A model generated the notes under the pieces. It saw nothing but the letters and a program-made list of their open reading frames with translations. It did no database searches and had not been told where the DNA came from. A stretch of 64,000 nt of DNA from Thioclava nitratireducens (GTDB taxonomy: Bacteria > Pseudomonadota > Alphaproteobacteria > Rhodobacterales > Rhodobacteraceae), in NCBI RefSeq assembly GCF_001940525.2, contig NZ_CP019437.1, positions 357,501 to 421,500 on the forward strand, in the 5' to 3' direction. Positions 1 to 64,000 of this stretch are shown piece after piece; the stretch's first letter is position 1, and every line of letters begins with the position of its first letter. The position numbers were made by a program, and so were the translations under genes.

Positions 1-60
1 CGCAGAGTCTCGGCCATGGCTGGCAGTGCGAAACAGAGCGCGATCAGGCCGGCAAGTAAT
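1..60 (-). CDS. Amino-terminal fragment of an exported protein, cut by the window edge
   Basis: The minus strand carries an open frame reading LLAGLIALCFALPAMAETL into the window edge, which looks like the hydrophobic core and AMA cleavage site of a Sec signal peptide. It overlaps the 3' end of the neighbouring membrane-protein gene, as coupled genes often do. No convincing start codon lies just upstream in this frame: the nearest upstream ATG (about 156-158) would give a long hydrophilic lead, and the ATG at 15-17 falls at the cleavage site. The start is therefore unresolved and the mature protein is not visible. Confidence 0.4.
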   Translation of the reverse strand, partial: MTCRPDRALFRTASHGRDSA

Positions 61-871
61 CGCTCGCCCCGGAGGCGAGACGCTTGTTCTCGATCATTTG
101 CGCAACCCGGGCCAGCGCGATGCCGCGCATGAACAGGCTTGCGGGAAGGAAGGCCCATGCCGTCACCATCCAGATCATCGTGTGTGGCACTTCCAGCGTC
201 ACGATCACGAAACTGACCGAAACGAGTTTGAGCACCGCCGGAATAAGGAAGGGTAAAAGAAATCCGAGTGCAATGTTGAACCACGCGTCGCGGCGCAGGC
301 GCTCGACCACGTCGCCGCCCGCGGTGGGGTCGAAGGTCGGCAGATTTACCCAGACGTTGAATTTGGTATGCGCCTGCGGCCAGCCCATGATCCGCATGAC
401 GATGACGAAATAGCCGAGGGTCAGCAGCGAAATCAGGTAGGCCATCCCCGCCGCGGTGCGCACCAGCGCGACCTGATGCAAAGAGGCATCCGCCGGAAGC
501 GCGAGCTGTAACAGGCGCACGGGGCTGTAAGGCACGTCGATGGAGCTTGCGACCGTTGTGCCTAGAACCTCGATCAACCGGGTCAGCGTCGACGCGTGAT
601 ATTGCGACTGTACCGCGAGAGAGAGCAGGCCGACGGTTAGAAAAAGCGACATGAACCGAATGCGGTTGAAGGGCGGCGCATCGCGAAACTCGATCAGACC
701 GGGATAGACCGAGGCGTATTCGAACAGGGTCAGCGCAAATCCGAACAGCGCCATCAACGCCACGATCTGGGCGGTGTCGCTACTGGTATCGGGCAGTATG
801 AGCGCTGGAATGCAAATCACCACCGCAACGAGGATCGCGCGAAAGAGCGCCCCTGAGAGACGTGAAAACAC
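44..871 (-). CDS. Polytopic inner-membrane protein of unknown function
   Basis: I do not recognise a named family. The protein shows about six hydrophobic segments, for example around FRAILVAVVICIPALIL, the IVALMALFGFALTLFEY stretch, and TMIWMVTAWAFLPASLFM near the end, with a short polar tail. The frame extends upstream to a TTG at 982 and an ATG at 970, but that extension is basic and low in hydrophobic residues. The GTG at 871 (MFSRLSGALFRAIL) puts the first membrane helix near the amino terminus and has an AAGGG-like site upstream, so I prefer it. It probably shares a transcript with the exported protein that starts at the window edge. Confidence 0.55.
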   Translation of the reverse strand: MFSRLSGALFRAILVAVVICIPALILPDTSSDTAQIVALMALFGFALTLFEYASVYPGLIEFRDAPPFNRIRFMSLFLTVGLLSLAVQSQYHASTLTRLIEVLGTTVASSIDVPYSPVRLLQLALPADASLHQVALVRTAAGMAYLISLLTLGYFVIVMRIMGWPQAHTKFNVWVNLPTFDPTAGGDVVERLRRDAWFNIALGFLLPFLIPAVLKLVSVSFVIVTLEVPHTMIWMVTAWAFLPASLFMRGIALARVAQMIENKRLASGASDYLPA

Positions 872-1143
872 AGTTACCCTACCCTTCCCTGCGGTCGGAT
901 TCGATACATTGCCGATCCTTTTACCCGCAAGACGCGCGCCAAATGTGACCCGCCGCCTCAAACTTGCCATGATTTTGCCCAAGTTCCCGATCCAAGCAAA
1001 TACTGTTTTCAGACTCTCTGCCGTATTCGGGCGTTTTCTGGAAAGACCTGGTGCGACATTGCATCAATAAAGGTGCAAAATTGTGGCAAACTAGGGAGCC
1101 GAACCATATTTTGTGGATCAAGGGCTTAGCCGGTCAAAAGACC

Positions 1144-1656
1144 TCAGGAGTCGCGACTGGCAAAGCCGAGTGCGGCAAGACCGACACCATCCGCGAGAAG
1201 CTGGATGCCCAGCAAAAGCCCGAGGATCTGCGTCGCGATCTGATCGAAGGCCGCGAAGATCAAAAGCCCGAGAAGGATCGAAACCGCGCCCGACAGGACC
1301 AGCATCCAGCGCAGGCGCGGCGCCGCGAGGCGCAGGCCGATCAGCAGGCGCAACGCCCCCATCAGCAGGAAGAGCACGCCGACCACCGCTGCGAGCGAGA
1401 CTGTGCCGGACATCGGATCGGCGATCAGCCAGACGCCGACGACGATATTGAGAAGCGCGATCAGCCCGTGCCACGCGCGATGCGCCCCGTCTCGGTCGTT
1501 GAAGGCGAGCCACGCCTGCACCACCCCGGCGATCAGGAACAGGATGCCCACGAAGGTAGTCAGGGCCAGCGAGGTTGCGAAGGGATTCGTGATGGCCGCG
1601 ACGCCGAGAACAATCAGCACGAGGCCGGTCATCAGAAACAGGGTCGAAACGCGCAT
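1144..1656 (-). CDS. HdeD-family (DUF308) membrane protein
   Basis: This 170-residue protein consists almost entirely of six short hydrophobic helices, arranged as repeated pairs (GLVLIVLGVAAI, TFVGILFLIAGVVQAW, GLIALLNIVVGVWLI, AAVVGVLFLLMGALRLL, VLSGAVSILLGLLIFAAF, ILGLLLGIQLLADG). The length and repeat pattern match the HdeD/DUF308 family, which in enteric bacteria is linked to acid resistance; the role here is unknown. It starts just inside the far side of the leuD terminator and seems to be a single-gene unit. The 160 bases between it and the next minus-strand gene hold nothing I can name. Confidence 0.75.
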   Translation of the reverse strand: MRVSTLFLMTGLVLIVLGVAAITNPFATSLALTTFVGILFLIAGVVQAWLAFNDRDGAHRAWHGLIALLNIVVGVWLIADPMSGTVSLAAVVGVLFLLMGALRLLIGLRLAAPRLRWMLVLSGAVSILLGLLIFAAFDQIATQILGLLLGIQLLADGVGLAALGFASRDS

Positions 1657-1730
1657 CGCATCATCCTCTCGGTCTACGTCAAATGATGAACGATACCACG
1701 GGCGGTGCGTTCCCGCGCCCCCTCCTCACG

Positions 1731-1760
1731 AAAAAAGCCGCCCGGGTCGGGGCGGCTTTT
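1731..1760 (-). terminator. Rho-independent terminator after leuD
   Basis: An 11-bp stem pairs 1733-1743 with 1750-1760 around a six-base loop. Its GC core is flanked by A on one side and T on the other, so on the minus strand it ends in a run of T. It sits 23 bases after the leuD stop and closes the leuCD unit. Confidence 0.85.
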
Positions 1761-1782
1761 CCTGTTCTTATCGTATCGGGTA

Positions 1783-2388
1783 TTACACCCAGGGACGCGC
1801 CTGATGCATCTGCGTCTCGAAGCTGTCGATGGCTGCGGCCTTTTCAAGCGTCAGGCCGATATCGTCGAGACCTTCGAGCAGGCAATGCTTCTTGAAAGCG
1901 TCGACATCGAACTTGATCGTCTCGCCTTCCGAGGTCGTGATCTCCTGGTTCTCGAGATCGACGGTCATCCGCGCGTTCGAACCCTTCTCCGCATCCTTCA
2001 TCAGGATATCGACCTGCTCCTGCGGCAGCACGATCGGCAACATCCCGTTCTTGAACGAGTTGTTGTAGAAGATGTCGGCGAAGGAGGTCGAGATGATCAC
2101 CTTGATGCCGAAATCCGCGAGCGCCCACGGGGCGTGCTCACGCGAGGAGCCGCAGCCGAAGTTGTCGCCGACCACGAGGATCTGCGCTTCCCGATATTGC
2201 GGCTTGTTGAGAACGAAGTCGGGGTTCTCGTTGCCCTGACGGTCGTAACGCATCTCGTCGAACGCATGCACGCCGAGCCCGGTACGCTTGATGGTTTTCA
2301 GGAAACCCTTGGGGATGATCATATCGGTGTCGATATTGACCAGCGGCATGGGGGCGGCGATCCCGGTAACTTTTTCGAACTTTTCCAT
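1783..2388 (-). CDS. leuD: 3-isopropylmalate dehydratase, small subunit
   Basis: LeuD pairs with LeuC to convert 2-isopropylmalate to 3-isopropylmalate in cytoplasmic leucine synthesis. The 201-residue length is normal for the family. The aconitase swivel-domain signature [17 protein letters not shown] lies at residues 74-90, and [13 protein letters not shown] at about 18-30 is also typical. The gene follows leuC after 12 bases, so the two are almost certainly cotranscribed, and a strong terminator follows. No leuA or leuB is present in the window. Confidence 0.97.
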
Positions 2389-2400
2389 TCTCGTCGCTCC

Positions 2401-3822
2401 TTACGCGTCTTCCATTTCCATCAGCTTCCGAACATCCGTCAGATGACCGGTGACGGCAGCGGCGGCGGCCATGGCCGGGCTCATCAGATGGGTGCGGCCC
2501 TTGTAGCCCTGACGCCCCTCGAAGTTACGGTTCGAGGTCGACGCGCAACGCTCGCCCTCTGCCAGCTGGTCGGGGTTCATCGCGAGACACATCGAGCAGC
2601 CCGCCATGCGCCATTCGAACCCGGCGTCGAGGAAGATCTTGTCCAGACCCTCTTCTTCGGCCTGAGCCCGCACGAGACCCGAGCCCGGCACGACCATCGC
2701 GCGGACGCCGTCGGCCAGCTTGCGGCCTTTGACGACTTCGGCGGCGGCGCGCAGATCCTCGATCCGGCCGTTGGTGCACGAGCCGATGAAGACCACGTCG
2801 ATCTTGATGTCAGTCAGCTTGGTGCCCGCTTCGAGGCCCATGTAGTCGAGCGCGCGCTTGGCCGCTTCGACCTTACCGCCCTTGAAGTCTTCCGGCGCGG
2901 GCACGGAGCCCGAGATCGGCAGCACGTCCTCGGGCGAAGTGCCCCAGGTCACGACGGGCTCGATCTCTTCGGCCTTGATGGTGACGACCTTGTCGAAATG
3001 CGCGCCCTCGTCGGTGTAGAGCTGCTTCCACCAATGCAGAGCCGCCTCCCATTGCGCGCCTTTCGGAGCGTGAGCCCGGCCTTTGACGTATTCGAAGGTC
3101 TTCTCGTCCGGCGCGATGAGGCCAGCGCGCGCGCCGCCTTCGATCGCCATGTTGCAGACGGTCATGCGGCCTTCCATCGACAGCTCGCGGATCGCTTCGC
3201 CGCAATATTCGATGACATGACCAGTGCCGCCGGCAGTGCCGGTCGCGCCGATGACCGACAGCGTGATGTCCTTGGCGGTGACGCCCGGACGCAGCTTGCC
3301 GGTGATCTCGACCTTCATGTTCTTCGACTTCGACTGGATCAGCGTCTGGGTCGCCAGAACATGCTCCACTTCCGAGGTACCGATGCCGTGAGCGAGCGCA
3401 CCGAACGCGCCATGGGTCGCGGTGTGGCTGTCGCCGCAGACGACCGTCATGCCCGGCAGCGTCCAGCCCTGTTCAGGACCGACGATGTGCACGATGCCCT
3501 GACGCACGTCGGAGACCGGGTAATAGTTCACCCCGAAGTCCTTGGCGTTCTTGTCGAGCGCATCGACCTGAATCCGGCTTTCCTCGTTCTCGATCCCCTT
3601 CGCGCGGTCGAGCGTGGTCGGCACGTTGTGATCCGGTACGGCGATGGTTTTCTCCGGCGCGCGCACCTTGCGGCCCGCCATGCGCAGCCCTTCGAAGGCT
3701 TGCGGCGAGGTCACTTCGTGGACGAGGTGGCGGTCGATATAGAGCAGGCTGGTGCCGTCTTCGTCTTCGGACACGACATGCGCGTCCCAGATCTTGTCAT
3801 AGAGGGTCTTCGGAGCAGACAT
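2401..3822 (-). CDS. leuC: 3-isopropylmalate dehydratase, large subunit
   Basis: LeuC is the [4Fe-4S] subunit of isopropylmalate isomerase. Cluster ligands are visible as Cys349 in GSCTNGR and Cys409 and Cys412 in GCSMC, and [14 protein letters not shown] lies at about 129-142. I place the start at the ATG at 3822 ([10 protein letters not shown], 473 residues), because a purine-rich GAGAG site lies a few bases upstream; a GTG three codons further up (3831) is the alternative. It is the first gene of a leuCD operon, divergent from mscS across a 267-base intergenic region in which I could not place a promoter or attenuator with confidence. Confidence 0.97.
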
Positions 3823-4089
3823 GGCTCTCACTTTCTTTGGATGGCTGGCCTATAAAACGGCCGTTTGTCAGACATGGGACAGCAGGCGCAGATATGCGCC
3901 CGCGGGCGCAGAGCATCAAAGTCGTGCCAGCACCGAGCGGCTTTCGCCGTAGAAGCGCTCGCGGAGGCGGGCGCGATCATCCATGTCGAAAACGAGTGTC
4001 ATGGGGCGCTAAATACGGCGAATCCGGCGCTGAGGCAATCGAAGAGTCCGTGTTTGGCCTGATCGCAAAACCGGGCTAACGTCATTTCC

Positions 4090-5445
4090 ATGGATTTCGC
4101 GAACGGGGACATCGTCAAGATTTTGAGTTCGATCTGGGCGCAGATCGAAATCTTCCTCAATTCTATGGTCTTGCCCTCGCGGCTCTGGCAATTCGGGATC
4201 ATCGCAGCGTGTTTTGCGCTGGCCCATCTCGGGCGCATCTGGCTCGCGCCGAAAGTCGACGACTGGGGGCGGAGGCGTGAGCTCTCGACCCGTCAGCTTC
4301 GCTGGCTGATCCTGCTCCGGAAGCGTCTGCGCGGATTTCTCTTCATTGTGTTCGCATGGGCGTCGGTGTTCGTGCTCGAGGCAACCAAGGGTTTTTATTC
4401 CTGGCGCTTCCTCGTGGTGCTGGCCGCCACGCTCGTCACGGCATGGCTCGTCGTCGGCCTCGTCGCGCGGCTGATCCGAAATGCGCTCCTGCGCGGTATC
4501 GTGCGCTGGGGCGCGTGGATCTGGGTCACGCTCTATTACCTCGGGCTTTGGGACGAAACGGTGCGGCTCTTGAACGGGACCGCGGTCGAATTCGGTGATT
4601 TCCGCATCACGGCCTACGGGGTTCTCAAGGCACTGGTGCTGACGACGATCCTTCTGTCGGTGGCGCGGATCATCTCTGGGCAGACCTCGGCGCGGCTGCG
4701 GACCAACGAGGATATCAGCCCGTCGATGTCGGAGCTGGTCATCAAGGTGATGCAGGTTCTGCTTTACGGCGCGGCGCTGTTCATCGGGATCAAGGCGGTA
4801 GGCTTCGACCTGACCGGGCTTGCGGTTCTGTCCGGTGCGATCGGCGTGGGCCTTGGCTTCGGTCTGCAGAAAGTCGTGTCAAACCTCGTCTCGGGCGTGA
4901 TCATCCTGCTGGATAAATCGATCAAGCCCGGCGACGTGATCAGCCTTGGCGAAACCTTCGGCTGGATCAATTCGCTGGGCGCGCGCTATGTCTCGGTCGT
5001 CACGCGCGACGGCAAGGAATACCTGATCCCGAATGAAGACCTGATCACGGGGCAGGTGGTCAACTGGTCCCATTCCAACGAATTCGTCCGGATCGACCTG
5101 CCCTTCGGCACCTCCTATCACGACGACCCGCATCTGGTGCGCAAGCTCGCGGTGGAGGCCGCGCAATCGGTGAACCGCGTCCTGAAGAACCGCCCGACGG
5201 TTTGCCACGTGACCGGTTTCGGCAACAGTTCGGTCGATTACCTCCTGCGCTTCTGGATCACCGACCCGGTCGAGGGACTGACCAATGTGCGCGGCCAAGT
5301 GTTTCTCGCGCTCTGGGATACGTTCAAGGCGAACGGCATTTCGATCCCGTTCCCGCAGCGCGAAGTGCGCGTGCTCGAAGGGTCACAGCTTGACTTGCAA
5401 CAGGCTCCGGAAACGCATAGCGAAAATTCGCCGCAGGAAAATTGA
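4090..5445 (+). CDS. MscS-type mechanosensitive ion channel
   Basis: This is a 451-residue inner-membrane protein with several amino-terminal helices followed by the MscS core. The pore helix and start of the beta domain show as SGAIGVGLGFGLQKVVSN followed by LVSGVIILLDKSIKPGDVI at about residues 245-282. Next comes the DGKEYLIPNEDLITGQVVNWS stretch, which is typical of the soluble vestibule. It is longer than E. coli MscS (286 residues), closer to the medium-sized channels with extra helices. Such channels release solutes on hypo-osmotic shock. It is divergent from leuC and may have its own promoter. Confidence 0.9.
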   Translation: MDFANGDIVKILSSIWAQIEIFLNSMVLPSRLWQFGIIAACFALAHLGRIWLAPKVDDWGRRRELSTRQLRWLILLRKRLRGFLFIVFAWASVFVLEATKGFYSWRFLVVLAATLVTAWLVVGLVARLIRNALLRGIVRWGAWIWVTLYYLGLWDETVRLLNGTAVEFGDFRITAYGVLKALVLTTILLSVARIISGQTSARLRTNEDISPSMSELVIKVMQVLLYGAALFIGIKAVGFDLTGLAVLSGAIGVGLGFGLQKVVSNLVSGVIILLDKSIKPGDVISLGETFGWINSLGARYVSVVTRDGKEYLIPNEDLITGQVVNWSHSNEFVRIDLPFGTSYHDDPHLVRKLAVEAAQSVNRVLKNRPTVCHVTGFGNSSVDYLLRFWITDPVEGLTNVRGQVFLALWDTFKANGISIPFPQREVRVLEGSQLDLQQAPETHSENSPQEN

Positions 5446-5521
5446 AATCGGACCTGCGGAATGCTACTTTTGAAAGACGTCCAGCGCCGGGACTATTGTG
5501 GCGCGTAACATCTGGAGGACC

Positions 5522-5581
5522 ATGTCCTGTCTCATCTTTCCCTCGTGCCGAGTGATGCCGGCACAAAGGCAGCGGCCATGA
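5522..5581 (+). CDS. Possible 19-codon leader peptide coupled to rsfS
   Basis: A GGAGG Shine-Dalgarno site at about 5515-5519 stands three bases before an ATG at 5522, which opens a 19-codon frame starting MSCLIFPSC. Its TGA stop at 5579-5581 overlaps the ATG of rsfS at 5578 in an ATGA arrangement. This is the best ribosome-binding site in the region, yet it is out of frame with rsfS. The layout suggests translational coupling from a leader peptide. I see no attenuator-like repeated codons, and no product is predicted beyond the coupling role. Confidence 0.3.
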   Translation: MSCLIFPSCRVMPAQRQRP

Positions 5582-5940
5582 ATACACGGGCCGTCAACGC
5601 CGAAGCGACGAGCGAAGAAATCCTCGCGCGCGTCATCTCTTCCCTCGAAGACGACAAGGCCGAAGATATCGTGACCATCGACCTGCGCGGTCGGTCCTCG
5701 ATCGGCGACTATATGGTTGTCTGTTCCGGGCGCAGCACGCGTCAGGTCAGCGCCATAGCCGAAAACCTGACCGAGCGGCTGAAGCACGAATTCGACCGGG
5801 CTTGCAAAGTCGAGGGCAAGGATCAGGGCGACTGGGTGCTGATCGACAGCTCCGACGTCATCGTTCACGTCTTCCGCCCGGAAGTGCGCGAGTTTTATCA
5901 GCTGGAAAAGATGTGGATGCCTGCGGGCGCCCCCGTCTGA
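5578..5940 (+). CDS. rsfS: Ribosomal silencing factor RsfS
   Basis: RsfS binds ribosomal protein uL14 on the 50S subunit and blocks subunit joining in slow growth. The core shows LEDDKAEDIVTIDLRGRSSIGDYMVVCSGRS, the usual DWVLIDSSDVIVHVFRPEVREFYQLEKMW and a short tail. The 120-residue form starts at ATG 5578; an in-frame GTG at 5545 would add 11 residues. rlmH follows after 10 bases, the common rsfS-rlmH pair. A small out-of-frame leader may couple its translation. Confidence 0.93.
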   Translation: MNTRAVNAEATSEEILARVISSLEDDKAEDIVTIDLRGRSSIGDYMVVCSGRSTRQVSAIAENLTERLKHEFDRACKVEGKDQGDWVLIDSSDVIVHVFRPEVREFYQLEKMWMPAGAPV

Positions 5941-5950
5941 GTTCGGCTGC

Positions 5951-6418
5951 ATGAAGATCACGATCTGCGCGGTGGGCCGCTTGCGCAAGGGGCCCGAGCG
6001 CGAGCTGATCGACGACTACCTGAAACGCTTCGAGAAATCCGGGCGCGCCTTCGGGCTCGGCCCGGCTTCCGTCGTCGAGGTCGAAGACAAGAAAGGCTTG
6101 GGGCAGGGCGCGGAAGCAGAGTTGCTCAGCCGCGCCATTCCCGAGGGATCGGTCATCGTCACCCTCGACGAACGCGGCAGCCTGATCTCATCGCCGGAAT
6201 TCGCCACGAAACTGCAAGGCTGGCGCGATCAGTCGCGCGACGTGGCTTTCGTGATCGGCGGTGCGGACGGGATCGACCGGGCCCTGCGCAGCCGCGCCGA
6301 GTTTTCCATCTCCTTCGGCAAGATGGTCTGGCCGCATATGCTGGCCCGCGTCATGCTGACCGAACAGATTTACCGCGCCGGACAGATCATCGCCGGCACA
6401 CCCTATCACCGCGTCTGA
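5951..6418 (+). CDS. rlmH: 23S rRNA pseudouridine-1915 N3-methyltransferase
   Basis: RlmH is a SPOUT-fold methyltransferase that modifies helix 69 of 23S rRNA. The 155-residue length is exact for the family. The S-adenosylmethionine-binding knot shows as FVIGGADGID at about residues 99-108, and the protein ends in the conserved GTPYHRV tail. It follows rsfS by 10 bases and so belongs to the same transcript. Confidence 0.96.
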   Translation: MKITICAVGRLRKGPERELIDDYLKRFEKSGRAFGLGPASVVEVEDKKGLGQGAEAELLSRAIPEGSVIVTLDERGSLISSPEFATKLQGWRDQSRDVAFVIGGADGIDRALRSRAEFSISFGKMVWPHMLARVMLTEQIYRAGQIIAGTPYHRV

Positions 6419-6491
6419 TCGACAGGTCACTAACCTCTGCTCCCATCGACAGCTTGCACCAGATCACGACGACGTTACGCTGCGTCCGAAA

Positions 6492-7235
6492 ATGATGTGC
6501 AGCAGGTCAGGCCCGATGAATACTCTTCGAGACATGAACATATCCGGCGCGTCCATTGCCCGCGAGGCAATGATGCTACTAGGATTCCAGCGCACCCGCC
6601 ACATTTCCGGCACTGCGCGAAAGGCTTGGGAAGACGGTGACAGGGGGCCCGCGTTCGAAGAAGTCGAGACCCGCAACGAGGAGATCTTTCGCGGCGCGCT
6701 CGCCGAGGTCTTCACCGAGTATCTACCGCTGCGCAAGACGCTCGAGGAAACCGGCCGCCGTCCGACCCATGTGGTCGACATCGGCTGTGGGCAGGGGCTC
6801 AACGACGCATTGCTGATCAAGGATTACGATTGCGCCGTGACCCTGATCGATATCGAGGAAACCCCGGAGCAATATCATTTCTGGAGCGATACCGGTGCAG
6901 GCTATGCCTCGCTCGACGCCGCAGCGGCGTTCCTGCGCGACAATGGCGCCCGCGCGGTCGAGACACTCAACCCGGTCAAGCAGCCTGATGCGCTGGACGG
7001 AGTCACGGGCGATCTTGTCACCAGCCTGATTTCCTGCGGCTTCCATTATCCGATCGGCGATTATCTCGACCTGATGATGCGGGTGATCCGGGACGGTGGG
7101 GCTGTCGTGCTGGACCTGCGTCGGCGCTATATGGAAAAGCCCGACGCGGCGCTCGCCTCGCTGCTCGAGGTCACGCGACAGACCGAGATACTCAGCTACG
7201 AGAAGAAGGCCCGGCGGTTCATGTTCCAGGCCTGA
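6492..7235 (+). CDS. Methyltransferase-like protein with a SAM-binding motif
   Basis: The 247-residue protein has a class I S-adenosylmethionine-binding signature, HVVDIGCGQGL, at about residues 93-103, followed by an acidic LIDIEE loop at about 118-123 that could hold the ribose hydroxyls. A later TSLISCGFHYPIGDYLDLMMRVIRDGGAVVLDLR segment matches the usual last strands of the fold. I do not recognise the substrate. The start may instead be the ATG at 6516 (MNTLRDMN). The gene stands alone between rlmH and gpmI, about 70 bases from each, with no clear operon partner. Confidence 0.7.
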   Translation: MMCSRSGPMNTLRDMNISGASIAREAMMLLGFQRTRHISGTARKAWEDGDRGPAFEEVETRNEEIFRGALAEVFTEYLPLRKTLEETGRRPTHVVDIGCGQGLNDALLIKDYDCAVTLIDIEETPEQYHFWSDTGAGYASLDAAAAFLRDNGARAVETLNPVKQPDALDGVTGDLVTSLISCGFHYPIGDYLDLMMRVIRDGGAVVLDLRRRYMEKPDAALASLLEVTRQTEILSYEKKARRFMFQA

Positions 7236-7305
7236 GCCTCGCATGCCCCCGGTTGCCGCGACGGCCCGCGAGGCGTATGAGGGGGCAACAGATTAGGAGG
7301 CCGCC

Positions 7306-8829
7306 ATGACCCGCCCGAAACCCGTCGTCCTGTGCATTCTCGATGGCTTTGGCGAGCGAAAGGAGCGCGAAGGCAACGCGCCCTTGCTGGCCGACACCCC
7401 GAACCTCGACCGTGTCCTGTGGAACAACCCGGCGAAATCGACGCTGGTGACCTTCGGCCCCGATGTCGGTCTGCCGAGCGGTCAGATGGGCAATTCCGAG
7501 GTCGGCCACACCAATATCGGCGCGGGACGGGTGGTGGCGATGGATCTGGGCCAGATTGATCTGGCGATCGAGGATGGCTCTTTCTTCGAGAACCAGGCGA
7601 TCTTGTCCTTCATCGACACGATGAAAGAGAGCGGCGGGCGCGCGCATCTGATGGGCGTCATCTCGGATGGTGGTGTGCACGGCCATATCGAACATACGCT
7701 CGCTGCAGCGAAAATGGTCTCGGAGGCAGGCGTCCCCGTGCTGATCCACGCGATCACCGACGGGCGCGATGTCGCCCCCGATAGCGCGAAGTCCTTCGTT
7801 TCGGATCTTTGCGACCGGCTTCCCAAAGGCTGCACCGTCGTCACCGTCGATGGCCGCTATTACGCGATGGACCGCGACAACCGCTGGGACCGCGTCGGCC
7901 TTGCCTATGACGCGATGATCAACGGCAAAGGGCAGGGGGCAGACACCCCCGTGGCCGCGGTCGAAGCCAGCTACGACAAGGACGAGATGGACGAATTCAT
8001 CAAGCCCACCGTGATTGGCGATTACGAGGGCGCAAAGGATGGCGATGGCTTCTTCTGCCTCAACTTCCGCGCCGACCGCGCGCGCGAAATCCTGCGCGCG
8101 ATCGGCGAGCCGGACTTCTCGGAATTCGAGACGGGAACGCGTCCGAAATGGGTGGCGCTGCTGGGGATGGTCGAGTATTCCGACAAGCATAACGCCTATA
8201 TGAAGACCGCCTATCCGAAGCGCGAAATCGTCAACACGCTCGGAGAGTGGATATCAAAACAAGGGCTTAGCCAATTCCACTTGGCGGAGACAGAGAAATA
8301 TCCGCACGTCACCTTCTTCCTCAACGGCGGCAAGGAAGAGCCGTGGGAAGGCGAAGACCGCTACATGCCGAAATCGCCCAAGGTCGCGACCTATGACCTG
8401 CAGCCCGAGATGAGCGCGCCGGAAGTCACCGACAAGTTCGTCGAGGCGATCGAGACCGGGTACGACCTGATCATCGTGAACTACGCCAATCCCGATATGG
8501 TCGGGCATACCGGCTCGCTGAAAGCCGCGATCGCTGCGGTGGAAGAGATCGACCACGATATCGGCCGCGTCGTCGAGGCGCTGGAGGCTGCGGGCGGCGC
8601 GATGATCATCACCGCCGATCACGGCAATTGCGAAACCATGATCGATCCGGAAACCGGCGGTCCGCACACCGCGCATACGACGAACCTCGTGCCGGTCTCT
8701 CTGGTTGGCGGGCCGGAGGGCGCCAAGCTGCGCGACGGGCGGCTTGCGGATCTCGCGCCGACGCTACTGGACCTGATGCAGATCGACCAACCCGAAGAAA
8801 TGACCGGAAAGAGCCTGATCGTATCGTGA
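7306..8829 (+). CDS. gpmI: 2,3-bisphosphoglycerate-independent phosphoglycerate mutase
   Basis: GpmI interconverts 3- and 2-phosphoglycerate in glycolysis with two Mn ions and a phosphoserine intermediate. The metal-binding LCILDGFG lies at about residues 9-16, the nucleophile Ser64 in QMGNSEVGHTNIGAGR, and the late metal site in ITADHGNCETM followed by HTAHTTNLVP. The 507-residue length is standard. A GGAGG site precedes the ATG. Its stop overlaps the GTG of the next gene by four bases, so the two are translationally coupled. Confidence 0.97.
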   Translation: MTRPKPVVLCILDGFGERKEREGNAPLLADTPNLDRVLWNNPAKSTLVTFGPDVGLPSGQMGNSEVGHTNIGAGRVVAMDLGQIDLAIEDGSFFENQAILSFIDTMKESGGRAHLMGVISDGGVHGHIEHTLAAAKMVSEAGVPVLIHAITDGRDVAPDSAKSFVSDLCDRLPKGCTVVTVDGRYYAMDRDNRWDRVGLAYDAMINGKGQGADTPVAAVEASYDKDEMDEFIKPTVIGDYEGAKDGDGFFCLNFRADRAREILRAIGEPDFSEFETGTRPKWVALLGMVEYSDKHNAYMKTAYPKREIVNTLGEWISKQGLSQFHLAETEKYPHVTFFLNGGKEEPWEGEDRYMPKSPKVATYDLQPEMSAPEVTDKFVEAIETGYDLIIVNYANPDMVGHTGSLKAAIAAVEEIDHDIGRVVEALEAAGGAMIITADHGNCETMIDPETGGPHTAHTTNLVPVSLVGGPEGAKLRDGRLADLAPTLLDLMQIDQPEEMTGKSLIVS

Positions 8830-9971
8830 TCCGCGCCGCACTCGCAGCTCTTCTGATCTCGGCCGGGCCGCTTTGGGCGGACGGATCGGGCGACGCCGCA
8901 CTCAAGGCCTCGGCCGATCTGCGCAAAGCGATCACCGCGCTCGACGCGGCGCAGTCGAAGTCGGATCGCATTGCAGCACTAACGAAAACGATCCATGCCT
9001 ATGAACAAGGGCTGAGCGCGCTGCGCGACGGGTTGCGCCGCGCAGCGATCCGCGAGCGCGAGATCAAGCAAGGCTTCGACGCGAAACGCGAAGAGCTTGG
9101 CAGTTTGCTGGCGGTCATGTCGACCATGCAGCAATCCGACGGGCCGCTGCTGCTGCTGCATCCGTCCGGTCCCGAAGGCTCGGCGCGGTCCGGGATGGTA
9201 CTGTCCTCGGTCGCGCCCGCCTTGCAGGACGAGGCGCAGAAGCTGAGCGTCCACCTTGAGGAAATTGCGACCCTGCGCAAACTGCAGGAAAACGCGCGCG
9301 AGACGCTCGAAAAGGGGATGGTCTCGGTGACCAAGGCCCGCACAGCGCTATCGGAGGCCATTTCCGAGCGCCGCGAAAAGCTGCCGCAGCGCTATCTCGA
9401 GGAACCCGAGGAGCTGACCGCCCTGGTGCAAAGCGCCGATACGCTCGAAGGCTTCGCGACCGGGTTGAGCGATATGGAAAACGATATCGGTCCGCCGCGC
9501 GGAGATTTCGCGGGCGCAAAGGGCACGCTGAACTTGCCGGTTATCGGCTCGGTGCTGCGTGGCTTCAACGAACCGGATGCGGCAGGGATCAAACGTCCCG
9601 GCCTCGTGATTGCCAGTGAGCCGGGATCTCTGGTCACGACGCCTTGGGCTGCGACGATCCGATACCGCGGTCCCTTGCTCGACTACGGAAATGTGATGGT
9701 CCTCGAACCCGCAGATGGATATCTTCTGGTTCTTGCGGGCCTCGGAACCGTCTATGGTGAGGTCGGAGACGTGCTGCCAAAGGGCACGCCCATCGGCTTG
9801 ATGGGCGGAATTCAGCCGGGAGCGAAGGAATTCGGCAAGGAATTCGTGCAGGCGGCGACAGATGGCGCTGGTGCAGATCGCAGCGAGACGCTTTATTTGG
9901 AACTGAGAGAGGGCGGCAAGCCCGTGGACCCGACGCCGTGGTTCATCCAGACAAAAGACGACAAGGGTTGA
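8826..9971 (+). CDS. EnvC-like murein hydrolase activator with a degenerate LytM domain
   Basis: The GTG at 8826 overlaps the gpmI stop (GTGA) and opens a 381-residue protein with a signal peptide ending near PLWA. A long helical, coiled-coil region (about 25-200) is followed by a carboxy-terminal LytM/M23 fold. The catalytic positions look lost: the usual zinc-ligand histidine near the start of the domain reads GIKRPGLVI, and the usual YAHL reads LAGL. This resembles E. coli EnvC, which does not cut peptidoglycan itself but activates amidases at the division site. It directly precedes ctpA, a common gpmI-envC-ctpA order in proteobacteria. Confidence 0.85.
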   Translation: MIRAALAALLISAGPLWADGSGDAALKASADLRKAITALDAAQSKSDRIAALTKTIHAYEQGLSALRDGLRRAAIREREIKQGFDAKREELGSLLAVMSTMQQSDGPLLLLHPSGPEGSARSGMVLSSVAPALQDEAQKLSVHLEEIATLRKLQENARETLEKGMVSVTKARTALSEAISERREKLPQRYLEEPEELTALVQSADTLEGFATGLSDMENDIGPPRGDFAGAKGTLNLPVIGSVLRGFNEPDAAGIKRPGLVIASEPGSLVTTPWAATIRYRGPLLDYGNVMVLEPADGYLLVLAGLGTVYGEVGDVLPKGTPIGLMGGIQPGAKEFGKEFVQAATDGAGADRSETLYLELREGGKPVDPTPWFIQTKDDKG

Positions 9972-9973
9972 GT

Positions 9974-11389
9974 ATGAAAAAGTTCATGATGGCAGCGGTT
10001 GGCGGGACGCTTGCGGGCGCGCTTCTGTCCACGCAAGTCGCGGCGCCGCTGATGGCCGAGGAAACGAAACGCAACGAAACCGTCTACCAGCAGCTGGACC
10101 TGTTCGGCGACATCTTCGAGAAGATCCGCCAGGACTATGTCGAGCCGGTCGATAGCAAGAAGCTGATCGAAGCCGCAATCAACGGCATGCTCAGCTCTCT
10201 CGACCCGCATTCCAGCTACCTGCCGCCTTCCGATTACAGCGATATGCGCGTGCAGACGCGCGGTTCGTTCGGCGGTCTCGGTATCGAGGTCACGCAGGAA
10301 GACGGCTTCGTGAAGGTGGTTTCGCCGATGGACGGCACGCCCGCGGCCGAAGCCGGCATTCAGTCCGGCGATTTCATCACCGCGGTCGATGGCGAGTCCC
10401 TGATGGGTATCCCGCTCGATCAGGCAGTCGACAAGATGCGTGGGCCGGTCGGCTCGGACATCACCGTGACCATCGTCCGCGAAGGCGAGCAGGATCCGTT
10501 CGACGTCACGCTGACCCGCGACACGATCAAGCTGACCGCCGTGAAGGGGCGCCATGACGGCGATACCGTCATTCTGCGCATCACCACCTTCAACGACCAG
10601 ACCTTCCCGAACCTCGAATCCTCGATCAAGGAGCAGGTGAAAGAGGTCGGCGGCATGGACAAGGTCGACGGCTTCATCATCGACCTGCGCAACAACCCCG
10701 GCGGTCTTCTGACGCAGGCGATCAAGACGGCGGATGCGTTCCTCGACAAGGGTGAGATCGTCTCCACCCGCGGTCGGAACCCGCAGGATAGCGAGCGCTT
10801 CAACGCGACCGCGGGCGACATGGCCGACGGCAAGCCGATCGTCGTGCTGATCAACGGCGGCTCGGCGTCGGCTTCGGAAATCGTGACCGGCGCGCTGCAG
10901 GATCATCACCGCGCGATCGTCGTCGGCACCAAGAGCTTCGGGAAAGGCTCGGTCCAGACGGTCATGCCGATCCAGGGCGAGGGCGCGATGCGTCTGACCA
11001 CCGCGCGCTACTACACGCCGTCGGGTCGTTCGATTCAGTCGCTGGGCATTGCTCCCGACGTTGTCGTGCCGCAGCCCGATCAGCCGAAATCGCAGGATAA
11101 GGCGGCCGCTGAAGGCGACAACGCCCGCAAGATGACCTCCGAGGCCGATCTGAAAGGTGCAATCACCAACGACTCGATGACCGAGGACGAGAAGAAACAG
11201 GCCGAGGACGAGCGCGCGAAAGCCGAAGAGGCCGCGAAGCGCCGGATGGAAGATTTCCAGATGTCCTACGCGATTGACCTGATCAAAGGCCTCTCGGCCA
11301 TCGCGCCGGAAGCCAAGGCTGACACCGCGTCGACGCAGCAAGCCGAAGCGCCGAGCGCCGACAGCAAAACCGACACGCAGCAGAATTGA
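9974..11389 (+). CDS. ctpA: Carboxy-terminal processing protease (S41 family)
   Basis: This periplasmic serine protease trims or degrades proteins from the carboxy end. The 471-residue protein has an amino-terminal export signal, a PDZ domain at about residues 95-180 (GGLGIEV ... SGDFITAVDG), and the S41 core. The catalytic serine lies in GGSASASEI (296-303) and the general-base lysine is Lys324 in SFGKG. The acidic, alanine-rich tail after residue 380 looks disordered. I chose the ATG at 9974, three bases after the upstream stop, because it fits the signal peptide. A tetraloop terminator follows. Confidence 0.95.
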   Translation: MKKFMMAAVGGTLAGALLSTQVAAPLMAEETKRNETVYQQLDLFGDIFEKIRQDYVEPVDSKKLIEAAINGMLSSLDPHSSYLPPSDYSDMRVQTRGSFGGLGIEVTQEDGFVKVVSPMDGTPAAEAGIQSGDFITAVDGESLMGIPLDQAVDKMRGPVGSDITVTIVREGEQDPFDVTLTRDTIKLTAVKGRHDGDTVILRITTFNDQTFPNLESSIKEQVKEVGGMDKVDGFIIDLRNNPGGLLTQAIKTADAFLDKGEIVSTRGRNPQDSERFNATAGDMADGKPIVVLINGGSASASEIVTGALQDHHRAIVVGTKSFGKGSVQTVMPIQGEGAMRLTTARYYTPSGRSIQSLGIAPDVVVPQPDQPKSQDKAAAEGDNARKMTSEADLKGAITNDSMTEDEKKQAEDERAKAEEAAKRRMEDFQMSYAIDLIKGLSAIAPEAKADTASTQQAEAPSADSKTDTQQN

Positions 11390-11393
11390 GGGG

Positions 11394-11416
11394 AAGGGGC
11401 CTTCGGGCCCCTTTTT
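11394..11416 (+). terminator. Terminator with UUCG tetraloop after ctpA
   Basis: An 8-bp stem, AAGGGGCC paired with GGCCCCTT, closes a TTCG tetraloop and runs into five T residues. It lies between ctpA and rppH and ends only three bases before the rppH start, so rppH probably relies on read-through or on a promoter inside ctpA. Confidence 0.88.
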
Positions 11417-11419
11417 CAT

Positions 11420-11905
11420 ATGACTCCCGAAGAAATCGTTAAACTTCCTTACCGCCGCAATGTCGGCGTCGTTCTGATGAACCCCGCGGGCCTCGTCTTC
11501 GCGGGCCAGCGCATCGACAATCCTGGACCGGCCTGGCAGATGCCGCAGGGCGGGATCGACAAGGGTGAAAAGCCGAAAGAAGCCGCACTGCGCGAGTTGG
11601 AAGAAGAAACCGGGGTGAACCCCGATCTCGTCGAAATCGTCGCGAAAACCTCCGGTTGGGTACGCTACGACCTGCCGCACGATCTTGTGCCGAAAATCTG
11701 GAACGGTCGCTGGCGCGGGCAGGAGCAGAAATGGTTCCTGATGCGCTTCCTCGGCTCCGACGATCAGGTGCGCATCGACACCGACCATCCCGAATTCTCG
11801 GTCTGGCAGTGGATGCCCTTCGACGAACTGGTCGAGAAGATCGTCCCCTTCAAACGCTCGGTCTACGAGGCCGTTCGCGCCGAATTCAGAGACTATCTCG
11901 GCTGA
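11420..11905 (+). CDS. rppH: RNA pyrophosphohydrolase (Nudix)
   Basis: RppH removes pyrophosphate from the 5' end of mRNA and so starts RNase E-dependent decay. A complete Nudix box (G-x5-E-x7-REUxEExGU) spans residues 44-66, with Gly44, Glu50, Arg58 and Glu59-Glu63 in place. The 161-residue length and [13 protein letters not shown] segment fit RppH rather than a generic Nudix enzyme. The stop is only four bases from the convergent nadC stop. Confidence 0.95.
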
Positions 11906-11909
11906 ATTC

Positions 11910-12746
11910 TTAGAAATCGAGGCCCAGATCGAGCGTCCGCGCCGAATGGGTGAGCGCACCGGAAGAGATGTAATCCACGCCGGTCGCTGCCACTTCGGCA
12001 ATCCGCTCGAGCGTCATGTTCCCCGAGGCTTCCAGTACGACGCGGCCCGCATTAAGCGCCACGGCCGCACGCAGCTCCGCGCTGTCCATATTGTCGAGCA
12101 GGATGACATCGGCGCCACCGATTTTCAGCGCCTCTTCCATCTGGCGCAGCGTGTCGACTTCCAGCTCGATCCGCATCATGTGACTGCGCGCCGCTTTCGC
12201 CGCTTCGAGCACCGCGCGCACGCTCCCGGCGGCCGCAATATGGTTATCCTTGATCAGGATCGCGTCCGACAGGCCGTAACGATGGTTGAAACCGCCACCA
12301 TGGGTCACCGCTGCTTTCTCGAGCGCGCGTAGACCCGGGGTGGTCTTCCGGGTGCAAGTGATACGCGCCTTCGTGCCTTCGGTTTTCGCGACGAAGCTCG
12401 CGGTTTTCGTGGCAATCCCGCTGAGGCGTCCCGCGAAATTCAGCGCCACCCGCTCCGCCATCAGGATCGAGGCGGCCGAGCCATCGACCGTCAGCAAGGT
12501 CTCCCCGGCTTGGCACGGTTTACCATCCGCGATCAGTATCGAGACGCGCAACGTCGGATCGATCAGTCGAAACGCCATCGCCGCGACCTGCATCCCTGAA
12601 GCGACGCCATCTTCCCGCGCTTTCAGTCGCGCGGAATAGGTCTTGCCCGCCGGAATCACCGCCTTCGTCGTCGCGTCGCCCATCGGCGAAAGGTCTTCGA
12701 CCAGCGCGGCGCGGACAATCGGTTCGATCAGCAAATCGGGCAACAT
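11910..12746 (-). CDS. nadC: Nicotinate-nucleotide pyrophosphorylase (quinolinate phosphoribosyltransferase)
   Basis: NadC joins quinolinate and phosphoribosyl pyrophosphate into nicotinate mononucleotide, with loss of CO2. The 278-residue protein shows family stretches such as ITCTRKTTPGLRALEKAAVTHGGGFNHRYGLSDAILIKDNH in the middle, with its basic phosphate-binding residues, and VILLDNMDSAEL and VLEASGNMTLERI later. It is the last gene of nadABC, one base after nadB, and meets rppH tail to tail. Confidence 0.96.
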   Translation of the reverse strand: MLPDLLIEPIVRAALVEDLSPMGDATTKAVIPAGKTYSARLKAREDGVASGMQVAAMAFRLIDPTLRVSILIADGKPCQAGETLLTVDGSAASILMAERVALNFAGRLSGIATKTASFVAKTEGTKARITCTRKTTPGLRALEKAAVTHGGGFNHRYGLSDAILIKDNHIAAAGSVRAVLEAAKAARSHMMRIELEVDTLRQMEEALKIGGADVILLDNMDSAELRAAVALNAGRVVLEASGNMTLERIAEVAATGVDYISSGALTHSARTLDLGLDF

Positions 12747-12747
12747 A

Positions 12748-14298
12748 TCAGTCCTCCAGGGCTGCGGCGCGAATTTTCAGCGCCTCCTCCAGCGTGATTT
12801 TCGTTCTTTTCGCCAATTTTGGGTCCATGTCCGGAAAATCGGAACGGAAATGGCCGCCGCGGCTCTCTTGGCGCGCAAGCGCCGCTGCAGCGATCAACGT
12901 GGCCGTAGCGGTCATGTTCCGCATCGTTTCCGTGCGGGCCTCAGCCTCAATCTTCGCAATGACGCGCAGGGCCGCCTTCAATCCCTCCGCATCGCGCACG
13001 ACACCGACACCATCGGTCATCGCGTTGCGCAGCACCTGCACGGCTGCCTCGTTCACCGGGACATCGCCGTCGGGAAACGCGGGGGTTACCGGCTCAGCGT
13101 CGGCGATATCTCCAAGCTCAGCAGCGATACCGACAGCGCAAATCCGTGCGAAAACCAAAGCCTCAAGCAACCCGTTCGACGCTAGACGGTTCGCGCCATG
13201 CAGCCCGGTCGACGAGGCCTCGCCGCAAACCCAGAGCCGGTCGAGCGAACTGCGTCCCTCCGTATCGGTATCCACTCCGCCCATATGATAATGTGCGGCC
13301 GGCGCAACGGGGATGACGCCGGAAACAGGGTCTATTCCGGCCCGTTCGCAGGCTTCGGCAACGGCGGGGAAGCGGGTCAGGACTTCGGCCCCTAGGGCTG
13401 CACGCGTATCCAAAGCGGGTTCGCGCCCGGCCTGTCGCTCCAGGTAAACCGCCCGCGCCACAATATCGCGCGGAGCAAGCTCCGCGTCGGGATGAACGGA
13501 GAGCATGAAGCGCTCGCCATCCGCGTTAACGAGTATTGCACCTTCACCGCGCAGCGCTTCGGTCGCGAGCGGGGCAGGGTCTTCGCCACTGGCGATCGCG
13601 GTCGGGTGGAACTGTACGAATTCCGGATCGGCGATCCGCGCGCCAGCGCGCGCAGCCATCCCGATGACCTGCCCACGGATCCGAGGCGGGTTTGTCGTAA
13701 CGGAAAACAGCCCGCCGGACCCGCCGCCCGCAAGCAAAACCGCCGGGCTTTTGATCAGAACGGGCCCCGAAGGCTCAAATGCGCGTTCGATCCACACGCC
13801 GGTCACGCGGTCGTCTTCGGTCTCCAGATACGTGGCCAGGACGCCTTCGAGAACCTGAACCGAGGGTGCCTGCCGGACTGCCGCGACGAGAGTCTGCATG
13901 ATCTCGCGACCCGCCTGATCGCCTTTCACCCGGACGACCCGCGCGTGACTGTGCGCTGCCTCGCGCGACATCACGTAGTCGCCCTCGAGATCGCGATCGA
14001 AGGGCGTTCCGAGTTCGGTCAATGCGAGGATGTGCTGACGTGCTTCTTCGGTGACCAAATGGGCGATTTGCGGTGAAACAGTGCCTGCTCCGGCGATCAT
14101 CGTGTCGCGTGCATGCGCCGCAGGCGTGTCGCTGACCGACATCGCCGCCGCGACACCCCCCTGGGCCCAAGCCGATGATGCGCCTTCGCCCAGAGTTTCC
14201 GGCGAGATGATGAGAACGGGGCGGGGCGCGAGGCTTAGGGCCGCGTAAAGTGCGCCCAAGCCCGCGCCGACGATGACGATCCGCTGCGTTTCGATCAC
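12748..14298 (-). CDS. nadB: L-aspartate oxidase
   Basis: NadB is an FAD enzyme that oxidises L-aspartate to iminoaspartate, the substrate of NadA. The dinucleotide-binding motif IVIVGAGLGALYAALSL lies near the amino end. The flavin-site stretch HYHMGGVDTDTEGRSSLDRLWVCGEASSTGLHGANRLASN is typical of the succinate dehydrogenase/fumarate reductase flavoprotein family. I place the start at the GTG at 14298 (516 residues), which overlaps the nadA stop as GTGA; the longer open frame upstream lies inside nadA and is not needed. Confidence 0.96.
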   Translation of the reverse strand: MIETQRIVIVGAGLGALYAALSLAPRPVLIISPETLGEGASSAWAQGGVAAAMSVSDTPAAHARDTMIAGAGTVSPQIAHLVTEEARQHILALTELGTPFDRDLEGDYVMSREAAHSHARVVRVKGDQAGREIMQTLVAAVRQAPSVQVLEGVLATYLETEDDRVTGVWIERAFEPSGPVLIKSPAVLLAGGGSGGLFSVTTNPPRIRGQVIGMAARAGARIADPEFVQFHPTAIASGEDPAPLATEALRGEGAILVNADGERFMLSVHPDAELAPRDIVARAVYLERQAGREPALDTRAALGAEVLTRFPAVAEACERAGIDPVSGVIPVAPAAHYHMGGVDTDTEGRSSLDRLWVCGEASSTGLHGANRLASNGLLEALVFARICAVGIAAELGDIADAEPVTPAFPDGDVPVNEAAVQVLRNAMTDGVGVVRDAEGLKAALRVIAKIEAEARTETMRNMTATATLIAAAALARQESRGGHFRSDFPDMDPKLAKRTKITLEEALKIRAAALED

Positions 14299-15347
14299 TT
14301 CGCCAGCGTCCGGGAGAGTTCGATCATCCGCTCGACCGCGACGCGCGCTTTCTCGGCAATCTGCGGGTCGACGATCACTTCCTCGGTCCCGGTATGCAGC
14401 GACCACAGGATTTTTTCGAGCGTGATTTTCTTCATGTAGGGGCACATATTGCACGGACCCACAAAATCTACTTCCGGTAGCGCGTCGGCGATGTTGGATG
14501 CCATAGAGCATTCCGTCACCAACATGGCCTCTTTTGGCTTGTTGGTTTCGACGTATTTAATGATCCCCGACGTCGAGCCCGAGAAATCGGAGGCCGCGAC
14601 AACATCCGGCGGGCATTCCGGGTGCGCGATGATCCGGGTATTTGGGTGCATCGCGCGGAAGTCACTGATATCCTTGGCAGTGTACTGCTCGTGGACGATG
14701 CACGAACCTTCCCACCAAACCACATTCTTCTCGGGAACCTCGTTCGCCACGTTCTGCGCAAGGTACTGATCCGGGGTCATGATGACCGTGTCACTCTCCA
14801 TCGCACGCACGATCTGCGCGGCGTTGGACGAGGTGCAGCAGATGTCGGACGCGGCTTTCACCTCGGCTGTTGTGTTAACGTAGCTTACCACGGGCGCGCC
14901 CGGGTATTTCGAGCGCATCTCCGCAATGCCGTCAGCGGTGATCGACTCCGCCAGCGAGCAGCCGGCTTTCATATCTGGGATCAGGACGGTCTTGGCCGGG
15001 TTCAGGATTTTTGACGTTTCGGCCATGAAGTGCACACCGCATTGGACGATCGTGCCCGCCTGAACTTTGGTCGCTTCGATAGCAAGCTGCAGACTATCAC
15101 CTACTACATCTGCCACGCCGTGGTAGATTTCCGGCGTCATGTAGTTGTGAGCAAGAATTACCGCGTTCTTCTCTCTCTTCAACTGGTTGATTGCGCGGAT
15201 ATACGGCGCGTAACGCGCGAAATCCGGAAGGGGGATAACGCGATCCATCTTTGCGTGGATCTCGTGCATTTCCTCGGCCAGCTCGATGGACGGCGCAAGA
15301 TCATAGGTCTCGGCCAGCGTGGCACGCATTTCAGTCAGGTCCAGCAT
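14295..15347 (-). CDS. nadA: Quinolinate synthase A
   Basis: NadA condenses iminoaspartate with dihydroxyacetone phosphate to give quinolinate and needs a [4Fe-4S] cluster. The 350-residue protein shows ILAHNYMTPEIYHGVADVVGDSLQLA, a cysteine in QCGVHFMAET and a late cysteine pair in GPCNMCPYMKKITLEKIL. It is the first gene of a nadA-nadB-nadC operon joined by a four-base overlap and a one-base gap. The 102 bases upstream hold its promoter, but no operator I can name. Confidence 0.96.
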   Translation of the reverse strand: MLDLTEMRATLAETYDLAPSIELAEEMHEIHAKMDRVIPLPDFARYAPYIRAINQLKREKNAVILAHNYMTPEIYHGVADVVGDSLQLAIEATKVQAGTIVQCGVHFMAETSKILNPAKTVLIPDMKAGCSLAESITADGIAEMRSKYPGAPVVSYVNTTAEVKAASDICCTSSNAAQIVRAMESDTVIMTPDQYLAQNVANEVPEKNVVWWEGSCIVHEQYTAKDISDFRAMHPNTRIIAHPECPPDVVAASDFSGSTSGIIKYVETNKPKEAMLVTECSMASNIADALPEVDFVGPCNMCPYMKKITLEKILWSLHTGTEEVIVDPQIAEKARVAVERMIELSRTLAK

Positions 15348-15449
15348 GGACGGTACTCCCGCTCTCTCCCTAAGAAGCCCCCGATTTAAGGGAGGTTGAC
15401 GCTCGGTTAAATGGGAAACTTGTTTATTTTGATAGAAAAGGCGCCGACG

Positions 15450-16157
15450 TCAGTCGTAACGGTTCCAGATCGCCGCTTCTCCCAGCTTGGCGACAAAGGC
15501 AGCATGGGCTTCTGCTTCTTCAGCAGTCAAACGTGGGGGCAGGGGCTCCGGACGGGGCTTCGGACGCCAGTTTTGATTTGCGCCGGCTTGCAATTTCTGA
15601 CCGGTTTCAACGGGTTGCAGTCCAAAGCCCGGCTGCCGACCGCCAATCAGCTCAAGGTAAACCTCAGCCAAAATCTCACTGTCGAGCAGCGCGCCGTGCA
15701 AAGTCCGCGACGAGTTGTCGATGCCGAAACGACGGCAGAGCGCGTCGAGCGTCGCGGGCGAGCCAGGAAATCTACGCCGTGCCATCGCGAGCGTATCGAG
15801 CGCGCGTTCATCCGGGATCAGAGGCATTCCGGCCCAGCGAAGCTCGGCATTCAGAAATTTCATGTCGAACTTGGCGTTGTGGATCACGAGGACCGAGTCC
15901 GTGCCGATGAAATTCAGGAAATCGAGGCCGATCTGGGCGAATTTGGGCTTGTCCGACAGGAATTCGTCGCCCAATCCATGCACTTGGAAGGCTTCCTGCG
16001 GCATCGAGCGCTCGGGGTTAATGTATTGGTGATAGGTGTTACCGGTGGGCATGTGATTGAACAGCTCAACCGCGCCGATCTCGACGATCCGATCGCCGTC
16101 TTCCGGCTCGAAACCTGTGGTTTCGGTATCGAGAACGATTTCACGCATTTTGCTCAC
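15450..16157 (-). CDS. dnaQ: DNA polymerase III epsilon subunit (proofreading exonuclease)
   Basis: DnaQ is the 3'-5' exonuclease of the replicative polymerase. The DEDDh motifs are all visible: [16 protein letters not shown] near residue 7 (ExoI), [10 protein letters not shown] near 95 (ExoII) and [10 protein letters not shown] (ExoIII). The carboxy-terminal region, rich in proline and alanine, matches the part that binds the alpha subunit. It starts inside the 3' end of coaE (17-base overlap) and belongs to the maf-aroE-coaE-dnaQ unit, which is common next to the origin in this group. Confidence 0.95.
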
Positions 16158-16740
16158 CCCTGATCTGCGCGATCAGGTTTCGCACATCTTGGCGGGTCTG
16201 CTCAAGATCGACGGTTTCGATGATGAAGGTCGCGCGGCGGCGTTTCTCTGCGTCCGGCATCTGTCGCGACAGGATGAAATCGAGCTGCGCCTCGGTCATC
16301 TCCGGCCGCTCCAGGACGCGCGCGCGCTGAACCTCCGCCGGCGCGGAAACGACAAGAGTGGCATCGCAAGCAGCATCAGCCCCGGTTTCGAACAAAAGAG
16401 GGATGTCGAGGAGGATCAGATCCGCCTCTGAGTGATCCGCGATGAACTGGCTACGAGAGGCCGTCGTGAGTGGGTGAACGATCTCTTCAACGCGGTTTAG
16501 AGCCGTTTTGTCGTTCGCGAGCAGTTTTTTCAGCTCCACCCGATCCACTGCGCCCGCCTTGATCGCAGAGGGAAAAGCGGCGGCGATCGGCGCAACGGCC
16601 GCACCATCCTTCGCATAGAGATCATGCACCGTCTGATCCGCATCCCACACGGGCACGCCGGCCTCGGCGAACATCGCGGCGGTCGTGGATTTCCCCATCC
16701 CGATGGAGCCGGTCAGACCGAGCAGGAAAGGCTTGCTCAT
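16141..16740 (-). CDS. coaE: Dephospho-CoA kinase
   Basis: CoaE phosphorylates the ribose 3'-OH of dephospho-CoA, the last step of coenzyme A synthesis. The P-loop [12 protein letters not shown] spans residues 8-19, and [12 protein letters not shown] and [15 protein letters not shown] are family hallmarks. I use the ATG at 16740 ([11 protein letters not shown], 199 residues), which overlaps the aroE stop as ATGA; an upstream extension would lie inside aroE. Confidence 0.96.
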
Positions 16741-17576
16741 CCCCCGAGCACCGCGTTGCGGACGGTTTCGCCGACTTCCGGGCGCTGGCCGAACCAACGC
16801 TCAAATCCCGGGACGGCTTGATGCAAGAGCATGCCAAGCCCGTCGACCACGGTGCATCCCGCGTCTTCGGCCTCGGTGAGAAATTTGGTCTTAAGGGGTG
16901 TATACACGAGATCACAGCAAGTCGCGCTGGGACGCAATGCATCGAGCGGAACGCGAAACTCCGACTTGCCTATCATACCGAGCGACGTCGTGTTCACCAC
17001 CGTCGCCGCATCTTCGAGCATATTGCCCGCCCGCACCCAATCGTAAACGACCAGACGCGCCCCGAATTCCTGACGCAGCGCATCGGCGCGCGCCCGCGTC
17101 CGGTTCGAGATACGGATTTCCGGCGCTCCGCTTTCCAGAAGCGAAGCGACGATGGCGCGCGCGGCCCCGCCTGCGCCGAGAACGGCAGCCGGGCCAGACT
17201 TCGGGTCCCAGTTCGGGGCATTCTGCCTCAGATTAGCGATGAAACCGTAACCATCTGTATTATCTGCGTAAATCTTGCCATCCGGGCGGAACACCAAGGT
17301 ATTCGCAGCGCCGATAAGGGCCGCGCGATCGGAGATGACATCGGCAATCTCGAGCGCGCGGATCTTGTGCGGGATCGTCACATTCGTGCCGACGAACCCC
17401 GCCTTGGGCAAGGTCCGAAGCACGGTTTCCAGATCGTCACTGGCCACATCCATCGGAACATAGAACCCTTCGATCCCGTATTCTGCAAACCATGTGCGGA
17501 ATAGAAGCGGCGAGCGCGAATGCGCGACCGGCGATCCGATGACGCCAGCGAGGGGAATGCGCGGATGATCCGTCAT
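16737..17576 (-). CDS. aroE: Shikimate dehydrogenase
   Basis: AroE reduces 3-dehydroshikimate to shikimate with NADPH. The substrate-binding amino domain shows [16 protein letters not shown] and NVTIPHK with its catalytic lysine, then the nucleotide-binding [14 protein letters not shown]. Length (279) is standard. It sits between maf and coaE with four-base overlaps at both ends, so the three genes are translationally linked. Confidence 0.96.
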
Positions 17577-18166
17577 GTCGTGAAATCTCCTCGGGCATGA
17601 AGCCAGTTAAGGAATTCGATCAAGGGAAGGCCCAGGACAGCAAAATAATCGCCTTGGACACGGGAGAAAAGACGCACGCCTTCCTCCTCGAGCTTGTAGC
17701 TGCCCACGGACCAGCGGATGCTCTCCCAGTTCCGGGCGACGTAATCGTCGATGAAGGGCGCAGTAAGCTCATGCATCGTCAGACGCACTTCGCCCACATG
17801 ACGCCAAAGCGGCTCGCCATCCCGGATCGCAACCATCGCGGAAAGCAGTTTGTGGGTTTGGCCGGAGAGGGCACGCAACTGCGATTTCGCGTCCTCCGGT
17901 GTCTCCGGCTTCGACAAGACCGTGCCTTTAAGCTCCAGAACCTGATCCGCGCCGACCACCAGTTCTCCGGGATGGCGCGCCGACAGTTTCGCAGCCTTCA
18001 TCTCGGCGAGAAGGTCCGCGACATCGCGCGGCTTTGCCTCTTCGGCCTCCAAACTCCGCCTGATCGTGTCCTCGTCAATGCGCGCGGGCGCGACCGTCAC
18101 CGACAGACCGGCGTTGCGCAGAAGCTGCGCGCGGATTTCTGAAGCGGAGGCAAGGAGGATGTTCAT
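17573..18166 (-). CDS. Maf-like nucleoside triphosphate pyrophosphatase
   Basis: Maf proteins hydrolyse non-canonical or modified nucleoside triphosphates to monophosphates. The amino end reads [18 protein letters not shown], with the conserved Ser-Ala-Ser and Arg, and [33 protein letters not shown] is the family core. I choose the ATG at 18166 (197 residues), because the upstream extension is basic, unlike the family, and lies in the putative origin region. It heads the maf-aroE-coaE-dnaQ operon, reading away from oriC. Confidence 0.93.
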
Positions 18167-18570
18167 GAACTTGTGGATAAGCAGGCGCAGAAGTCTCGGG
18201 GTCGAATTGGGCATAACGCGGATCGGCGGATTACTCCACCGGATCGGCACGTTTCATGGCAGATTTACGAAACTTGTCCACCTGTGGAATTCGGATTCGA
18301 GCCGTTGGGGACACGGTGGGGACTTCACAATTTTCTCCAAAGAGTTATCCACAGGATGACGTTGAGACTCTTCGAGACATAAGCACGCAGTATCAATGTT
18401 TTAGGAGAAACTAGCCAGCCGAAAGATTCCTTCCCACCAGATGTTTTCCGCCTGTGGAGAAACTCTTGATAAAGTGTTAATCCACATCATCAACAGGCCC
18501 TACATCATCATCATCTTTTTCTTTAAAGAATCTTTTTTGAAGATGATGGCAGCTGTCAGCCGGAGGCGAG
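18167..18570. other. Candidate chromosomal replication origin (oriC)
   Basis: This 404-base gap separates maf (leftward) from hemJ (rightward). It holds two perfect DnaA boxes, TTATCCACA at 18345-18353 and its reverse complement at 18172-18180, and two with a single mismatch at 18453-18461 (minus strand) and 18478-18486. A full IHF consensus lies between them, and four GANTC sites are present. The stretch 18463-18540 is clearly poorer in GC than its surroundings and contains runs of T, fitting an unwinding element. The hemJ-rho-mnmE-mnmG-rsmG-parA-parB order on one side is the known origin neighbourhood in many alphaproteobacteria. hemE, which often flanks it, is not beside it here. Confidence 0.75.
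18391..18403 (+). promoter_or_regulatory. IHF-binding consensus inside oriC
   Basis: TATCAATGTTTTA fits the IHF consensus WATCAANNNNTTR at every fixed position. It lies between the perfect DnaA box at 18345 and the two weaker boxes and the AT-rich stretch to the right, where DNA bending would bring the boxes and the unwinding region together. Confidence 0.5.
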
Positions 18571-19035
18571 ATGACCGATTTCCTGAGCACTTGGTATTTG
18601 TGGATCAAAGCGCTCCACGTGATGGCGATCATCACATGGATGGCGGCCTTGTTTTATTTGCCGCGGCTTTACGTTTACCACGTCGAGGGGCTGAACAAGG
18701 CGGGCATGGTGCGCGATAGCGATCAGGAGCTTCTGTTCCGGCACCAGGAACGGCTTCTTCTCAAGGCCATCATGAACCCGGGGATGATCGCGAGCTGGCT
18801 TTTCGGTCTGATGCTCGTCTTCACGCCGGGCATCGTCGATTGGTCGAGCGTCTGGCCGTGGACCAAGGCTGCGGCCGTTCTGGGCATGACATGGTTCCAC
18901 ATGTGGTGCGCGAGGGAACGCAAGGCGCTTGCAGAGGGCAGGGCGAACCGCAGCGGGCGCTACTACCGTATGATGAACGAGATCCCGACGATCTTCATGA
19001 TCGTTATCGTCGCGTCGGTGATCGTGAAATTCTGA
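18571..19035 (+). CDS. hemJ: Protoporphyrinogen IX oxidase HemJ
   Basis: HemJ is a small membrane enzyme that oxidises protoporphyrinogen IX in haem synthesis in bacteria lacking HemG or HemY-type oxidases. The 154-residue protein has four hydrophobic helices, with the conserved WIKALHVMAIITWMAALFYLPRLYVYH near the amino end (His16) and a later WSSVWPWTKAAAVLGMTWFHMW. A GGAGG site precedes the ATG. It is the first gene right of the putative origin, as in related genomes. Confidence 0.93.
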   Translation: MTDFLSTWYLWIKALHVMAIITWMAALFYLPRLYVYHVEGLNKAGMVRDSDQELLFRHQERLLLKAIMNPGMIASWLFGLMLVFTPGIVDWSSVWPWTKAAAVLGMTWFHMWCARERKALAEGRANRSGRYYRMMNEIPTIFMIVIVASVIVKF

Positions 19036-19083
19036 CTTTCGTTGACTCAGCGACGCTTTGCGCTTATCTGCCTCGCCAAGCCC

Positions 19084-19107
19084 CGGCCGTCCTGGCCGAC
19101 CGGTTTT
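19084..19107 (+). terminator. Weak hairpin with T-run after hemJ
   Basis: A five-base stem (CGGCC with GGCCG) around a five-base loop is followed by ACCGG and five T. The stem is short for a terminator, so this is only a candidate end for the hemJ transcript ahead of rho. Confidence 0.35.
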
Positions 19108-19169
19108 TCTGAGACAAGACGAATCTTTGCGCCCATCGCTCTGGTGAGGCGCCAGCTGCAGGTAATCCG

Positions 19170-20441
19170 ATGAGCGATGAACGCCTCAATCTCTCCGACT
19201 TGAAAGCCAAGAGCCCGAAGGAACTTCTGGCGCTGGCCGAAGAATGGGAGATCGAAAACGCCTCGACCATGCGCAAGGGCGAGATGATGTTCTCGATCCT
19301 GAAGGAGCATGCCGAGGATGATTGGGTCATCGGTGGCGATGGCGTCCTCGAAGTTCTGCAGGATGGTTTCGGCTTCCTGCGTTCGACCGAGGCGAACTAT
19401 CTGCCGGGTCCCGACGATATCTACGTCTCGCCCGACATGATCCGCCAGCACAGCCTGCGCACCGGCGATACCGTCGAAGGCGTGATCCGCGCGCCCGGCG
19501 AGAACGAGCGGTATTTCGCGTTAACGAAGGTTGAGAGGATCAACTTCGAGGAGCCGGAGAGGGCGCGCCACAAGGTCGCTTTCGACAACCTCACGCCGCT
19601 CTATCCCGATGAGCGCCTGAAGATGGAAATCGAGGATCCGACGATCAAGGACCGTTCGGCCCGGATCATCGACCTCGTCGCGCCGATCGGGAAAGGCCAG
19701 CGTTCGCTGATCGTCGCCCCGCCGCGGACCGGTAAGACGGTTCTGCTGCAGAACATCGCGACGTCGATCGAGCGTAACCACCCGGAATGCTACCTGATCG
19801 TTCTGCTGATCGACGAACGACCGGAAGAGGTCACCGACATGCAGCGTTCGGTGAAGGGCGAGGTGATCTCTTCGACCTTCGATGAACCGGCGACGCGCCA
19901 CGTTGCGGTGTCCGATATGGTCATCGAAAAGGCCAAGCGCCTTGTCGAGCATAAGCGCGATGTCGTTATTTTGCTGGATTCGATTACCCGCTTGGGCCGC
20001 GCCTTCAACACCGTCGTGCCAAGCTCGGGCAAGGTGCTCACCGGTGGTGTCGATGCGAACGCGCTGCAGCGTCCGAAGCGGTTCTTCGGGGCTGCGCGGA
20101 ACATCGAAGAGGGCGGCTCGCTGACCATTATCGCGACCGCGCTGATCGATACCGGCTCGCGGATGGACGAGGTCATCTTCGAAGAATTCAAGGGCACCGG
20201 TAACTCGGAGATTGTGCTGGACCGCAAGGTTGCCGACAAGCGTGTCTTCCCGGCGATGGACATCCTCAAATCCGGCACCCGGAAAGAGGATCTGCTCGTC
20301 GACCAGAAGGATCTTCAGAAAACGTACCTTCTGCGCCGCATCCTGAATCCGATGGGTACGACCGATGCGATCGAGTTCCTGATCTCGAAGCTCAAGCAGA
20401 CCAAGACGAACTCGGAATTCTTCGACTCGATGAACGGCTGA
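19170..20441 (+). CDS. rho: Transcription termination factor Rho
   Basis: Rho is the hexameric RNA-DNA helicase that ends transcription at untranslated RNA. The 423-residue protein carries an amino-terminal RNA-binding domain ([25 protein letters not shown], about 63-88) and the ATPase core with P-loop APPRTGKT at 183-190, followed by [16 protein letters not shown]. The Q- and R-loop region ([10 protein letters not shown] ... [14 protein letters not shown]) is intact. It is read from its own region downstream of hemJ. Confidence 0.97.
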
Positions 20442-20475
20442 GGCCGTCCTATCTTCCGCTCGGAAGAGGATTGCT

Positions 20476-21759
20476 ATGGACACGATCTATGCTCTGGCCA
20501 CGGCCCGCGGAAAAGCGGGCGTGGCCGTCATTCGTATTTCAGGACCGCAAGCCTGGTTTGCGGCGCGGGAACTGGCGGGAACCTTGCCGGAACCGCGCAT
20601 CGCCGGGCTGCGCAGGCTGCGGCTCGCGGGTGAGGAACTCGACGAGGCGGTGGTGCTGTGCTTTGAGAATGGGGCCAGCTTTACCGGCGAGGAGGTCGCG
20701 GAACTGCATATCCACGGGGCGATCGCGACGGTCTCGGCTGTCTTGCGTGCGCTTGGACAGATCGACGGGTTGCGGCTTGCGGAACCTGGTGAATTTACCC
20801 GGCGGGCGTTAGAGAACGAACGGCTCGATCTGGCACAGGTCGAAGGACTTTCCGATCTGATCGAGGCTGAGACAGAGGCGCAGCGCAAACAAGCGTTGAA
20901 GGTTTTGTCAGGCGCGGTTGGCGCTCTGGTAGAGGATTGGCGGGCGAAACTGATCCGGGCGGGGGCATTGGTCGAGGCGACGATCGACTTCGCTGATGAG
21001 GAAGTTCCGGTCGATGTTTCGCCCGAGGTGTTGGAGCTGATCGACGCGGTCACAGCCGGAATTCGCGATGAATTACGCCGGATTGGTGCGGCAGAACGGA
21101 TCCGCGAAGGGTTTGAGGTCGCGATTGTCGGGCGTCCGAATGCCGGGAAATCAACCTTACTCAACGCGCTCGCAGGGCGCGAAGCGGCCATCACCTCTGA
21201 AGTCGCAGGCACGACGCGCGACGTCATCGAGGTGCGAATGGAGATCGGCGGGCAGGCGGTGACCTTGCTCGACACCGCTGGCCTGCGCGAAACCGACGAT
21301 GTCGTGGAAGCGATCGGGGTGGAGCGGGCTCTGGAACGCGCCCGGCAATCCGACCTGCGCGTGTTCCTGCTCGACGGCGAAGAAGTACCGCTGATCGCGC
21401 CGGAACCGGGCGATCTGGTGGTGCATGGCAAATCGGATATCGCCGAGCATGACGGGCTGAACGTGTCCGGGAAAACAGGAGCAGGTCTGGCAGAACTTAT
21501 CTCCGCAATCGAAGAAAGGCTGTCCGGGCTTGGTGAGGGTGCCGGTGTGATGACGCGCGAGCGACACCGGGTTGCAATGCAACGTGCATTCGGGGCTTTG
21601 GAATCGGCGCGAGATGAGGTATTGCGCGGGTCCGACCGGAGCGAGCTGGCAGCGGAATCACTGCGCCAAGCAGCTTGGGCGCTGGAAGCGTTGCTCGGGC
21701 GGGTGGATGTCGAGAACCTGTTGGACGAGATTTTCTCGAGCTTCTGCATCGGAAAGTAA
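20476..21759 (+). CDS. mnmE: tRNA modification GTPase MnmE
   Basis: MnmE works with MnmG to install the carboxymethylaminomethyl group on U34 of certain tRNAs. The folate-binding amino domain begins [23 protein letters not shown]. The G domain shows GRPNAGKST near residue 219 and a DTAGLRET switch, and the protein ends in FCIGK, whose cysteine is essential in the family. It is separated from mnmG by three bases. Confidence 0.97.
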
Positions 21760-21762
21760 GGA

Positions 21763-23634
21763 GTGTTTCACGTGAAACATTACGACGTCATCGTGATCGG
21801 AGGCGGGCACGCCGGAACCGAGGCAGCCCACGCGGCCGCCCGGATGGGCGTGCAGGTGGCCTTGGTGACCCTGCGCGCTGATGCGATCGGGGTAATGTCG
21901 TGCAATCCCGCGATTGGTGGGCTTGGAAAAGGCCATTTGGTGCGCGAGATCGACGCGATGGATGGCGTTATGGGGCGGCTCGCCGATGCGGCTGGGATTC
22001 AATTTCGCCTTCTTAACAGACGTAAAGGGCCAGCGGTGCAGGGTCCCCGCGCTCAGGCGGATCGTAAACTCTACCGTGAGGCCGCCCAGAGGGTGACTGC
22101 GGCGCAACCCAATCTTGAGGTGATCGAAGGGGAAGTGACCGACCTGAGCGTCAAAGGCGGTCGTGTGACCGGCGTGATGCTTGCAGATGGTGTAGCGCTT
22201 AGCTGTCATTCGGCGATCCTGACTTCGGGAACGTTCCTGAATGGCGTGATTCATATCGGCGATCAGCAGCGTCCAGGAGGTCGCATCGGGGATAGGCCGT
22301 CGCGTGCACTCGCAGAGCGGCTTTATGCGATGGAGCTGCCGATGGGCCGTCTGAAAACCGGTACGCCGCCGCGGCTGGATGGGAAGACGATCGCTTGGGA
22401 AAAATTGGAGAGCCAGCCGGGCGATGACGATCCGGTGATGTTTTCCTTCCTTAACCGGTCGCCCGAAGTGCGGCAGATCTCCTGCGGGATCACCCATACG
22501 AATGGGCGGACTCACGACATCATCCGGGGCAATCTCGACCGCTCAGCAATGTATGGCGGGCATATTTCTGGGGTTGGCCCTCGCTATTGCCCGTCTATCG
22601 AAGACAAGGTCGTCCGTTTTGCCGACAAGGATTCGCATCAGATCTTTCTTGAACCGGAAGGGCTGGACGACGACACGGTCTATCCGAACGGAATTTCGAC
22701 TTCGCTACCTGTCGATGTTCAGGAAGATTACGTCCATTCGATCTTCGGTCTGGAAAAGGCGAAGATTCTGCAACCCGGTTACGCGATCGAATATGACTAT
22801 GTCGATCCGCGGGCACTGGACGGCACGCTGCAGTTGCGCGCCGTGCCCGGCCTATATCTTGCGGGACAGATAAACGGAACCACAGGATATGAGGAAGCCG
22901 CCGCCCAAGGTTTGGTCGCGGGGTTGAATGCGGCGTCTTCCGCCAAGTCGGGCGAACCGGTGCAATTCAGCCGGACCTCAAGCTATATCGGCGTGATGAT
23001 TGACGACCTGACCTCACGCGGCGTTACCGAACCTTACCGGATGTTTACCTCGCGCGCCGAATTCCGCCTGTCGCTGCGGGCTGATAACGCCGACCAACGT
23101 CTGACCGGGATGGGGATCGAGATTGGCTGCGTTGGCGAAGCGCGCCGTGCGCAGTTTGAAAAGAAATCCGCCGAGCTTGCGGCTGGCGGCGAATTATTGC
23201 GGTCGATTTCGCTTACGCCGAAGGAAGCGAAGGAGAAGGGTTTCAAGGTTAACGAGGATGGGACTCGCCGGACGGCGTTCGATCTCTTGTCCTTCCCGGA
23301 TATCACAATGCCCGCATTGCAGGAGGCGCTTCCGGAACTGAAAAATCTTTCCGAAGATGCCGCGCGGCAATTGTCGATCGATGCGCTTTACGCGAATTAC
23401 GTGGCGCGTCAGGAGGTCGACGCGGCCTCTCTCAAGCGCGATGAGGGCTGGGAAATCCCCGAAGATTTCGATTTCGATTCTTTGCAAGGGCTTTCGAACG
23501 AGCTGAAGGGGAAGCTTCAGCGCGCGATGCCCAAGACTTTAGGTCAGGCGGGGCGTATAGATGGAGTGACGCCGGCTGCGCTAACCTTGATCTTAGCGCG
23601 CCTGCGGCAGTCAAAGCGGGAACGCTCTGCATGA
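21763..23634 (+). CDS. mnmG: tRNA U34 modification enzyme MnmG (GidA)
   Basis: MnmG is the FAD partner of MnmE. The FAD-binding [19 protein letters not shown] starts at residue 11, and the family stretches [23 protein letters not shown] and [17 protein letters not shown] are present. The start is the GTG at 21763: a GGAG site lies just upstream, and the frame gives [11 protein letters not shown]. The first codons are also a perfect parS palindrome. Its stop overlaps the rsmG start as ATGA. Confidence 0.97.
21764..21779. promoter_or_regulatory. parS centromere site 1
   Basis: The 16-base perfect palindrome TGTTTCACGTGAAACA matches the bacterial parS consensus. It starts at the second base of the mnmG start codon and encodes residues FHVKH of MnmG. 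ParB from 25068-25949 is expected to bind it. Confidence 0.93.
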
Positions 23635-24260
23635 CGACGCCCGAAGCCGAGGAGTTTGCGGAGCGATTCGATGTTTCACGTGAAACACTGGATAAGCTCC
23701 TAGCCTACGAAGTCCTCCTGAAGAAATGGAACCCGGCGATCAACCTCGTCGCGAAATCGACCTTGGAGGATATGTGGTCGCGCCACTTCCTCGATTCGGC
23801 CCAAATATTCGCGATGGCGCCTGAAAATGCGCAGATATGGGCGGATTTCGGGGCAGGGGGAGGGTTTCCCGGCCTGATGATCGCGGTTTTGTCAGCAGAA
23901 AAAAAGCCCGAGAGGCAAGTGGTTCTCGTCGAGTCGGATCTTCGCAAATCTGCTTTTCTGTCGACGGTCAGTCGCGAATTGTCGCTCAATACCCGCGTTA
24001 TCGCGCAGAGAATCGAAGAAATCGCTCCGCTGGACGCGGACGTCGTTTCTGCCCGTGCTCTCGCTAGCCTGCCAAAATTGTTGGAATTCACCGCGCCACA
24101 TCTGAAGCCGGACGGGACGGCTCTCTTTCCGAAAGGCGCACGCTGGCAGGAAGAACTTGCGCAGGCGCGGGAAAGCTGGTCCTTTGACCACGAGGCGATC
24201 GAAAGCCTCAGCGATCCAAACAGTGTTGTCCTGAAAATCCACGGAGCCGAGCGTGTCTGA
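23631..24260 (+). CDS. rsmG: 16S rRNA guanine-527 N7-methyltransferase
   Basis: RsmG (GidB) methylates G527 of 16S rRNA; its loss gives low-level streptomycin resistance. The 209-residue protein shows the SAM-binding [18 protein letters not shown] and the upstream [28 protein letters not shown] perfect parS lies in its early codons, encoding part of FDVSRETLD. It overlaps mnmG by four bases and parA by eight, so translation is coupled along the block. Confidence 0.96.
23672..23687. promoter_or_regulatory. parS centromere site 2
   Basis: A second perfect copy of TGTTTCACGTGAAACA lies about 1.9 kb from the first, inside rsmG, in a different reading frame relative to the palindrome (here it encodes VSRET). 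Its preservation within coding sequence argues for selection as a ParB site. Confidence 0.93.
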
Positions 24261-25065
24261 CCCAATTCGCGCAAACGAACCGAAAATTATTGCGATTGCG
24301 AACCAGAAGGGCGGCGTGGGCAAGACGACAACGGCGATCAACCTCGCTGCCGGGCTCGTCGAGGCCGGGCGGAAGGTGCTTCTTATCGACCTGGATCCGC
24401 AGGGGAACGCGTCGACGGGGCTCGGAATCGAACCTGATGACCGCGAACTGACGACCTATGATCTTCTGATCGAGGATGCGCCGGTTTCGTCAGTCTTGCA
24501 CAAGACGGAAATCGACGGTCTTTACCTCTGTCCAGCGACAACGGACCTGTCCTCGGCCGATATGGAGCTCGTTTCGACCGAAAAGCGCAGCTTTCTTCTG
24601 CATGACGCACTACGACATCCTGATGTCGATACCTATGGCTTCGACTATATATTGATCGACTGCCCGCCTAGCCTTAGCCTGCTGACCATCAACGCGATGG
24701 TCGCATCGCATTCGGTGCTGGTGCCGCTTCAGGCGGAATTCTTCGCGCTCGAAGGGCTTTCGCAGCTGATGCTGACGATCCGGGAGATCCGGCTCAGCGC
24801 AAATCGAAACCTGCGGATAGAAGGGATCGTTCTCACAATGTATGACGTGCGGAACAATCTCTCGCAGCAGGTGGAGGCGGATGCGCGCGCGACCTTGGGT
24901 GAGCTGGTTTTCCGTACGATGATTCCCCGGAACGTGCGGGTCTCCGAGGCGCCTTCCTACGCGATGCCGGTGCTAAACTATGACAGCAGCTCGCGCGGGG
25001 CGGTGGCCTATCGAAACCTGGCGAGCGAATTGATGTCGCGGCACGAATTGGCAAAGGCGGTGTGA
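24253..25065 (+). CDS. parA: Chromosome-partitioning ATPase ParA
   Basis: ParA is a Walker-type ATPase that forms a gradient on the nucleoid and moves ParB-parS complexes. The deviant Walker A motif KGGVGKTT is at residues 19-26, DLDPQGNASTG follows, and IDCPPSLSLLTINAM is the Walker B region. The GTG at 24253 overlaps the rsmG stop by eight bases. At 270 residues it is the short chromosomal type without an amino-terminal DNA-binding domain. Confidence 0.97.
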   Translation: MSDPIRANEPKIIAIANQKGGVGKTTTAINLAAGLVEAGRKVLLIDLDPQGNASTGLGIEPDDRELTTYDLLIEDAPVSSVLHKTEIDGLYLCPATTDLSSADMELVSTEKRSFLLHDALRHPDVDTYGFDYILIDCPPSLSLLTINAMVASHSVLVPLQAEFFALEGLSQLMLTIREIRLSANRNLRIEGIVLTMYDVRNNLSQQVEADARATLGELVFRTMIPRNVRVSEAPSYAMPVLNYDSSSRGAVAYRNLASELMSRHELAKAV

Positions 25066-25067
25066 GC

Positions 25068-25949
25068 ATGGCGAAAGAACGCGAAAAGCGTGGATTGGGA
25101 CGCGGTTTGTCGGCTTTGATGGCGGATGTCGATCTGAACCCGGCTGAGACGACGGCATCGCCGCGCCGGCCGGAGCAATATGTGCCGGTCGAGAAGATCG
25201 AGCCGAACCCGGACCAGCCGCGTCGCGATTTCGAGCCCGCCGCCCTGGAAGAACTGGCGGCGTCGATCCGCGAAAAAGGCGTGATTCAGCCGCTTATCGT
25301 GCGCAAACACCCGACGAAGCCGGATCATTATGAGATCGTGGCCGGTGAACGCCGGTGGCGCGCGTCGCAGATGGCCAAGCTGCACCAGCTTCCGGTCATC
25401 ATTCGCGAGTTCAACGACACGGAAGTTCTTGAAGTCGCGATTATCGAGAATATTCAGCGCGCCGACCTCAACGCGTTGGAAGAAGCACTGGCCTACAAGC
25501 AATTGATGAGCCGCTTCGGCCACACACAAGAAAAGCTGGCCGAGGCGCTGTCGAAAAGCCGTAGTCATATCGCCAACCTGATGCGTCTGCTGCAACTTCC
25601 CGAAGAAGTGCAGGGCTACCTGCGTGAGGGGAAGCTCTCCGCTGGTCATGCGCGGGCGATGATTACCGCTGAGGATCCGGTCGGTCTGGCCCGGCAAGCC
25701 GTGGCAAAGACGCTGTCGGTGCGCGATGTCGAAAAGCTCGCTAAAAAGCAGCAGGGTGGGGAAGAGCGCAAGGCGCGTCCGAAGCCCCAGAAGGATGCCG
25801 ATACGCGCGCGCTCGAAGGCGATCTTTCCGCGACGATCGGGATGAAGGTCGCGATCGATCACACGAGCAACGGAAGCGGTAAGATCACGATTTCCTACGG
25901 TGATCTGGAGGAGCTCGACCGTCTTTGCCAAATGCTCAGCAACGGCTAA
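25068..25949 (+). CDS. parB: Chromosome-partitioning CTPase ParB
   Basis: ParB binds parS and spreads as a CTP-dependent DNA clamp. The amino-terminal ParA-interacting patch reads RGLGRGLSALM, and the CTP/parS domain shows the conserved GERRWRASQMAKL, then AIIENIQRADLNALEEALAY and a helix-turn-helix (TQEKLAEALSKSRSHIANLMRLL). The start is the ATG at 25068; the GTG at 25062, which overlaps the parA stop, is an alternative. It abuts the convergent DUF454 gene with no spare base. Confidence 0.96.
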   Translation: MAKEREKRGLGRGLSALMADVDLNPAETTASPRRPEQYVPVEKIEPNPDQPRRDFEPAALEELAASIREKGVIQPLIVRKHPTKPDHYEIVAGERRWRASQMAKLHQLPVIIREFNDTEVLEVAIIENIQRADLNALEEALAYKQLMSRFGHTQEKLAEALSKSRSHIANLMRLLQLPEEVQGYLREGKLSAGHARAMITAEDPVGLARQAVAKTLSVRDVEKLAKKQQGGEERKARPKPQKDADTRALEGDLSATIGMKVAIDHTSNGSGKITISYGDLEELDRLCQMLSNG

Positions 25950-26303
25950 TCAGCTATTCGGGCGGGTCCAGATGAAAATCAGAACGCCGAGCAGCGTAAT
26001 CCCCTGAATCGCTAGGATGCCGACTGGCAACCGGAAGGCTAACGACAGGCCAAAAGCCGCGAAAACAGACACTGTTGCCGCGATTTTTGCGCGTTTCGCG
26101 ATAGCACGCCGTTCCTGCCAGTCGATGACCTGTGGCCCGAAACGCGGATGGGTGATGATCCAGTTGTGCAGGCGATCGGAGGACCGCGCGAAGCAGAACG
26201 TCGCTAGAAGCATCAGGGGAACGGTAGGGACAAGCGGCAGAAACAGCCCGATGATACCGATGGCGGTCGAGACGATGCCAAGCGTGAGCCAGACGATGCG
26301 CAT
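25950..26303 (-). CDS. YbaN-family (DUF454) small membrane protein
   Basis: This 117-residue protein matches the YbaN/DUF454 family in length and pattern: a first helix (VWLTLGIVSTAIGIIGLFLPLVPTVPLMLLATFCFARSSDRL), a soluble stretch with HPRFGPQVIDWQERRAI, and two more helices. Its function is unknown. Its ATG overlaps the hemW stop by one base (TGATG), so it is the second gene of a hemW-DUF454 pair. The frequent HemW/haem context in other genomes may hint at a membrane or haem role, but nothing here proves that. Confidence 0.85.
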   Translation of the reverse strand: MRIVWLTLGIVSTAIGIIGLFLPLVPTVPLMLLATFCFARSSDRLHNWIITHPRFGPQVIDWQERRAIAKRAKIAATVSVFAAFGLSLAFRLPVGILAIQGITLLGVLIFIWTRPNS

Positions 26304-27460
26304 CAGGGGATCAGGTCGCGAATGATGGCGTTCAGGACCGGGCGGCCTTGATCCGTCGCGCGCAGAAATCCGTTCTCTCTCTCGATCATGCCGATATCCT
26401 CAAGATGGCGCATCGTCGCCTCGTCGAGCGGTGAACGCGAGATCGTGTTGAACCGTTCCATCTCGAGCCCTTCGGAGAGGCGTAGCGCGAATAGAAGATA
26501 CTCGATTGCCTGCTCTTCGCGGGGCAGGGCGGCGCGTTCATTCTCTCCGGCACCGGTTTTTTCCACCTGCGCAAGCCAGGCGCCGGGTTGTTTGAGCGTA
26601 TCGGTGGCGTGACGGACACCATTTTCGGTCAGGCGCCCATGCGCGCCGGGACCGATGCCGATATAGTCCCCATAACGCCAGTAAATCAGGTTGTGGCGGC
26701 TCTCGGCGCCGGGGCGCGCGTGGTTCGAGATTTCATAGGCGGGGAGGCCGTGCTTCTCGCAGATTTCCTGCGTCGCGAAATACATTTCGGCGGAGATATC
26801 GTCCTCCGGAATGCCGCGGAGCTTGCCTGCATCGTGCCGCGCACCGAACACGGTGCCGGGTTCAATGGTCAGCTGATAGAGGGAGAGGTGGTCGACTGCC
26901 ATTCGCAGCGCCTCGTCCAGCTCTGACTTCCAATCTTCGATCGACTGGTGCTGGCGCGCGTAGATCAGATCGAAGCTCACACGGTCGAATTGCTTGCGCG
27001 CAATGTCGAAGGCTTTCTGGCCTTCTGCGACCGAGTGCATCCGGCCCAAACGACGCAGATCTTCGTCATTCAGCGCCTGCATCCCCATCGAGACGCGGTT
27101 CACGCCAGCCTTGGAAAAGGCTCTAAACCGCCCGGATTCGACACTTGTGGGGTTTGCTTCGAGGGTAATCTCGAAATCGTTTCTGGTTTGCCAGTTTCTG
27201 CGAATGCGTTCGATGATCGCGGCGACGATCTCGGGATCCATTAGCGATGGAGTGCCGCCGCCGAAGAAAACCGTGTTCAAAACCCGGCCTTCGGTCTGAG
27301 CGGCATAGCGGTCGAGTTCGCTGAGATAAGCAGACAGCCATCGTTTTTGGTCGATGGAGGTCGCGACATGCGAATTGAAGTCGCAATAAGGGCATTTGGC
27401 GGCACAGAACGGCCAGTGAAGGTAGAGGCCGAACCCCCCGTGCCGCCAATCCTCGGTCAT
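26303..27460 (-). CDS. hemW: Radical SAM haem chaperone HemW
   Basis: HemW, once annotated as an oxygen-independent coproporphyrinogen oxidase, binds haem and delivers it to acceptor proteins. The radical SAM motif CxxxCxxC is Cys19, Cys23 and Cys26 in PFCAAKCPYCDF. The HemW-type HNLIYWRYGDYIGIGPGAHGR is present later, and GGGTPSL marks the SAM site. Length (385) fits. It overlaps rdgB by four bases, giving the unit rph-rdgB-hemW-DUF454. Confidence 0.93.
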   Translation of the reverse strand: MTEDWRHGGFGLYLHWPFCAAKCPYCDFNSHVATSIDQKRWLSAYLSELDRYAAQTEGRVLNTVFFGGGTPSLMDPEIVAAIIERIRRNWQTRNDFEITLEANPTSVESGRFRAFSKAGVNRVSMGMQALNDEDLRRLGRMHSVAEGQKAFDIARKQFDRVSFDLIYARQHQSIEDWKSELDEALRMAVDHLSLYQLTIEPGTVFGARHDAGKLRGIPEDDISAEMYFATQEICEKHGLPAYEISNHARPGAESRHNLIYWRYGDYIGIGPGAHGRLTENGVRHATDTLKQPGAWLAQVEKTGAGENERAALPREEQAIEYLLFALRLSEGLEMERFNTISRSPLDEATMRHLEDIGMIERENGFLRATDQGRPVLNAIIRDLIP

Positions 27461-28068
27461 TTCGCCTCGAATACCGTAACGAATTTGCGGAAAGCGTCCG
27501 CACGGTGCGAAATCTCGTTCTTCTGCGCGGGGTCCATCTCCGCGAAGGTGAGATCGTAGCCCTCGGGCTGGAACATCGGGTCGTAGCCATGGCCAAGCGC
27601 GCCGCGCATCGGCCAGACCAGTTGACCCTCGGCGCGGCCTTCGAACACTTCGTCATGCCCGTCGGGCCAGGCGAGAACCAGGGTCGAGCGGAACCGCGCA
27701 GTCCGTGGCGAGGGGGCCTCGATATCGTCGCAAGCCTTCCACGTCTTCTCCATCGCCATGGTGAAATCGCGACCGTTCGGGGTCGTCGCCCAATCGGCGG
27801 TATAAACGCCCGGCGCCCCGTCGAGACAGTCCACTTCAATCCCGGAATCGTCAGCCAAGGCGGGCAGGCCCGTCGCCTTGGAAGCGGCGTGCGCCTTGAT
27901 CCGGGCATTGCCGACGAAGGTGCTCTCGGTCTCTTCCGGCTCGGGTAGGTTCATTTCCTTCGCGCCGACCACCTCGACGCCGAAAGGCGCGAGGATAGCT
28001 TTGATCTCCTCGAGCTTCCCAGCGTTATGGGTCGCGACCAGCAGCTTCTTCTCGGTGAAGCTCCTCAT
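27457..28068 (-). CDS. rdgB: XTP/dITP pyrophosphatase (RdgB/HAM1)
   Basis: RdgB hydrolyses XTP, ITP and dITP and keeps deaminated purines out of DNA and RNA. The amino-terminal signature [18 protein letters not shown] is near residue 9, and [27 protein letters not shown] carries the metal and substrate residues. The length (203) is standard. It is joined to rph by a four-base overlap and to hemW by another. Confidence 0.96.
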
Positions 28069-28778
28069 CCGATCGCCGCTTTCTGCGCTTCGACGAGCTT
28101 CGCCGCGCCTTCCTCAGCCAGATCGAGAAGCCGATCCATCTGCTCGCGCGAGAAGGTCGCGCCTTCGGCCGACATCTGCACTTCGATGAGCTTGCCACGC
28201 CCGGTCATGATGAAATTCCCGTCGGTGCCCGCTTCGCTATCCTCGGCATAGTCGAGATCGGCCACCGGCTGGCCCGCATAAATGCCGCAGGACAAGGCTG
28301 CGACATGGTCGAGCAGCGGATCCGAGGTGCAGGCGCCCGATTTCATCAACTTGTTCGCTGCGAGACGCAGCGCGACCCAACCGCCGGTGATCGAGGCGCA
28401 ACGCGTGCCGCCATCGGCCTGGATCACATCGCAATCGACTACGATCTGACGCTCGCCAAGCGCCGAACGATCTACGCCAGCGCGTAGAGCGCGTCCGATA
28501 AGTCGTTGAATTTCAACGGTTCTTCCGCCTTGCTTGCCCGCCGCGGCCTCGCGACGGTTACGCGTGTTGGTCGCGCGCGGCAGCATACCGTATTCTGCGG
28601 TCACCCAGCCAAGGCCGGAGCCTTTCAGGAACGACGGGGCGCGATCCTCGATGGTGGCGGTGCACAGCACATGGGTGTCGCCCATTTTGATGAGGCATGA
28701 CCCTTCTGCGTGTTTCGTAACCCCGGTCTCGATTGAAATCGGGCGAAGTTCGCTTAACTCTCTGCCGGAAGGGCGCAT
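28065..28778 (-). CDS. rph: Ribonuclease PH
   Basis: RNase PH trims the 3' ends of tRNA precursors by phosphorolysis. The protein shows [33 protein letters not shown], with the arginines that bind phosphate, and [28 protein letters not shown] take the ATG at 28778 ([13 protein letters not shown], 237 residues), the usual start; the upstream extension is not family-like. It is divergent from hrcA across 118 bases. Confidence 0.96.
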
Positions 28779-28896
28779 CGTGGGGTCCTTTCTACTGAAT
28801 TCACCCCATTTGATCGCCCATGCGCAGCGATGCAACCCCCGAGCCGAGATTGACCTTCGGCTTCGCGCGGCTTTAAGTCAGCTTGGATGAAGCGCG

Positions 28897-29958
28897 ATGA
28901 GTGACCAGAACGATATTCTCTCCGAACTGAACGACCGCTCCCGCGAAGTGTTTCGCCGGGTGGTCGAAGGCTATCTGACGACTGGCGGTCCCGTGGGCTC
29001 GCGCAGTCTGACCCGAGAGATGAACGAGAAGGTCTCGGCGGCGACGATCCGCAACGTTATGCAGGACCTCGAATATCTCGGGCTTCTGGACAGCCCGCAT
29101 GTCTCTGCGGGGCGCGTTCCGACCCAGATGGGTCTGCGGTTGTTCGTCGACGGGGTGATGGAAGTGAGCCACCTCGGGGACGAGGACCGCGCGGCGCTCG
29201 ATGCAACGATGGGCGCGAATTCAGGCGATGTAGGGTCTTTGTTGGACCGAGTGTCGAGCGCGCTTTCGGGAATGACGCAGGGCGCGAGCCTCGTTCTCAC
29301 GCCCAAACACGAGGCCCCGATCCGCCATATCGAATTCGTTTCGTTGGCGCCCGACCGTGCACTGGTGGTGCTCGTCTTCGCGGACGGGCAGGTAGAGAAC
29401 CGCGTCTTCACGCCGCCGCTGGGACAGACGCCTTCGTCGATGCGGGAGGCCGCCAATTTCCTCAACGCGATGGCGGAGGGAAGAACCCTGTCCGAGCTGC
29501 GGGGCCACATCGCCCGCCAGATTGCAAATCACCGTAACGAAATCGATTCGCTCGCGACTGAACTGATCGACAGCGGTCTGGCCGCTTGGGAGAACAAGGG
29601 CGAGCGCTACGAACGGCTGATCGTGCGTGGTCGCGCCAACCTCTTGGGCTCTGAAGACGATCTCGACCGCATCCGCTCGCTATTCGACGATCTCGAGCGG
29701 AAGCGCGACATCGCCGAATTCCTCGATCTGGCCGAGGATGGCGAAGGTGTGCGTATTTTTATTGGCTCAGAGAACAAACTTTTCTCTCTTTCGGGTTCCT
29801 CTTTGGTTGTCTCTCCATATATGAACGCTGACCGAAAGATCATTGGTGCGGTGGGCGTGATTGGGCCGACCCGGCTCAACTACGGGCGCATCGTGCCGAT
29901 CGTGGACTACACAGCGCAACTGGTCGGGCGGATGATCTCCGGCCAGGGCAAAGGATGA
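28897..29958 (+). CDS. hrcA: Heat-inducible transcription repressor HrcA
   Basis: HrcA represses chaperonin genes by binding CIRCE and is stabilised by GroEL. The 353-residue protein has an amino-terminal winged helix (LNDRSREVFRRVVEGYLTTGGPVGSRSL ... VSAATIRNVMQDLEYLGLLDSPHVSAGRVPTQMGLRLFVD) and the usual carboxy-terminal domain. I see no CIRCE inverted repeat (TTAGCACTC-N9-GAGTGCTAA) in the rph-hrcA gap, so autoregulation through CIRCE is not supported. grpE follows with a four-base overlap. Confidence 0.95.
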   Translation: MSDQNDILSELNDRSREVFRRVVEGYLTTGGPVGSRSLTREMNEKVSAATIRNVMQDLEYLGLLDSPHVSAGRVPTQMGLRLFVDGVMEVSHLGDEDRAALDATMGANSGDVGSLLDRVSSALSGMTQGASLVLTPKHEAPIRHIEFVSLAPDRALVVLVFADGQVENRVFTPPLGQTPSSMREAANFLNAMAEGRTLSELRGHIARQIANHRNEIDSLATELIDSGLAAWENKGERYERLIVRGRANLLGSEDDLDRIRSLFDDLERKRDIAEFLDLAEDGEGVRIFIGSENKLFSLSGSSLVVSPYMNADRKIIGAVGVIGPTRLNYGRIVPIVDYTAQLVGRMISGQGKG

Positions 29959-30512
29959 ATGGCATGAGCGAGAAAAAAGACGAGATTGCCGAGGATCAGG
30001 CGCATATCGACGAGAGTTTTGAAGACGTGATGTCTTATGAAGCCGACGAGCTCGAGGCGTTGCGTGCGGAGCGCGACGATTATCGCGACCGTTTCATGCG
30101 TGCGCTGGCAGATGCCGAGAACGCACGCAAACGGGCCGACAAAGAGCGTCAGGAAGCCTCGAATTACGGCGGGACGCGTCTTGCGCGCGACATGCTGCCG
30201 GTGTTCGACGCGCTGTCGCGTGCGCTCGAGGCCGCGAATGAGGACGTGCGTTCGCAGGCCGGGCCGTTCCTCGAAGGGGTCGAACTGACCCAGCGCGAAT
30301 TGCTCAACGTGTTTGCTCGTCACGGCATCACCACCGTTGCGCCTGAAGTCGGCGAGAAGTTCGACCCGCAGATGCATGAAGCGATGTTCGAAGCGCCCGC
30401 GCCCGGCACCAAGGCCGGCGACATCATCCAGGTCATGGAGAACGGCTTCATGATCCACGACCGGCTTCTGCGGCCGGCGAAAGTGGGCGTCAGCTCCACT
30501 CCGAAATCCTGA
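29955..30512 (+). CDS. grpE: Nucleotide-exchange factor GrpE
   Basis: GrpE releases ADP from DnaK and works as a thermosensor. The 185-residue protein begins with an acidic, helical arm (SYEADELEALRAERDDYRDRFMRALADAENARKRADKER), then the four-helix region and the beta wing ending in GDIIQVMENGFMIHDRLLRPAKVGVS. The ATG at 29955 overlaps the hrcA stop; an ATG three codons later is equally possible. dnaK and dnaJ are not in the window. Confidence 0.95.
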   Translation: MNGMSEKKDEIAEDQAHIDESFEDVMSYEADELEALRAERDDYRDRFMRALADAENARKRADKERQEASNYGGTRLARDMLPVFDALSRALEAANEDVRSQAGPFLEGVELTQRELLNVFARHGITTVAPEVGEKFDPQMHEAMFEAPAPGTKAGDIIQVMENGFMIHDRLLRPAKVGVSSTPKS

Positions 30513-30522
30513 TCGGTAAGGC

Positions 30523-30570
30523 TGGGGGCACTGCCCCCAGACCCCTGGGATATTTCCATCAAGAAGAGGA
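30523..30570. repeat. Rhodobacterales-type GC-rich intergenic repeat
   Basis: The stretch starts with an eight-base stem, CTGGGGGC paired with GCCCCCAG around ACT, followed by ACCCCTGGGATATTT and a purine-rich CAAGAAGAGG tail. I recall closely similar GGGGGC...GCCCCC / GGGATATTT / AAGAAGA elements scattered in many Rhodobacteraceae intergenic regions, often just after genes. Only one copy is seen in this window. It lies between grpE and mutS (tail to tail) and may also act as a terminator. Confidence 0.6.
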
Positions 30571-30573
30571 AGA

Positions 30574-33219
30574 CTACTCCGTGAGAAGCGCGCGAAGCTC
30601 GTAGAGGGCGTCGAGCGCGTCTTTCGGTGTCATGTCGTCCGGAATGAGCGATTTCAGGCGTTCCTCCAGCGGAGACGGACCGGTTGGCGGGGCGGCGGGT
30701 TGCGGTGTGTTAGACACTGAAAATAGCGGCAGATCGTCGATCACCGCCTGTTTCTTGCCACCGCCTTCGCGTTCGCCCTTCTCCAGCGCATCAAGGACGA
30801 TCCGCGCGCGTTCCACGACGGAATGCGGAAGCCCGGCGAGCCGTGCGACCTGAACGCCATAGGAGCGGTCGGCGGCGCCTTTGCGAACCTCGTGCAAGAA
30901 GATCACTTCGCCTTCCCATTCCTTCACCGCGACAGTCGCATTTTCGACGCCGTCGAGCTTGGCCGACAGCGCGGTCATCTCGTGGTAATGGGTCGCGAAG
31001 AGGGCTCGACAGCGGTTGGACGCGTGCAGATGCTCCATGACCGCCCAGGCGATCGAGAGCCCGTCATAGGTTGCCGTTCCGCGGCCGATTTCGTCGAGGA
31101 TCACCAGAGCGCGGTCATCGGCCTGATTGAGGATCGCGGCGGTTTCCACCATCTCGACCATGAAGGTCGACCGGCCCCGCGCCAGATCGTCCGCCGCGCC
31201 GACGCGGCTGAAGAGTTGTGACACAAGACCGATATGGGCGGATTTCGCCGGAACGAAGCTGCCTGCCTGTGCGAGAAGCGCGATCAGGGCGTTCTGGCGC
31301 AGGAAGGTCGATTTACCGGCCATGTTCGGACCGGTGAGCAGCCAGATCGCGGGGGTCGCGCCTTCGGTCAGTTCGCAGTCATTCGCGATGAACGGCTCGC
31401 CGGATTTCTTGAGCGAGGCTTCGACGACCGGATGCCGCCCGCCTTCAATCTCGAAAGCGTGGCTGTCATCGACTGTGGGTTCTGCCCAGTCTTCGTTGCG
31501 CGCGAGCGTCGCGAAAGCGCTGGCGAGGTCGATTTCGGCAAGTGCGCGCGAGGCCTCGTTGATCGGACCCGCGCGGTCGAGAATTGCTTGTCTTAGGCCG
31601 GAATAGAGCCTTTTTTCGATCTCCAGCGCATGGTTTCCGGCGTTCAGAATGCGGGTCTCGATCTCGCTCAGTTCGACCGTCGTGAAGCGCACCTGGTTCG
31701 CAGTGGTCTGACGGTGGATGAAGCGCTCCGACAACGGCGGGGCGAGCATCTTCTCGGCATGGGTGGCGGTGGTTTCGATGAAGTAGCCCAGCACGTTGTT
31801 GTGCTTGATCTTGAGCGAATTGATCCCCGTGGCCTCGATATATTCCGCCTGCATTTTCGCGATCACGCCACGGCCCTCGTCGCGCAGCTGGCGCGTCTGA
31901 TCGAGATCTTCGTCGTAGCCTGCCGCGATGAAGCCGCCGTCGCGCGCAAGAAGCGGGGGCTCCGCGATGAGCGCCGCATCCAGAAGGGCGGTGAGGTCGT
32001 CATGGCCCATCAGTGCCTTGGTGGCAGCGGCGAGCAGCGGCGGGGCCTCGACGGCGGACACCGCTTCGGCGATCCGCTCGGCCTGCGCCAACCCGTTGCG
32101 GATCGCGGCCATGTCGCGCGGGCCGCCGCGGTCGAGGGCGAGGCGCGAAAGCGCTCGATCCATATCGGGGCAGCGCTTCAGATCGGCGCGGATATCTTCA
32201 GAAAATCGACCCTGTTCCAGCAGAAAACGCACGGAATCGTGCCGCGCGTGGATTTCGGTCAGACTCCGGGACGGGGCGGAGATCCGGCGTTCCAGAAGCC
32301 GCGCGCCGCCTGCCGTAACGGTGCGGTCGATGGCATTCAGGAGCGAGCCGTCGCGCCCGCCCGAAAGTGCCTGCGTCAATTCCAGATTGCGGCGCGTCGC
32401 GGCGTCGATCTGCATCGCTGCGCCGCTGTCTTCATGCACGGGACGGCGCAGGAGGGGCAGTTTCCCTTTCTGCGTGATCTCGAGGTAATCGACAATCGCC
32501 CCCATCGCGGCCATCTCGGCGCGGGTGAAACTGCCGAACGCATCGAGCGAGCCGATGGAATAGAGCGACAGAAGCCGCGTCTCGGCCGCCTGACTGTCGA
32601 AGCTCGCCCGCGACAAGGGCGTCATTGCGGCTCGCATATCAGAGACTATTTCGGCGCAATCGGCCTCTTTCGCTTCACTGACCAGCACTTCACGAGGCGC
32701 AAGCCGGGCAAGCTCGGGGCCTAGCCGCGACAGCGGGCAGGGCGTCACGCGGAACTCGCCGGTAGAGATATCGACCCACGCAATCGCGGCTTCGTCGCGC
32801 ACCTCGGCCCAAGCAGCGAGGAAGTTGTGGCGGCGCGCCTCCAGCAAGCTTTCCTCGGTGAGCGTGCCGGGCGTGACCAGCCGCACCACATCGCGTTTCA
32901 CGACGGATTTGGACCCGCGCTTCTTAGCTTCGGCAGGGTCTTCCATCTGCTCGGCGATCGCCACGCGGAAGCCTTTGCGGATCAGCGTCAGCAAATAGCC
33001 CTCGGCCGCGTGCACGGGGACGCCGCACATCGCGATATCCTCGCCCATGTGCTGACCACGCTTGGTAAGCGCGATGTCGAGCGCGGCTGCGGCATCGACC
33101 GCGTCCTGAAAGAACATCTCGTAGAAATCACCCATCCGATAGAACAGGAGCGCGCCCGGATTGGCCTCCTTGATCCCCAGATACTGTTCCATCATCGGTG
33201 TGACGGTCGGCTTGGCCAT
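30574..33219 (-). CDS. mutS: DNA mismatch-repair protein MutS
   Basis: MutS recognises mismatches and recruits MutL. The mismatch-wedge motif Phe-Tyr-Glu is at residues 32-34 (GDFYEMFF). The ATPase carries GPNMAGKSTFLRQNALI, and the Walker B and signature region reads ALVILDEIGRGTATYDGLSIAWAV. The carboxy end has the HTH and tetramer-forming tail. I choose the ATG at 33219 (MAKPTVTPMMEQYL, 881 residues), since the upstream extension is not family-like. It is divergent from the malic enzyme gene across 119 bases. Confidence 0.96.
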   Translation of the reverse strand: MAKPTVTPMMEQYLGIKEANPGALLFYRMGDFYEMFFQDAVDAAAALDIALTKRGQHMGEDIAMCGVPVHAAEGYLLTLIRKGFRVAIAEQMEDPAEAKKRGSKSVVKRDVVRLVTPGTLTEESLLEARRHNFLAAWAEVRDEAAIAWVDISTGEFRVTPCPLSRLGPELARLAPREVLVSEAKEADCAEIVSDMRAAMTPLSRASFDSQAAETRLLSLYSIGSLDAFGSFTRAEMAAMGAIVDYLEITQKGKLPLLRRPVHEDSGAAMQIDAATRRNLELTQALSGGRDGSLLNAIDRTVTAGGARLLERRISAPSRSLTEIHARHDSVRFLLEQGRFSEDIRADLKRCPDMDRALSRLALDRGGPRDMAAIRNGLAQAERIAEAVSAVEAPPLLAAATKALMGHDDLTALLDAALIAEPPLLARDGGFIAAGYDEDLDQTRQLRDEGRGVIAKMQAEYIEATGINSLKIKHNNVLGYFIETTATHAEKMLAPPLSERFIHRQTTANQVRFTTVELSEIETRILNAGNHALEIEKRLYSGLRQAILDRAGPINEASRALAEIDLASAFATLARNEDWAEPTVDDSHAFEIEGGRHPVVEASLKKSGEPFIANDCELTEGATPAIWLLTGPNMAGKSTFLRQNALIALLAQAGSFVPAKSAHIGLVSQLFSRVGAADDLARGRSTFMVEMVETAAILNQADDRALVILDEIGRGTATYDGLSIAWAVMEHLHASNRCRALFATHYHEMTALSAKLDGVENATVAVKEWEGEVIFLHEVRKGAADRSYGVQVARLAGLPHSVVERARIVLDALEKGEREGGGKKQAVIDDLPLFSVSNTPQPAAPPTGPSPLEERLKSLIPDDMTPKDALDALYELRALLTE

Positions 33220-33338
33220 GTGCCCCCCATTTGCTGGTCGCGCGACCCTACAAAACCCCGGATTCGGGCGCAATTCCGTTGAGTGACGGATCACGGGACG
33301 TTAAACCGGTTCGGACCTGCAGGAGGAGCACCGGCCCA

Positions 33339-35606
33339 ATGCCCAGCAAGAACCGTATCACGCCCGAAGAGGCGTTGGCCTATCACCTCGACCCGCATCC
33401 GGGGAAATACGACATCACGGCGTCGAAGCCCATGACGTCGCAGCGCGATCTGTCGCTGGCCTACAGCCCCGGCGTTGCCGTGCCGGTGGAGGCGATCGCG
33501 GATAACCCCGAGCTCGCCTACGACTACACCGTGAAGGGGAACATGGTCGCGGTGATCTCGAACGGCTCGGCCATTCTGGGGCTTGGCAATCTCGGGGCGC
33601 TCGCCTCGAAACCGGTGATGGAGGGCAAGGCGGTTCTCTTCAAGCGCTTCGCCGATGTGAACGCGATCGATATCGAGCTCGATACCGAGGATGCCGACGA
33701 GATCATCAACGCAGTGAAGCTGATGGGGCCGACCTTCGGTGGGATCAACCTCGAGGATATCAAGGCACCGGAATGTTTCATCATCGAGCAGCGGCTCAAG
33801 GAGTTGATGGACATCCCGGTGTTTCACGACGATCAGCACGGCACGGCGGTGATCTGTGCGGCGGGTCTGATTAACGCGCTGGAGCTGTCGGGCAAGAAGA
33901 TCGAGGACTGCAAGATCGTGCTGAACGGCGCGGGGGCTGCGGGCATCGCCTGTCTGGAACTCGTGAAGGCGATGGGCGCGAAGCACGACAACTGCATCAT
34001 GTGCGACACCAAGGGCGTGATCTATCAGGGCCGCACCGAGGGCATGAACCAGTGGAAATCGGCCCATGCGGCGGTGACCGATGCCCGCACGCTGGAAGAG
34101 GCGATGAAGGATGCCGACGTGTTCCTCGGCGTGTCGGCCAAGGGGGCTGTGACGCCCGAGATGGTTCAGTCGATGGCCGACAACCCGGTTATCTTCGCGA
34201 TGGCGAACCCGGACCCGGAAATTACCCCGGAAGAGGCGCAATCGGTGCGTCCCGATGCGATCGTGGCGACGGGGCGGTCGGACTATCCGAACCAGGTGAA
34301 CAACGTCCTCGGCTTTCCGTACCTGTTCCGTGGCGCACTCGACATTCACGCCCGTGCGATCAATGATGAGATGAAGATCGCCTGCGCGAACGCCCTGGCG
34401 GAGCTGGCGCGCGAAGACGTGCCCGACGAGGTCGCGATGGCCTATGGGCGCAAGCTGAGCTTCGGGCGCGATTACATCATTCCGACGCCCTTCGATCCGC
34501 GGCTGATCCACGTGATCCCGCCGGCGGTCGCGAAAGCCGGGATGGATACTGGCGTGGCGCGCCGTCCGATCATCGACATGGAAGGCTATGCCCAAAGCCT
34601 GAAGGCGCGGATGGACCCGACCGCCTCGATCCTGCAGGGCATCCACAGCCGCGCGCGTCAGGCGCAGGCGAAGATGATCTTTGCCGAGGGCGATGACGAG
34701 CGGGTGCTGCGCGCTGCCGTGGCCTATCAGCGCTCCGGCATGGGCGAGGCGCTGGTCGTGGGCCGCGAGCAGGACGTGAAGGAAAAGCTGGAAGCGGCAG
34801 GTCTGGGCGATGCCTATCGCGAGCTGCGCGTAGTGAATGCGGCCAATTCCAAGCATACTGAGACCTACAAGGATTTCCTCTACAAACGCCTGCAGCGGCA
34901 GGGCATCGACCGGCAGGACGCGCATAAAATGGCGACGCGTGACCGGCATGTCTTCGCGGCGCTGATGCTGGTCCATGGCCATGGCGACGGGATGGTGACC
35001 GGGGCGACGCGCAAATCGGCGCATGTGCTGGAACTGATCAACAAGGTGATCGACGCGCGGCCTTCGGATGGCGCGGTCGGGATCACCGCCGTGCTGAACA
35101 AAGGCCGCGTCGTGCTGATCGGCGATACACTGGTGCATGAATGGCCCGACGAGCACGATCTGGCGGATATCGCGACGGCGGGGGCGCATGTGGCGCGCGG
35201 GCTCGGGCTCGAACCCCGCGTGGCGTTCTGCTCCTTTTCGACCTTCGGCTACCCGGTTTCGGAGCGCGCCACGAAGATGCATGTCGCACCGAAAATCCTC
35301 GACCAGCGCGGCGTGGATTTCGAATACGATGGCGAGATGACCGTCGATGTGGCGCTCAATATGGAGCAGATGAAGAACTATCCGTTCTGCCGTCTAACCG
35401 GCCCAGCCAATATCCTCGTCGTGCCCGCGCGGCATTCGGCGTCTATCTCGGTTAAGCTGATGCAGGAAATGGCGGGCGCGACCGTGATCGGACCGATCTT
35501 GACCGGGACGAGCCATGCCGTGCAGCTCTGTTCCACGAGCGCGACGGTGAACGATATCCTGAACATGGCGGCGCTCACCGCGTGCAAGCTCTGCCTGAAG
35601 GAATGA
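33339..35606 (+). CDS. maeB: NADP-dependent malic enzyme with phosphotransacetylase-like domain
   Basis: The enzyme decarboxylates malate to pyruvate. The first 430 residues are the malic-enzyme core (SPGVAVPVEAIADNPELAYDYTVKGN; FHDDQHGTAVICAAGLINALE; ILNGAGAAGIACLELVKAMG). The last 320 residues form a phosphate-acetyltransferase-like domain (MIFAEGDDERVLRAAVAYQ onward), known in MaeB-type enzymes as a regulatory part sensing acetyl-CoA. The 755-residue length is standard. I use the ATG at 33339, preceded by AGGAGGAG; the longer frame upstream is not needed. Confidence 0.95.
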   Translation: MPSKNRITPEEALAYHLDPHPGKYDITASKPMTSQRDLSLAYSPGVAVPVEAIADNPELAYDYTVKGNMVAVISNGSAILGLGNLGALASKPVMEGKAVLFKRFADVNAIDIELDTEDADEIINAVKLMGPTFGGINLEDIKAPECFIIEQRLKELMDIPVFHDDQHGTAVICAAGLINALELSGKKIEDCKIVLNGAGAAGIACLELVKAMGAKHDNCIMCDTKGVIYQGRTEGMNQWKSAHAAVTDARTLEEAMKDADVFLGVSAKGAVTPEMVQSMADNPVIFAMANPDPEITPEEAQSVRPDAIVATGRSDYPNQVNNVLGFPYLFRGALDIHARAINDEMKIACANALAELAREDVPDEVAMAYGRKLSFGRDYIIPTPFDPRLIHVIPPAVAKAGMDTGVARRPIIDMEGYAQSLKARMDPTASILQGIHSRARQAQAKMIFAEGDDERVLRAAVAYQRSGMGEALVVGREQDVKEKLEAAGLGDAYRELRVVNAANSKHTETYKDFLYKRLQRQGIDRQDAHKMATRDRHVFAALMLVHGHGDGMVTGATRKSAHVLELINKVIDARPSDGAVGITAVLNKGRVVLIGDTLVHEWPDEHDLADIATAGAHVARGLGLEPRVAFCSFSTFGYPVSERATKMHVAPKILDQRGVDFEYDGEMTVDVALNMEQMKNYPFCRLTGPANILVVPARHSASISVKLMQEMAGATVIGPILTGTSHAVQLCSTSATVNDILNMAALTACKLCLKE

Positions 35607-35612
35607 TTTGAA

Positions 35613-35640
35613 AAAGGCGCGCGGTGATCCGCGCGCCTTT
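35613..35640. terminator. Bidirectional terminator between maeB and phoB
   Basis: A 12-bp stem pairs 35613-35624 with 35629-35640 around a TGAT loop, with A on one side and T on the other, so it can act in both directions. It lies between the convergent stops of maeB and phoB. Confidence 0.88.
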
Positions 35641-35646
35641 GTCGCT

Positions 35647-36339
35647 TTATCCGAGCGCGTAACCTGTGCCGCGCACCGTGCGCACCGGATCATCTCCACC
35701 ATTCGCCATTAGTGCCTTGCGGAGCCGCCCGACATGGACGTCGATGGTCCGGGTGTCGACATAGATGTCGCGTCCCCAGACCCGGTCGAGCAACTGGTCG
35801 CGGGTCCAGACGCGGCCCGGTTTTTCCATCATCGTGGACAGCAGCCGGAACTCTGTCGGCCCGAGTTTCAGCGGCTGGCCGTTACGGAAGACGCGGTGTT
35901 CCTCGGCGTCGAGGATGATGTCCTCGAAGCTCAGCCGTTCACCCATCGTGGCGGGGCGGGTGCGGCGCAGTTGCGTGCGCACCCGCGCCATGAGCTCGAC
36001 CACTGAGTAGGGTTTCACGACGTAGTCGTCTGCGCCGGTTTCCAGACCCCGCACCCGGTCCACCTCTTCCGAGCGCGCCGAGAGCATGATGATCGGGATG
36101 TTGCGCGTGTCGGAATTGGCCTTCACGCGGCGGCAGATCTCGATGCCGGAAACGTTGGGCAGCATCCAGTCGAGCACGATCAGATCGGGCTTTTCTTCCT
36201 TCACGAACAGCAGGCCCTCGTCGCCGTTCTCCGCCATCACGACGCGAAACCCTTCGGCTTCGAGGTTGTAGCTGAGAACTTCGCGCTGGGCGTTTTCGTC
36301 TTCGACCACGAGGACGCAGGGCTGTTGGGCTGGCGACAT
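35647..36339 (-). CDS. phoB: Phosphate regulon response regulator PhoB
   Basis: PhoB activates phosphate-starvation genes when phosphorylated by PhoR. The receiver domain shows the acidic pair Glu13-Asp14, the phospho-acceptor Asp57 in IVLDWMLP and YVVKPYSVVEL. The winged-helix output domain includes VWTRDQLLDRVWGRDIYVDTRTIDVHVGRLRKAL. It closes the pst-phoUB operon. No phoR is present here, although this group often keeps phoR beside pst, so the kinase must be encoded elsewhere. Confidence 0.96.
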   Translation of the reverse strand: MSPAQQPCVLVVEDENAQREVLSYNLEAEGFRVVMAENGDEGLLFVKEEKPDLIVLDWMLPNVSGIEICRRVKANSDTRNIPIIMLSARSEEVDRVRGLETGADDYVVKPYSVVELMARVRTQLRRTRPATMGERLSFEDIILDAEEHRVFRNGQPLKLGPTEFRLLSTMMEKPGRVWTRDQLLDRVWGRDIYVDTRTIDVHVGRLRKALMANGGDDPVRTVRGTGYALG

Positions 36340-36355
36340 TTTTCAGGGTCTCCGG

Positions 36356-37045
36356 TCAGGCCACGCTGGAACTTTTCGGACGCGCATCCTCCGGCATTTC
36401 GCCGGTCACGAGATAGATCACCTGTTCGGCGATCGTCGTCGCGTGGTCGCCCATCCGCTCGATATTCTTCGCGATGAAATGCAGGTGCATGCAGGGCGTG
36501 ATGTTGCGCGGGTCTTCCATCATGTAGGTCAGGAATTCGCGGAACAGCGCGTTGTACATCTGGTCGACTTCGAGGTCGCGCTCGCGCACATCGGCGGCCA
36601 GTTTCGCGTCTCGCTGGATATAGGCGTCGAGCGCGTCCTTCAGCATCGCTTCCGTGGTGCCCGCCATGCGGCGGATCGCGGTGGCGGTGCCGGTAATCTG
36701 CGGGCCGTCGGACAGAACCTGCGTGCGCTTGGCGATGTTTTTCGCGTAATCGCCGACGCGCTCGAGGCTCGCCGAGATCTTGATGACCGAGAGCGCCATG
36801 CGCAGGTCGCGCGCGGCGGGTGCGCGCAGGGCGATCAGGCGCGCGGCTTCTTCGTTGATCTTCTCTTCCAGTTCGTCGACCGCACGGTCGCGGGCGCGGA
36901 TTTGCTCGGCCAGTTCGAGGTCGCGCACTTCGAGGGCGCGGGCGCTTTCGAGGATCTGTTCCTCGACGAGGCCGCCCATCTTCACGACCAGGGCCTGCAC
37001 GGCTTCAAGGTCGCGGTCGAAGGCGGAAAGGATATGCTCGCTCAT
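36356..37045 (-). CDS. phoU: Phosphate transport regulator PhoU
   Basis: PhoU links the Pst transporter to PhoR and restrains phosphate uptake. The 229-residue protein is all helical, with two three-helix repeats, each carrying an acidic metal-binding motif (EQIRARDRAVDELEEKINEEAARLIAL and DVRERDLEVDQMYNALFREFLTYMMEDPRNI). I start it at the ATG at 37045 (MSEHILSAFDRDLEAVQ). A longer open frame upstream only overlaps pstB. It follows pstB by 14 bases. Confidence 0.95.
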   Translation of the reverse strand: MSEHILSAFDRDLEAVQALVVKMGGLVEEQILESARALEVRDLELAEQIRARDRAVDELEEKINEEAARLIALRAPAARDLRMALSVIKISASLERVGDYAKNIAKRTQVLSDGPQITGTATAIRRMAGTTEAMLKDALDAYIQRDAKLAADVRERDLEVDQMYNALFREFLTYMMEDPRNITPCMHLHFIAKNIERMGDHATTIAEQVIYLVTGEMPEDARPKSSSVA

Positions 37046-37059
37046 GATTATTTGCCTCC

Positions 37060-37866
37060 TCAGCCGATCCGGCCGGTAATGTAGCTTTCCGTCCGGCTGT
37101 CGGACGGGTTGGTGAATATCTTGTCCGTATCGTCGTATTCGACGAGATTCCCGAGGTGGAAGAACGCGGTTCTCTGGCTGACGCGCGCGGCCTGCTGCAT
37201 CGAGTGCGTCACGATCACCACCGAGAAATTCGCCCGAAGTTCGTCGATCAGTTCCTCGACCTGCGCGGTCGCGATCGGGTCGAGCGCCGAGCAGGGCTCG
37301 TCCATCAGCAGCACTTCCGGCGAGGTCGCGACGGCGCGCGCGATGCACAGGCGCTGTTGCTGGCCGCCGGAAAGCCCGGTCCCGGGAGCGTGGAGGCGAT
37401 CCTTCACTTCGTTCCACAGCGCGGCCTTGCGCAGCGAATCCTCGACCACCTGATCCAGCTCGGCCTTGTTTTTGGTCAGGCCGTGGATTTTCGGGCCGTA
37501 GGCCACGTTGTCGTAGATCGATTTCGGGAAGGGGTTCGGTTTCTGGAACACCATGCCGACCTTGGCGCGCAGCTGCACCGGATCGACGCGCTTGTCGTAG
37601 ATGTCCTCGCCATCGAGCAGGATTTCTCCCTCGACGCGGGCGACGTCGATCGTGTCGTTCATGCGGTTCAGGCATCGCAGGAAGGTCGATTTCCCGCAGC
37701 CAGATGGGCCGATGAAGGCGGTGACAGTCTTGTCGAGGATGTCGACATTGACGTCTTTGATCGCGTGGGTGTCGCCGTAGTAGACCTGCACGTTGCGTGC
37801 GGTGATCTTGATGTCGTCAGTGGTCACGGCTCTCTCCGTCAGGCTCATGTCTTCCATGTCTCGCAC
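37060..37866 (-). CDS. pstB: Phosphate ABC transporter ATP-binding protein PstB
   Basis: PstB powers high-affinity phosphate import. Walker A is GPSGCGKST at residues 53-61, the signature reads [15 protein letters not shown], and Walker B reads [13 protein letters not shown]. The amino-terminal residues before [15 protein letters not shown] vary in the family and the true start may be the internal ATG codons at MEDM or MSLT. It lies four bases after pstA. Confidence 0.96.
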
Positions 37867-37870
37867 TCCC

Positions 37871-39223
37871 TTACCAACGGCGCTCGAACTTGCGGCGAAG
37901 GATGATGGCGATGATGTTCATGCCCAAAAGGAAGATCAGTAGAATGATGATACCTCCCCAGGCGCGTTCGTAAAATGCCGGGTCGGCGCGCTTGGCCCAT
38001 TCGTAGATCTGCGCAGGCATGGCGGAGTTGGGAGAGACGAAGCCGTCCCAGAACCCGTCCGGCGAGTTCGTTGCGATATAGCCGACCATCCCGATCAGCA
38101 GGAGCGGCGCGGTCTCGCCCAAGGCTTGCGCCAGACCGATGATCGTGCCGGTCAGGATGCCGGGCATCGCCAGCGGCAGAACGTGGTGGAATACCGATTG
38201 CATCTTAGACGCGCCGATGCCGAGCGCCGCGTCGCGGATCGACGGCGGTACGGCTTTCAGCGCGGCGCGGGTCGAGATGATGATCGTCGGCAAGGTCATC
38301 AGCGTCAGCACGAGGCCACCGACGAGCGGGGCCGATTGCGGCAGATGTGCGAACTGGATGAACACCGCGAGGCCGAGGATACCGAAGACGATCGACGGCA
38401 CTGCGGCGAGGTTCGAGATGTTCACCTCGATCAGGTCAGTGAAGCGGTTCTTCGGTGCGAATTCTTCGAGATAGATCGAGGCGGCGACACCGATCGGCAG
38501 GGCCAGAACGAGCACCACGAGCATCATGTAGAACGAGCCCAGCATCGAGATCCCGATTCCGGCCTGCTCGGCGCGGCTGTCCGAAGCGTCGGCGCCGAAG
38601 ATGAAATCCCAATTGAAGCTCTTGTGGATGATGCCCGCCCTGCGAAGCTGATCGACGAGGTCGAGCTGCGCCACGGTGATGTTCTTGTCCTTGGCGATCT
38701 CGTCGCGATGCACCCGGCCCTTGAGGTAGCTGTCGACCCGCGAGGATGCGAGTATCTCGAAATTCACCGTCTGGCCGATCAGCGATGGGTCTGCGAGGAC
38801 CGTATCGCGCACCTGGCTCGCGGCAGAGGCCGAGATCAGGTTCTTCATGTCCTTCGCCTTGGCGAGATCGGTTGTCGCGCCGGATTTCTCCACCGCGTCG
38901 AGAAGCCCTTTCTCGATCAGCGGTTTGTAGGTGAAGGTCGTCGCCTTCTTAAGATCCGCCGGGTCGCGGTTGCCCTTCTTGTCGAGCTTCGCGGCGTCTA
39001 GGTAGACCGGCACCTGAATGAAGGTCTGCTGGAATGCGGTTGCACCGTTGGAGACGATCGTCACCAGCAGGATCACGAGGAAGGCGAGACCAATCCCGAT
39101 CGCACCGATGCCGAGCGCTTTGAAACGCTTCTCGGAGGCGTTGCGGCGCTTCGTGCGGGCATCGACATGATGCAGCGAACGTGTCGCGGGCTGGCTTGCG
39201 CCGTGTTGGGTCGCATCACTCAT
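37871..39223 (-). CDS. pstA: Phosphate ABC transporter permease PstA with long amino-terminal domain
   Basis: This permease has 450 residues against about 290 in E. coli. The extra part, about residues 60-210, sits after a first helix and looks like the DUF3333 domain found in alphaproteobacterial PstA. The carboxy-terminal permease part carries the EAA-like loop ([30 protein letters not shown]) and helices around it. It overlaps pstC by four bases. Confidence 0.94.
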
Positions 39224-40701
39224 TCGTATTGCTCCCGGTATTTGCGCACGATGTAGAGCGCGAAGATATTGAGCCCCAGCGTCAGGACGAACAGCGTCAT
39301 GCCGAGCGCGAAGGCGACCAGCGCCTCGGGGGAAGCGAAATCGGCATCGCCGGTGAGCTGCGAGACGATCTTGGCGGTGACGGTGGTCATCGCGTCGAAC
39401 GGGTTCATGCTGAGGCGCGCGGCGGCGCCTGCACCCAGAACGACGATCATCGTCTCGCCAATGGCGCGCGAGGTCGCGAGGAGCACCGCGCCGACGATGC
39501 CGGGCAGGGCGGCGGGCAGGATTACCTGCTTGATCGTCTCGGATTTCGTCGCGCCGAGGCCGTAGGAGCCGTCGCGCAGCGATTGCGGCACCGCGTTGAT
39601 GATGTCGTCGGACAGCGAGGAGACGAAGGGGATCAGCATGATGCCCATCACCAGACCCGCGGTCATCACCGCCGTGCCCGCATGCATCCAGCCGCCATCT
39701 GCCATCGTAGCGGTCGGACCCGAGGGGCCGAAGATCGACAGCAGGAAAGGCCCGACGGTCAGCAGGGCGAAAAGGCCGTACACGATGGTGGGGATCCCGG
39801 CGAGCACTTCGAGCAGCGGTTTCACGACGCTACGCACCGATTTCGTCGCGTATTCCGACAGGTAGACGGCCGCGAACAACCCGATCGGAACCGCCACGAG
39901 AAGCGCCACGAGCGAGATGTAGAGCGTGCCCCAGAGAAGCGGCAGGATACCCAGCTCCGACCCGCCGCCGAAGCTCGGCGACCAGGTGGTGCCGAAGAAG
40001 AAATCGGTGATGGGATAGAGGCGGAAGAACTCGATCGTATTGAAGACAAGCGAGAGGACGATACCGATCGTGGTCAGGATCGCGATTGAGGCGGCGGCGA
40101 TCAGAAGAACGCGTACCCCGTGTTCCACCGTGTTGCGGGCACGAAAATCCTTGTTCGTGCGTATATAGGTGACGGCGAAACCCGCGGCTGCGGCGAGAAG
40201 GACGAAGATCGTCATCGCCAGATCACCGGTCGAGGTCATATCGCGATAGGTCTGTGCCGCCTTCAGCGTCGCCGGATCGACATTGGAGCCGAGCGCGACA
40301 CCGACCGAGCCGAGAACGTCGCGCAGGTCCGTGGTCTGAAGATCAAGATTCGCGGCTTGTCGTGCGCTCAGCGCGCCTTCCGAAATCGCGATATCGAGCC
40401 CGTCGGCGACGCGCCGGACATCCGACATCACGAGGCTCATGTTCGAGCCTTCCAGCAACGTTCCCGGAATCTCGGCTGAGACGCGAGCATTCACGATCAG
40501 CGGCTGTGCCACCATCCAGACCACAAGGAGAAGAAGCGCCGGGACCGCGGTGAACATCGCGACGTTGAAGCCGTAATAATTCGGCAAACTGTGCAGGGAA
40601 CGTCGGTCTTCGCCCGCCGAATGCAGCGCGCGCATTCGACCCATCACGAAGCCGACCCCCGCCAGCACGACCACGATCACAACGATCCACAAAACAGGCA
40701 T
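39220..40701 (-). CDS. pstC: Phosphate ABC transporter permease PstC with long amino-terminal domain
   Basis: The 493-residue PstC is also longer than the roughly 320 of E. coli. Its first 200 residues hold two or more helices and a periplasmic-looking loop (VSAEIPGTLLEGSNMSLVMSDVRRVADGLDIAISEGALS). The permease core has NAVPQSLRDGSYGLGATKSETIKQVILP as its EAA loop. It starts 33 bases after the hairpin that follows pstS and probably depends on read-through from pstS. Confidence 0.94.
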   Translation of the reverse strand: MPVLWIVVIVVVLAGVGFVMGRMRALHSAGEDRRSLHSLPNYYGFNVAMFTAVPALLLLVVWMVAQPLIVNARVSAEIPGTLLEGSNMSLVMSDVRRVADGLDIAISEGALSARQAANLDLQTTDLRDVLGSVGVALGSNVDPATLKAAQTYRDMTSTGDLAMTIFVLLAAAAGFAVTYIRTNKDFRARNTVEHGVRVLLIAAASIAILTTIGIVLSLVFNTIEFFRLYPITDFFFGTTWSPSFGGGSELGILPLLWGTLYISLVALLVAVPIGLFAAVYLSEYATKSVRSVVKPLLEVLAGIPTIVYGLFALLTVGPFLLSIFGPSGPTATMADGGWMHAGTAVMTAGLVMGIMLIPFVSSLSDDIINAVPQSLRDGSYGLGATKSETIKQVILPAALPGIVGAVLLATSRAIGETMIVVLGAGAAARLSMNPFDAMTTVTAKIVSQLTGDADFASPEALVAFALGMTLFVLTLGLNIFALYIVRKYREQYE

Positions 40702-40734
40702 TTCAGCCCCACCAGTTGGAAATTACCAAAAAGG

Positions 40735-40764
40735 AAAAAGGGGGCGGCGAAATATGCCGCCCCC
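40735..40764 (-). terminator. Hairpin with T-run between pstS and pstC
   Basis: On the minus strand a 9-bp stem, GGGGGCGGC paired with GCCGCCCCC around a seven-base loop, is followed by five T. It lies 18 bases after the pstS stop and inside the operon, so it probably lets only part of the transcripts continue into pstCAB-phoUB. Confidence 0.8.
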
Positions 40765-40782
40765 TGAAGATAGCGGTCTCGA

Positions 40783-41823
40783 TTACGAGCCCGAACCCAT
40801 GGTCACTTCGTTCGCCACGGCTTCCTGGGTCTTCGCCAGTTCCGGGTCGGCGACGAGGCCGTATTGAGCGAGCGGGCCGTCGGGGCCAGCCATGTCGTCG
40901 GAGACGAAGAACTCAGCGTATTCCTTCAGGCCGGGGATCACGCCGATATGCGCTTTCTTGACGTAGAAGTAGAGCGGACGCGACACCGGGTAGTCGCCCG
41001 ACGCGATGGTCTCGGTCGAAGGCTCGACGCCCGACATGGTCGCAACTTTCAGCTTGTCGGTGTTGTTCTCGTAGAACGCCAGACCGAAGACGCCGATGCC
41101 GTTCGGGTTCGAACCGATGCGGGCGAGGGTCTCGGTGTAGTCGCCGTCGATATCGACAGCCTTGCCGTCGGTGCGGACTTCCATGCAGGCCTTGCTGGCA
41201 GCCTTGTCGTCCATGCCCGAAGCCATGAAGGCTTCTTTGGCGCCGGTGGCTTCGCAGCCAGCTTCCAGAACCTTCTCTTCGAAGACTTCACGGGTGCCGT
41301 GCTTGGTGCCCGGGATGAAAGCGACGATGTCGGCATCCGGCAGGTCCGAGTTGAACTCGTTCCACTTGGCGTAGCCGTTGTCGACGATCTTGCCGTCCTT
41401 CAGGACCTTCGCGCCGAGCGCGTTGAAGATGTCCGAGGGCGTGAACGCGTTGAAGGCCGGGCCGTCTTTTTGCGACGCGAAGACGATGCCGTCATAGCCG
41501 ATGCGGACTTCCATGATGTCGGTGACGCCGTTGTCGGCGCAGGTCGCGACTTCCTTGTCCTTGATCTTGCGCGAAGCGTTCGCGACGTCGATCGTGTTTT
41601 CGCCAACGCCTTCGCAGAAGCGCTTCAGGCCAGCCGAGGAGCCGCCCGATTCCACGACCGGGGTCGGGTAATCGAAGTTTTCGCCGAAAGCTTCGGCGAC
41701 GATGGAGGCGTAGGGCAGCACGGTCGAGGAACCGGCGACCTGGATGTTGTCACGCGCGATGGCGGCGGTGCCCGAAACGGCGACGATCGCGATCGCGGAA
41801 GCGGCGAGGTTGAACGATTTCAT
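40783..41823 (-). CDS. pstS: Periplasmic phosphate-binding protein PstS
   Basis: PstS captures phosphate in the periplasm for PstCAB. The 346-residue protein has a signal peptide (MKSFNLAASAIAIVAVSGTAAIA) and begins its mature part with RDNIQVAGSSTVLPYASIV. FDYPTPVVESGGSSAGLKRFC and IPGTKHGTREVFEEKVLEAGC hold phosphate-binding residues typical of the larger, alphaproteobacterial PstS type. It is the first gene of the operon, 86 bases downstream of a Pho box. Confidence 0.96.
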   Translation of the reverse strand: MKSFNLAASAIAIVAVSGTAAIARDNIQVAGSSTVLPYASIVAEAFGENFDYPTPVVESGGSSAGLKRFCEGVGENTIDVANASRKIKDKEVATCADNGVTDIMEVRIGYDGIVFASQKDGPAFNAFTPSDIFNALGAKVLKDGKIVDNGYAKWNEFNSDLPDADIVAFIPGTKHGTREVFEEKVLEAGCEATGAKEAFMASGMDDKAASKACMEVRTDGKAVDIDGDYTETLARIGSNPNGIGVFGLAFYENNTDKLKVATMSGVEPSTETIASGDYPVSRPLYFYVKKAHIGVIPGLKEYAEFFVSDDMAGPDGPLAQYGLVADPELAKTQEAVANEVTMGSGS

Positions 41824-41908
41824 AGATCACTCCCAGTGTTCTGAAATTTGGGCCGTCGTGTGGCCTCAGCGCGGTCCTAGGCGTCTTCGGTGACGCTTAT
41901 GCAAACAT

Positions 41909-41928
41909 TATGTAACAGCTATGTGACA
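41909..41928 (-). promoter_or_regulatory. Pho box upstream of pstS
   Basis: Two direct repeats, TGTCACATA and TGTTACATA on the minus strand, have an 11-base period as PhoB half-sites do. A TGCATAAG element some ten bases downstream could be the -10 region. PhoB from the same operon is the expected activator. Confidence 0.75.
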
Positions 41929-41954
41929 ATCTACGAGTCCGTGAAGGATCGTGA

Positions 41955-42638
41955 TCAGCCTCGCGAAATCGCCTGTGCAATCAGGACGGGAACCTCACGA
42001 TGCGCCCCGATTTCGGGCAAAAGGCTCCCCCGGTAGCTAGCCGCCTGCAACGCCTGAGGAATATCGCCTGTCACATGTCCTGCCCGCAGCGCGAAGAACG
42101 GCAAACACACGCCATCCGGGTGTGCGCGGGCCACGTCTTCAAGGTAGGGCGGCTCCTCGATCAGGGCTACATGAATCTCCGGCATGAGCGGATTCCGGAC
42201 CAGAGTTTCCGCCATGTCGTAAACCGAATTGCGCGATTTCCGCGAGATTTTCGACCCGTGCGCCACGAGAATCACCGGCGAGTCGGTCGGGACATTTTCT
42301 GATTCACGCGCCTCGAAAATGACCTTGGTCAGCAGATCTGGCAGCGCCGGATCGACGCCGAACGGATCGAGCTGGCGCGCATCAGATCCCGCAGCCGCCA
42401 GCCGTCGCGGAAGTTCGGTCTTTGTGAACCATCCCTGGGCCATGAAATAGGGATAAATCAAAGGGTTTTCGTGCCGCGCCAAAGCGGCCTCCAAAGCCCC
42501 CGGATTCGCGAGCGTCGCCGCGTCTATCGAGCGCCCGGAGCTTTGTGCTGCAACCTTTTCGGCCAAGGACAGCAGGGCCTTTTCCTGAGTTTCAGGCTCT
42601 GACGGGGATCCATGTGCGACGAGAATGACCGGTTGCAT
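41955..42638 (-). CDS. CbiX-like sirohydrochlorin chelatase family protein
   Basis: The 227-residue protein has two chelatase half-domains, each opening with the same motif: LVAHGSPSEPETQ near residue 6 and LVAHGSKISRKSRNSVYDMAETL near 124. The first histidine of each motif would bind metal in sirohydrochlorin cobalt- or ferrochelatases. The second motif keeps the family SHGS-like pattern. No cobalamin or sirohaem gene lies nearby, so the substrate is not shown by context. It is divergent from the convergent-looking 42.7 kb region and lies 26 bases from the Pho box. Confidence 0.8.
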   Translation of the reverse strand: MQPVILVAHGSPSEPETQEKALLSLAEKVAAQSSGRSIDAATLANPGALEAALARHENPLIYPYFMAQGWFTKTELPRRLAAAGSDARQLDPFGVDPALPDLLTKVIFEARESENVPTDSPVILVAHGSKISRKSRNSVYDMAETLVRNPLMPEIHVALIEEPPYLEDVARAHPDGVCLPFFALRAGHVTGDIPQALQAASYRGSLLPEIGAHREVPVLIAQAISRG

Positions 42639-42841
42639 GGGCTTAGATTAGCGCGGTGGCGTCCCTTGGCAACTGCCCGATTCCCGCGTGAATTTTGCAT
42701 TAACGCTATGAATTTTAAGAGTATTGTCCGCAGATGCCATTTGCACGAGCATTTCTTTGGATATACGGAGATCAGAGAGGCTAGGACGGCCAGACCCGAG
42801 ATTTGGTTTCACGTGGTGCGCAGGGGTGCGCGCGGGGTGAC

Positions 42842-42880
42842 GGAGGGTTCTGGCCGAGGTGCCGGAACCCTCCAGTTTTT
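42842..42880 (+). terminator. Strong hairpin with T-run on the plus strand
   Basis: A 13-bp stem (one GT pair) pairs 42842-42854 with 42861-42873 around a six-base loop, and TTTTT follows on the plus strand. It sits directly after the stop of the minus-strand EVE gene but lacks a T-run in that direction. It could therefore end an unannotated plus-strand transcript, or still stop the minus-strand operon by its stem alone. Confidence 0.6.
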
Positions 42881-42885
42881 CCTGC

Positions 42886-43308
42886 TCAGTTCGGATCGGT
42901 CTCGCCCATGTCGCAGACGATCTTCCATTCTTCTTCGGTGACGGGCTGAACTGACAACCGCATCGAGGTGACGAGCGACATCTCCGACAGGCGCGGCTCG
43001 CCTTTCACATCGGCCAGCGTGACAGGCTTGGTGAACGGCCGCACCGCCTTGAGATCCACGCAATCCCAGCGCGGATCGTCGGTCGTCGAATCCGGATGGC
43101 TCTCGGCGACGACTTCGCAGATGCCGACGACCTCCTTGCCGATATTCGAATGATAGAACAGGCCGCGATCGCCGATCTTCATCTCGCGCATGTTGTTGCG
43201 CGCGAGATAGTTGCGGATGCCGTCCCATTCCTCGCCCGCATCGCCCTTGGCGACCAGATCGTCCCAGGAAAACTTGTTGGGTTCCGATTTGAACAGCCAG
43301 TACCGCAT
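42886..43308 (-). CDS. EVE-domain protein
   Basis: EVE domains (PUA-like fold) are thought to bind modified bases in DNA or RNA; the cellular role is unsettled. The 140-residue protein begins MRYWLFKSEPNKFSWDDL, followed by WDGIRNYLARNNMREMKIGDRGLFYHSN, both diagnostic of the family. I chose the ATG at 43308, which overlaps the yciI-like stop by one base (TGATG). It is the last gene of tsaD-gpsA-yciI-EVE, a linkage common in this group. Confidence 0.93.
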   Translation of the reverse strand: MRYWLFKSEPNKFSWDDLVAKGDAGEEWDGIRNYLARNNMREMKIGDRGLFYHSNIGKEVVGICEVVAESHPDSTTDDPRWDCVDLKAVRPFTKPVTLADVKGEPRLSEMSLVTSMRLSVQPVTEEEWKIVCDMGETDPN

Positions 43309-43577
43309 CAGCCGATCACCTTTTTCCACGCCTTGACCTGCACATCCTCGAACAGGCCCGCTTTGGCATAGGGATCGTTCGCCGCCCAATCCTGCGCGGC
43401 TTTGAGGCTCTCGACTTCGAGGATCACGAGTGAACCCACCATCTGTTCATTCTCGATGAACGGGCCCGCCATGAAGACCGCGCCGGTCTCTTCGATATAG
43501 GCGAGATGCGCCTCGCGATTGTCCAACCGGGTTTGCAGGGCGCCGGGTTTGTCGCGGCAGATCACGGCAAAATACAT
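43308..43577 (-). CDS. YciI-family protein
   Basis: The 89-residue protein matches the YciI/YCII fold (MYFAVICRDKPGALQTRLDNREAHLAYIEETG, then GSLVILEVESLKAAQDWAANDPYAKAGLFEDVQVKAW). A conserved His-Asp pair in family members may act in a dehydrochlorinase-like reaction, but the substrate here is unknown. It follows gpsA after one base and overlaps the EVE gene start by one base. Confidence 0.9.
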   Translation of the reverse strand: MYFAVICRDKPGALQTRLDNREAHLAYIEETGAVFMAGPFIENEQMVGSLVILEVESLKAAQDWAANDPYAKAGLFEDVQVKAWKKVIG

Positions 43578-43578
43578 C

Positions 43579-44535
43579 TCATTCCTCCTTCAAGGGGCGG
43601 GCGAGCAGGGCCTGCATCGCCTCGTCCACGCTGATTGTTCGTTCGGTAAGCGCAAGAACCATCGCGGCTACGGGAATTTCCAGCCCGCGCCTATGCGCCA
43701 GCTTGTTCAGGGCCCCGGCGGTCGCGACGCCCTCGACGGTGATCGATGGATCGAAGCCTTCGCCGGACCCGATCGAGCAGCCCAACCGGAAATTGCGCGA
43801 CTGCGTCGAGGTGCAGGTCAACACCAGATCGCCGAAGCCCGACAAACCCGACAGCGTCTCGGCCCGCGCACCCAGTTCCGTCGCGATCCGCAACATTTCG
43901 GCGAAGCCGCGGGTCATCAGCGCGGCGCGCGCGGAGTCCCCGAGCCCCGCGCCGATCACGGTGCCCGCGGCGATCGCGTAGACGTTTTTCAACGCACCGC
44001 CGAGTTCCGCCCCGGTCGTATCGGTCGTGCGGTAAAGCCGCAGCGTCGGCGTCGACAGCTCGGCCTGCAATTCCTCGGAATGATCGGCGCAGGCAAGCGT
44101 CAGGGCGGTCGGCAGACCGCGCGCGATATCGGCTGCGAAACTCGGCCCCGTCAGCACGGCGGCGCGGGCGCCGGGCACCTTGGCGCGGATCAGGGCCGTC
44201 GGCCCTTGGCCAGTGGAGAGGTCGATTCCTTTGGAGCAGGAGACCAGGGTTTTGCCCGCGAGCGTCTCGGAATGGGCATCGAGAAACCCGGCCATCTTCT
44301 GCATTGGCATCGCGAGAAGCAGCGTCTTGGCGGCGAGTGCGTCCTCGATGTCTGCCGAAACAGTGATGTCTTCGGGCAGCTTCACACCCGGAAGGCGGCG
44401 CGAGTTCTCCCGGCTTGCCTGCATGGTCCGAACCTGCTCGGCATCGCGCGCCCAGAGGGTCACCGGTCCGTTTTGAGAGAGGCTCACCGCCATCGCGGTG
44501 CCAAAAGCGCCCGCGCCCAAGACCGAAATCGTCAT
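43579..44535 (-). CDS. gpsA: Glycerol-3-phosphate dehydrogenase [NAD(P)+]
   Basis: GpsA makes sn-glycerol 3-phosphate for phospholipid synthesis. The Rossmann motif [17 protein letters not shown] is at residues 3-19, and the catalytic lysine lies in [15 protein letters not shown]. The 318-residue form begins at ATG 44535, which overlaps the tsaD stop as ATGA; the longer frame upstream lies inside tsaD. Confidence 0.96.
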
Positions 44536-45626
44536 GCCTTCGCCCCCTTCTTTCCCGATCCGAGAAGCGGCGCGGCGCTGCGGTCCAGCGGCCAGCGCGG
44601 GCGGGCGACCAGATCCATCCCGTCCTGCGCGCCGCTGCGGAACCGCTCGATCCCGGCCCACGCGATCATCGCCGCGTTATCGGTGCAAAGCTTTAAAGGA
44701 GGGGCCACGAATTCGGCGCCCATTTCTTGTGAAACAGTCTCTAATCCGGCCCGAATAGCCTGATTTGCCGCGACGCCACCTGCGACCGCGAAACCGGGAT
44801 TGGTGGGCGAAAGCTTTAGATATTCTGCCAAGGCACGACGCGATTTCTCGATGAGAACATCCGCGATTGCCTGCTGAAAACCGGCGCAAAGATCGGCGCG
44901 GATCTGGCGCGGCAGCCCGTCATGCTCCGCGACCACCTGATCGCGGGCGCGCAGCAGTGCCGTCTTCAGCCCGGAGAAGGACATATCGCAGCCGGGCCGA
45001 TCCAGAAGGGGCCGCGGGAAGGCGAAAGCCTTGGGATCGCCCTTGCGCGCCTCGGCCTCGACGGAGGGGCCGCCGGGTTGGGGCAGTGCCATCAGTTTCG
45101 CTGCCTTGTCGAAGGCCTCGCCTGGCGCGTCGTCGATCGTGCCGCCGAGCCGCGAAAAATCTTCCGGCCCCTTCGCGATCAGGAACTGGCAGTGCCCGCC
45201 GGAGACGAGCAGCATGAGATAGGGAAACTCCAACCCGTCGGTCAGGCGCGGGGTTAACGCATGGCCCGCCAAATGGTTGACGCCAACCAAAGGCAGACCT
45301 GCCCCAACTGCGAGCCCCTTGGCGCACATTACCCCCGACATCACCCCGCCGATCAGCCCCGGACCCGCCGTCACGGCGATGCCATCCAATGCGCCGAGCC
45401 CAAGCCCGGCTTGCTCCAGCGCCTCTTCGACGCAGAGATCGAGCTTCTCCGCATGGGCGCGCGCGGCGATTTCGGGGACCACGCCACCGAAGGCCGCATG
45501 CAGATCGGTCTGCCCGGCGACGACGCTCGAGAGGATTTCCGGCTTGCCATCCGTGAGGCGCACGATCGCCGCCGCCGTATCGTCGCAGCTCGATTCAAGC
45601 CCGAGAAAGGTCAGCGTGTCGGTCAT
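44532..45626 (-). CDS. tsaD: tRNA N6-adenosine threonylcarbamoyltransferase TsaD
   Basis: TsaD transfers threonylcarbamoyl to A37 of ANN-decoding tRNAs, with TsaB and TsaE. The metal-binding [11 protein letters not shown] contains HxxxH, and [15 protein letters not shown] and [11 protein letters not shown] are ATP-fold motifs. I use the ATG at 45626 ([13 protein letters not shown], 364 residues). It is divergent from hemD with 73 bases between, in which I do not see a clear promoter element. Confidence 0.96.
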
Positions 45627-45699
45627 CCGGGTGCCTGTTGCGTGGGTTATCCAACGCAGGTAACACCGGGGAAGCGTTCGCACAATCCCGGGGCGGTGC

Positions 45700-46425
45700 A
45701 TGGACAGCCAGTCTGAGAGACCGATTCTCCTCGTTACGCGACCCGCTGTTGCGGCAGAGGGATTCGTTCGGGCCTTTCGCGACAGGTTTGGCGCCGATTG
45801 GCCGGCTGTAATCTCGCCACTGACCGAGATCGAGTTGCTGGACACGCCGATCCCCGAGTTCCAGACAGCGATCTTCACATCGCAACATGCGGTGGCCGCG
45901 TTTCATCGGATGGCGCAGGGAAGAGGCCGTCAAGCCTATTGTGTGGGGCTGCGCACGGCACGAGCGGCGCGCGAGGCCGGGTTCGACGCGATCGCCGGGC
46001 CGGGCGATGCCGAGGCTCTGAGCGAATTGATCGCCCGGCAGCAACTCGGCGGAAAACTGCTCTTCCTGAGAGGGGAGCAGATTGCCTACGACCTTGAGGA
46101 ACGGCTGAATTCCGCCGGAATAGAGACTGAATCGACGATCCTCTACCGCCAGCTTCCGCGTCCGTTGAGCGCCGAGGCGAAGGCGGTTCTGCGCGCATCG
46201 CGCCCTGTTTTGGCACCGATTTTCTCGCCGAATGCGGCGGACCGCTTCCTTGATGCGCTGCCGCAGGCACCGCACCCGCCGCTCTTTGTCGCAGCCATGA
46301 GCGAGGCAGTGGCGTCTCGCCTCAAAAGCGCTAGCTTGTGCCATCTGGAAGTCGCTCGGCATCCTGACGCGCAAGGGATGCTCGATGCGCTTGCCGTCTT
46401 GCTGCAAAGGCAAAAGGCGGGTTGA
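45700..46425 (+). CDS. hemD: Uroporphyrinogen-III synthase
   Basis: HemD closes hydroxymethylbilane into uroporphyrinogen III. The sequence is poorly conserved in the family, but the 241-residue length, the opening [18 protein letters not shown], the [12 protein letters not shown] stretch and the position before a mitofilin gene and hemY support the call. hemC, usually upstream, is absent here. Confidence 0.88.
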
Positions 46426-46493
46426 GCAGGCGCGGGCGGACTTCTAAGTTGATATGAACGCGCAATTTGGTGCGGCAGCGGAGGGCTTAGACG

Positions 46494-48008
46494 ATGGCGA
46501 AACGGACAACCGGAAAATCTTCCGAGACGAGTAAGCCGGAAGACGCGAAATCGACCGCCGAGTCCGAGGCCAAAACCGACGCCGCCACTTCTCAAACCTC
46601 GTCGAAGGACACCAAGGCGGCGGCGTCGCCCGAGGCGAAAGATAAGCCGAGCACGGCTGCCGCCAGTAAAACGGACACCGCTGCGAAATCGAGCGCGTCG
46701 GCGAAGCCGTCCTCCACCTCTACGTCTTCGTCCAAAACGGATACATCCAAGACCGCGAATGAGGCCGCCAAGTCGACCTCCACTCCGACCTCAGCGCCAG
46801 CGACCAAATCCGACACCCCCGCAAAATCGGATGCGGCGTCGAAGTCCAGCTCTACACCTGCGAAGGCTGAGACGACTTCGACTCCGGCTACGAGCAGCGC
46901 AAAGGCGGAGATCGAGCCGAAGAAAAGCGAGACAGCGAGCGGCTCGGAGAATAAGTCGCAGACCACGAAGCCGGCGACTGCGACGAGCTCGACGAGCAGC
47001 TCGAACGCCGACAAGACCTCGCCCAAAAGCGATACGGCAACGTCCGGCGCGTCGCCTCAGCCTGTGATCGAAAAGCGGGGCGGGTTCGGCTCTGCTTTCC
47101 TCGGAGGCGTGATTGCTGCCGTGATTGGGGCCGGCGTCGCGATCTGGGCGATCCCGAACCTGCCGCCGCAGCTTTCGGGATGGCTTCCGAACGCGCCGGC
47201 CCCGGTCGATGGGGCCGCCATTCAAAGTCAGCTAGACGATCAATCGAAACAGATCAGCCAGCTCTCGGAAGAGCTCGCGACCCTGAAATCATCGCAACCG
47301 CCGGCGCCGGATCTGTCCGGTGTGCAGAGCGCGCTCGATCAGGTCAACGCGGATATCCGGACGAATAAATCGGCGCTCGAGGACTTGAAATCGCAGATCG
47401 CGTCCCTGCAAAGCGACAATGGCGGCAGCGCGGCTCAGGCCGAAATCGAGGCGGTAGCGAAAGCCGCCGAGGCCCGGATCAAAGAGGCCGAAGCGCAGGC
47501 CCAGAGTCTGAAATCGCAAAGCGAGGCGGCGGCCAAGGCAGCGATGACGCAGGCTGCGGCAGCGCGCGTGAAAGCGGCGCTCGATGCGGGAACGTCGCTC
47601 GACGCGCCGCTGGCCGATCTGCGCGACGCGGGTGTCGACATTCCGGCGGCGCTCAACGGCGACATCCCGAGCCTTCAGTCGTTGCAATCGAGTTTCCCGG
47701 ATGCCGCGCGAGCCGCGCTTCAGGCGGCGCGCCGGACCGAGACGGGCGGCTCGATCAGCGATCGAGTTGGCGCCTTCCTTCTGGCGCAGACCGGGGCCCG
47801 GTCGGTAGCGCCTAAAGAGGGCGACGGGGCGGATGCGGTGCTGTCGCGGGCACAGGCCGATGTCGATCGCGGCGCGCTCTCCGATGCGCTCGACGAGATC
47901 GCGAAGCTGCCCGACCCGGCGCAGGAGGCGATGTCCGACTGGGTGAACCGGGCGAAAACGCGGATGGCGGCGATCGACGCGGCCAACCAGCTTGGCGCGA
48001 CGCAATAA
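46494..48008 (+). CDS. Mitofilin/Mic60-like inner-membrane protein
   Basis: Alphaproteobacterial Mic60 proteins bend the inner membrane and help form intracytoplasmic or crista-like membranes. Residues 1-195 are a low-complexity Ser/Thr/Lys/Ala-rich arm, followed by one transmembrane segment (GSAFLGGVIAAVIGAGVAIW, about 200-219), a coiled coil (about 245-375) and a helical carboxy-terminal domain. The gene between hemD and hemY is the expected place for this family. The arm's alternating short motifs (TKSD, SKSS, PAKA) and skewed composition make it unlike its neighbours and fast-evolving. Confidence 0.82.
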   Translation: MAKRTTGKSSETSKPEDAKSTAESEAKTDAATSQTSSKDTKAAASPEAKDKPSTAAASKTDTAAKSSASAKPSSTSTSSSKTDTSKTANEAAKSTSTPTSAPATKSDTPAKSDAASKSSSTPAKAETTSTPATSSAKAEIEPKKSETASGSENKSQTTKPATATSSTSSSNADKTSPKSDTATSGASPQPVIEKRGGFGSAFLGGVIAAVIGAGVAIWAIPNLPPQLSGWLPNAPAPVDGAAIQSQLDDQSKQISQLSEELATLKSSQPPAPDLSGVQSALDQVNADIRTNKSALEDLKSQIASLQSDNGGSAAQAEIEAVAKAAEARIKEAEAQAQSLKSQSEAAAKAAMTQAAAARVKAALDAGTSLDAPLADLRDAGVDIPAALNGDIPSLQSLQSSFPDAARAALQAARRTETGGSISDRVGAFLLAQTGARSVAPKEGDGADAVLSRAQADVDRGALSDALDEIAKLPDPAQEAMSDWVNRAKTRMAAIDAANQLGATQ

Positions 48009-48018
48009 GGAGACAGAC

Positions 48019-49536
48019 ATGATCTGGTCATTCATCAAAATCGCGCTGTTTCTGATTGTCGTCGCCGCCGCGACGCTGGGCCTCGCGCATCTCGCCGAGA
48101 TGACGGGCGGTCTTCGGATCACCACGCTCGGCATGGAATTCACCCTCGGCCCGCTTCAGGCGGTGATCGCGGCGATTGTCCTGTTCATCGCGATCTGGAT
48201 CGTGATCCGTATCGTCGGTCTGGTGGTGGCGTTCTTGCGCTTCCTGGCGGGCGACGAAACCGCGATTACCCGCTACTTCGACCGCCATCGCGAACGCAAA
48301 GGCTATCAGGCGCTGTCCGAAGGGTTGCTCGCGGCGGCGTCCGGCGAGGGCAAGCTCGCGATGTCGAAAGCGGCGAAGGCCGAACGCTATCTGCAACGCC
48401 CGGAGCTGACCAACCTTCTCACCGCGCAGGCTGCCGAAGCCTCGGGCGACTCGAAGAAAGCGACCGAAGTCTACAAGCGGCTTCTGGCGGATGATCGCAC
48501 GCGGTTCGTCGGGATTAGGGGGCTGCTGCGGCAGAAGCTCGAAGCGGGTGACACCGAAACCGCGCTGAAGCTCGCGCAGAAAGCCTATGCGATCAAACCG
48601 CGCCATCGCGAGGTTCAGGATACGCTTCTGAGCCTGCAGACCGAAACGGGCGACTGGAAAGGTGCGCGCGAGATCCTTCAGGCGAAGATGCGTCAGGGCG
48701 AATTGCCGCGTGATGTGCATAAACGCCGCGACGCGGTGCTCGCGCTGCAAGAGGCGAAGGGTGTTTGGGAAGAAGGAGCGAGCGTCGAGGCGCGTGAGGC
48801 CGCGATTTCGGCCGCCAAGGCGTCGCCCGATCTGGTGCCGGCCGTGGTGATGGCGGCGCGCGCCTATATCGACAAGGGCAAGAAGGGCGCGGCGGAGCGG
48901 ATCCTGCGCAAGGCGTGGGAAGTTCAGCCGCATCCAGATCTTGCCACCGCCTTCGCCGAGATCGCCCCGGACGAGTCGCCCGATGCACGGTTGAAGCGAT
49001 TCTCGAAGTTGCTTTCGAGTCGTCCCGACCATGAGGAAACGCGGCTTTTGAAAGCCGAACTGAACATCGCGGCCGAGGATTTCCCGGCGGCGCGCCGGGC
49101 GCTGGGCGATCTCGTCGAGACGCATCCGACGGCGCGGTCGCTGACGATCATGGCCGCGGTCGAGCGTGGCGAAGGGGCGGAAGATGTCGTCGTGCGCGGC
49201 TGGTTGGCCCGCGCCCTGACCGCGCCGCGCGGTCCGCAATGGTGTTGCGACAAGTGTCAGAACATCCAATCCGAATGGACACCGATCTGTGATAACTGCA
49301 ACGGTTTCGACACGCTCAGCTGGCGCGAGCCCCAACAGGCGCAATCGCCGCTGCCGCATGGGGCGGAGATGCTGCCCTTGATCGTCGGCAAACCGGCTGC
49401 GGAGCCCGCGTCGAAGGAGGAGGATCAGTCGGAGGACGCTGCCATTCAGGACGCTGAAATCGTCGACCCGCCGAAGGATGAGGGCGACGCTGCAGGCGCA
49501 TCGAAGGAGGCACAAAGCCGAACTGCGACAGCTTGA
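48019..49536 (+). CDS. HemY-like TPR membrane protein with zinc-ribbon end
   Basis: This 505-residue protein has two amino-terminal helices (MIWSFIKIALFLIVVAAATLG and LQAVIAAIVLFIAIWIVIRIV), then a long TPR-type helical stretch and, at about 408-430, two CxxC pairs in WCCDKC and CDNC like a zinc ribbon. The first part is the HemY domain of haem-linked membrane proteins with TPR repeats; its biochemical role is unclear. The ATG at 48019 follows AAGGAG. It ends in an acidic, disordered tail. Confidence 0.88.
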   Translation: MIWSFIKIALFLIVVAAATLGLAHLAEMTGGLRITTLGMEFTLGPLQAVIAAIVLFIAIWIVIRIVGLVVAFLRFLAGDETAITRYFDRHRERKGYQALSEGLLAAASGEGKLAMSKAAKAERYLQRPELTNLLTAQAAEASGDSKKATEVYKRLLADDRTRFVGIRGLLRQKLEAGDTETALKLAQKAYAIKPRHREVQDTLLSLQTETGDWKGAREILQAKMRQGELPRDVHKRRDAVLALQEAKGVWEEGASVEAREAAISAAKASPDLVPAVVMAARAYIDKGKKGAAERILRKAWEVQPHPDLATAFAEIAPDESPDARLKRFSKLLSSRPDHEETRLLKAELNIAAEDFPAARRALGDLVETHPTARSLTIMAAVERGEGAEDVVVRGWLARALTAPRGPQWCCDKCQNIQSEWTPICDNCNGFDTLSWREPQQAQSPLPHGAEMLPLIVGKPAAEPASKEEDQSEDAAIQDAEIVDPPKDEGDAAGASKEAQSRTATA

Positions 49537-49588
49537 TCATTTTGGGGCTACACATCCCCGAAAGAGCATGGTAATCGCCCGCCAGAGT

Positions 49589-49664
49589 GCCGGTGTAGCT
49601 CAGCTGGTAGAGCACGTCATTCGTAATGATGGGGTCGTAGGTTCGAGTCCTATCACCGGCACCA
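49589..49664 (+). tRNA. tRNA-Thr (anticodon CGT)
   Basis: The 76-base cloverleaf has acceptor GCCGGTG paired with CACCGGC, a D arm starting TAGCTCAGCTGGTAGAGC, an anticodon loop TTCGTAA with anticodon CGT (reads ACG), and a T arm with GGTTCGAGTCC. The 3' CCA is encoded (49662-49664). It lies alone downstream of hemY. Confidence 0.95.
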
Positions 49665-49687
49665 CTTCCTGAAAGTTCAGGCGCAAA

Positions 49688-49709
49688 GGCGGAACCGCAA
49701 GGTTCCGCC
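49688..49709 (+). terminator. GC-rich hairpin after tRNA-Thr
   Basis: A perfect nine-base stem, GGCGGAACC with GGTTCCGCC, closes a GCAA tetraloop 24 bases after the tRNA. A T-rich but interrupted tail follows on the plus strand, and TTT follows on the minus strand, where the hairpin could also end the flgI transcript. Confidence 0.65.
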
Positions 49710-49746
49710 TCGCTTGTTTCCGCCTCGTTTTTCGAGTGTCTTTCGA

Positions 49747-50847
49747 TCAATTTACCACAAACTCAGCATGCAATGCCCCCGCGGCATTGATGCTTTTGAG
49801 GATGTCAATCATATCGCGCGGACTGACGCCGAGCGCGTTCAGTCCCGCCACCACTTCCGATAGCGAGCTGCCCTGCGCGACCTCAGCCATACGAATGCCG
49901 GGCTCTTGCGTCAGCGTTGCCTGCGATCTGGGCACCACGACCGTATCACCTTGTGAAAACGGATTGGGCTGCACCACGAGGGGACTTTCTTCCACTTTGA
50001 GGGTCAGGTTTCCCTGGCTGACGGCGACCCGCGATATCCGCACGTCGCGGCCCATGACGATCGTGCCCGATCGCTGGTCGACCACCACCCGAGCGCGCTG
50101 CTCCGGTTCGACGCTGAGATTCTCCACTCGCCCGATTGCATGTGCGACCGAGCGCGCGCGCGTCTCGCGGATGTGCAATGCGACTGTGCCGCCATCGAGC
50201 ATTTCCGCGACGCGCCGGCCGTATTCGCGGTTGATTGCGTTTTCTATCCGGGCTGCGGTGGTGAAGTCTGGCGTGCGTAGCGCGAGGCGCACCGTCTCCA
50301 GATCATTTATCTCAAACGCTATTTCACGTTCGACGCGCGCGCCGGAAGGAATGTTTCCCGCGGTCGGCACCCCTTGAGTCACCGAAGCGCCGTTCCCTTG
50401 TGCTACCGCTCCGCCGGCAATGATGGCGCCCTGCGCCACCGCGTAAATCTCTCCATCCGCCGCCTTCAGGGGGGTCATGACGAGGGTGCCGCCGAGGAGA
50501 CTCTTCGCATCGCCAATTGCTGAGACCGTGATGTCGATTTTACTTCCTGCGCGGGCAAAGGGCGGCAGGCTCGCCGTGATCATGACGGCAGCGACGTTTT
50601 TCGGCCGAAGCTGCTCCCCGGTAACGTTAACGCCCAGCCGTTCGAGCATGTTTGACATGATTTCTTCGGTAAAGGGAGCGTTGCGCAACCCATCGCCCGT
50701 TCCGTTCAGCCCAACGACGAGCCCATAGCCGACGAGGTCATTTCCGCGCACGCCATCGAACTCGACGAGATCCTTGATCCGGATCGGTGCGCTTAGGACG
50801 AGCTGCGGAATGATCAAAAGCGCAATAAGAAAACAGCGCCACATCAC
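49747..50847 (-). CDS. flgI: Flagellar P-ring protein FlgI
   Basis: FlgI forms the periplasmic P ring around the rod. The 366-residue protein has a signal peptide (CFLIALLIIPQLVLS), then APIRIKDLVEFDGVRGNDLVGYGLVVGLNGTGD, the family hallmark. The start is GTG at 50847 or the next codon, ATG at 50844, which overlap the flgL stop. It is the last of flgE-flgK-flgL-flgI on this strand. Confidence 0.96.
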   Translation of the reverse strand: MMWRCFLIALLIIPQLVLSAPIRIKDLVEFDGVRGNDLVGYGLVVGLNGTGDGLRNAPFTEEIMSNMLERLGVNVTGEQLRPKNVAAVMITASLPPFARAGSKIDITVSAIGDAKSLLGGTLVMTPLKAADGEIYAVAQGAIIAGGAVAQGNGASVTQGVPTAGNIPSGARVEREIAFEINDLETVRLALRTPDFTTAARIENAINREYGRRVAEMLDGGTVALHIRETRARSVAHAIGRVENLSVEPEQRARVVVDQRSGTIVMGRDVRISRVAVSQGNLTLKVEESPLVVQPNPFSQGDTVVVPRSQATLTQEPGIRMAEVAQGSSLSEVVAGLNALGVSPRDMIDILKSINAAGALHAEFVVN

Positions 50848-51845
50848 ATGTAACCCGTCATCGAGAGGTTAGAGAGCCGGCTGGTCAGAAGGTAGAGCGT
50901 CTCGATCTGAGACCGTACCGCTTCGAGTGCGGTCGCGGACTCGTAGGGGTCGGCCCCGATGAGTGTCGTTCGTGCGATTTCAAGACTGGCGCGTTCGGCA
51001 TCGTTTCGCGTAGCGGCCGAGGCGATCTTGCCTTCGACAGAGCCGACTTTCGCTGCCAGTTCGACAGTCGAGAGAGATCCCGAATGAATTCTCTCGCCCG
51101 CCCCCTTTGCGAGCGCGCTTCGCTGGACTAGATCTCCGTCAAATAACCCGCGGTCCAGAAGCGCGCCTATGGCGTAGCCTTTGATCGTATCTTTGATGCG
51201 TGGATCCTCCGCGGTGACGTCAATTGTCGCGGTCTCACTTTCTGCGATGTGAAATTTACCTCGCGCTTCGCCGCCTTGATAGAAGATTGCGCTAAATCCG
51301 GCGGGATCGTCGAACCAAACATCGAGCGTCATGAGCACGTCCGTCGCACTGGTCGCTCCCGCGATCTCCGTGGAAAGGGAGACGAGAATCGTTTCTGAAT
51401 CGGGCAGCGGGGGCGTGTCGCCGCTGTCGCCCGCGAATATGTATCGCCCGACTGAATTCGTGTTGAGAGTTGCGATCAAGGCGTCAAACTTTTCGGCAGC
51501 AGACGCTACGGTTGTGTCGATCATTGTCTTACTGGCGGTTGTCGCCGCGGACATGAGTGCCATGCTGACGCCATCGTCGAGGTTGGCAACACGCTCGAGG
51601 CTGCTTTGCATCGCTTCGGTGTATTGGCGCGCCTCGCTGGTAGCGAGAGCGAATGCATCGAACAGTCTGAGGCTTCGATTGATCGCAGTGAGCGCGCTGA
51701 AATCGCCCGCAACGGCGGTGCCGAGGTCGGATTTTACGCCTGACGTCACTTCTCGGGTAAGGCTTGCCAGTCTCGTATCGAGCGCGGCGCTGTGGCGTCG
51801 CATCTGGAAATTCAGCGCCATGTCTCCGACCGAGAGATAATTCAT
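50844..51845 (-). CDS. flgL: Flagellar hook-filament junction protein FlgL
   Basis: FlgL joins hook and filament. The 333-residue protein opens with MNYLSVGDMALNFQMRRHSAALDTRLASLTREVTSG, a flagellin-like amino-terminal helix, and ends with a helical LESATALEAVRSQIETLYLLTSRLSNLSMTGYM-type segment typical of flagellin-family carboxy ends. It lies one base after flgK and overlaps flgI. Confidence 0.88.
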   Translation of the reverse strand: MNYLSVGDMALNFQMRRHSAALDTRLASLTREVTSGVKSDLGTAVAGDFSALTAINRSLRLFDAFALATSEARQYTEAMQSSLERVANLDDGVSMALMSAATTASKTMIDTTVASAAEKFDALIATLNTNSVGRYIFAGDSGDTPPLPDSETILVSLSTEIAGATSATDVLMTLDVWFDDPAGFSAIFYQGGEARGKFHIAESETATIDVTAEDPRIKDTIKGYAIGALLDRGLFDGDLVQRSALAKGAGERIHSGSLSTVELAAKVGSVEGKIASAATRNDAERASLEIARTTLIGADPYESATALEAVRSQIETLYLLTSRLSNLSMTGYM

Positions 51846-51846
51846 C

Positions 51847-53310
51847 TCAAATCTCCAGAAGCTGTTTGATCAGCGCGTCCGCGGTTTGGATGACCCGCGC
51901 GTTGGCGCTATAAAGCTCTTCAATTTGCAGAAGTTTCTGCATTTCGTGATCTGTATCGACACCATCCGCGAGCGCCTGTTCTTTCAATGTATCGTAGCGG
52001 GTTTTTGCGTAGGTTTGTGTCGCTTCATTGCGTTGTCGGTCGCTCGTCACTTGGGAGAGAAAGCTCGCGAAAAGTTCCGCGCTCGAATGACGCGAGGAAC
52101 CGAAATTGCCAGAGCTGGGCGCGGATGGGGTCGTGAAGGCGGAGGCGAGGGCAAAAAGATTTTCCGCGTTGCTCACAGGGCCGGGGGAGGCGGCACCGAG
52201 CCCGTCGCGCAGCAGGGAGAGCGCGCCGCCTTGTTCAGGGTCCGCAAGCGGGTTGATAGCGATCCGGCCGGCGAGGCCGGTTTCATCGAGCGGATCGAGC
52301 GGATCGAGCGGGCCTCCATCATCGGTGAAAAGCCCTGCTGTGCCGCCGCTGAGTGTCGGGTCGATCGCCGGATTGCTGACCCTCTCAATGAGGTCGCGAG
52401 AGAGTGCATCTATCTGGATTTGCTGGTCTGGGGCGAGCGTATCACGGATCGTGAAGAGAGCACCCAGTGATCCGCCGCCGAGGAAGCCGCCCTCGTCGAT
52501 TGAGACGGCGTTTCCGTTGAGGGTCAAGCCGGAGAGGGTGCCTCCGACGTAGGTCATATCCGGTGTGATAATGCCGGTTGATGTGAAACCGATTTCTACG
52601 GGGTTCCCTTCGAGAAGAACGGCGCCGCCCGTGGTAAAGAGGGCGATTTGGTCGTTTTCGCGGGTGGCTTGCCGGATGGGGACGATGCTGGAGATCTGGT
52701 CGACCAATGTTTGGCGTTGATCCTTGAGCGCATTCGTGTTGTGGCCCGCGGCCTTTCCAGCCAGTATCGTAGCGTTGAGTTCGTCGACCTGCGAGAGGGC
52801 GGTATTCAGGGTGTCGACCTGTGCCGCGATTTGACGGTCTGCAGTCATTCGGCTGTCCTGCAGATGCGCCGAAAGCGCATTCAAGTGATCCGTGACGGCC
52901 CGGGCGGAGTCCAGCACAGTGGCTAGGCGGGCTTCGCTTTCTGGGCGGCTGCCAGCTTCAACGAGTGAAGCCTCAAGCTGCGCAAATTTGGACGCCAGGG
53001 AACTCGCGTCCTCTGGCGTGCCGATACGGGCTTCGAAGGCCGACAGGAAATCGTAGCGGAGCGACGCGTTTTGTGTTGCGGCCTCGGAGAGGCGAAGATC
53101 GCTTCGAAGACTCTCGTTGACGATACGATCCACGCTCAGAACGCGGACTCCGGCGCCTTGCCGGCCGACCATCTGGGCGCCAAGTGAAACCTCGCGCCTC
53201 GCGTAACCTTCGGTAAGCGCATTCGCGGTGTTGGAGGCGACGACCTCTGCCATACGCGAAGCCGCGGTGAGACCCGACAAGGCATTGGACAGCGTTTGCG
53301 AGATTCCCAT
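51847..53310 (-). CDS. flgK: Flagellar hook-associated protein FlgK
   Basis: FlgK is the first hook-associated protein. The 487-residue protein begins MGISQTLSNALSGLTAASRMAEVVASNTANALTEGYARREV, the conserved rod/hook amino end, and ends with a helix including IEELYSANARVIQTADALIKQLLEI. It is shorter than the E. coli protein, as in many alphaproteobacteria. It follows flgE by 30 bases. Confidence 0.94.
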   Translation of the reverse strand: MGISQTLSNALSGLTAASRMAEVVASNTANALTEGYARREVSLGAQMVGRQGAGVRVLSVDRIVNESLRSDLRLSEAATQNASLRYDFLSAFEARIGTPEDASSLASKFAQLEASLVEAGSRPESEARLATVLDSARAVTDHLNALSAHLQDSRMTADRQIAAQVDTLNTALSQVDELNATILAGKAAGHNTNALKDQRQTLVDQISSIVPIRQATRENDQIALFTTGGAVLLEGNPVEIGFTSTGIITPDMTYVGGTLSGLTLNGNAVSIDEGGFLGGGSLGALFTIRDTLAPDQQIQIDALSRDLIERVSNPAIDPTLSGGTAGLFTDDGGPLDPLDPLDETGLAGRIAINPLADPEQGGALSLLRDGLGAASPGPVSNAENLFALASAFTTPSAPSSGNFGSSRHSSAELFASFLSQVTSDRQRNEATQTYAKTRYDTLKEQALADGVDTDHEMQKLLQIEELYSANARVIQTADALIKQLLEI

Positions 53311-53340
53311 TTTGACCTCCTTTAGCCGGTCCGATCAGGA

Positions 53341-54675
53341 TCAGCGTTTGATATTGGTGGTTTCCTGCAGCATTTCGTCGACCGTCTGGATCACCTTGGC
53401 GTTGGAGGAATAGGCGCGCTGCGTCTGGATCAGATTGGTCAACTCCTCTGCGACGTCGACTGTCGATCCTTCGCGGGCGTATCCCTCGATCGAGCCTGTG
53501 GGACCGTCGCCAGCATTCCAGAGAAAGAAGGAGCCCGACTTCGACGACACTTCGAACGTCTGGTTGTCGAGCGCGATCAAGCCGTTCTGATTGGGCACGT
53601 CGACGAGCGGAATCTGGTAGACGGTGCGGATGAAGCCGGTGTCATAGGTCGCCTTGATATAGCCGTCCTTGTCGATCTCGACCGCAGTGAGATTACCGAC
53701 TGGCGAGCCATCCTTCGTGATCGATGTGGGCGAGAAGCTGTCGGATAGCTGGGTCAGCCCGTTGGTATCACCGATCTTGCCGATCGTGACGCTGAGCGGT
53801 CCGCCTGCCACGGTGAGATCGAGCGTGCCGGTTGCGGAATCGTAGGAGCCACCATCGATGACATTGACGGAGGCGAGGGTGCCGCCGCTGCTGCGGCTGT
53901 CGTCGAAGGTCAGCACGTAGCGCCCGATGACGCTTTCATCGATTCCGGCGGTGCCGGGATCATCGACCGTCGCGCTGTCCCGAATGACCATCGCCCATTC
54001 GTTGGAGGAGCCAGTTGCGGGGACCGTCGGATGGAAGGTGATATCGAGCGTTTCGGAGGTTCCGAGATTGCCGAAATATTCGACCGAGAGCGGCAGCGTA
54101 TCGCCGCTCGCCCCGGCCTCCGTGTCGGTGGCGGGAAGGTTGACGCCGAGATTGAGTGTCGTGGTCGGGTCGCCGGCGGTCTGGTTGGCATTGATCACGA
54201 CGGGTTCCAGGCCCGACATCGTGTCGCGCGCGAAGGTCGGGATCGTCCCGTCCGCGCTGGCGGGCCAACCGAGGAGAACGAGCCCGGATTCTGTCATCAA
54301 CGTTCCGTTCACATCGCTGCGGAAGGCGCCGGTCGTCGTCATCTTCAGCGGCTCGTCTCCCGTCGAATTGTCGAGCGCGACCGCAGTCATCACGGGAAGC
54401 ATGCCGCGGCCGGACACCGCTATATCGAGCGCGTTCGATGTCGAGACGAGCGAGCCACGCTCCTCGATCAAGCGGCTCGTGGCTGCGCGGACGCCACCGG
54501 CGGAATAGGAGCCGGTCTTCGCGGCCTGATTGATGACGATACTCTCGAATTCGGTGACGGCGCGCTTGTAGCCGTAGGTGCCCGAATTGGCGATATTGTC
54601 CGAGATCGTTGCAAGGCGGGTGGCATTCGCGGCCAAGCCGGCCACGCCCGCATTGAGCGAGGAAGAAATGGACAT
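53341..54675 (-). CDS. flgE: Flagellar hook protein FlgE
   Basis: FlgE builds the flexible hook. The 444-residue protein starts MSISSSLNAGVAGLAANATRLATISDNIANSGTYGYKRAVTEF and ends ELTNLIQTQRAYSSNAKVIQTVDEMLQETTNIKR, both conserved ends of rod/hook proteins. It heads the flgE-flgK-flgL-flgI unit; its 118-base upstream gap holds GGTAA-type repeats. The acidic, glycine-rich middle domain is variable in the family. Confidence 0.93.
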   Translation of the reverse strand: MSISSSLNAGVAGLAANATRLATISDNIANSGTYGYKRAVTEFESIVINQAAKTGSYSAGGVRAATSRLIEERGSLVSTSNALDIAVSGRGMLPVMTAVALDNSTGDEPLKMTTTGAFRSDVNGTLMTESGLVLLGWPASADGTIPTFARDTMSGLEPVVINANQTAGDPTTTLNLGVNLPATDTEAGASGDTLPLSVEYFGNLGTSETLDITFHPTVPATGSSNEWAMVIRDSATVDDPGTAGIDESVIGRYVLTFDDSRSSGGTLASVNVIDGGSYDSATGTLDLTVAGGPLSVTIGKIGDTNGLTQLSDSFSPTSITKDGSPVGNLTAVEIDKDGYIKATYDTGFIRTVYQIPLVDVPNQNGLIALDNQTFEVSSKSGSFFLWNAGDGPTGSIEGYAREGSTVDVAEELTNLIQTQRAYSSNAKVIQTVDEMLQETTNIKR

Positions 54676-54793
54676 GGATGCGCCTTTCTGCTGCTAAGTC
54701 CGAAATTCCCCTTACCTTTGCGCGCGGGTATTTAAGATCGCCCTAACGAGTCCGTCCTTTTACCTCTGTGGTTACCTCTTCGCTAAGGGCGCC

Positions 54794-55642
54794 TTACCGG
54801 CCATTGCGCAGAACGATCACTTCGAGACGGTTGTTGCGAAGGTCCATCGCGCGCGCGACCTTCGGTTTGCGATCGGCGAAGCCGCTTACGCGCTGCATGC
54901 GCTCGGGAGGGAACCCGGCCCCGTTCAGCAATTCACGCATCGCTTGGGCACGCGCGGCCGAAAGCTCCCAGACCGGGTCCTTGGCCAACATTTTCGGATA
55001 GGATTTCGTGTAGCCGTTTATCGCCACGTTATTCGCGACGATCGAGAAGACCCGCGTCAGGATCTTCGCCAGATCGGTGAGCACCGGCTGCGGCTTGGCC
55101 GTGTCACCGACGAACAGCGGCGCGTCGGGTAGATCGGAGATCTCGATGATCAGACCTTCGTCGGTCACCCGGGTCACGATGTGGCGGGCGAGCTGCTCGC
55201 TGACCATCGACTCTCCGCCGACGCCCATCAGCGCCTGTTCGATGGCCCGGGCCACCTCCTTGAAAGCGGCCATGTCGTTGTTCTGCTTGTCCTCGGCGGA
55301 TTTCTCGCCGCGGGCCTGACGCTCTTCGGTCGGGCGCTGCGAGATGGCGCCGGTGCCGGTCTGCGCGATCTGATCCTCGGAGAAGACGGAATCGCCGCCG
55401 AAAGCCCCTTCGCCGCCACCGGAGATCCGGTTGATCGGGATCGTCGGATTGAAGTAATCCGCGATGCCCTTGCGTTGTTTCTCGGTCGTCGCGTTCAGCA
55501 ACCACATCAGCATGAAGAACGCCATCATCGCAGTGACGAAATCAGCGTAGGCGACTTTCCACGCCCCGCCATGATGTCCGTCGCCGCCAGTGACCTTCTT
55601 GCGCTTGATGATAATTGGCGCGGCGTTTTCGCGGTTGCTCAT
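54794..55642 (-). CDS. motB: Flagellar motor stator protein MotB
   Basis: MotB anchors the stator to peptidoglycan. The single transmembrane helix carries the proton-binding Asp34 in AYADFVTAMMAFFMLMWLL. The carboxy-terminal OmpA-like domain ends with AARAQAMRELLNGAGFPPERMQRVSGFADRKP and NNRLEVIVL. I take the ATG at 55642 (282 residues) with GGTGG upstream. motA is not adjacent in this window. Confidence 0.94.
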   Translation of the reverse strand: MSNRENAAPIIIKRKKVTGGDGHHGGAWKVAYADFVTAMMAFFMLMWLLNATTEKQRKGIADYFNPTIPINRISGGGEGAFGGDSVFSEDQIAQTGTGAISQRPTEERQARGEKSAEDKQNNDMAAFKEVARAIEQALMGVGGESMVSEQLARHIVTRVTDEGLIIEISDLPDAPLFVGDTAKPQPVLTDLAKILTRVFSIVANNVAINGYTKSYPKMLAKDPVWELSAARAQAMRELLNGAGFPPERMQRVSGFADRKPKVARAMDLRNNRLEVIVLRNGR

Positions 55643-55765
55643 TCCACCACCTCTTTTCACCCGCGTCCGCTATAGTGGTCGCGTGTTAACAGGTGATTGA
55701 TGGATAAAAAGCGCGCTATCGGCGTCTTCCCTTGTCGTGGCGCTGGCAGTCGCTAGATTTAGCGG

Positions 55766-56401
55766 ATGGATGGGGACCCGAACACAATGAACGTTGACCC
55801 GGCCGATCTGATTGCCTGTCCGCAATGCGACGCGCTGTACCGCGCCACGCATCTGCCCGACGGCAAGCGGGCGACCTGTGTGCGCTGCGGAACCGTTCTG
55901 ATCTCGCCGCGCGAGAGGTCCTTTCTGCACGTCGTCGCATTCTCCTTCACCGGGATGATCCTGATGATCGGGGCGATCTTCTTCCCCTTCCTCGAAATCT
56001 CCACCCGCGGGTTGAGTCACGAGAGCTCGATCTTCGGCGTCGCGATGGCGTTTTCCGACGGCTGGATCGCGCCTCTGGCTTTCTTCGTGCTGTCGATGAT
56101 CGTGGCGCTGCCGATCTTCCGCTTCGTCGCGCTGATCTACACGCTCTGGCCGCTCGCCAATGGCAAGCCCGCATGGAAACACGCCGCGACCATGTTTCGC
56201 CTCGCCGAAGAGAGTCAGCCCTGGGCGATGGCGGAGATCTTCATCATCGGGACAGCGGTGGCGCTGGTGAAACTCGGGGGTCTCGCCAAGGTGTCGCTCG
56301 GGCCCGCCTTCTGGGCCTTCTGCGTGCTCATCATCGTGATCGCGCTCAAGAACTCCTTTGTCAGCAAATGGACGATATGGGACGCGATCGAGCGAAAATG
56401 A
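55766..56401 (+). CDS. PqiA-like protein, first half
   Basis: PqiA is the membrane partner of the MCE protein PqiB in inter-membrane lipid transport. The 211-residue protein has an amino-terminal zinc-ribbon pattern (IACPQCDALY and TCVRCGTVL) and four hydrophobic helices. In E. coli one PqiA polypeptide contains two such units; here they are separate genes. The start could be ATG 55787 (MNVDPADLI). It overlaps the second half by four bases and is divergent from motB. Confidence 0.88.
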   Translation: MDGDPNTMNVDPADLIACPQCDALYRATHLPDGKRATCVRCGTVLISPRERSFLHVVAFSFTGMILMIGAIFFPFLEISTRGLSHESSIFGVAMAFSDGWIAPLAFFVLSMIVALPIFRFVALIYTLWPLANGKPAWKHAATMFRLAEESQPWAMAEIFIIGTAVALVKLGGLAKVSLGPAFWAFCVLIIVIALKNSFVSKWTIWDAIERK

Positions 56402-57012
56402 ACGTGCTGACCGCCACCGATGCCGGATTGATCGGCTGCACCCGCTGCGGTCGGGTCTGGACGCCTGATCATGCGCATTGCGAGCGCTGCGGCGCGACGC
56501 TTCACAAGGTCGACAAGACCGGGCTGCAGCGGGTCTGGGCATGGTGGTTCGCGGGGCTGATCTTCTACATCCCGGCCAACCTCTACCCGATGCTGGTCAC
56601 CGCGACGCTAGGCCACGAGCAGAAAAACACCATCGTCGGCGGCGCGATCGAGCTATGGCGGCATCACAATTACGGCGTGGCGCTGATCGTCTTCGGGGCC
56701 TCTGTGATGATCCCGATCGGGAAATTCATCGCCATCGCCTATCTCGCCATCGCGGTCGGAAACGAGCGCCGCAAGGGTGGTCATCCTCATCTGCACCTCT
56801 ACGAGGTGGTGGAGTTCATCGGTCGATGGTCGATGATCGACGTCTTCGTTGTGGCGATCCTCTCCGCGCTGGTGCAGCTTGGCTTCGTGGCCTCGATCCA
56901 TCCCGGCCCTGCCGCCGCGTCTTTCGCCCTCTCGGTTGCATTCACCATGCTATCCGCACAAAGCTTCGACCCGCGCCTGATCTGGCGCGGCCCTGACAGA
57001 GTGAGTTCATGA
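56398..57012 (+). CDS. PqiA-like protein, second half
   Basis: The 204-residue protein repeats the plan of the gene before it: a zinc ribbon (IGCTRCGRVWTPDHAHCERCG), then four hydrophobic helices, including FAGLIFYIPANLYPMLVTATLG and WSMIDVFVVAILSALVQLGF. The ATG at 56398 overlaps the first PqiA half (ATGA) and the stop overlaps pqiB (ATGA), so the three are translationally linked. Much longer readings of this frame upstream are only shadows. Confidence 0.88.
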   Translation: MNVLTATDAGLIGCTRCGRVWTPDHAHCERCGATLHKVDKTGLQRVWAWWFAGLIFYIPANLYPMLVTATLGHEQKNTIVGGAIELWRHHNYGVALIVFGASVMIPIGKFIAIAYLAIAVGNERRKGGHPHLHLYEVVEFIGRWSMIDVFVVAILSALVQLGFVASIHPGPAAASFALSVAFTMLSAQSFDPRLIWRGPDRVSS

Positions 57013-59033
57013 ACGACACCCCCGAGACCGGCCCGGCAGAACTGGAAACCTCCAACGCCCCGCGCCCGATCTGGACGCGGCTTTCCGTGGTCTGGATCGT
57101 ACCGCTGATCGCATTGCTGATCACGCTTGGTGTCGCCTGGAAGACGGTCGCGGATCGCGGGGAGCTGATCCATATCGATTTCAAGGACGCGACCGGGGTC
57201 GAGGTGGGCACGCCTCTGAAGTTCCGCGAGGTCGAGGTCGGCAAGGTCGAGAGCGTCTCGTTCACCCACGATCTGGAGCAGGTGCGGCTCGGCGTGCGCC
57301 TCGACAACGAGGTCGCACCTTACGTCGATCAGGATGCGAAATTTTGGCTGGTCCGCCCTGAAGTGTCGGCGCGTGGTATTCAGAACCTTGGGACGGTGCT
57401 GTCGGGCACCTATATCGAGGGCTTCTGGAACAACAAGCCCAACGGTTCGCAGACCCTGTTTCAGGGACTGGACAAGCCGCCGGTCTCTCCCGATCCGAGC
57501 AAGGGCACCATCATCGAGTTGCGTGCGAAGGACGCGGGCGGGATCGTAGATGGGGCGCCGGTTCTCTATCACGGGCTGACCGTGGGCCATCTTCAGAACC
57601 TGCGGCTCGACGACGACGGCTCCGGCGTGATCGTGGACGCATTCATCGAAGCGCCGCATAACAAGCTGCTCACCACCCAGACCCGGTTCTGGGACACGTC
57701 GGGCTTCTCCGTCAAATTCGATACCTCGGGTCTCAGCCTCGACGTGCGCTCGCTTGCGACGCTGGTACAGGGCGGGGTGGAGTTCGACACCTTCACCAGC
57801 GGCGGCGGGATCGTCGAAGATCAACAAGCGTTCCGGCTCTATGACAGCAAAGACACTGCGGAAAACTCTGTCTTCCAGTCCGATGTGGTCGATCCGCCAA
57901 AATACACGCTGCTCTTCGACGACCCTGTGCAAGGGCTCGAAGTCGGCTCGAAAGTGCAGTTCCGGGGCGTCGAGGCGGGCGAGGTCACCGCGCTCGCGAT
58001 CAAGATCCGCAAGGACAGCACCGGTCAGCGCTACGCGCAGCAACAGCTGACGATCGCCCTGTCGCCGGACCGGCTCGGGCTGTCGCGCGACGCCGGCGAA
58101 GAGGCCGTGACCCAGTTCCTGCAGGGCGAAATCCAGAACGGCTTGCGGGCGCGTATCGCGAATACCGGCCTTCTGGGCGGCACCATGGTGATCGAATTGA
58201 CCGATGTGCCGGATCTACCGAATGCCGAGATGAATCTGGATGCCGATCCCTATCCGACGATCCCGACCGCGCCTGCGGCCGAGAACGATCTGGCGAAATC
58301 GGCGAAAGGGGTGTTCAAGCGCATCGAAGGCCTGCCGATCGAGGAAGTGATGAACTCTGCCATCCGCACACTCGACTCGATCTCCGCCGTGGCCGAGAGC
58401 GAAGACACCCGTAAGGTGCCGCGCGAATTGTCCGGCCTGCTGGAGCAGCTCAAGACCTTCGCGACCGATCTGAACAACAAGGATGCCGCAGACAAGACGG
58501 TATCCGCGCTCGACAGGGTGACAGAGGCTGCTTCTTCGGTGCTTGAAGAAATCTCGGGTCTCGACAAGACGCTCGCTTCCGCGGATCGCGCGGCTTCTGC
58601 GATCGCGGATATGCCGCTCAAGGACCTGGGCGACAAGCTCGACACGATCCTCGCCAGTATCGACGCGCTGCTGAACAAGCCCGGCACGCAGGACCTGCCG
58701 CAATCGCTCAACGATACGCTGACGCAGACGGCGGCGATCCTGAACCAGCTGAAGGAGGCCAATGCCGCCGACAAGCTGAACCAGACACTCGATGCGGCGC
58801 AGAACGCCGCGAATTCGGTGTCGAAAGCCTCGGACCGCCTGCCGGAACTGACGCAGAAGCTGCAATCGCTGGTCGATCAGGCGCAGGCGCTCGTCGCGAC
58901 CTATGGCCGTGGATCCAACTTCTCGAACGAAACCCTCAGCACACTACGTGAGCTGCGTCGGGCGATCTCGAACATCGGCTCGCTCGCGCGTATGATCGAA
59001 CGAAATCCGCAGTCCTTCATTCTGGGCCGCTAA
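57009..59033 (+). CDS. pqiB: PqiB-like MCE-domain lipid transport protein
   Basis: PqiB forms a hollow hexameric tube for lipid passage across the periplasm. The 674-residue protein has one amino-terminal helix (WIVPLIALLITLGVAWKTV), three MCE domains (starting at about 50, 170 and 300; for example FKDATGVEVGTPLKFREVEVGKV and DPVQGLEVGSKVQFRGVEAGEV), and a long helical, coiled carboxy end. E. coli PqiB has 546 residues; the extra length is in the carboxy-terminal helices. Confidence 0.93.
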   Translation: MNDTPETGPAELETSNAPRPIWTRLSVVWIVPLIALLITLGVAWKTVADRGELIHIDFKDATGVEVGTPLKFREVEVGKVESVSFTHDLEQVRLGVRLDNEVAPYVDQDAKFWLVRPEVSARGIQNLGTVLSGTYIEGFWNNKPNGSQTLFQGLDKPPVSPDPSKGTIIELRAKDAGGIVDGAPVLYHGLTVGHLQNLRLDDDGSGVIVDAFIEAPHNKLLTTQTRFWDTSGFSVKFDTSGLSLDVRSLATLVQGGVEFDTFTSGGGIVEDQQAFRLYDSKDTAENSVFQSDVVDPPKYTLLFDDPVQGLEVGSKVQFRGVEAGEVTALAIKIRKDSTGQRYAQQQLTIALSPDRLGLSRDAGEEAVTQFLQGEIQNGLRARIANTGLLGGTMVIELTDVPDLPNAEMNLDADPYPTIPTAPAAENDLAKSAKGVFKRIEGLPIEEVMNSAIRTLDSISAVAESEDTRKVPRELSGLLEQLKTFATDLNNKDAADKTVSALDRVTEAASSVLEEISGLDKTLASADRAASAIADMPLKDLGDKLDTILASIDALLNKPGTQDLPQSLNDTLTQTAAILNQLKEANAADKLNQTLDAAQNAANSVSKASDRLPELTQKLQSLVDQAQALVATYGRGSNFSNETLSTLRELRRAISNIGSLARMIERNPQSFILGR

Positions 59034-59045
59034 CAGGAGATGACG

Positions 59046-59609
59046 ATGAAAGCTCTGAGCCTGATCCCGCTATGCCTCCTGGGCCTCGCGGCCTGTTCCG
59101 ATCCCGAGAAGATCGCACGCTATCCGATCGACCCGCCGACCGCGGAAAAGGCGCTGCCGAACCGGCTTGGCCGGGCCGAACTGCGCGAGGTGTCGCTTCC
59201 GGACTACGCGGGCGGACAGGAGATCGCCTTCCAGACCCCCGACGGGGCGCTGCGCTCGAACCCGGACAACCTCTGGGCGGATGATCCCGCGCGTTCGGTG
59301 ACGCTGGCGCTGGCGCGGCAGATTTCGTCTCTCTCCGGCGCGACGGTGATCTCCGAGCCGTGGCCGCTCGCCGATCCGCCCACGCGCAAGATCGAGGTCC
59401 GGATCGAGCAGATGCTGCCGGGCGCCGATGGTCTGCTGCATGTCTCGGGCGTCTATTTCGTCTCGGCGAACGGCTATGAGCGCAGCGGCGAAACGGTGCG
59501 TCGGTTCGATTTCACGGTGCCGGTCGGCTCTCAGGAACCGCAGGCCATCGCAAAAGCGAACAGCGCGGCGGTGACGCAGCTTGCGCGGCAGATCGCTCAG
59601 CTACGCTGA
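59046..59609 (+). CDS. pqiC: PqiC-like outer-membrane lipoprotein
   Basis: PqiC is the outer-membrane lipoprotein (DUF330 family) that links the PqiB tube to the outer membrane. The 187-residue protein has a lipoprotein signal, MKALSLIPLCLLGLAAC, with acylated Cys17, followed by about 170 residues of mixed fold. I use the ATG at 59046, six bases after AGGAG; ATG 59040 lies directly next to it. Its 3' end overlaps the convergent flavin reductase by 13 bases. Confidence 0.9.
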   Translation: MKALSLIPLCLLGLAACSDPEKIARYPIDPPTAEKALPNRLGRAELREVSLPDYAGGQEIAFQTPDGALRSNPDNLWADDPARSVTLALARQISSLSGATVISEPWPLADPPTRKIEVRIEQMLPGADGLLHVSGVYFVSANGYERSGETVRRFDFTVPVGSQEPQAIAKANSAAVTQLARQIAQLR

Positions 59610-60160
59610 TCGGGAAGGAACCGCCCGAACTGGCCGCCCGCAAAGAGCAGCGGATCAGTCCCTGCGCCTTTAACGAAGCGGGTGACGCGGCCGATGATGA
59701 TCGTGTGATCGCCGCCGTCGTGGCGCGCCTCGGTGACGCATTCGAACCGGGCGAGCGTGTCGTCGATCAGCGGTACACCGGCCGCGTTCAGCCTGTAGGA
59801 TAGCCCCTCGAACCCCTCGCCGCGCTTCGTGAACCGCTTTGCCAGCGCTTCCTGATCGTAGCGCAACACATGCACCGCGAAGGCATCGGTTGCAGTGAAA
59901 TGCGCATGCCTGAACGAGGAACGCGCAGCCGACCAAAGGATCAGCGCCGGATCGAGCGAAACCGAGGCGAAGCTGTTCACCGTCATCCCGACGGGCTCCG
60001 GCGTATCGTCATGCGCGCAGGCGGTGACGACGGTCACACCGGTCGCGAACTGCGCGAGCGCATCGCGCAACAACCGCGTATTCGCCGGATCGGGCTGGTG
60101 GCCGCGACCGTCGCTTTCGGCATGGTTCATGGCCGCTTCGATATCGTCGCTCTCGCGCAT
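59597..60160 (-). CDS. Flavin reductase-like FMN-binding protein
   Basis: The 187-residue protein belongs to the flavin reductase-like family: FATGVTVVTA near residue 36, then VGMTVNSFASVSLDPALILWSAARSS, with the FMN-binding loop, and a late HDGGDHTIIIGRV. Such enzymes supply reduced FMN to partners or act alone. I choose the ATG at 60160, seven bases after GGAG. It lies 50 bases after the doxX stop in the same direction and could be the last gene of the bufferin operon. Confidence 0.85.
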   Translation of the reverse strand: MRESDDIEAAMNHAESDGRGHQPDPANTRLLRDALAQFATGVTVVTACAHDDTPEPVGMTVNSFASVSLDPALILWSAARSSFRHAHFTATDAFAVHVLRYDQEALAKRFTKRGEGFEGLSYRLNAAGVPLIDDTLARFECVTEARHDGGDHTIIIGRVTRFVKGAGTDPLLFAGGQFGRFLPDQRS

Positions 60161-60210
60161 CCGCTCTCCTTTGCGCTCACACATAATCGTGCAGGCGGGG
60201 AGAGCAAGGC

Positions 60211-60678
60211 TCAGCGTTCCAATCCAAGGAGCTTGTCGAAAGAAAGCCGCCCGGGGCCCTTCATCAGAACCGTCAGAAGCGCGATTGCCCAAAGCCCATG
60301 CGTCACCCATGCGCTGGGATAGACGAAGATCTGGATCACCAGCGTCATTGCCAGAAGCGCGAGCGCTGCAAGTCGGCTGCCAAGGCCGAGGATCAGCAGA
60401 AGTGGGAAGAAATGCTCCGAGAATGTCGCGAGCACCGCCGCCCATTGATGCGGAATGAGGGGCAGGTCGTATTCGTATTGAAAGAGGGTGAAGGTGGAAT
60501 CCTTGATCATGAACCCTTCCACCTTCGTCCGCCCGGACATCCAGAACACCATCGCTGGAAAGAGCCGCGCTCCGATCAGAACAATCTCCTCCGGTAGGCG
60601 CTGGGCTAGATCGGAAAACCTATGATACAGCCTGAATAGACCCTGTTTTGACGTTTTGATCTCGATCGCGTCGGTCAT
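60211..60678 (-). CDS. DoxX-family membrane protein of the bufferin operon
   Basis: The 155-residue protein has four hydrophobic helices and the DoxX pattern ([22 protein letters not shown], then [36 protein letters not shown]). DoxX proteins often accompany bufferin genes, where they may provide a redox or export function; this is not shown. It overlaps bufC by four bases (ATGA). Confidence 0.9.
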
Positions 60679-61448
60679 GAGGCGTCTCCTTTTTCGATGC
60701 CCGCGCCGACGATCAGCGCATTCTCCAGCAGCAGCAGAAGCGCTGCGTTGAGGTCAAAATCCGCTCCCGCGCGGTCTTGTGCGCGGGCGACGGTTTCGCC
60801 TGCACACAGGGTCGAGATGAAGCGACCGGTCGAGCTACGAACGACGGACGTGATTACATGAGCGATCCCGCGCCGCGCAATCAGCAGTGTCTCCGGCCTC
60901 CATTCGGTCGCCCGCGGTGGAGCGGGGCCACCTGGTTGTTGCGAGGCCCAGATCGAACCCGCAGGCGTCAGGAGCTGAAGAACCTGCACCGACGGATGCA
61001 GATCGAGACACAGATGAGTGCCCGCGCGTTTGGCTGTCTCTTGCAGGCATTCCCGCGCAATAGGCTCTGAATCGGCTGCGTGATAGGCCCGGCTGCGCGC
61101 CCATTCGATGCGGGCGACGTCGGGCAGATAGCTTAGCGATTGCAGCGAAGGTTCATCTGCCAGATAGGCCGGAAACGCGCCGCCCCATTCGGTCAGAACG
61201 GGCGTGTGCGGCGGGTGCTCGGCGATATAGGCCCGGGCGAGCCCCCTGAAGCAATCCGCGCCAAGAAGCCGCTCGATCGCCGGGAAATGCCGCGCGAGGG
61301 CCTGTGTCAGCCCATGCGCCACGTTGTTGCGGTAAACGTCGAAGCGGCGCTCGATCTCGGCTGGATCTTGGGCGGTAGCGTTTTGCGGCGCGGGCCCTCC
61401 GGCCAGGCCCTCGCGGAAACCGCGGGCGAAGTCACGATGCGAGGGCAT
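60675..61448 (-). CDS. bufC: DUF2063 partner protein of the bufferin operon
   Basis: The 257-residue protein has the DUF2063 amino-terminal domain ([63 protein letters not shown]). BufC-like proteins partner the DUF692 enzyme and bring it to the peptide precursor. The ATG at 61448 overlaps bufB; a GTG at 61457 would add three residues and neither has a strong ribosome-binding site. It is joined to bufB and doxX by overlaps. Confidence 0.88.
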
Positions 61449-62274
61449 GGTGGTCACCCGACAGGATCATCGACGCACGCTCGGCCTCGGCCATTAAAGT
61501 AGCGAAGTCCGGCACGTCGTTGTCCCACTCGATAAGGCTCGGTAGCGGTCCAGTGTTAGAGACTGTTTCGGCGTAAAGCGCCCAAACCGGTTCAGCGACT
61601 TCGCGCCCGTGGCTGTCGATCAGCAGGGGCCCGGAGGGCAGCTCTTCCTCTTCATGACCTGCCAGATGGACCTCGCCGACACGGTTCAGCGGGAACGCCT
61701 CGAGATAGGCGCGAGGATCCTGTCGGTGGTTCACGCAGGACACGAAGACATTGTTCACATCCAACAGCAATCCGCAGCCGGTCCGCTGGCTGATCTCGGT
61801 CAGAAACTCGGTCTCGGGGATCTCGGAATTGTCGAAGAGTACATAGGTCGCCGGATTTTCGAGCAGCATCCGGCGGCCGAGATGCTCCTGCACCTCATCG
61901 ACGTGATCGCAGGTCAGCGCCAGCGTTTCCGCAGTGTAGGGCAGGGGCAGCAGATCGTGCATCCAGACGCCACCATGGCTTGCCCAGGCGAGGTGTTCCG
62001 AGAAGCTCTCGGGGTCGTATCGGTCGCAGAGCGCCTTGAGCCGCGCGAGGTGGTCGCGATCCAGCGGATCGGGCCCGCCGATCGAGAGGCCCACGCCATG
62101 CACCGAAAGCGCGTAGTCCGCGCGCAGCCGCTCCAGCATCGCATGCGGCATCCCGCCCGCGCCCATATAGTTTTCCGCGTGGATTTCGAAGAACCCGAGG
62201 TCCGGTTTCGTCTCTGATATGGCGGGAAAGTGCTCTGGCTTGAAGCCGAGGCCCGCTTTGCGTGGCAGTGTCAT
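61432..62274 (-). CDS. bufB: DUF692 (MNIO) peptide-modifying iron enzyme
   Basis: DUF692 proteins, now called MNIO, are TIM-barrel enzymes with two or three irons that oxidise cysteines in RiPP precursors, giving thiooxazole-type rings in bufferins. The 280-residue protein shows [31 protein letters not shown] and [10 protein letters not shown], and the metal-binding [20 protein letters not shown] and [19 protein letters not shown], then [10 protein letters not shown]. The ATG at 62274 has GGAGG five bases upstream. It follows bufA by 57 bases. Confidence 0.94.
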
Positions 62275-62331
62275 GGCAGCCTCCATGGATGAGAAAACGG
62301 GGCGCACGCCGACCGCACGCCCCGCTTGGGG

Positions 62332-62604
62332 TCACATCTCTTTCGGTTCGAGCGAGCCCATGCCGTGCGGCGTCTCGATCGAGGTGCAGGTGCCTGCCGG
62401 GACGAGTTTCCAGGCGTTGCCCTGATAATCCATAGTCGCGGTGCCGGCGCAGGTGGTGCCGGGGCCGGCGGCGCAATCGTTCTGCCCGGCCATCGCGACG
62501 CCGTAGCATTTCTCCATCGCCTGATCTTCGGCATGGGCGGCGCTGGCCAACCCCATCGCGCAGGTCAGAGCAGCGGCAAAGCCAAGGGTAGTTTCGGTCT
62601 TCAT
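62332..62604 (-). CDS. bufA: Bufferin precursor peptide (DUF2282)
   Basis: This 90-residue protein has a signal peptide ending AHA (residue 25) and a mature part with four cysteines at residues 33, 44, 52 and 73 (EKCYGV, QNDCAAG, TTCAGT, PAGTCTS), the pattern of DUF2282 bufferin precursors. In Caulobacter such peptides are secreted to the periplasm, modified by DUF692 enzymes and bind copper. The Cys residue 15 is inside the signal. AGGGAG lies upstream of the ATG, and a sigma-F-like promoter about 50 bases before it. Confidence 0.93.
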
Positions 62605-62650
62605 GGTAGTCTCCCTGATTGGTTGGGGCCTCTTGCGGCCCTGATCACCG

Positions 62651-62676
62651 TTCGCGAGAGGTCACGGCGTCGTTAC
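62651..62676 (-). promoter_or_regulatory. Sigma-F-like promoter of the bufferin operon
   Basis: On the minus strand GTAACG (62676-62671) is followed after exactly 16 bases by CGAA (62654-62651), close to the GTAACC-N16-CGAA motif I recall for Caulobacter sigma F. Start of transcription would be near 62643, leaving a leader of about 40 bases before bufA. Confidence 0.65.
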
Positions 62677-62719
62677 GATGCTCACGCCAGCGTGAAGAAA
62701 AAAGTTTTTCGCTCCGGCT

Positions 62720-62745
62720 GTAACGAAGGCATGATCGCGAACGAA
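62720..62745 (+). promoter_or_regulatory. Sigma-F-like promoter of the sigma factor gene
   Basis: GTAACG (62720-62725), 16 bases, then CGAA (62742-62745): the same motif and spacing as upstream of bufA, on the other strand. It would drive the sigma and anti-sigma genes themselves. The -10 element is only nine bases before the first ATG. Confidence 0.55.
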
Positions 62746-62754
62746 GGGACGGCG

Positions 62755-63306
62755 ATGATGCATGATCGGCGGGCAGATTGGTCGCAGCTCCTGCGGGCTG
62801 CGAATGCGGGCGACAAGCGCGCCTATGGCTTGTTCCTGCAAGCCGTGACCCCCGTGCTTCGCTCGGTGGTGCGGTCGCGTGGCGGAGGGTTGTCAGAGGC
62901 TGATTGCGAGGACGTTGTGCAGGAGGTTTTGCTCGCCATCCATCTGAAGCGTCACACTTGGCGCGAAGATGAGCCTGCTGCGCCGTGGTGTTACGCAATC
63001 GCCCGGCACAAGGTGGTCGACGCCTTTCGCAAACGCGGGCGACGTTTCCATCTTCCGGTCGAGGACTTCGCCGAGGTGCTGCCCGCCGCGCCTGAGGCGG
63101 ATCCTACAGAAAAGGCCGATATAGAGACGTTTTTGACCCATCTGGAGCCCCGCGCAGCGCAACTGGTGCGCGCTATCGGGCTCGAAGGGAAAAGCATCGC
63201 GGAAACTGGCGATGCGTTAGATATGAGTGAGGGAGCGGTGCGGGTCATGCTGCATCGTTCGTTGAAAAAACTGGCCGCGCTTCGCGAGAGGCTGATCGAG
63301 ATATGA
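62755..63306 (+). CDS. sigF: ECF RNA polymerase sigma factor (SigF type)
   Basis: The 183-residue protein has the sigma-70 region 2 (RAANAGDKRAYGLFLQAVTPVLRSVV ... DCEDVVQEVLLAIHLKRHTW ... PWCYAIARHKVVDAFRKRGRR) and region 4 with a helix-turn-helix (LEGKSIAETGDALDMSEGAVRVMLHRSLKKL). It is followed with a four-base overlap by an NrsF-type anti-sigma factor, the pairing known for sigma F in Caulobacter. Start: ATG 62755 or 62758, in frame. A sigma-F-like promoter lies just upstream, suggesting autoregulation. Confidence 0.9.
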   Translation: MMHDRRADWSQLLRAANAGDKRAYGLFLQAVTPVLRSVVRSRGGGLSEADCEDVVQEVLLAIHLKRHTWREDEPAAPWCYAIARHKVVDAFRKRGRRFHLPVEDFAEVLPAAPEADPTEKADIETFLTHLEPRAAQLVRAIGLEGKSIAETGDALDMSEGAVRVMLHRSLKKLAALRERLIEI

Positions 63307-63932
63307 AGACCGAAGACCTGATATCCGTATTGCAACAGGACACGTTGCACGAACCCCGCCCGAAACAGGTGCTGGGCCGCTGGCTTGTGCCGGCGCTTTT
63401 CCTGTCAGCGCTGTTCGTGATTTCGGTCTATGGTTTGCGGTTTCCGCTGCAACAGACCCTTATGACGCCGGAAATCGCCCCGAAATTTTACCTGCCGCTG
63501 GTCTTGGCCGTGCTCGTGACGCCGATGGCAGTGCGCCTGGGGCAGCCCACGGCGAAGGTGTCGACCGGGTGGCTCTGGATCTTCCCGGCACTCGGCGCCG
63601 CGCTTTTGGCCTATGCTTACCTGACCACGCCCGACGGGCAGCGGATGGCGGATTTCAAGGGAGAGACGATCCTGCCCTGTCTGATCTCCGTTCCGATGCT
63701 GTCCTTCCCGGCGTTGGGCGCGCTTCTCGTGAGCCTGCGCAAAGGGGCGGTGACGCGCCCGGCGCGGGCCGGGGCGCTCGCGGGGCTCGCCGCCGGAGGA
63801 ATGGGTACCGCGATCTACGCCTTGCACTGCACCGAGGACAGCCCGCTTTTCTACGTCACGTGGTATGGCGCGGGGATCGTCGTCGTGATGCTTGTGGGTG
63901 CTTTGCTCGGGAAGCGCGTGTTGCGCTGGTAG
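63303..63932 (+). CDS. nrsF: NrsF-family (DUF1109) anti-sigma factor
   Basis: The 209-residue membrane protein has six helices and the DUF1109 ending LHCTEDSPLFYVTWYGAGIVVVML. It has only two cysteines, Cys126 and Cys176. The spacing of 50 matches what I recall for the two cysteines needed for metal sensing in Caulobacter NrsF (Cys131 and Cys181). The amino-terminal cytoplasmic part would hold the sigma factor at the membrane. The ATG overlaps the sigma stop (ATGA). Confidence 0.92.
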   Translation: MKTEDLISVLQQDTLHEPRPKQVLGRWLVPALFLSALFVISVYGLRFPLQQTLMTPEIAPKFYLPLVLAVLVTPMAVRLGQPTAKVSTGWLWIFPALGAALLAYAYLTTPDGQRMADFKGETILPCLISVPMLSFPALGALLVSLRKGAVTRPARAGALAGLAAGGMGTAIYALHCTEDSPLFYVTWYGAGIVVVMLVGALLGKRVLRW

Positions 63933-63935
63933 ACC

Positions 63936-64000
63936 CTAATCAGGCCAAAACGCCAGATTCTCGATGAATTTCTCATGCAGGACCGGGTTGGCGACGACCA
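63936..64000 (-). CDS. Carboxy-terminal fragment of a gene cut by the window edge
   Basis: The minus-strand frame reads ...VVANPVLHEKFIENLAFWPD and stops with TAG at 63938-63936, four bases beyond the nrsF stop. The composition and clean stop look like a real carboxy terminus, but 21 residues are too few to name the family. If real, it is convergent with nrsF and leaves no room for a terminator between them. Confidence 0.5.
   Translation of the reverse strand, partial: VVANPVLHEKFIENLAFWPD

Follow-up and report, generated by a model that had tools for sequence, protein, structure and literature searches.

The window analysed here, a 64,000-nucleotide stretch of the Thioclava nitratireducens genome (contig NZ_CP019437.1, positions 357,501 to 421,500), contains a cluster of six genes at window positions 60211-63932, in which genes for BufA, BufB, BufC and DoxX run divergently from those for an ECF sigma factor and NrsF. 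All six products match Pfam families above the curated cut-offs. On the minus strand, bufA (62332-62604) encodes a DUF2282 bufferin-1 precursor (E-value 5.5e-27), bufB (61432-62274) an MNIO (DUF692) bufferin maturase (MbnB_TglH_ChrH, 9.6e-108), bufC (60675-61457) the DUF2063 partner of the MNIO enzyme (4.4e-24) and doxX (60211-60678), the last gene of the operon, a DoxX-family membrane protein (4.6e-16). On the plus strand, the ECF sigma factor gene sigF (62755-63306; Sigma70_r2, 4.2e-11; r4_2, 3.6e-10) is followed by nrsF (63303-63932), which encodes a membrane anti-sigma factor (DUF1109; NrsF, 1.7e-49). The six open reading frames lie where the initial annotation had placed them, and bufA, bufB and bufC match the three families that it had named for them.

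The genes are tightly packed, as that annotation had also described. Overlaps of 4 nt join bufC to doxX and sigF to nrsF, and bufB and bufC overlap by up to 26 nt, the bufC start being a GTG with an alternative in-frame ATG 9 nt inside. The divergent starts of bufA and sigF are 150 bp apart, and a 57-nt gap containing a hairpin separates bufA from bufB.

The BufA precursor and its maturation enzymes

BufA has five cysteines, C15 within the signal peptide and C33, C44, C52 and C73 beyond it. The signal peptide is a hydrophobic stretch at residues 5-25 of the Sec type, with the cleavage site judged by eye. The 11-8-21 spacing of the four mature cysteines, already noted in the initial annotation, occurs in 90 of 102 aligned BufA stretches, with 11-7-21 in the other 12; the cysteines themselves are kept in all 102. 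That annotation had further proposed that the spacing defines which rings can form, a view at odds with the published chemistry, in which thiooxazoles each arise from a single central cysteine and one disulfide joins the outer two (PMC12452194, PMC13097082). The same sources describe copper binding by bufferins.

BufA has no NCBIfam match, and BufB scores 389.6 bits against the NCBIfam model 'MNIO family bufferin maturase' (MNIO_BufB; cut-off 310). Among solved structures, BufB matches 3bww and MbnB chains; no sequence match was found for BufC. DoxX and BufC match the HvfX and HvfC equivalogs, respectively, both below the NCBIfam cut-off. The locus thus has the composition of a Buf1 gene cluster, namely a DUF2282 precursor with a signal peptide and four cysteines, an adjacent MNIO maturase and a DUF2063 partner. 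It is highly improbable that BufA is instead exported unmodified, chelating copper through plain thiols, while the MNIO enzyme serves another substrate. Some BufA genes in a 2025 census have no linked MNIO gene (PMC12452194), and modification of BufA in this host is argued from relatives; against this, BufB exceeds the bufferin-maturase cut-off and shares an operon with the precursor, and the host genome has one MNIO match and one DUF2282 match.

The sigma factor, NrsF and the divergent promoters

The sigma factor matches NCBIfam PRK12512 (222.7 bits; cut-off 198) and, judged by its partner and promoters, is ECF16-like. NrsF reaches 84.8 bits against the Caulobacter NrsF equivalog NF042994 (AntiSigF_NrsF; cut-off 300) and by this score is a member of the family rather than that equivalog. 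Its gene directly follows the sigma gene, and its AlphaFold2 model has six long helices (mean pLDDT 93), as expected of an ECF16 partner; by hydropathy alone, only five membrane regions pass. Two cysteines are conserved in relatives, C126 in 59/59 and C176 in 57/59, and with helices alternating from an N-terminus inside the cell both would face the periplasm. A fold search against solved structures gave 0 of 172 matches significant at E ≤ 0.001, so we draw no mechanism from the fold. By our reading of the listings, 12 of the 72 MNIO-bearing genomes of the host's family have NrsF close to MNIO, and coupling of bufferin genes to a sigma/NrsF pair is therefore a minority arrangement there.

Between the divergent genes, we found two predicted sigma F promoters, both GTAACG-N16-CGAA, one for bufABC-doxX (62651-62676, minus strand) and one for sigF-nrsF (62720-62745, plus strand). 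The latter ends 9 nt before the ATG, and the sigF-nrsF mRNA is predicted to be near-leaderless. Both sites agree with the pattern expected upstream of an ECF16 sigma gene and its target, (T/C)GTAAC-N17-CGAA; the Caulobacter sigma F consensus is GTAACC-N16-CGAA (PMC3511200). Conservation was assessed in 49 loci with adjacent divergent sigF and bufA, comprising nine from the host's family and 40 out of the top 80 among 556 confirmed relatives, a set of close relatives rather than a census. GTAAC-N16-18-CGWA occurs on the sigF side in 48, on the bufA side in 44 and on both in 43, against 0.24% in shuffles. The CGWA form of the −10 element was widened after the data had been seen: CGAA missed loci with tandem bufA genes, and GTAAC-N17-CGTA was found there in at least one direction (11/11 inspected loci). 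With the stricter CGAA-only pattern, the counts in the same loci are 28, 31 and 23, against 0.2% in shuffles. Because both promoters fit the published sigma F consensus and both are conserved, the cassette is probably one autoregulated unit. The coupling of a bufferin-1 cluster to a sigma F/NrsF pair, proposed in the initial annotation, is borne out, with conserved promoters on both sides.

A wider sigma F regulon was sought in the host genome and rejected. GTAACS-N15-17-CGAA has 27 matches, fewer than the 47 of a reversed control pattern, and by itself the consensus is thus uninformative across the genome; the GTAACA version has no match in the genome. Two of the 27 are the cassette's own promoters. 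Downstream of the other 25 (six with N16 spacing), 11 open reading frames start within 350 nt according to a crude ORF picker. Nine were scanned against Pfam, leaving aside those in L102 and L103, which run antisense to long open reading frames; three of the nine have a family (DUF3576, NAD-dependent epimerase and L,D-transpeptidase), six have none, and none has a metal-related family. At the host's MsrP-like locus, the only promoter-pattern match has a 14-nt spacer, too short for a sigma F site.

The cassette may answer copper or another thiol-reactive stress. In Caulobacter, where sigma F control and NrsF function have been described (PMC3511200), chromium, cadmium and copper all act as inducers (copper: PMC8224329); copper induces all six genes, and a sigF mutant is copper-sensitive (PMC8224329). 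Loss of sigF, CC2906 or CC3255 is reported there to leave viability under dichromate or cadmium undiminished (PMC3511200). Alternatively, the cassette could answer oxidants such as hypochlorite or oxidised thiols over copper, in which case copper binding would be secondary and BufA or DoxX would serve a sacrificial or redox function. HOCl or ROS is the signal for the ECF16/NrsF systems of Brucella, Bradyrhizobium and Azospira, which have Msr repair genes as common targets (PMC8315932), the Caulobacter sigF mutant is reportedly impaired in stationary-phase oxidative stress resistance (PMC8224329), and the NrsF cysteines would suit thiol oxidation. We nevertheless consider a primarily oxidant-responsive cassette unlikely, given the copper induction in Caulobacter, the description of its regulon as uninduced by ROS-generating agents, and a host genome with no Msr target by motif.

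A conserved hairpin between bufA and bufB

The bufA-bufB gap contains a hairpin with a perfect 14-bp stem (62295-62327, minus strand) that begins 4 nt past the bufA stop and is followed by TCTC. No Rfam family matched positions 62200-62800, even with E-values up to 1 allowed. Corresponding gaps in relatives were compared. From 89 gaps, including the window's own (L002), removal of nine outside 40-140 nt left 80, and removal of seven from gamma- and betaproteobacterial loci left 73 taken as alphaproteobacterial, among them loci titled only 'Proteobacteria'. A strict terminator filter (hairpin plus T tail), which retained 31/89 gaps against 12% of shuffles and pooled long gaps with the rest, was replaced by a stem-length test. 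In a folding-energy test, 48 of 80 gaps beat each of 15 shuffles. Of the 73 bufA-bufB gaps, 67 have a stem of at least 8 bp, compared with 21 of 63 other same-strand gaps from the same loci, the latter taken by a crude ORF picker (Fisher p = 3e-13).

Rather than setting ratios, the hairpin could simply reflect GC-rich gaps or be common to operons in general. The control stems point that way, arising at lower GC (0.59 for control and 0.65 for bufA-bufB gaps), as does the unremarkable folding energy of the region in the window alone (z = −1.61; 11/200 shuffles equally good, and 2/15 in a separate test). The loci are also related, so the counts are not independent. The excess nonetheless persists against composition-keeping shuffles (p 0.05 reached by 59/73 bufA-bufB and 8/63 control gaps), among gaps with GC of at least 0.60 (56/60 versus 11/35) and after removal of near-identical gaps and the window's own (60/65). 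Sequence differs in 66 of the 67 stem-loops, and gaps between tandem bufA copies, often shorter and so with fewer chance stems, have a stem of at least 8 bp in only 2 of 14. On this evidence, we regard a mere by-product or generic feature as rather doubtful.

The bufA-bufB hairpin may instead set the precursor-to-enzyme ratio. We propose, with confidence a little short of even, that in alphaproteobacterial bufferin operons a conserved, sequence-divergent hairpin separating the last precursor gene from the maturase gene acts as a partial terminator or RNA stabiliser, so that BufA greatly exceeds BufBC, and that, combined with the two autoregulated promoters, it turns the cassette into a homeostat in which copper uptake by the product shuts off its own sensor. 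Fold changes of bufA and bufB under copper are alike in Caulobacter (PMC8224329) and, although such figures say nothing of ratios, lend no support to a BufA excess.

Discussion

The genes, the conserved cysteines, the two promoter motifs and the hairpin are all present in the host, and the cassette is very probably a complete, self-regulated bufferin-1 (captophorin) unit of the Caulobacter sigma F kind. We infer the following course. NrsF would keep SigF at the membrane until copper or some other thiol-reactive stress in the periplasm acts on the two NrsF cysteines. Once released, SigF would start transcription from both divergent promoters, one ahead of its own gene and the other ahead of bufABC-doxX. 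The hairpin downstream of bufA, by terminating or protecting a share of the transcripts, would leave BufA in excess of its enzymes. BufB and BufC would oxidise C44 and C52 to thiooxazoles before Sec export, and the C33-C73 disulfide would form in the periplasm. Mature BufA would then bind Cu(I), and free copper would fall, so that NrsF recaptures SigF. Sigma F control, copper induction, thiooxazole chemistry and copper binding are here extended from relatives, and the BufA excess and feedback reset are our own proposals.

The initial annotation had implied that the joining of stress sensor and metal-buffering peptide in one closed unit was new in a different order; published systems had anticipated it. 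Caulobacter, compared here by published description, groups these six gene families in a single cluster and has the same promoter consensus and two conserved NrsF cysteines (PMC3511200, PMC8224329); it also carries a further paralogous DUF2282/DUF692/DUF2063 operon and has YedY/MsrPQ as a target, whereas one cassette was found in the host. Sinorhizobium meliloti, of the order Hyphomicrobiales, has an ECF16 sigma/anti-sigma pair that runs divergently from a four-gene operon (rpoE7-ecfR7 / SMb20530-SMb20527), with GTAAC...CGAA promoters predicted on both sides, although these are reported not to be induced by H2O2, Cd or chromate (PMC6180224). Brucella BcrS/AbcS likewise pairs an ECF16 sigma factor with a DUF1109 anti-sigma factor bearing two conserved cysteines, with a TGTAAC/GCGAAA promoter, but controls the MsrPQ-like bcrXQP hypochlorite operon, and the available part of that report mentions no bufferin operon (PMC8315932). 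Buf1 bufferin/captophorin clusters share the BufA, MNIO, DUF2063 and DoxX core, with no difference in kind in the descriptions at hand (PMC12452194, PMC13097082), and the census places sigma and NrsF genes in Buf1, not Buf2, clusters (PMC12452194). This kind of cassette is thus already described in related bacteria, and the fresh detail is the conserved hairpin between the peptide gene and the enzyme genes. The accessible sections of the two Buf1 accounts (PMC12452194, PMC13097082) do not mention it, and we did not find it in print in a literature that left out the founding bufferin paper (PNAS 2024), which may mention it.

With this analysis, a complete sigma-controlled bufferin cassette is documented in a Thioclava host, and the Caulobacter circuit, promoters included, emerges as one module retained in relatives from the Rhodobacterales and Hyphomicrobiales. 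If the hairpin does set the ratio, it would suggest how bulk peptide and scarce enzymes could come from one promoter.

Gene content and distribution of the bufferin module

Four genes of the module (60211-63932), doxX, bufC, bufB and bufA, lie on the minus strand and two, sigF and nrsF, on the plus strand; the starts of bufA and sigF diverge 150 bp apart. All six products exceed their Pfam cut-offs, and BufB, the MNIO (DUF692) maturase, also lies above the NCBIfam cut-off for bufferin maturases, confirming the six-gene module read in the initial annotation. By sequence comparison with solved structures, BufB matches the DUF692 protein 3bww (4.6e-44) and also MbnB chains (best 2.1e-12), and no significant match was found for BufC or BufA. 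In the host genome, MNIO and DUF2282 each gave a single match, and each of these lies within the module. A flavin reductase gene (59597-60163, minus strand) lies 47 nt downstream of doxX; 10 of 15 genus loci (locus ends cut) have it next to the cassette, as does only locus L022 among the best 80 of 556 relatives, and it probably lies outside the module.

Similar systems have been reported elsewhere. For Caulobacter, Kohler et al. 2012 (PMC3511200) showed that sigma F controls CC3254-CC3257, that NrsF regulates negatively and that promoters are shared; all six genes are reported as copper-induced, with log2 values of about 4-6 in M2G, and a sigF mutant as growing poorly with copper (PMC8224329). 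An RpoE7-controlled system has the same divergent layout as the window module (PMC6180224), and Buf1 clusters are described as including sigma and NrsF genes (PMC12452194). In light of these published cases, the module is an ordinary case of an already described kind.

Thioclava belongs to the Rhodobacterales. The closest named relative among the best 80 of 556 is Thioclava sp. JE_KL1, with a BufB 96% identical and the same gene order. Within the genus, BufB occurs in 14 of 16 genomes, host included, and the best locus in each of these 14 carries both promoters and an 8-14 bp stem. A second copy in genome G104 (L124) has neither promoter, and its bufA-like match is on the opposite strand. In two same-genus genomes (L122 and L123), the only bufferin cassette seen is a divergent one (BufB 55-59%). 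Across 100 genomes drawn from the family, MNIO was found in 72, DUF2282 in 72 and NrsF in 16. By match coordinates, 12 of these 16 have NrsF and MNIO no more than 5 kb apart, and one (G076) has them on different contigs. The remaining three (G026, G032 and G043; loci L015, L017 and L016, respectively) have an NrsF match without an MNIO match, so sigma F probably serves other targets there.

Sigma F promoters

The Caulobacter sigma F promoter is given as GTAACC-N16-CGAA (PMC3511200) and the ECF16 consensus as (T/C)GTAAC-N17-CGAA (PMC8315932). In the window, GTAACG-N16-CGAA occurs on both sides of the divergent bufA-sigF gap, forming two predicted promoters. We searched 49 relatives in which sigF and bufA are neighbours and diverge (40 of the best 80 of 556 relatives plus nine family loci; window excluded). 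GTAAC-N16-18-CGWA reads towards sigF in 48 of them and towards bufA in 44, and 43 have it both ways, against a rate of 0.24% per strand in dinucleotide shuffles. With the -10 element restricted to CGAA, the counts were 28, 31 and 23, respectively. In four further loci (L039, L041, L042 and L044), sigF lies downstream of the bufferin operon; another 35 have no sigF in the available stretch, in some because the contig ends, and 10 of these carry the motif upstream of bufA.

In the 48 loci, 7-35 nt (7-19 nt in 45) separate the end of the sigF promoter from the residue-1 position. In the window, its distance to the ATG is 9 nt, and on this spacing a near-leaderless sigF message is predicted. In a crude check, no other motif match in the host genome preceded a recognisable metal gene, and the host sigma F regulon may therefore comprise little more than the module. 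In all 11 checked Hyphomicrobiales loci with two bufA genes (L049-L052, L054-L057, L063, L065 and L075), GTAAC-N17-CGTA replaces the CGAA form in at least one direction of the bufA-sigF gap; CGTA also precedes sigF in some other loci (e.g. L006, L018 and L030) and is thus not exclusive to this group.

NrsF and BufA

The NrsF model (63303-63932; mean pLDDT 93) is built of a short helix at the N-terminus and six long ones. By hydropathy alone, five regions pass; the fifth helix (residues 153-173) is visible in the model only. This six-helix model gave no significant solved-structure match (0 of 172 at E up to 0.001). Given an N-terminus inside, residues C126 and C176 would be placed at the periplasmic side. 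All 59 relatives have C126, and 57 have C176; the other two have histidine there.

BufA begins with a hydrophobic stretch ending in an AHA-type cleavage site, as judged by eye, after which the mature protein contains C33, C44, C52 and C73. All four are kept in 102 of 102 aligned stretches from relatives, spaced 11-8-21 in 90 and 11-7-21 in 12. The initial annotation had taken this spacing to define the rings; a thiooxazole is formed by a single cysteine and the adjacent backbone, and the spacing therefore does not choose them. In Buf1 bufferins, the central cysteines are reported to be modified, with a disulfide between the outer two (PMC12452194), and the published modification is a thiooxazole (PMC12452194; PMC13097082).

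A conserved hairpin between bufA and bufB

Directly after bufA, the bufA-bufB gap holds a hairpin (62295-62327) with a perfect 14-bp stem, followed by TCTC. Its folding energy gave a z of -1.61 in one test, and in a separate test 2 of 15 shuffles were equally good; the evidence is weak from the window alone and strong across relatives. Of 80 bufA-bufB gaps (window included), 69 contain an unbroken stem of 8 bp or longer; elsewhere, such stems occur in 1 of 49 bufA leaders, 6 of 53 bufC/doxX junctions and 10 of 80 bufB coding pieces. Among alphaproteobacteria, 67 of 73 bufA-bufB gaps have a stem versus 21 of 63 other same-strand gaps from the same loci (Fisher p 3e-13, relatedness ignored). GC content is 0.65 in the bufA-bufB gaps and 0.59 in the controls; in composition-keeping shuffles, p 0.05 was reached by 59 of 73 versus 8 of 63, and with GC limited to 0.60 or more, the counts were 56 of 60 versus 11 of 35. 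With the window and near-identical gaps removed, 60 of 65 remain. Of the 7 gaps from gamma- and betaproteobacteria, 2 carry a stem of 8 bp and none reaches p 0.05.

The 67 alphaproteobacterial stem-loops comprise 66 different sequences and start a median of 9 nt past the bufA stop. In the genus, a pair that is G-C in L119 is A-T in L118 and L121. After the stem-loops, T peaks at 0.39-0.45 at positions 3-5 versus a background of 0.19, and 35 of 67 have at least three T within the first 8 nt. In two-bufA loci, a stem is found in 2 of the 14 gaps that separate the two bufA genes, and in 9 of the 12 gaps following the second copy whose length fell within the 40-140 nt range. The composition control supports the hairpin and is silent on its function; the Caulobacter copper fold changes neither show nor exclude an excess of BufA (PMC8224329). 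We infer a role for the hairpin in which leaky termination or stabilisation would raise BufA over its enzymes.
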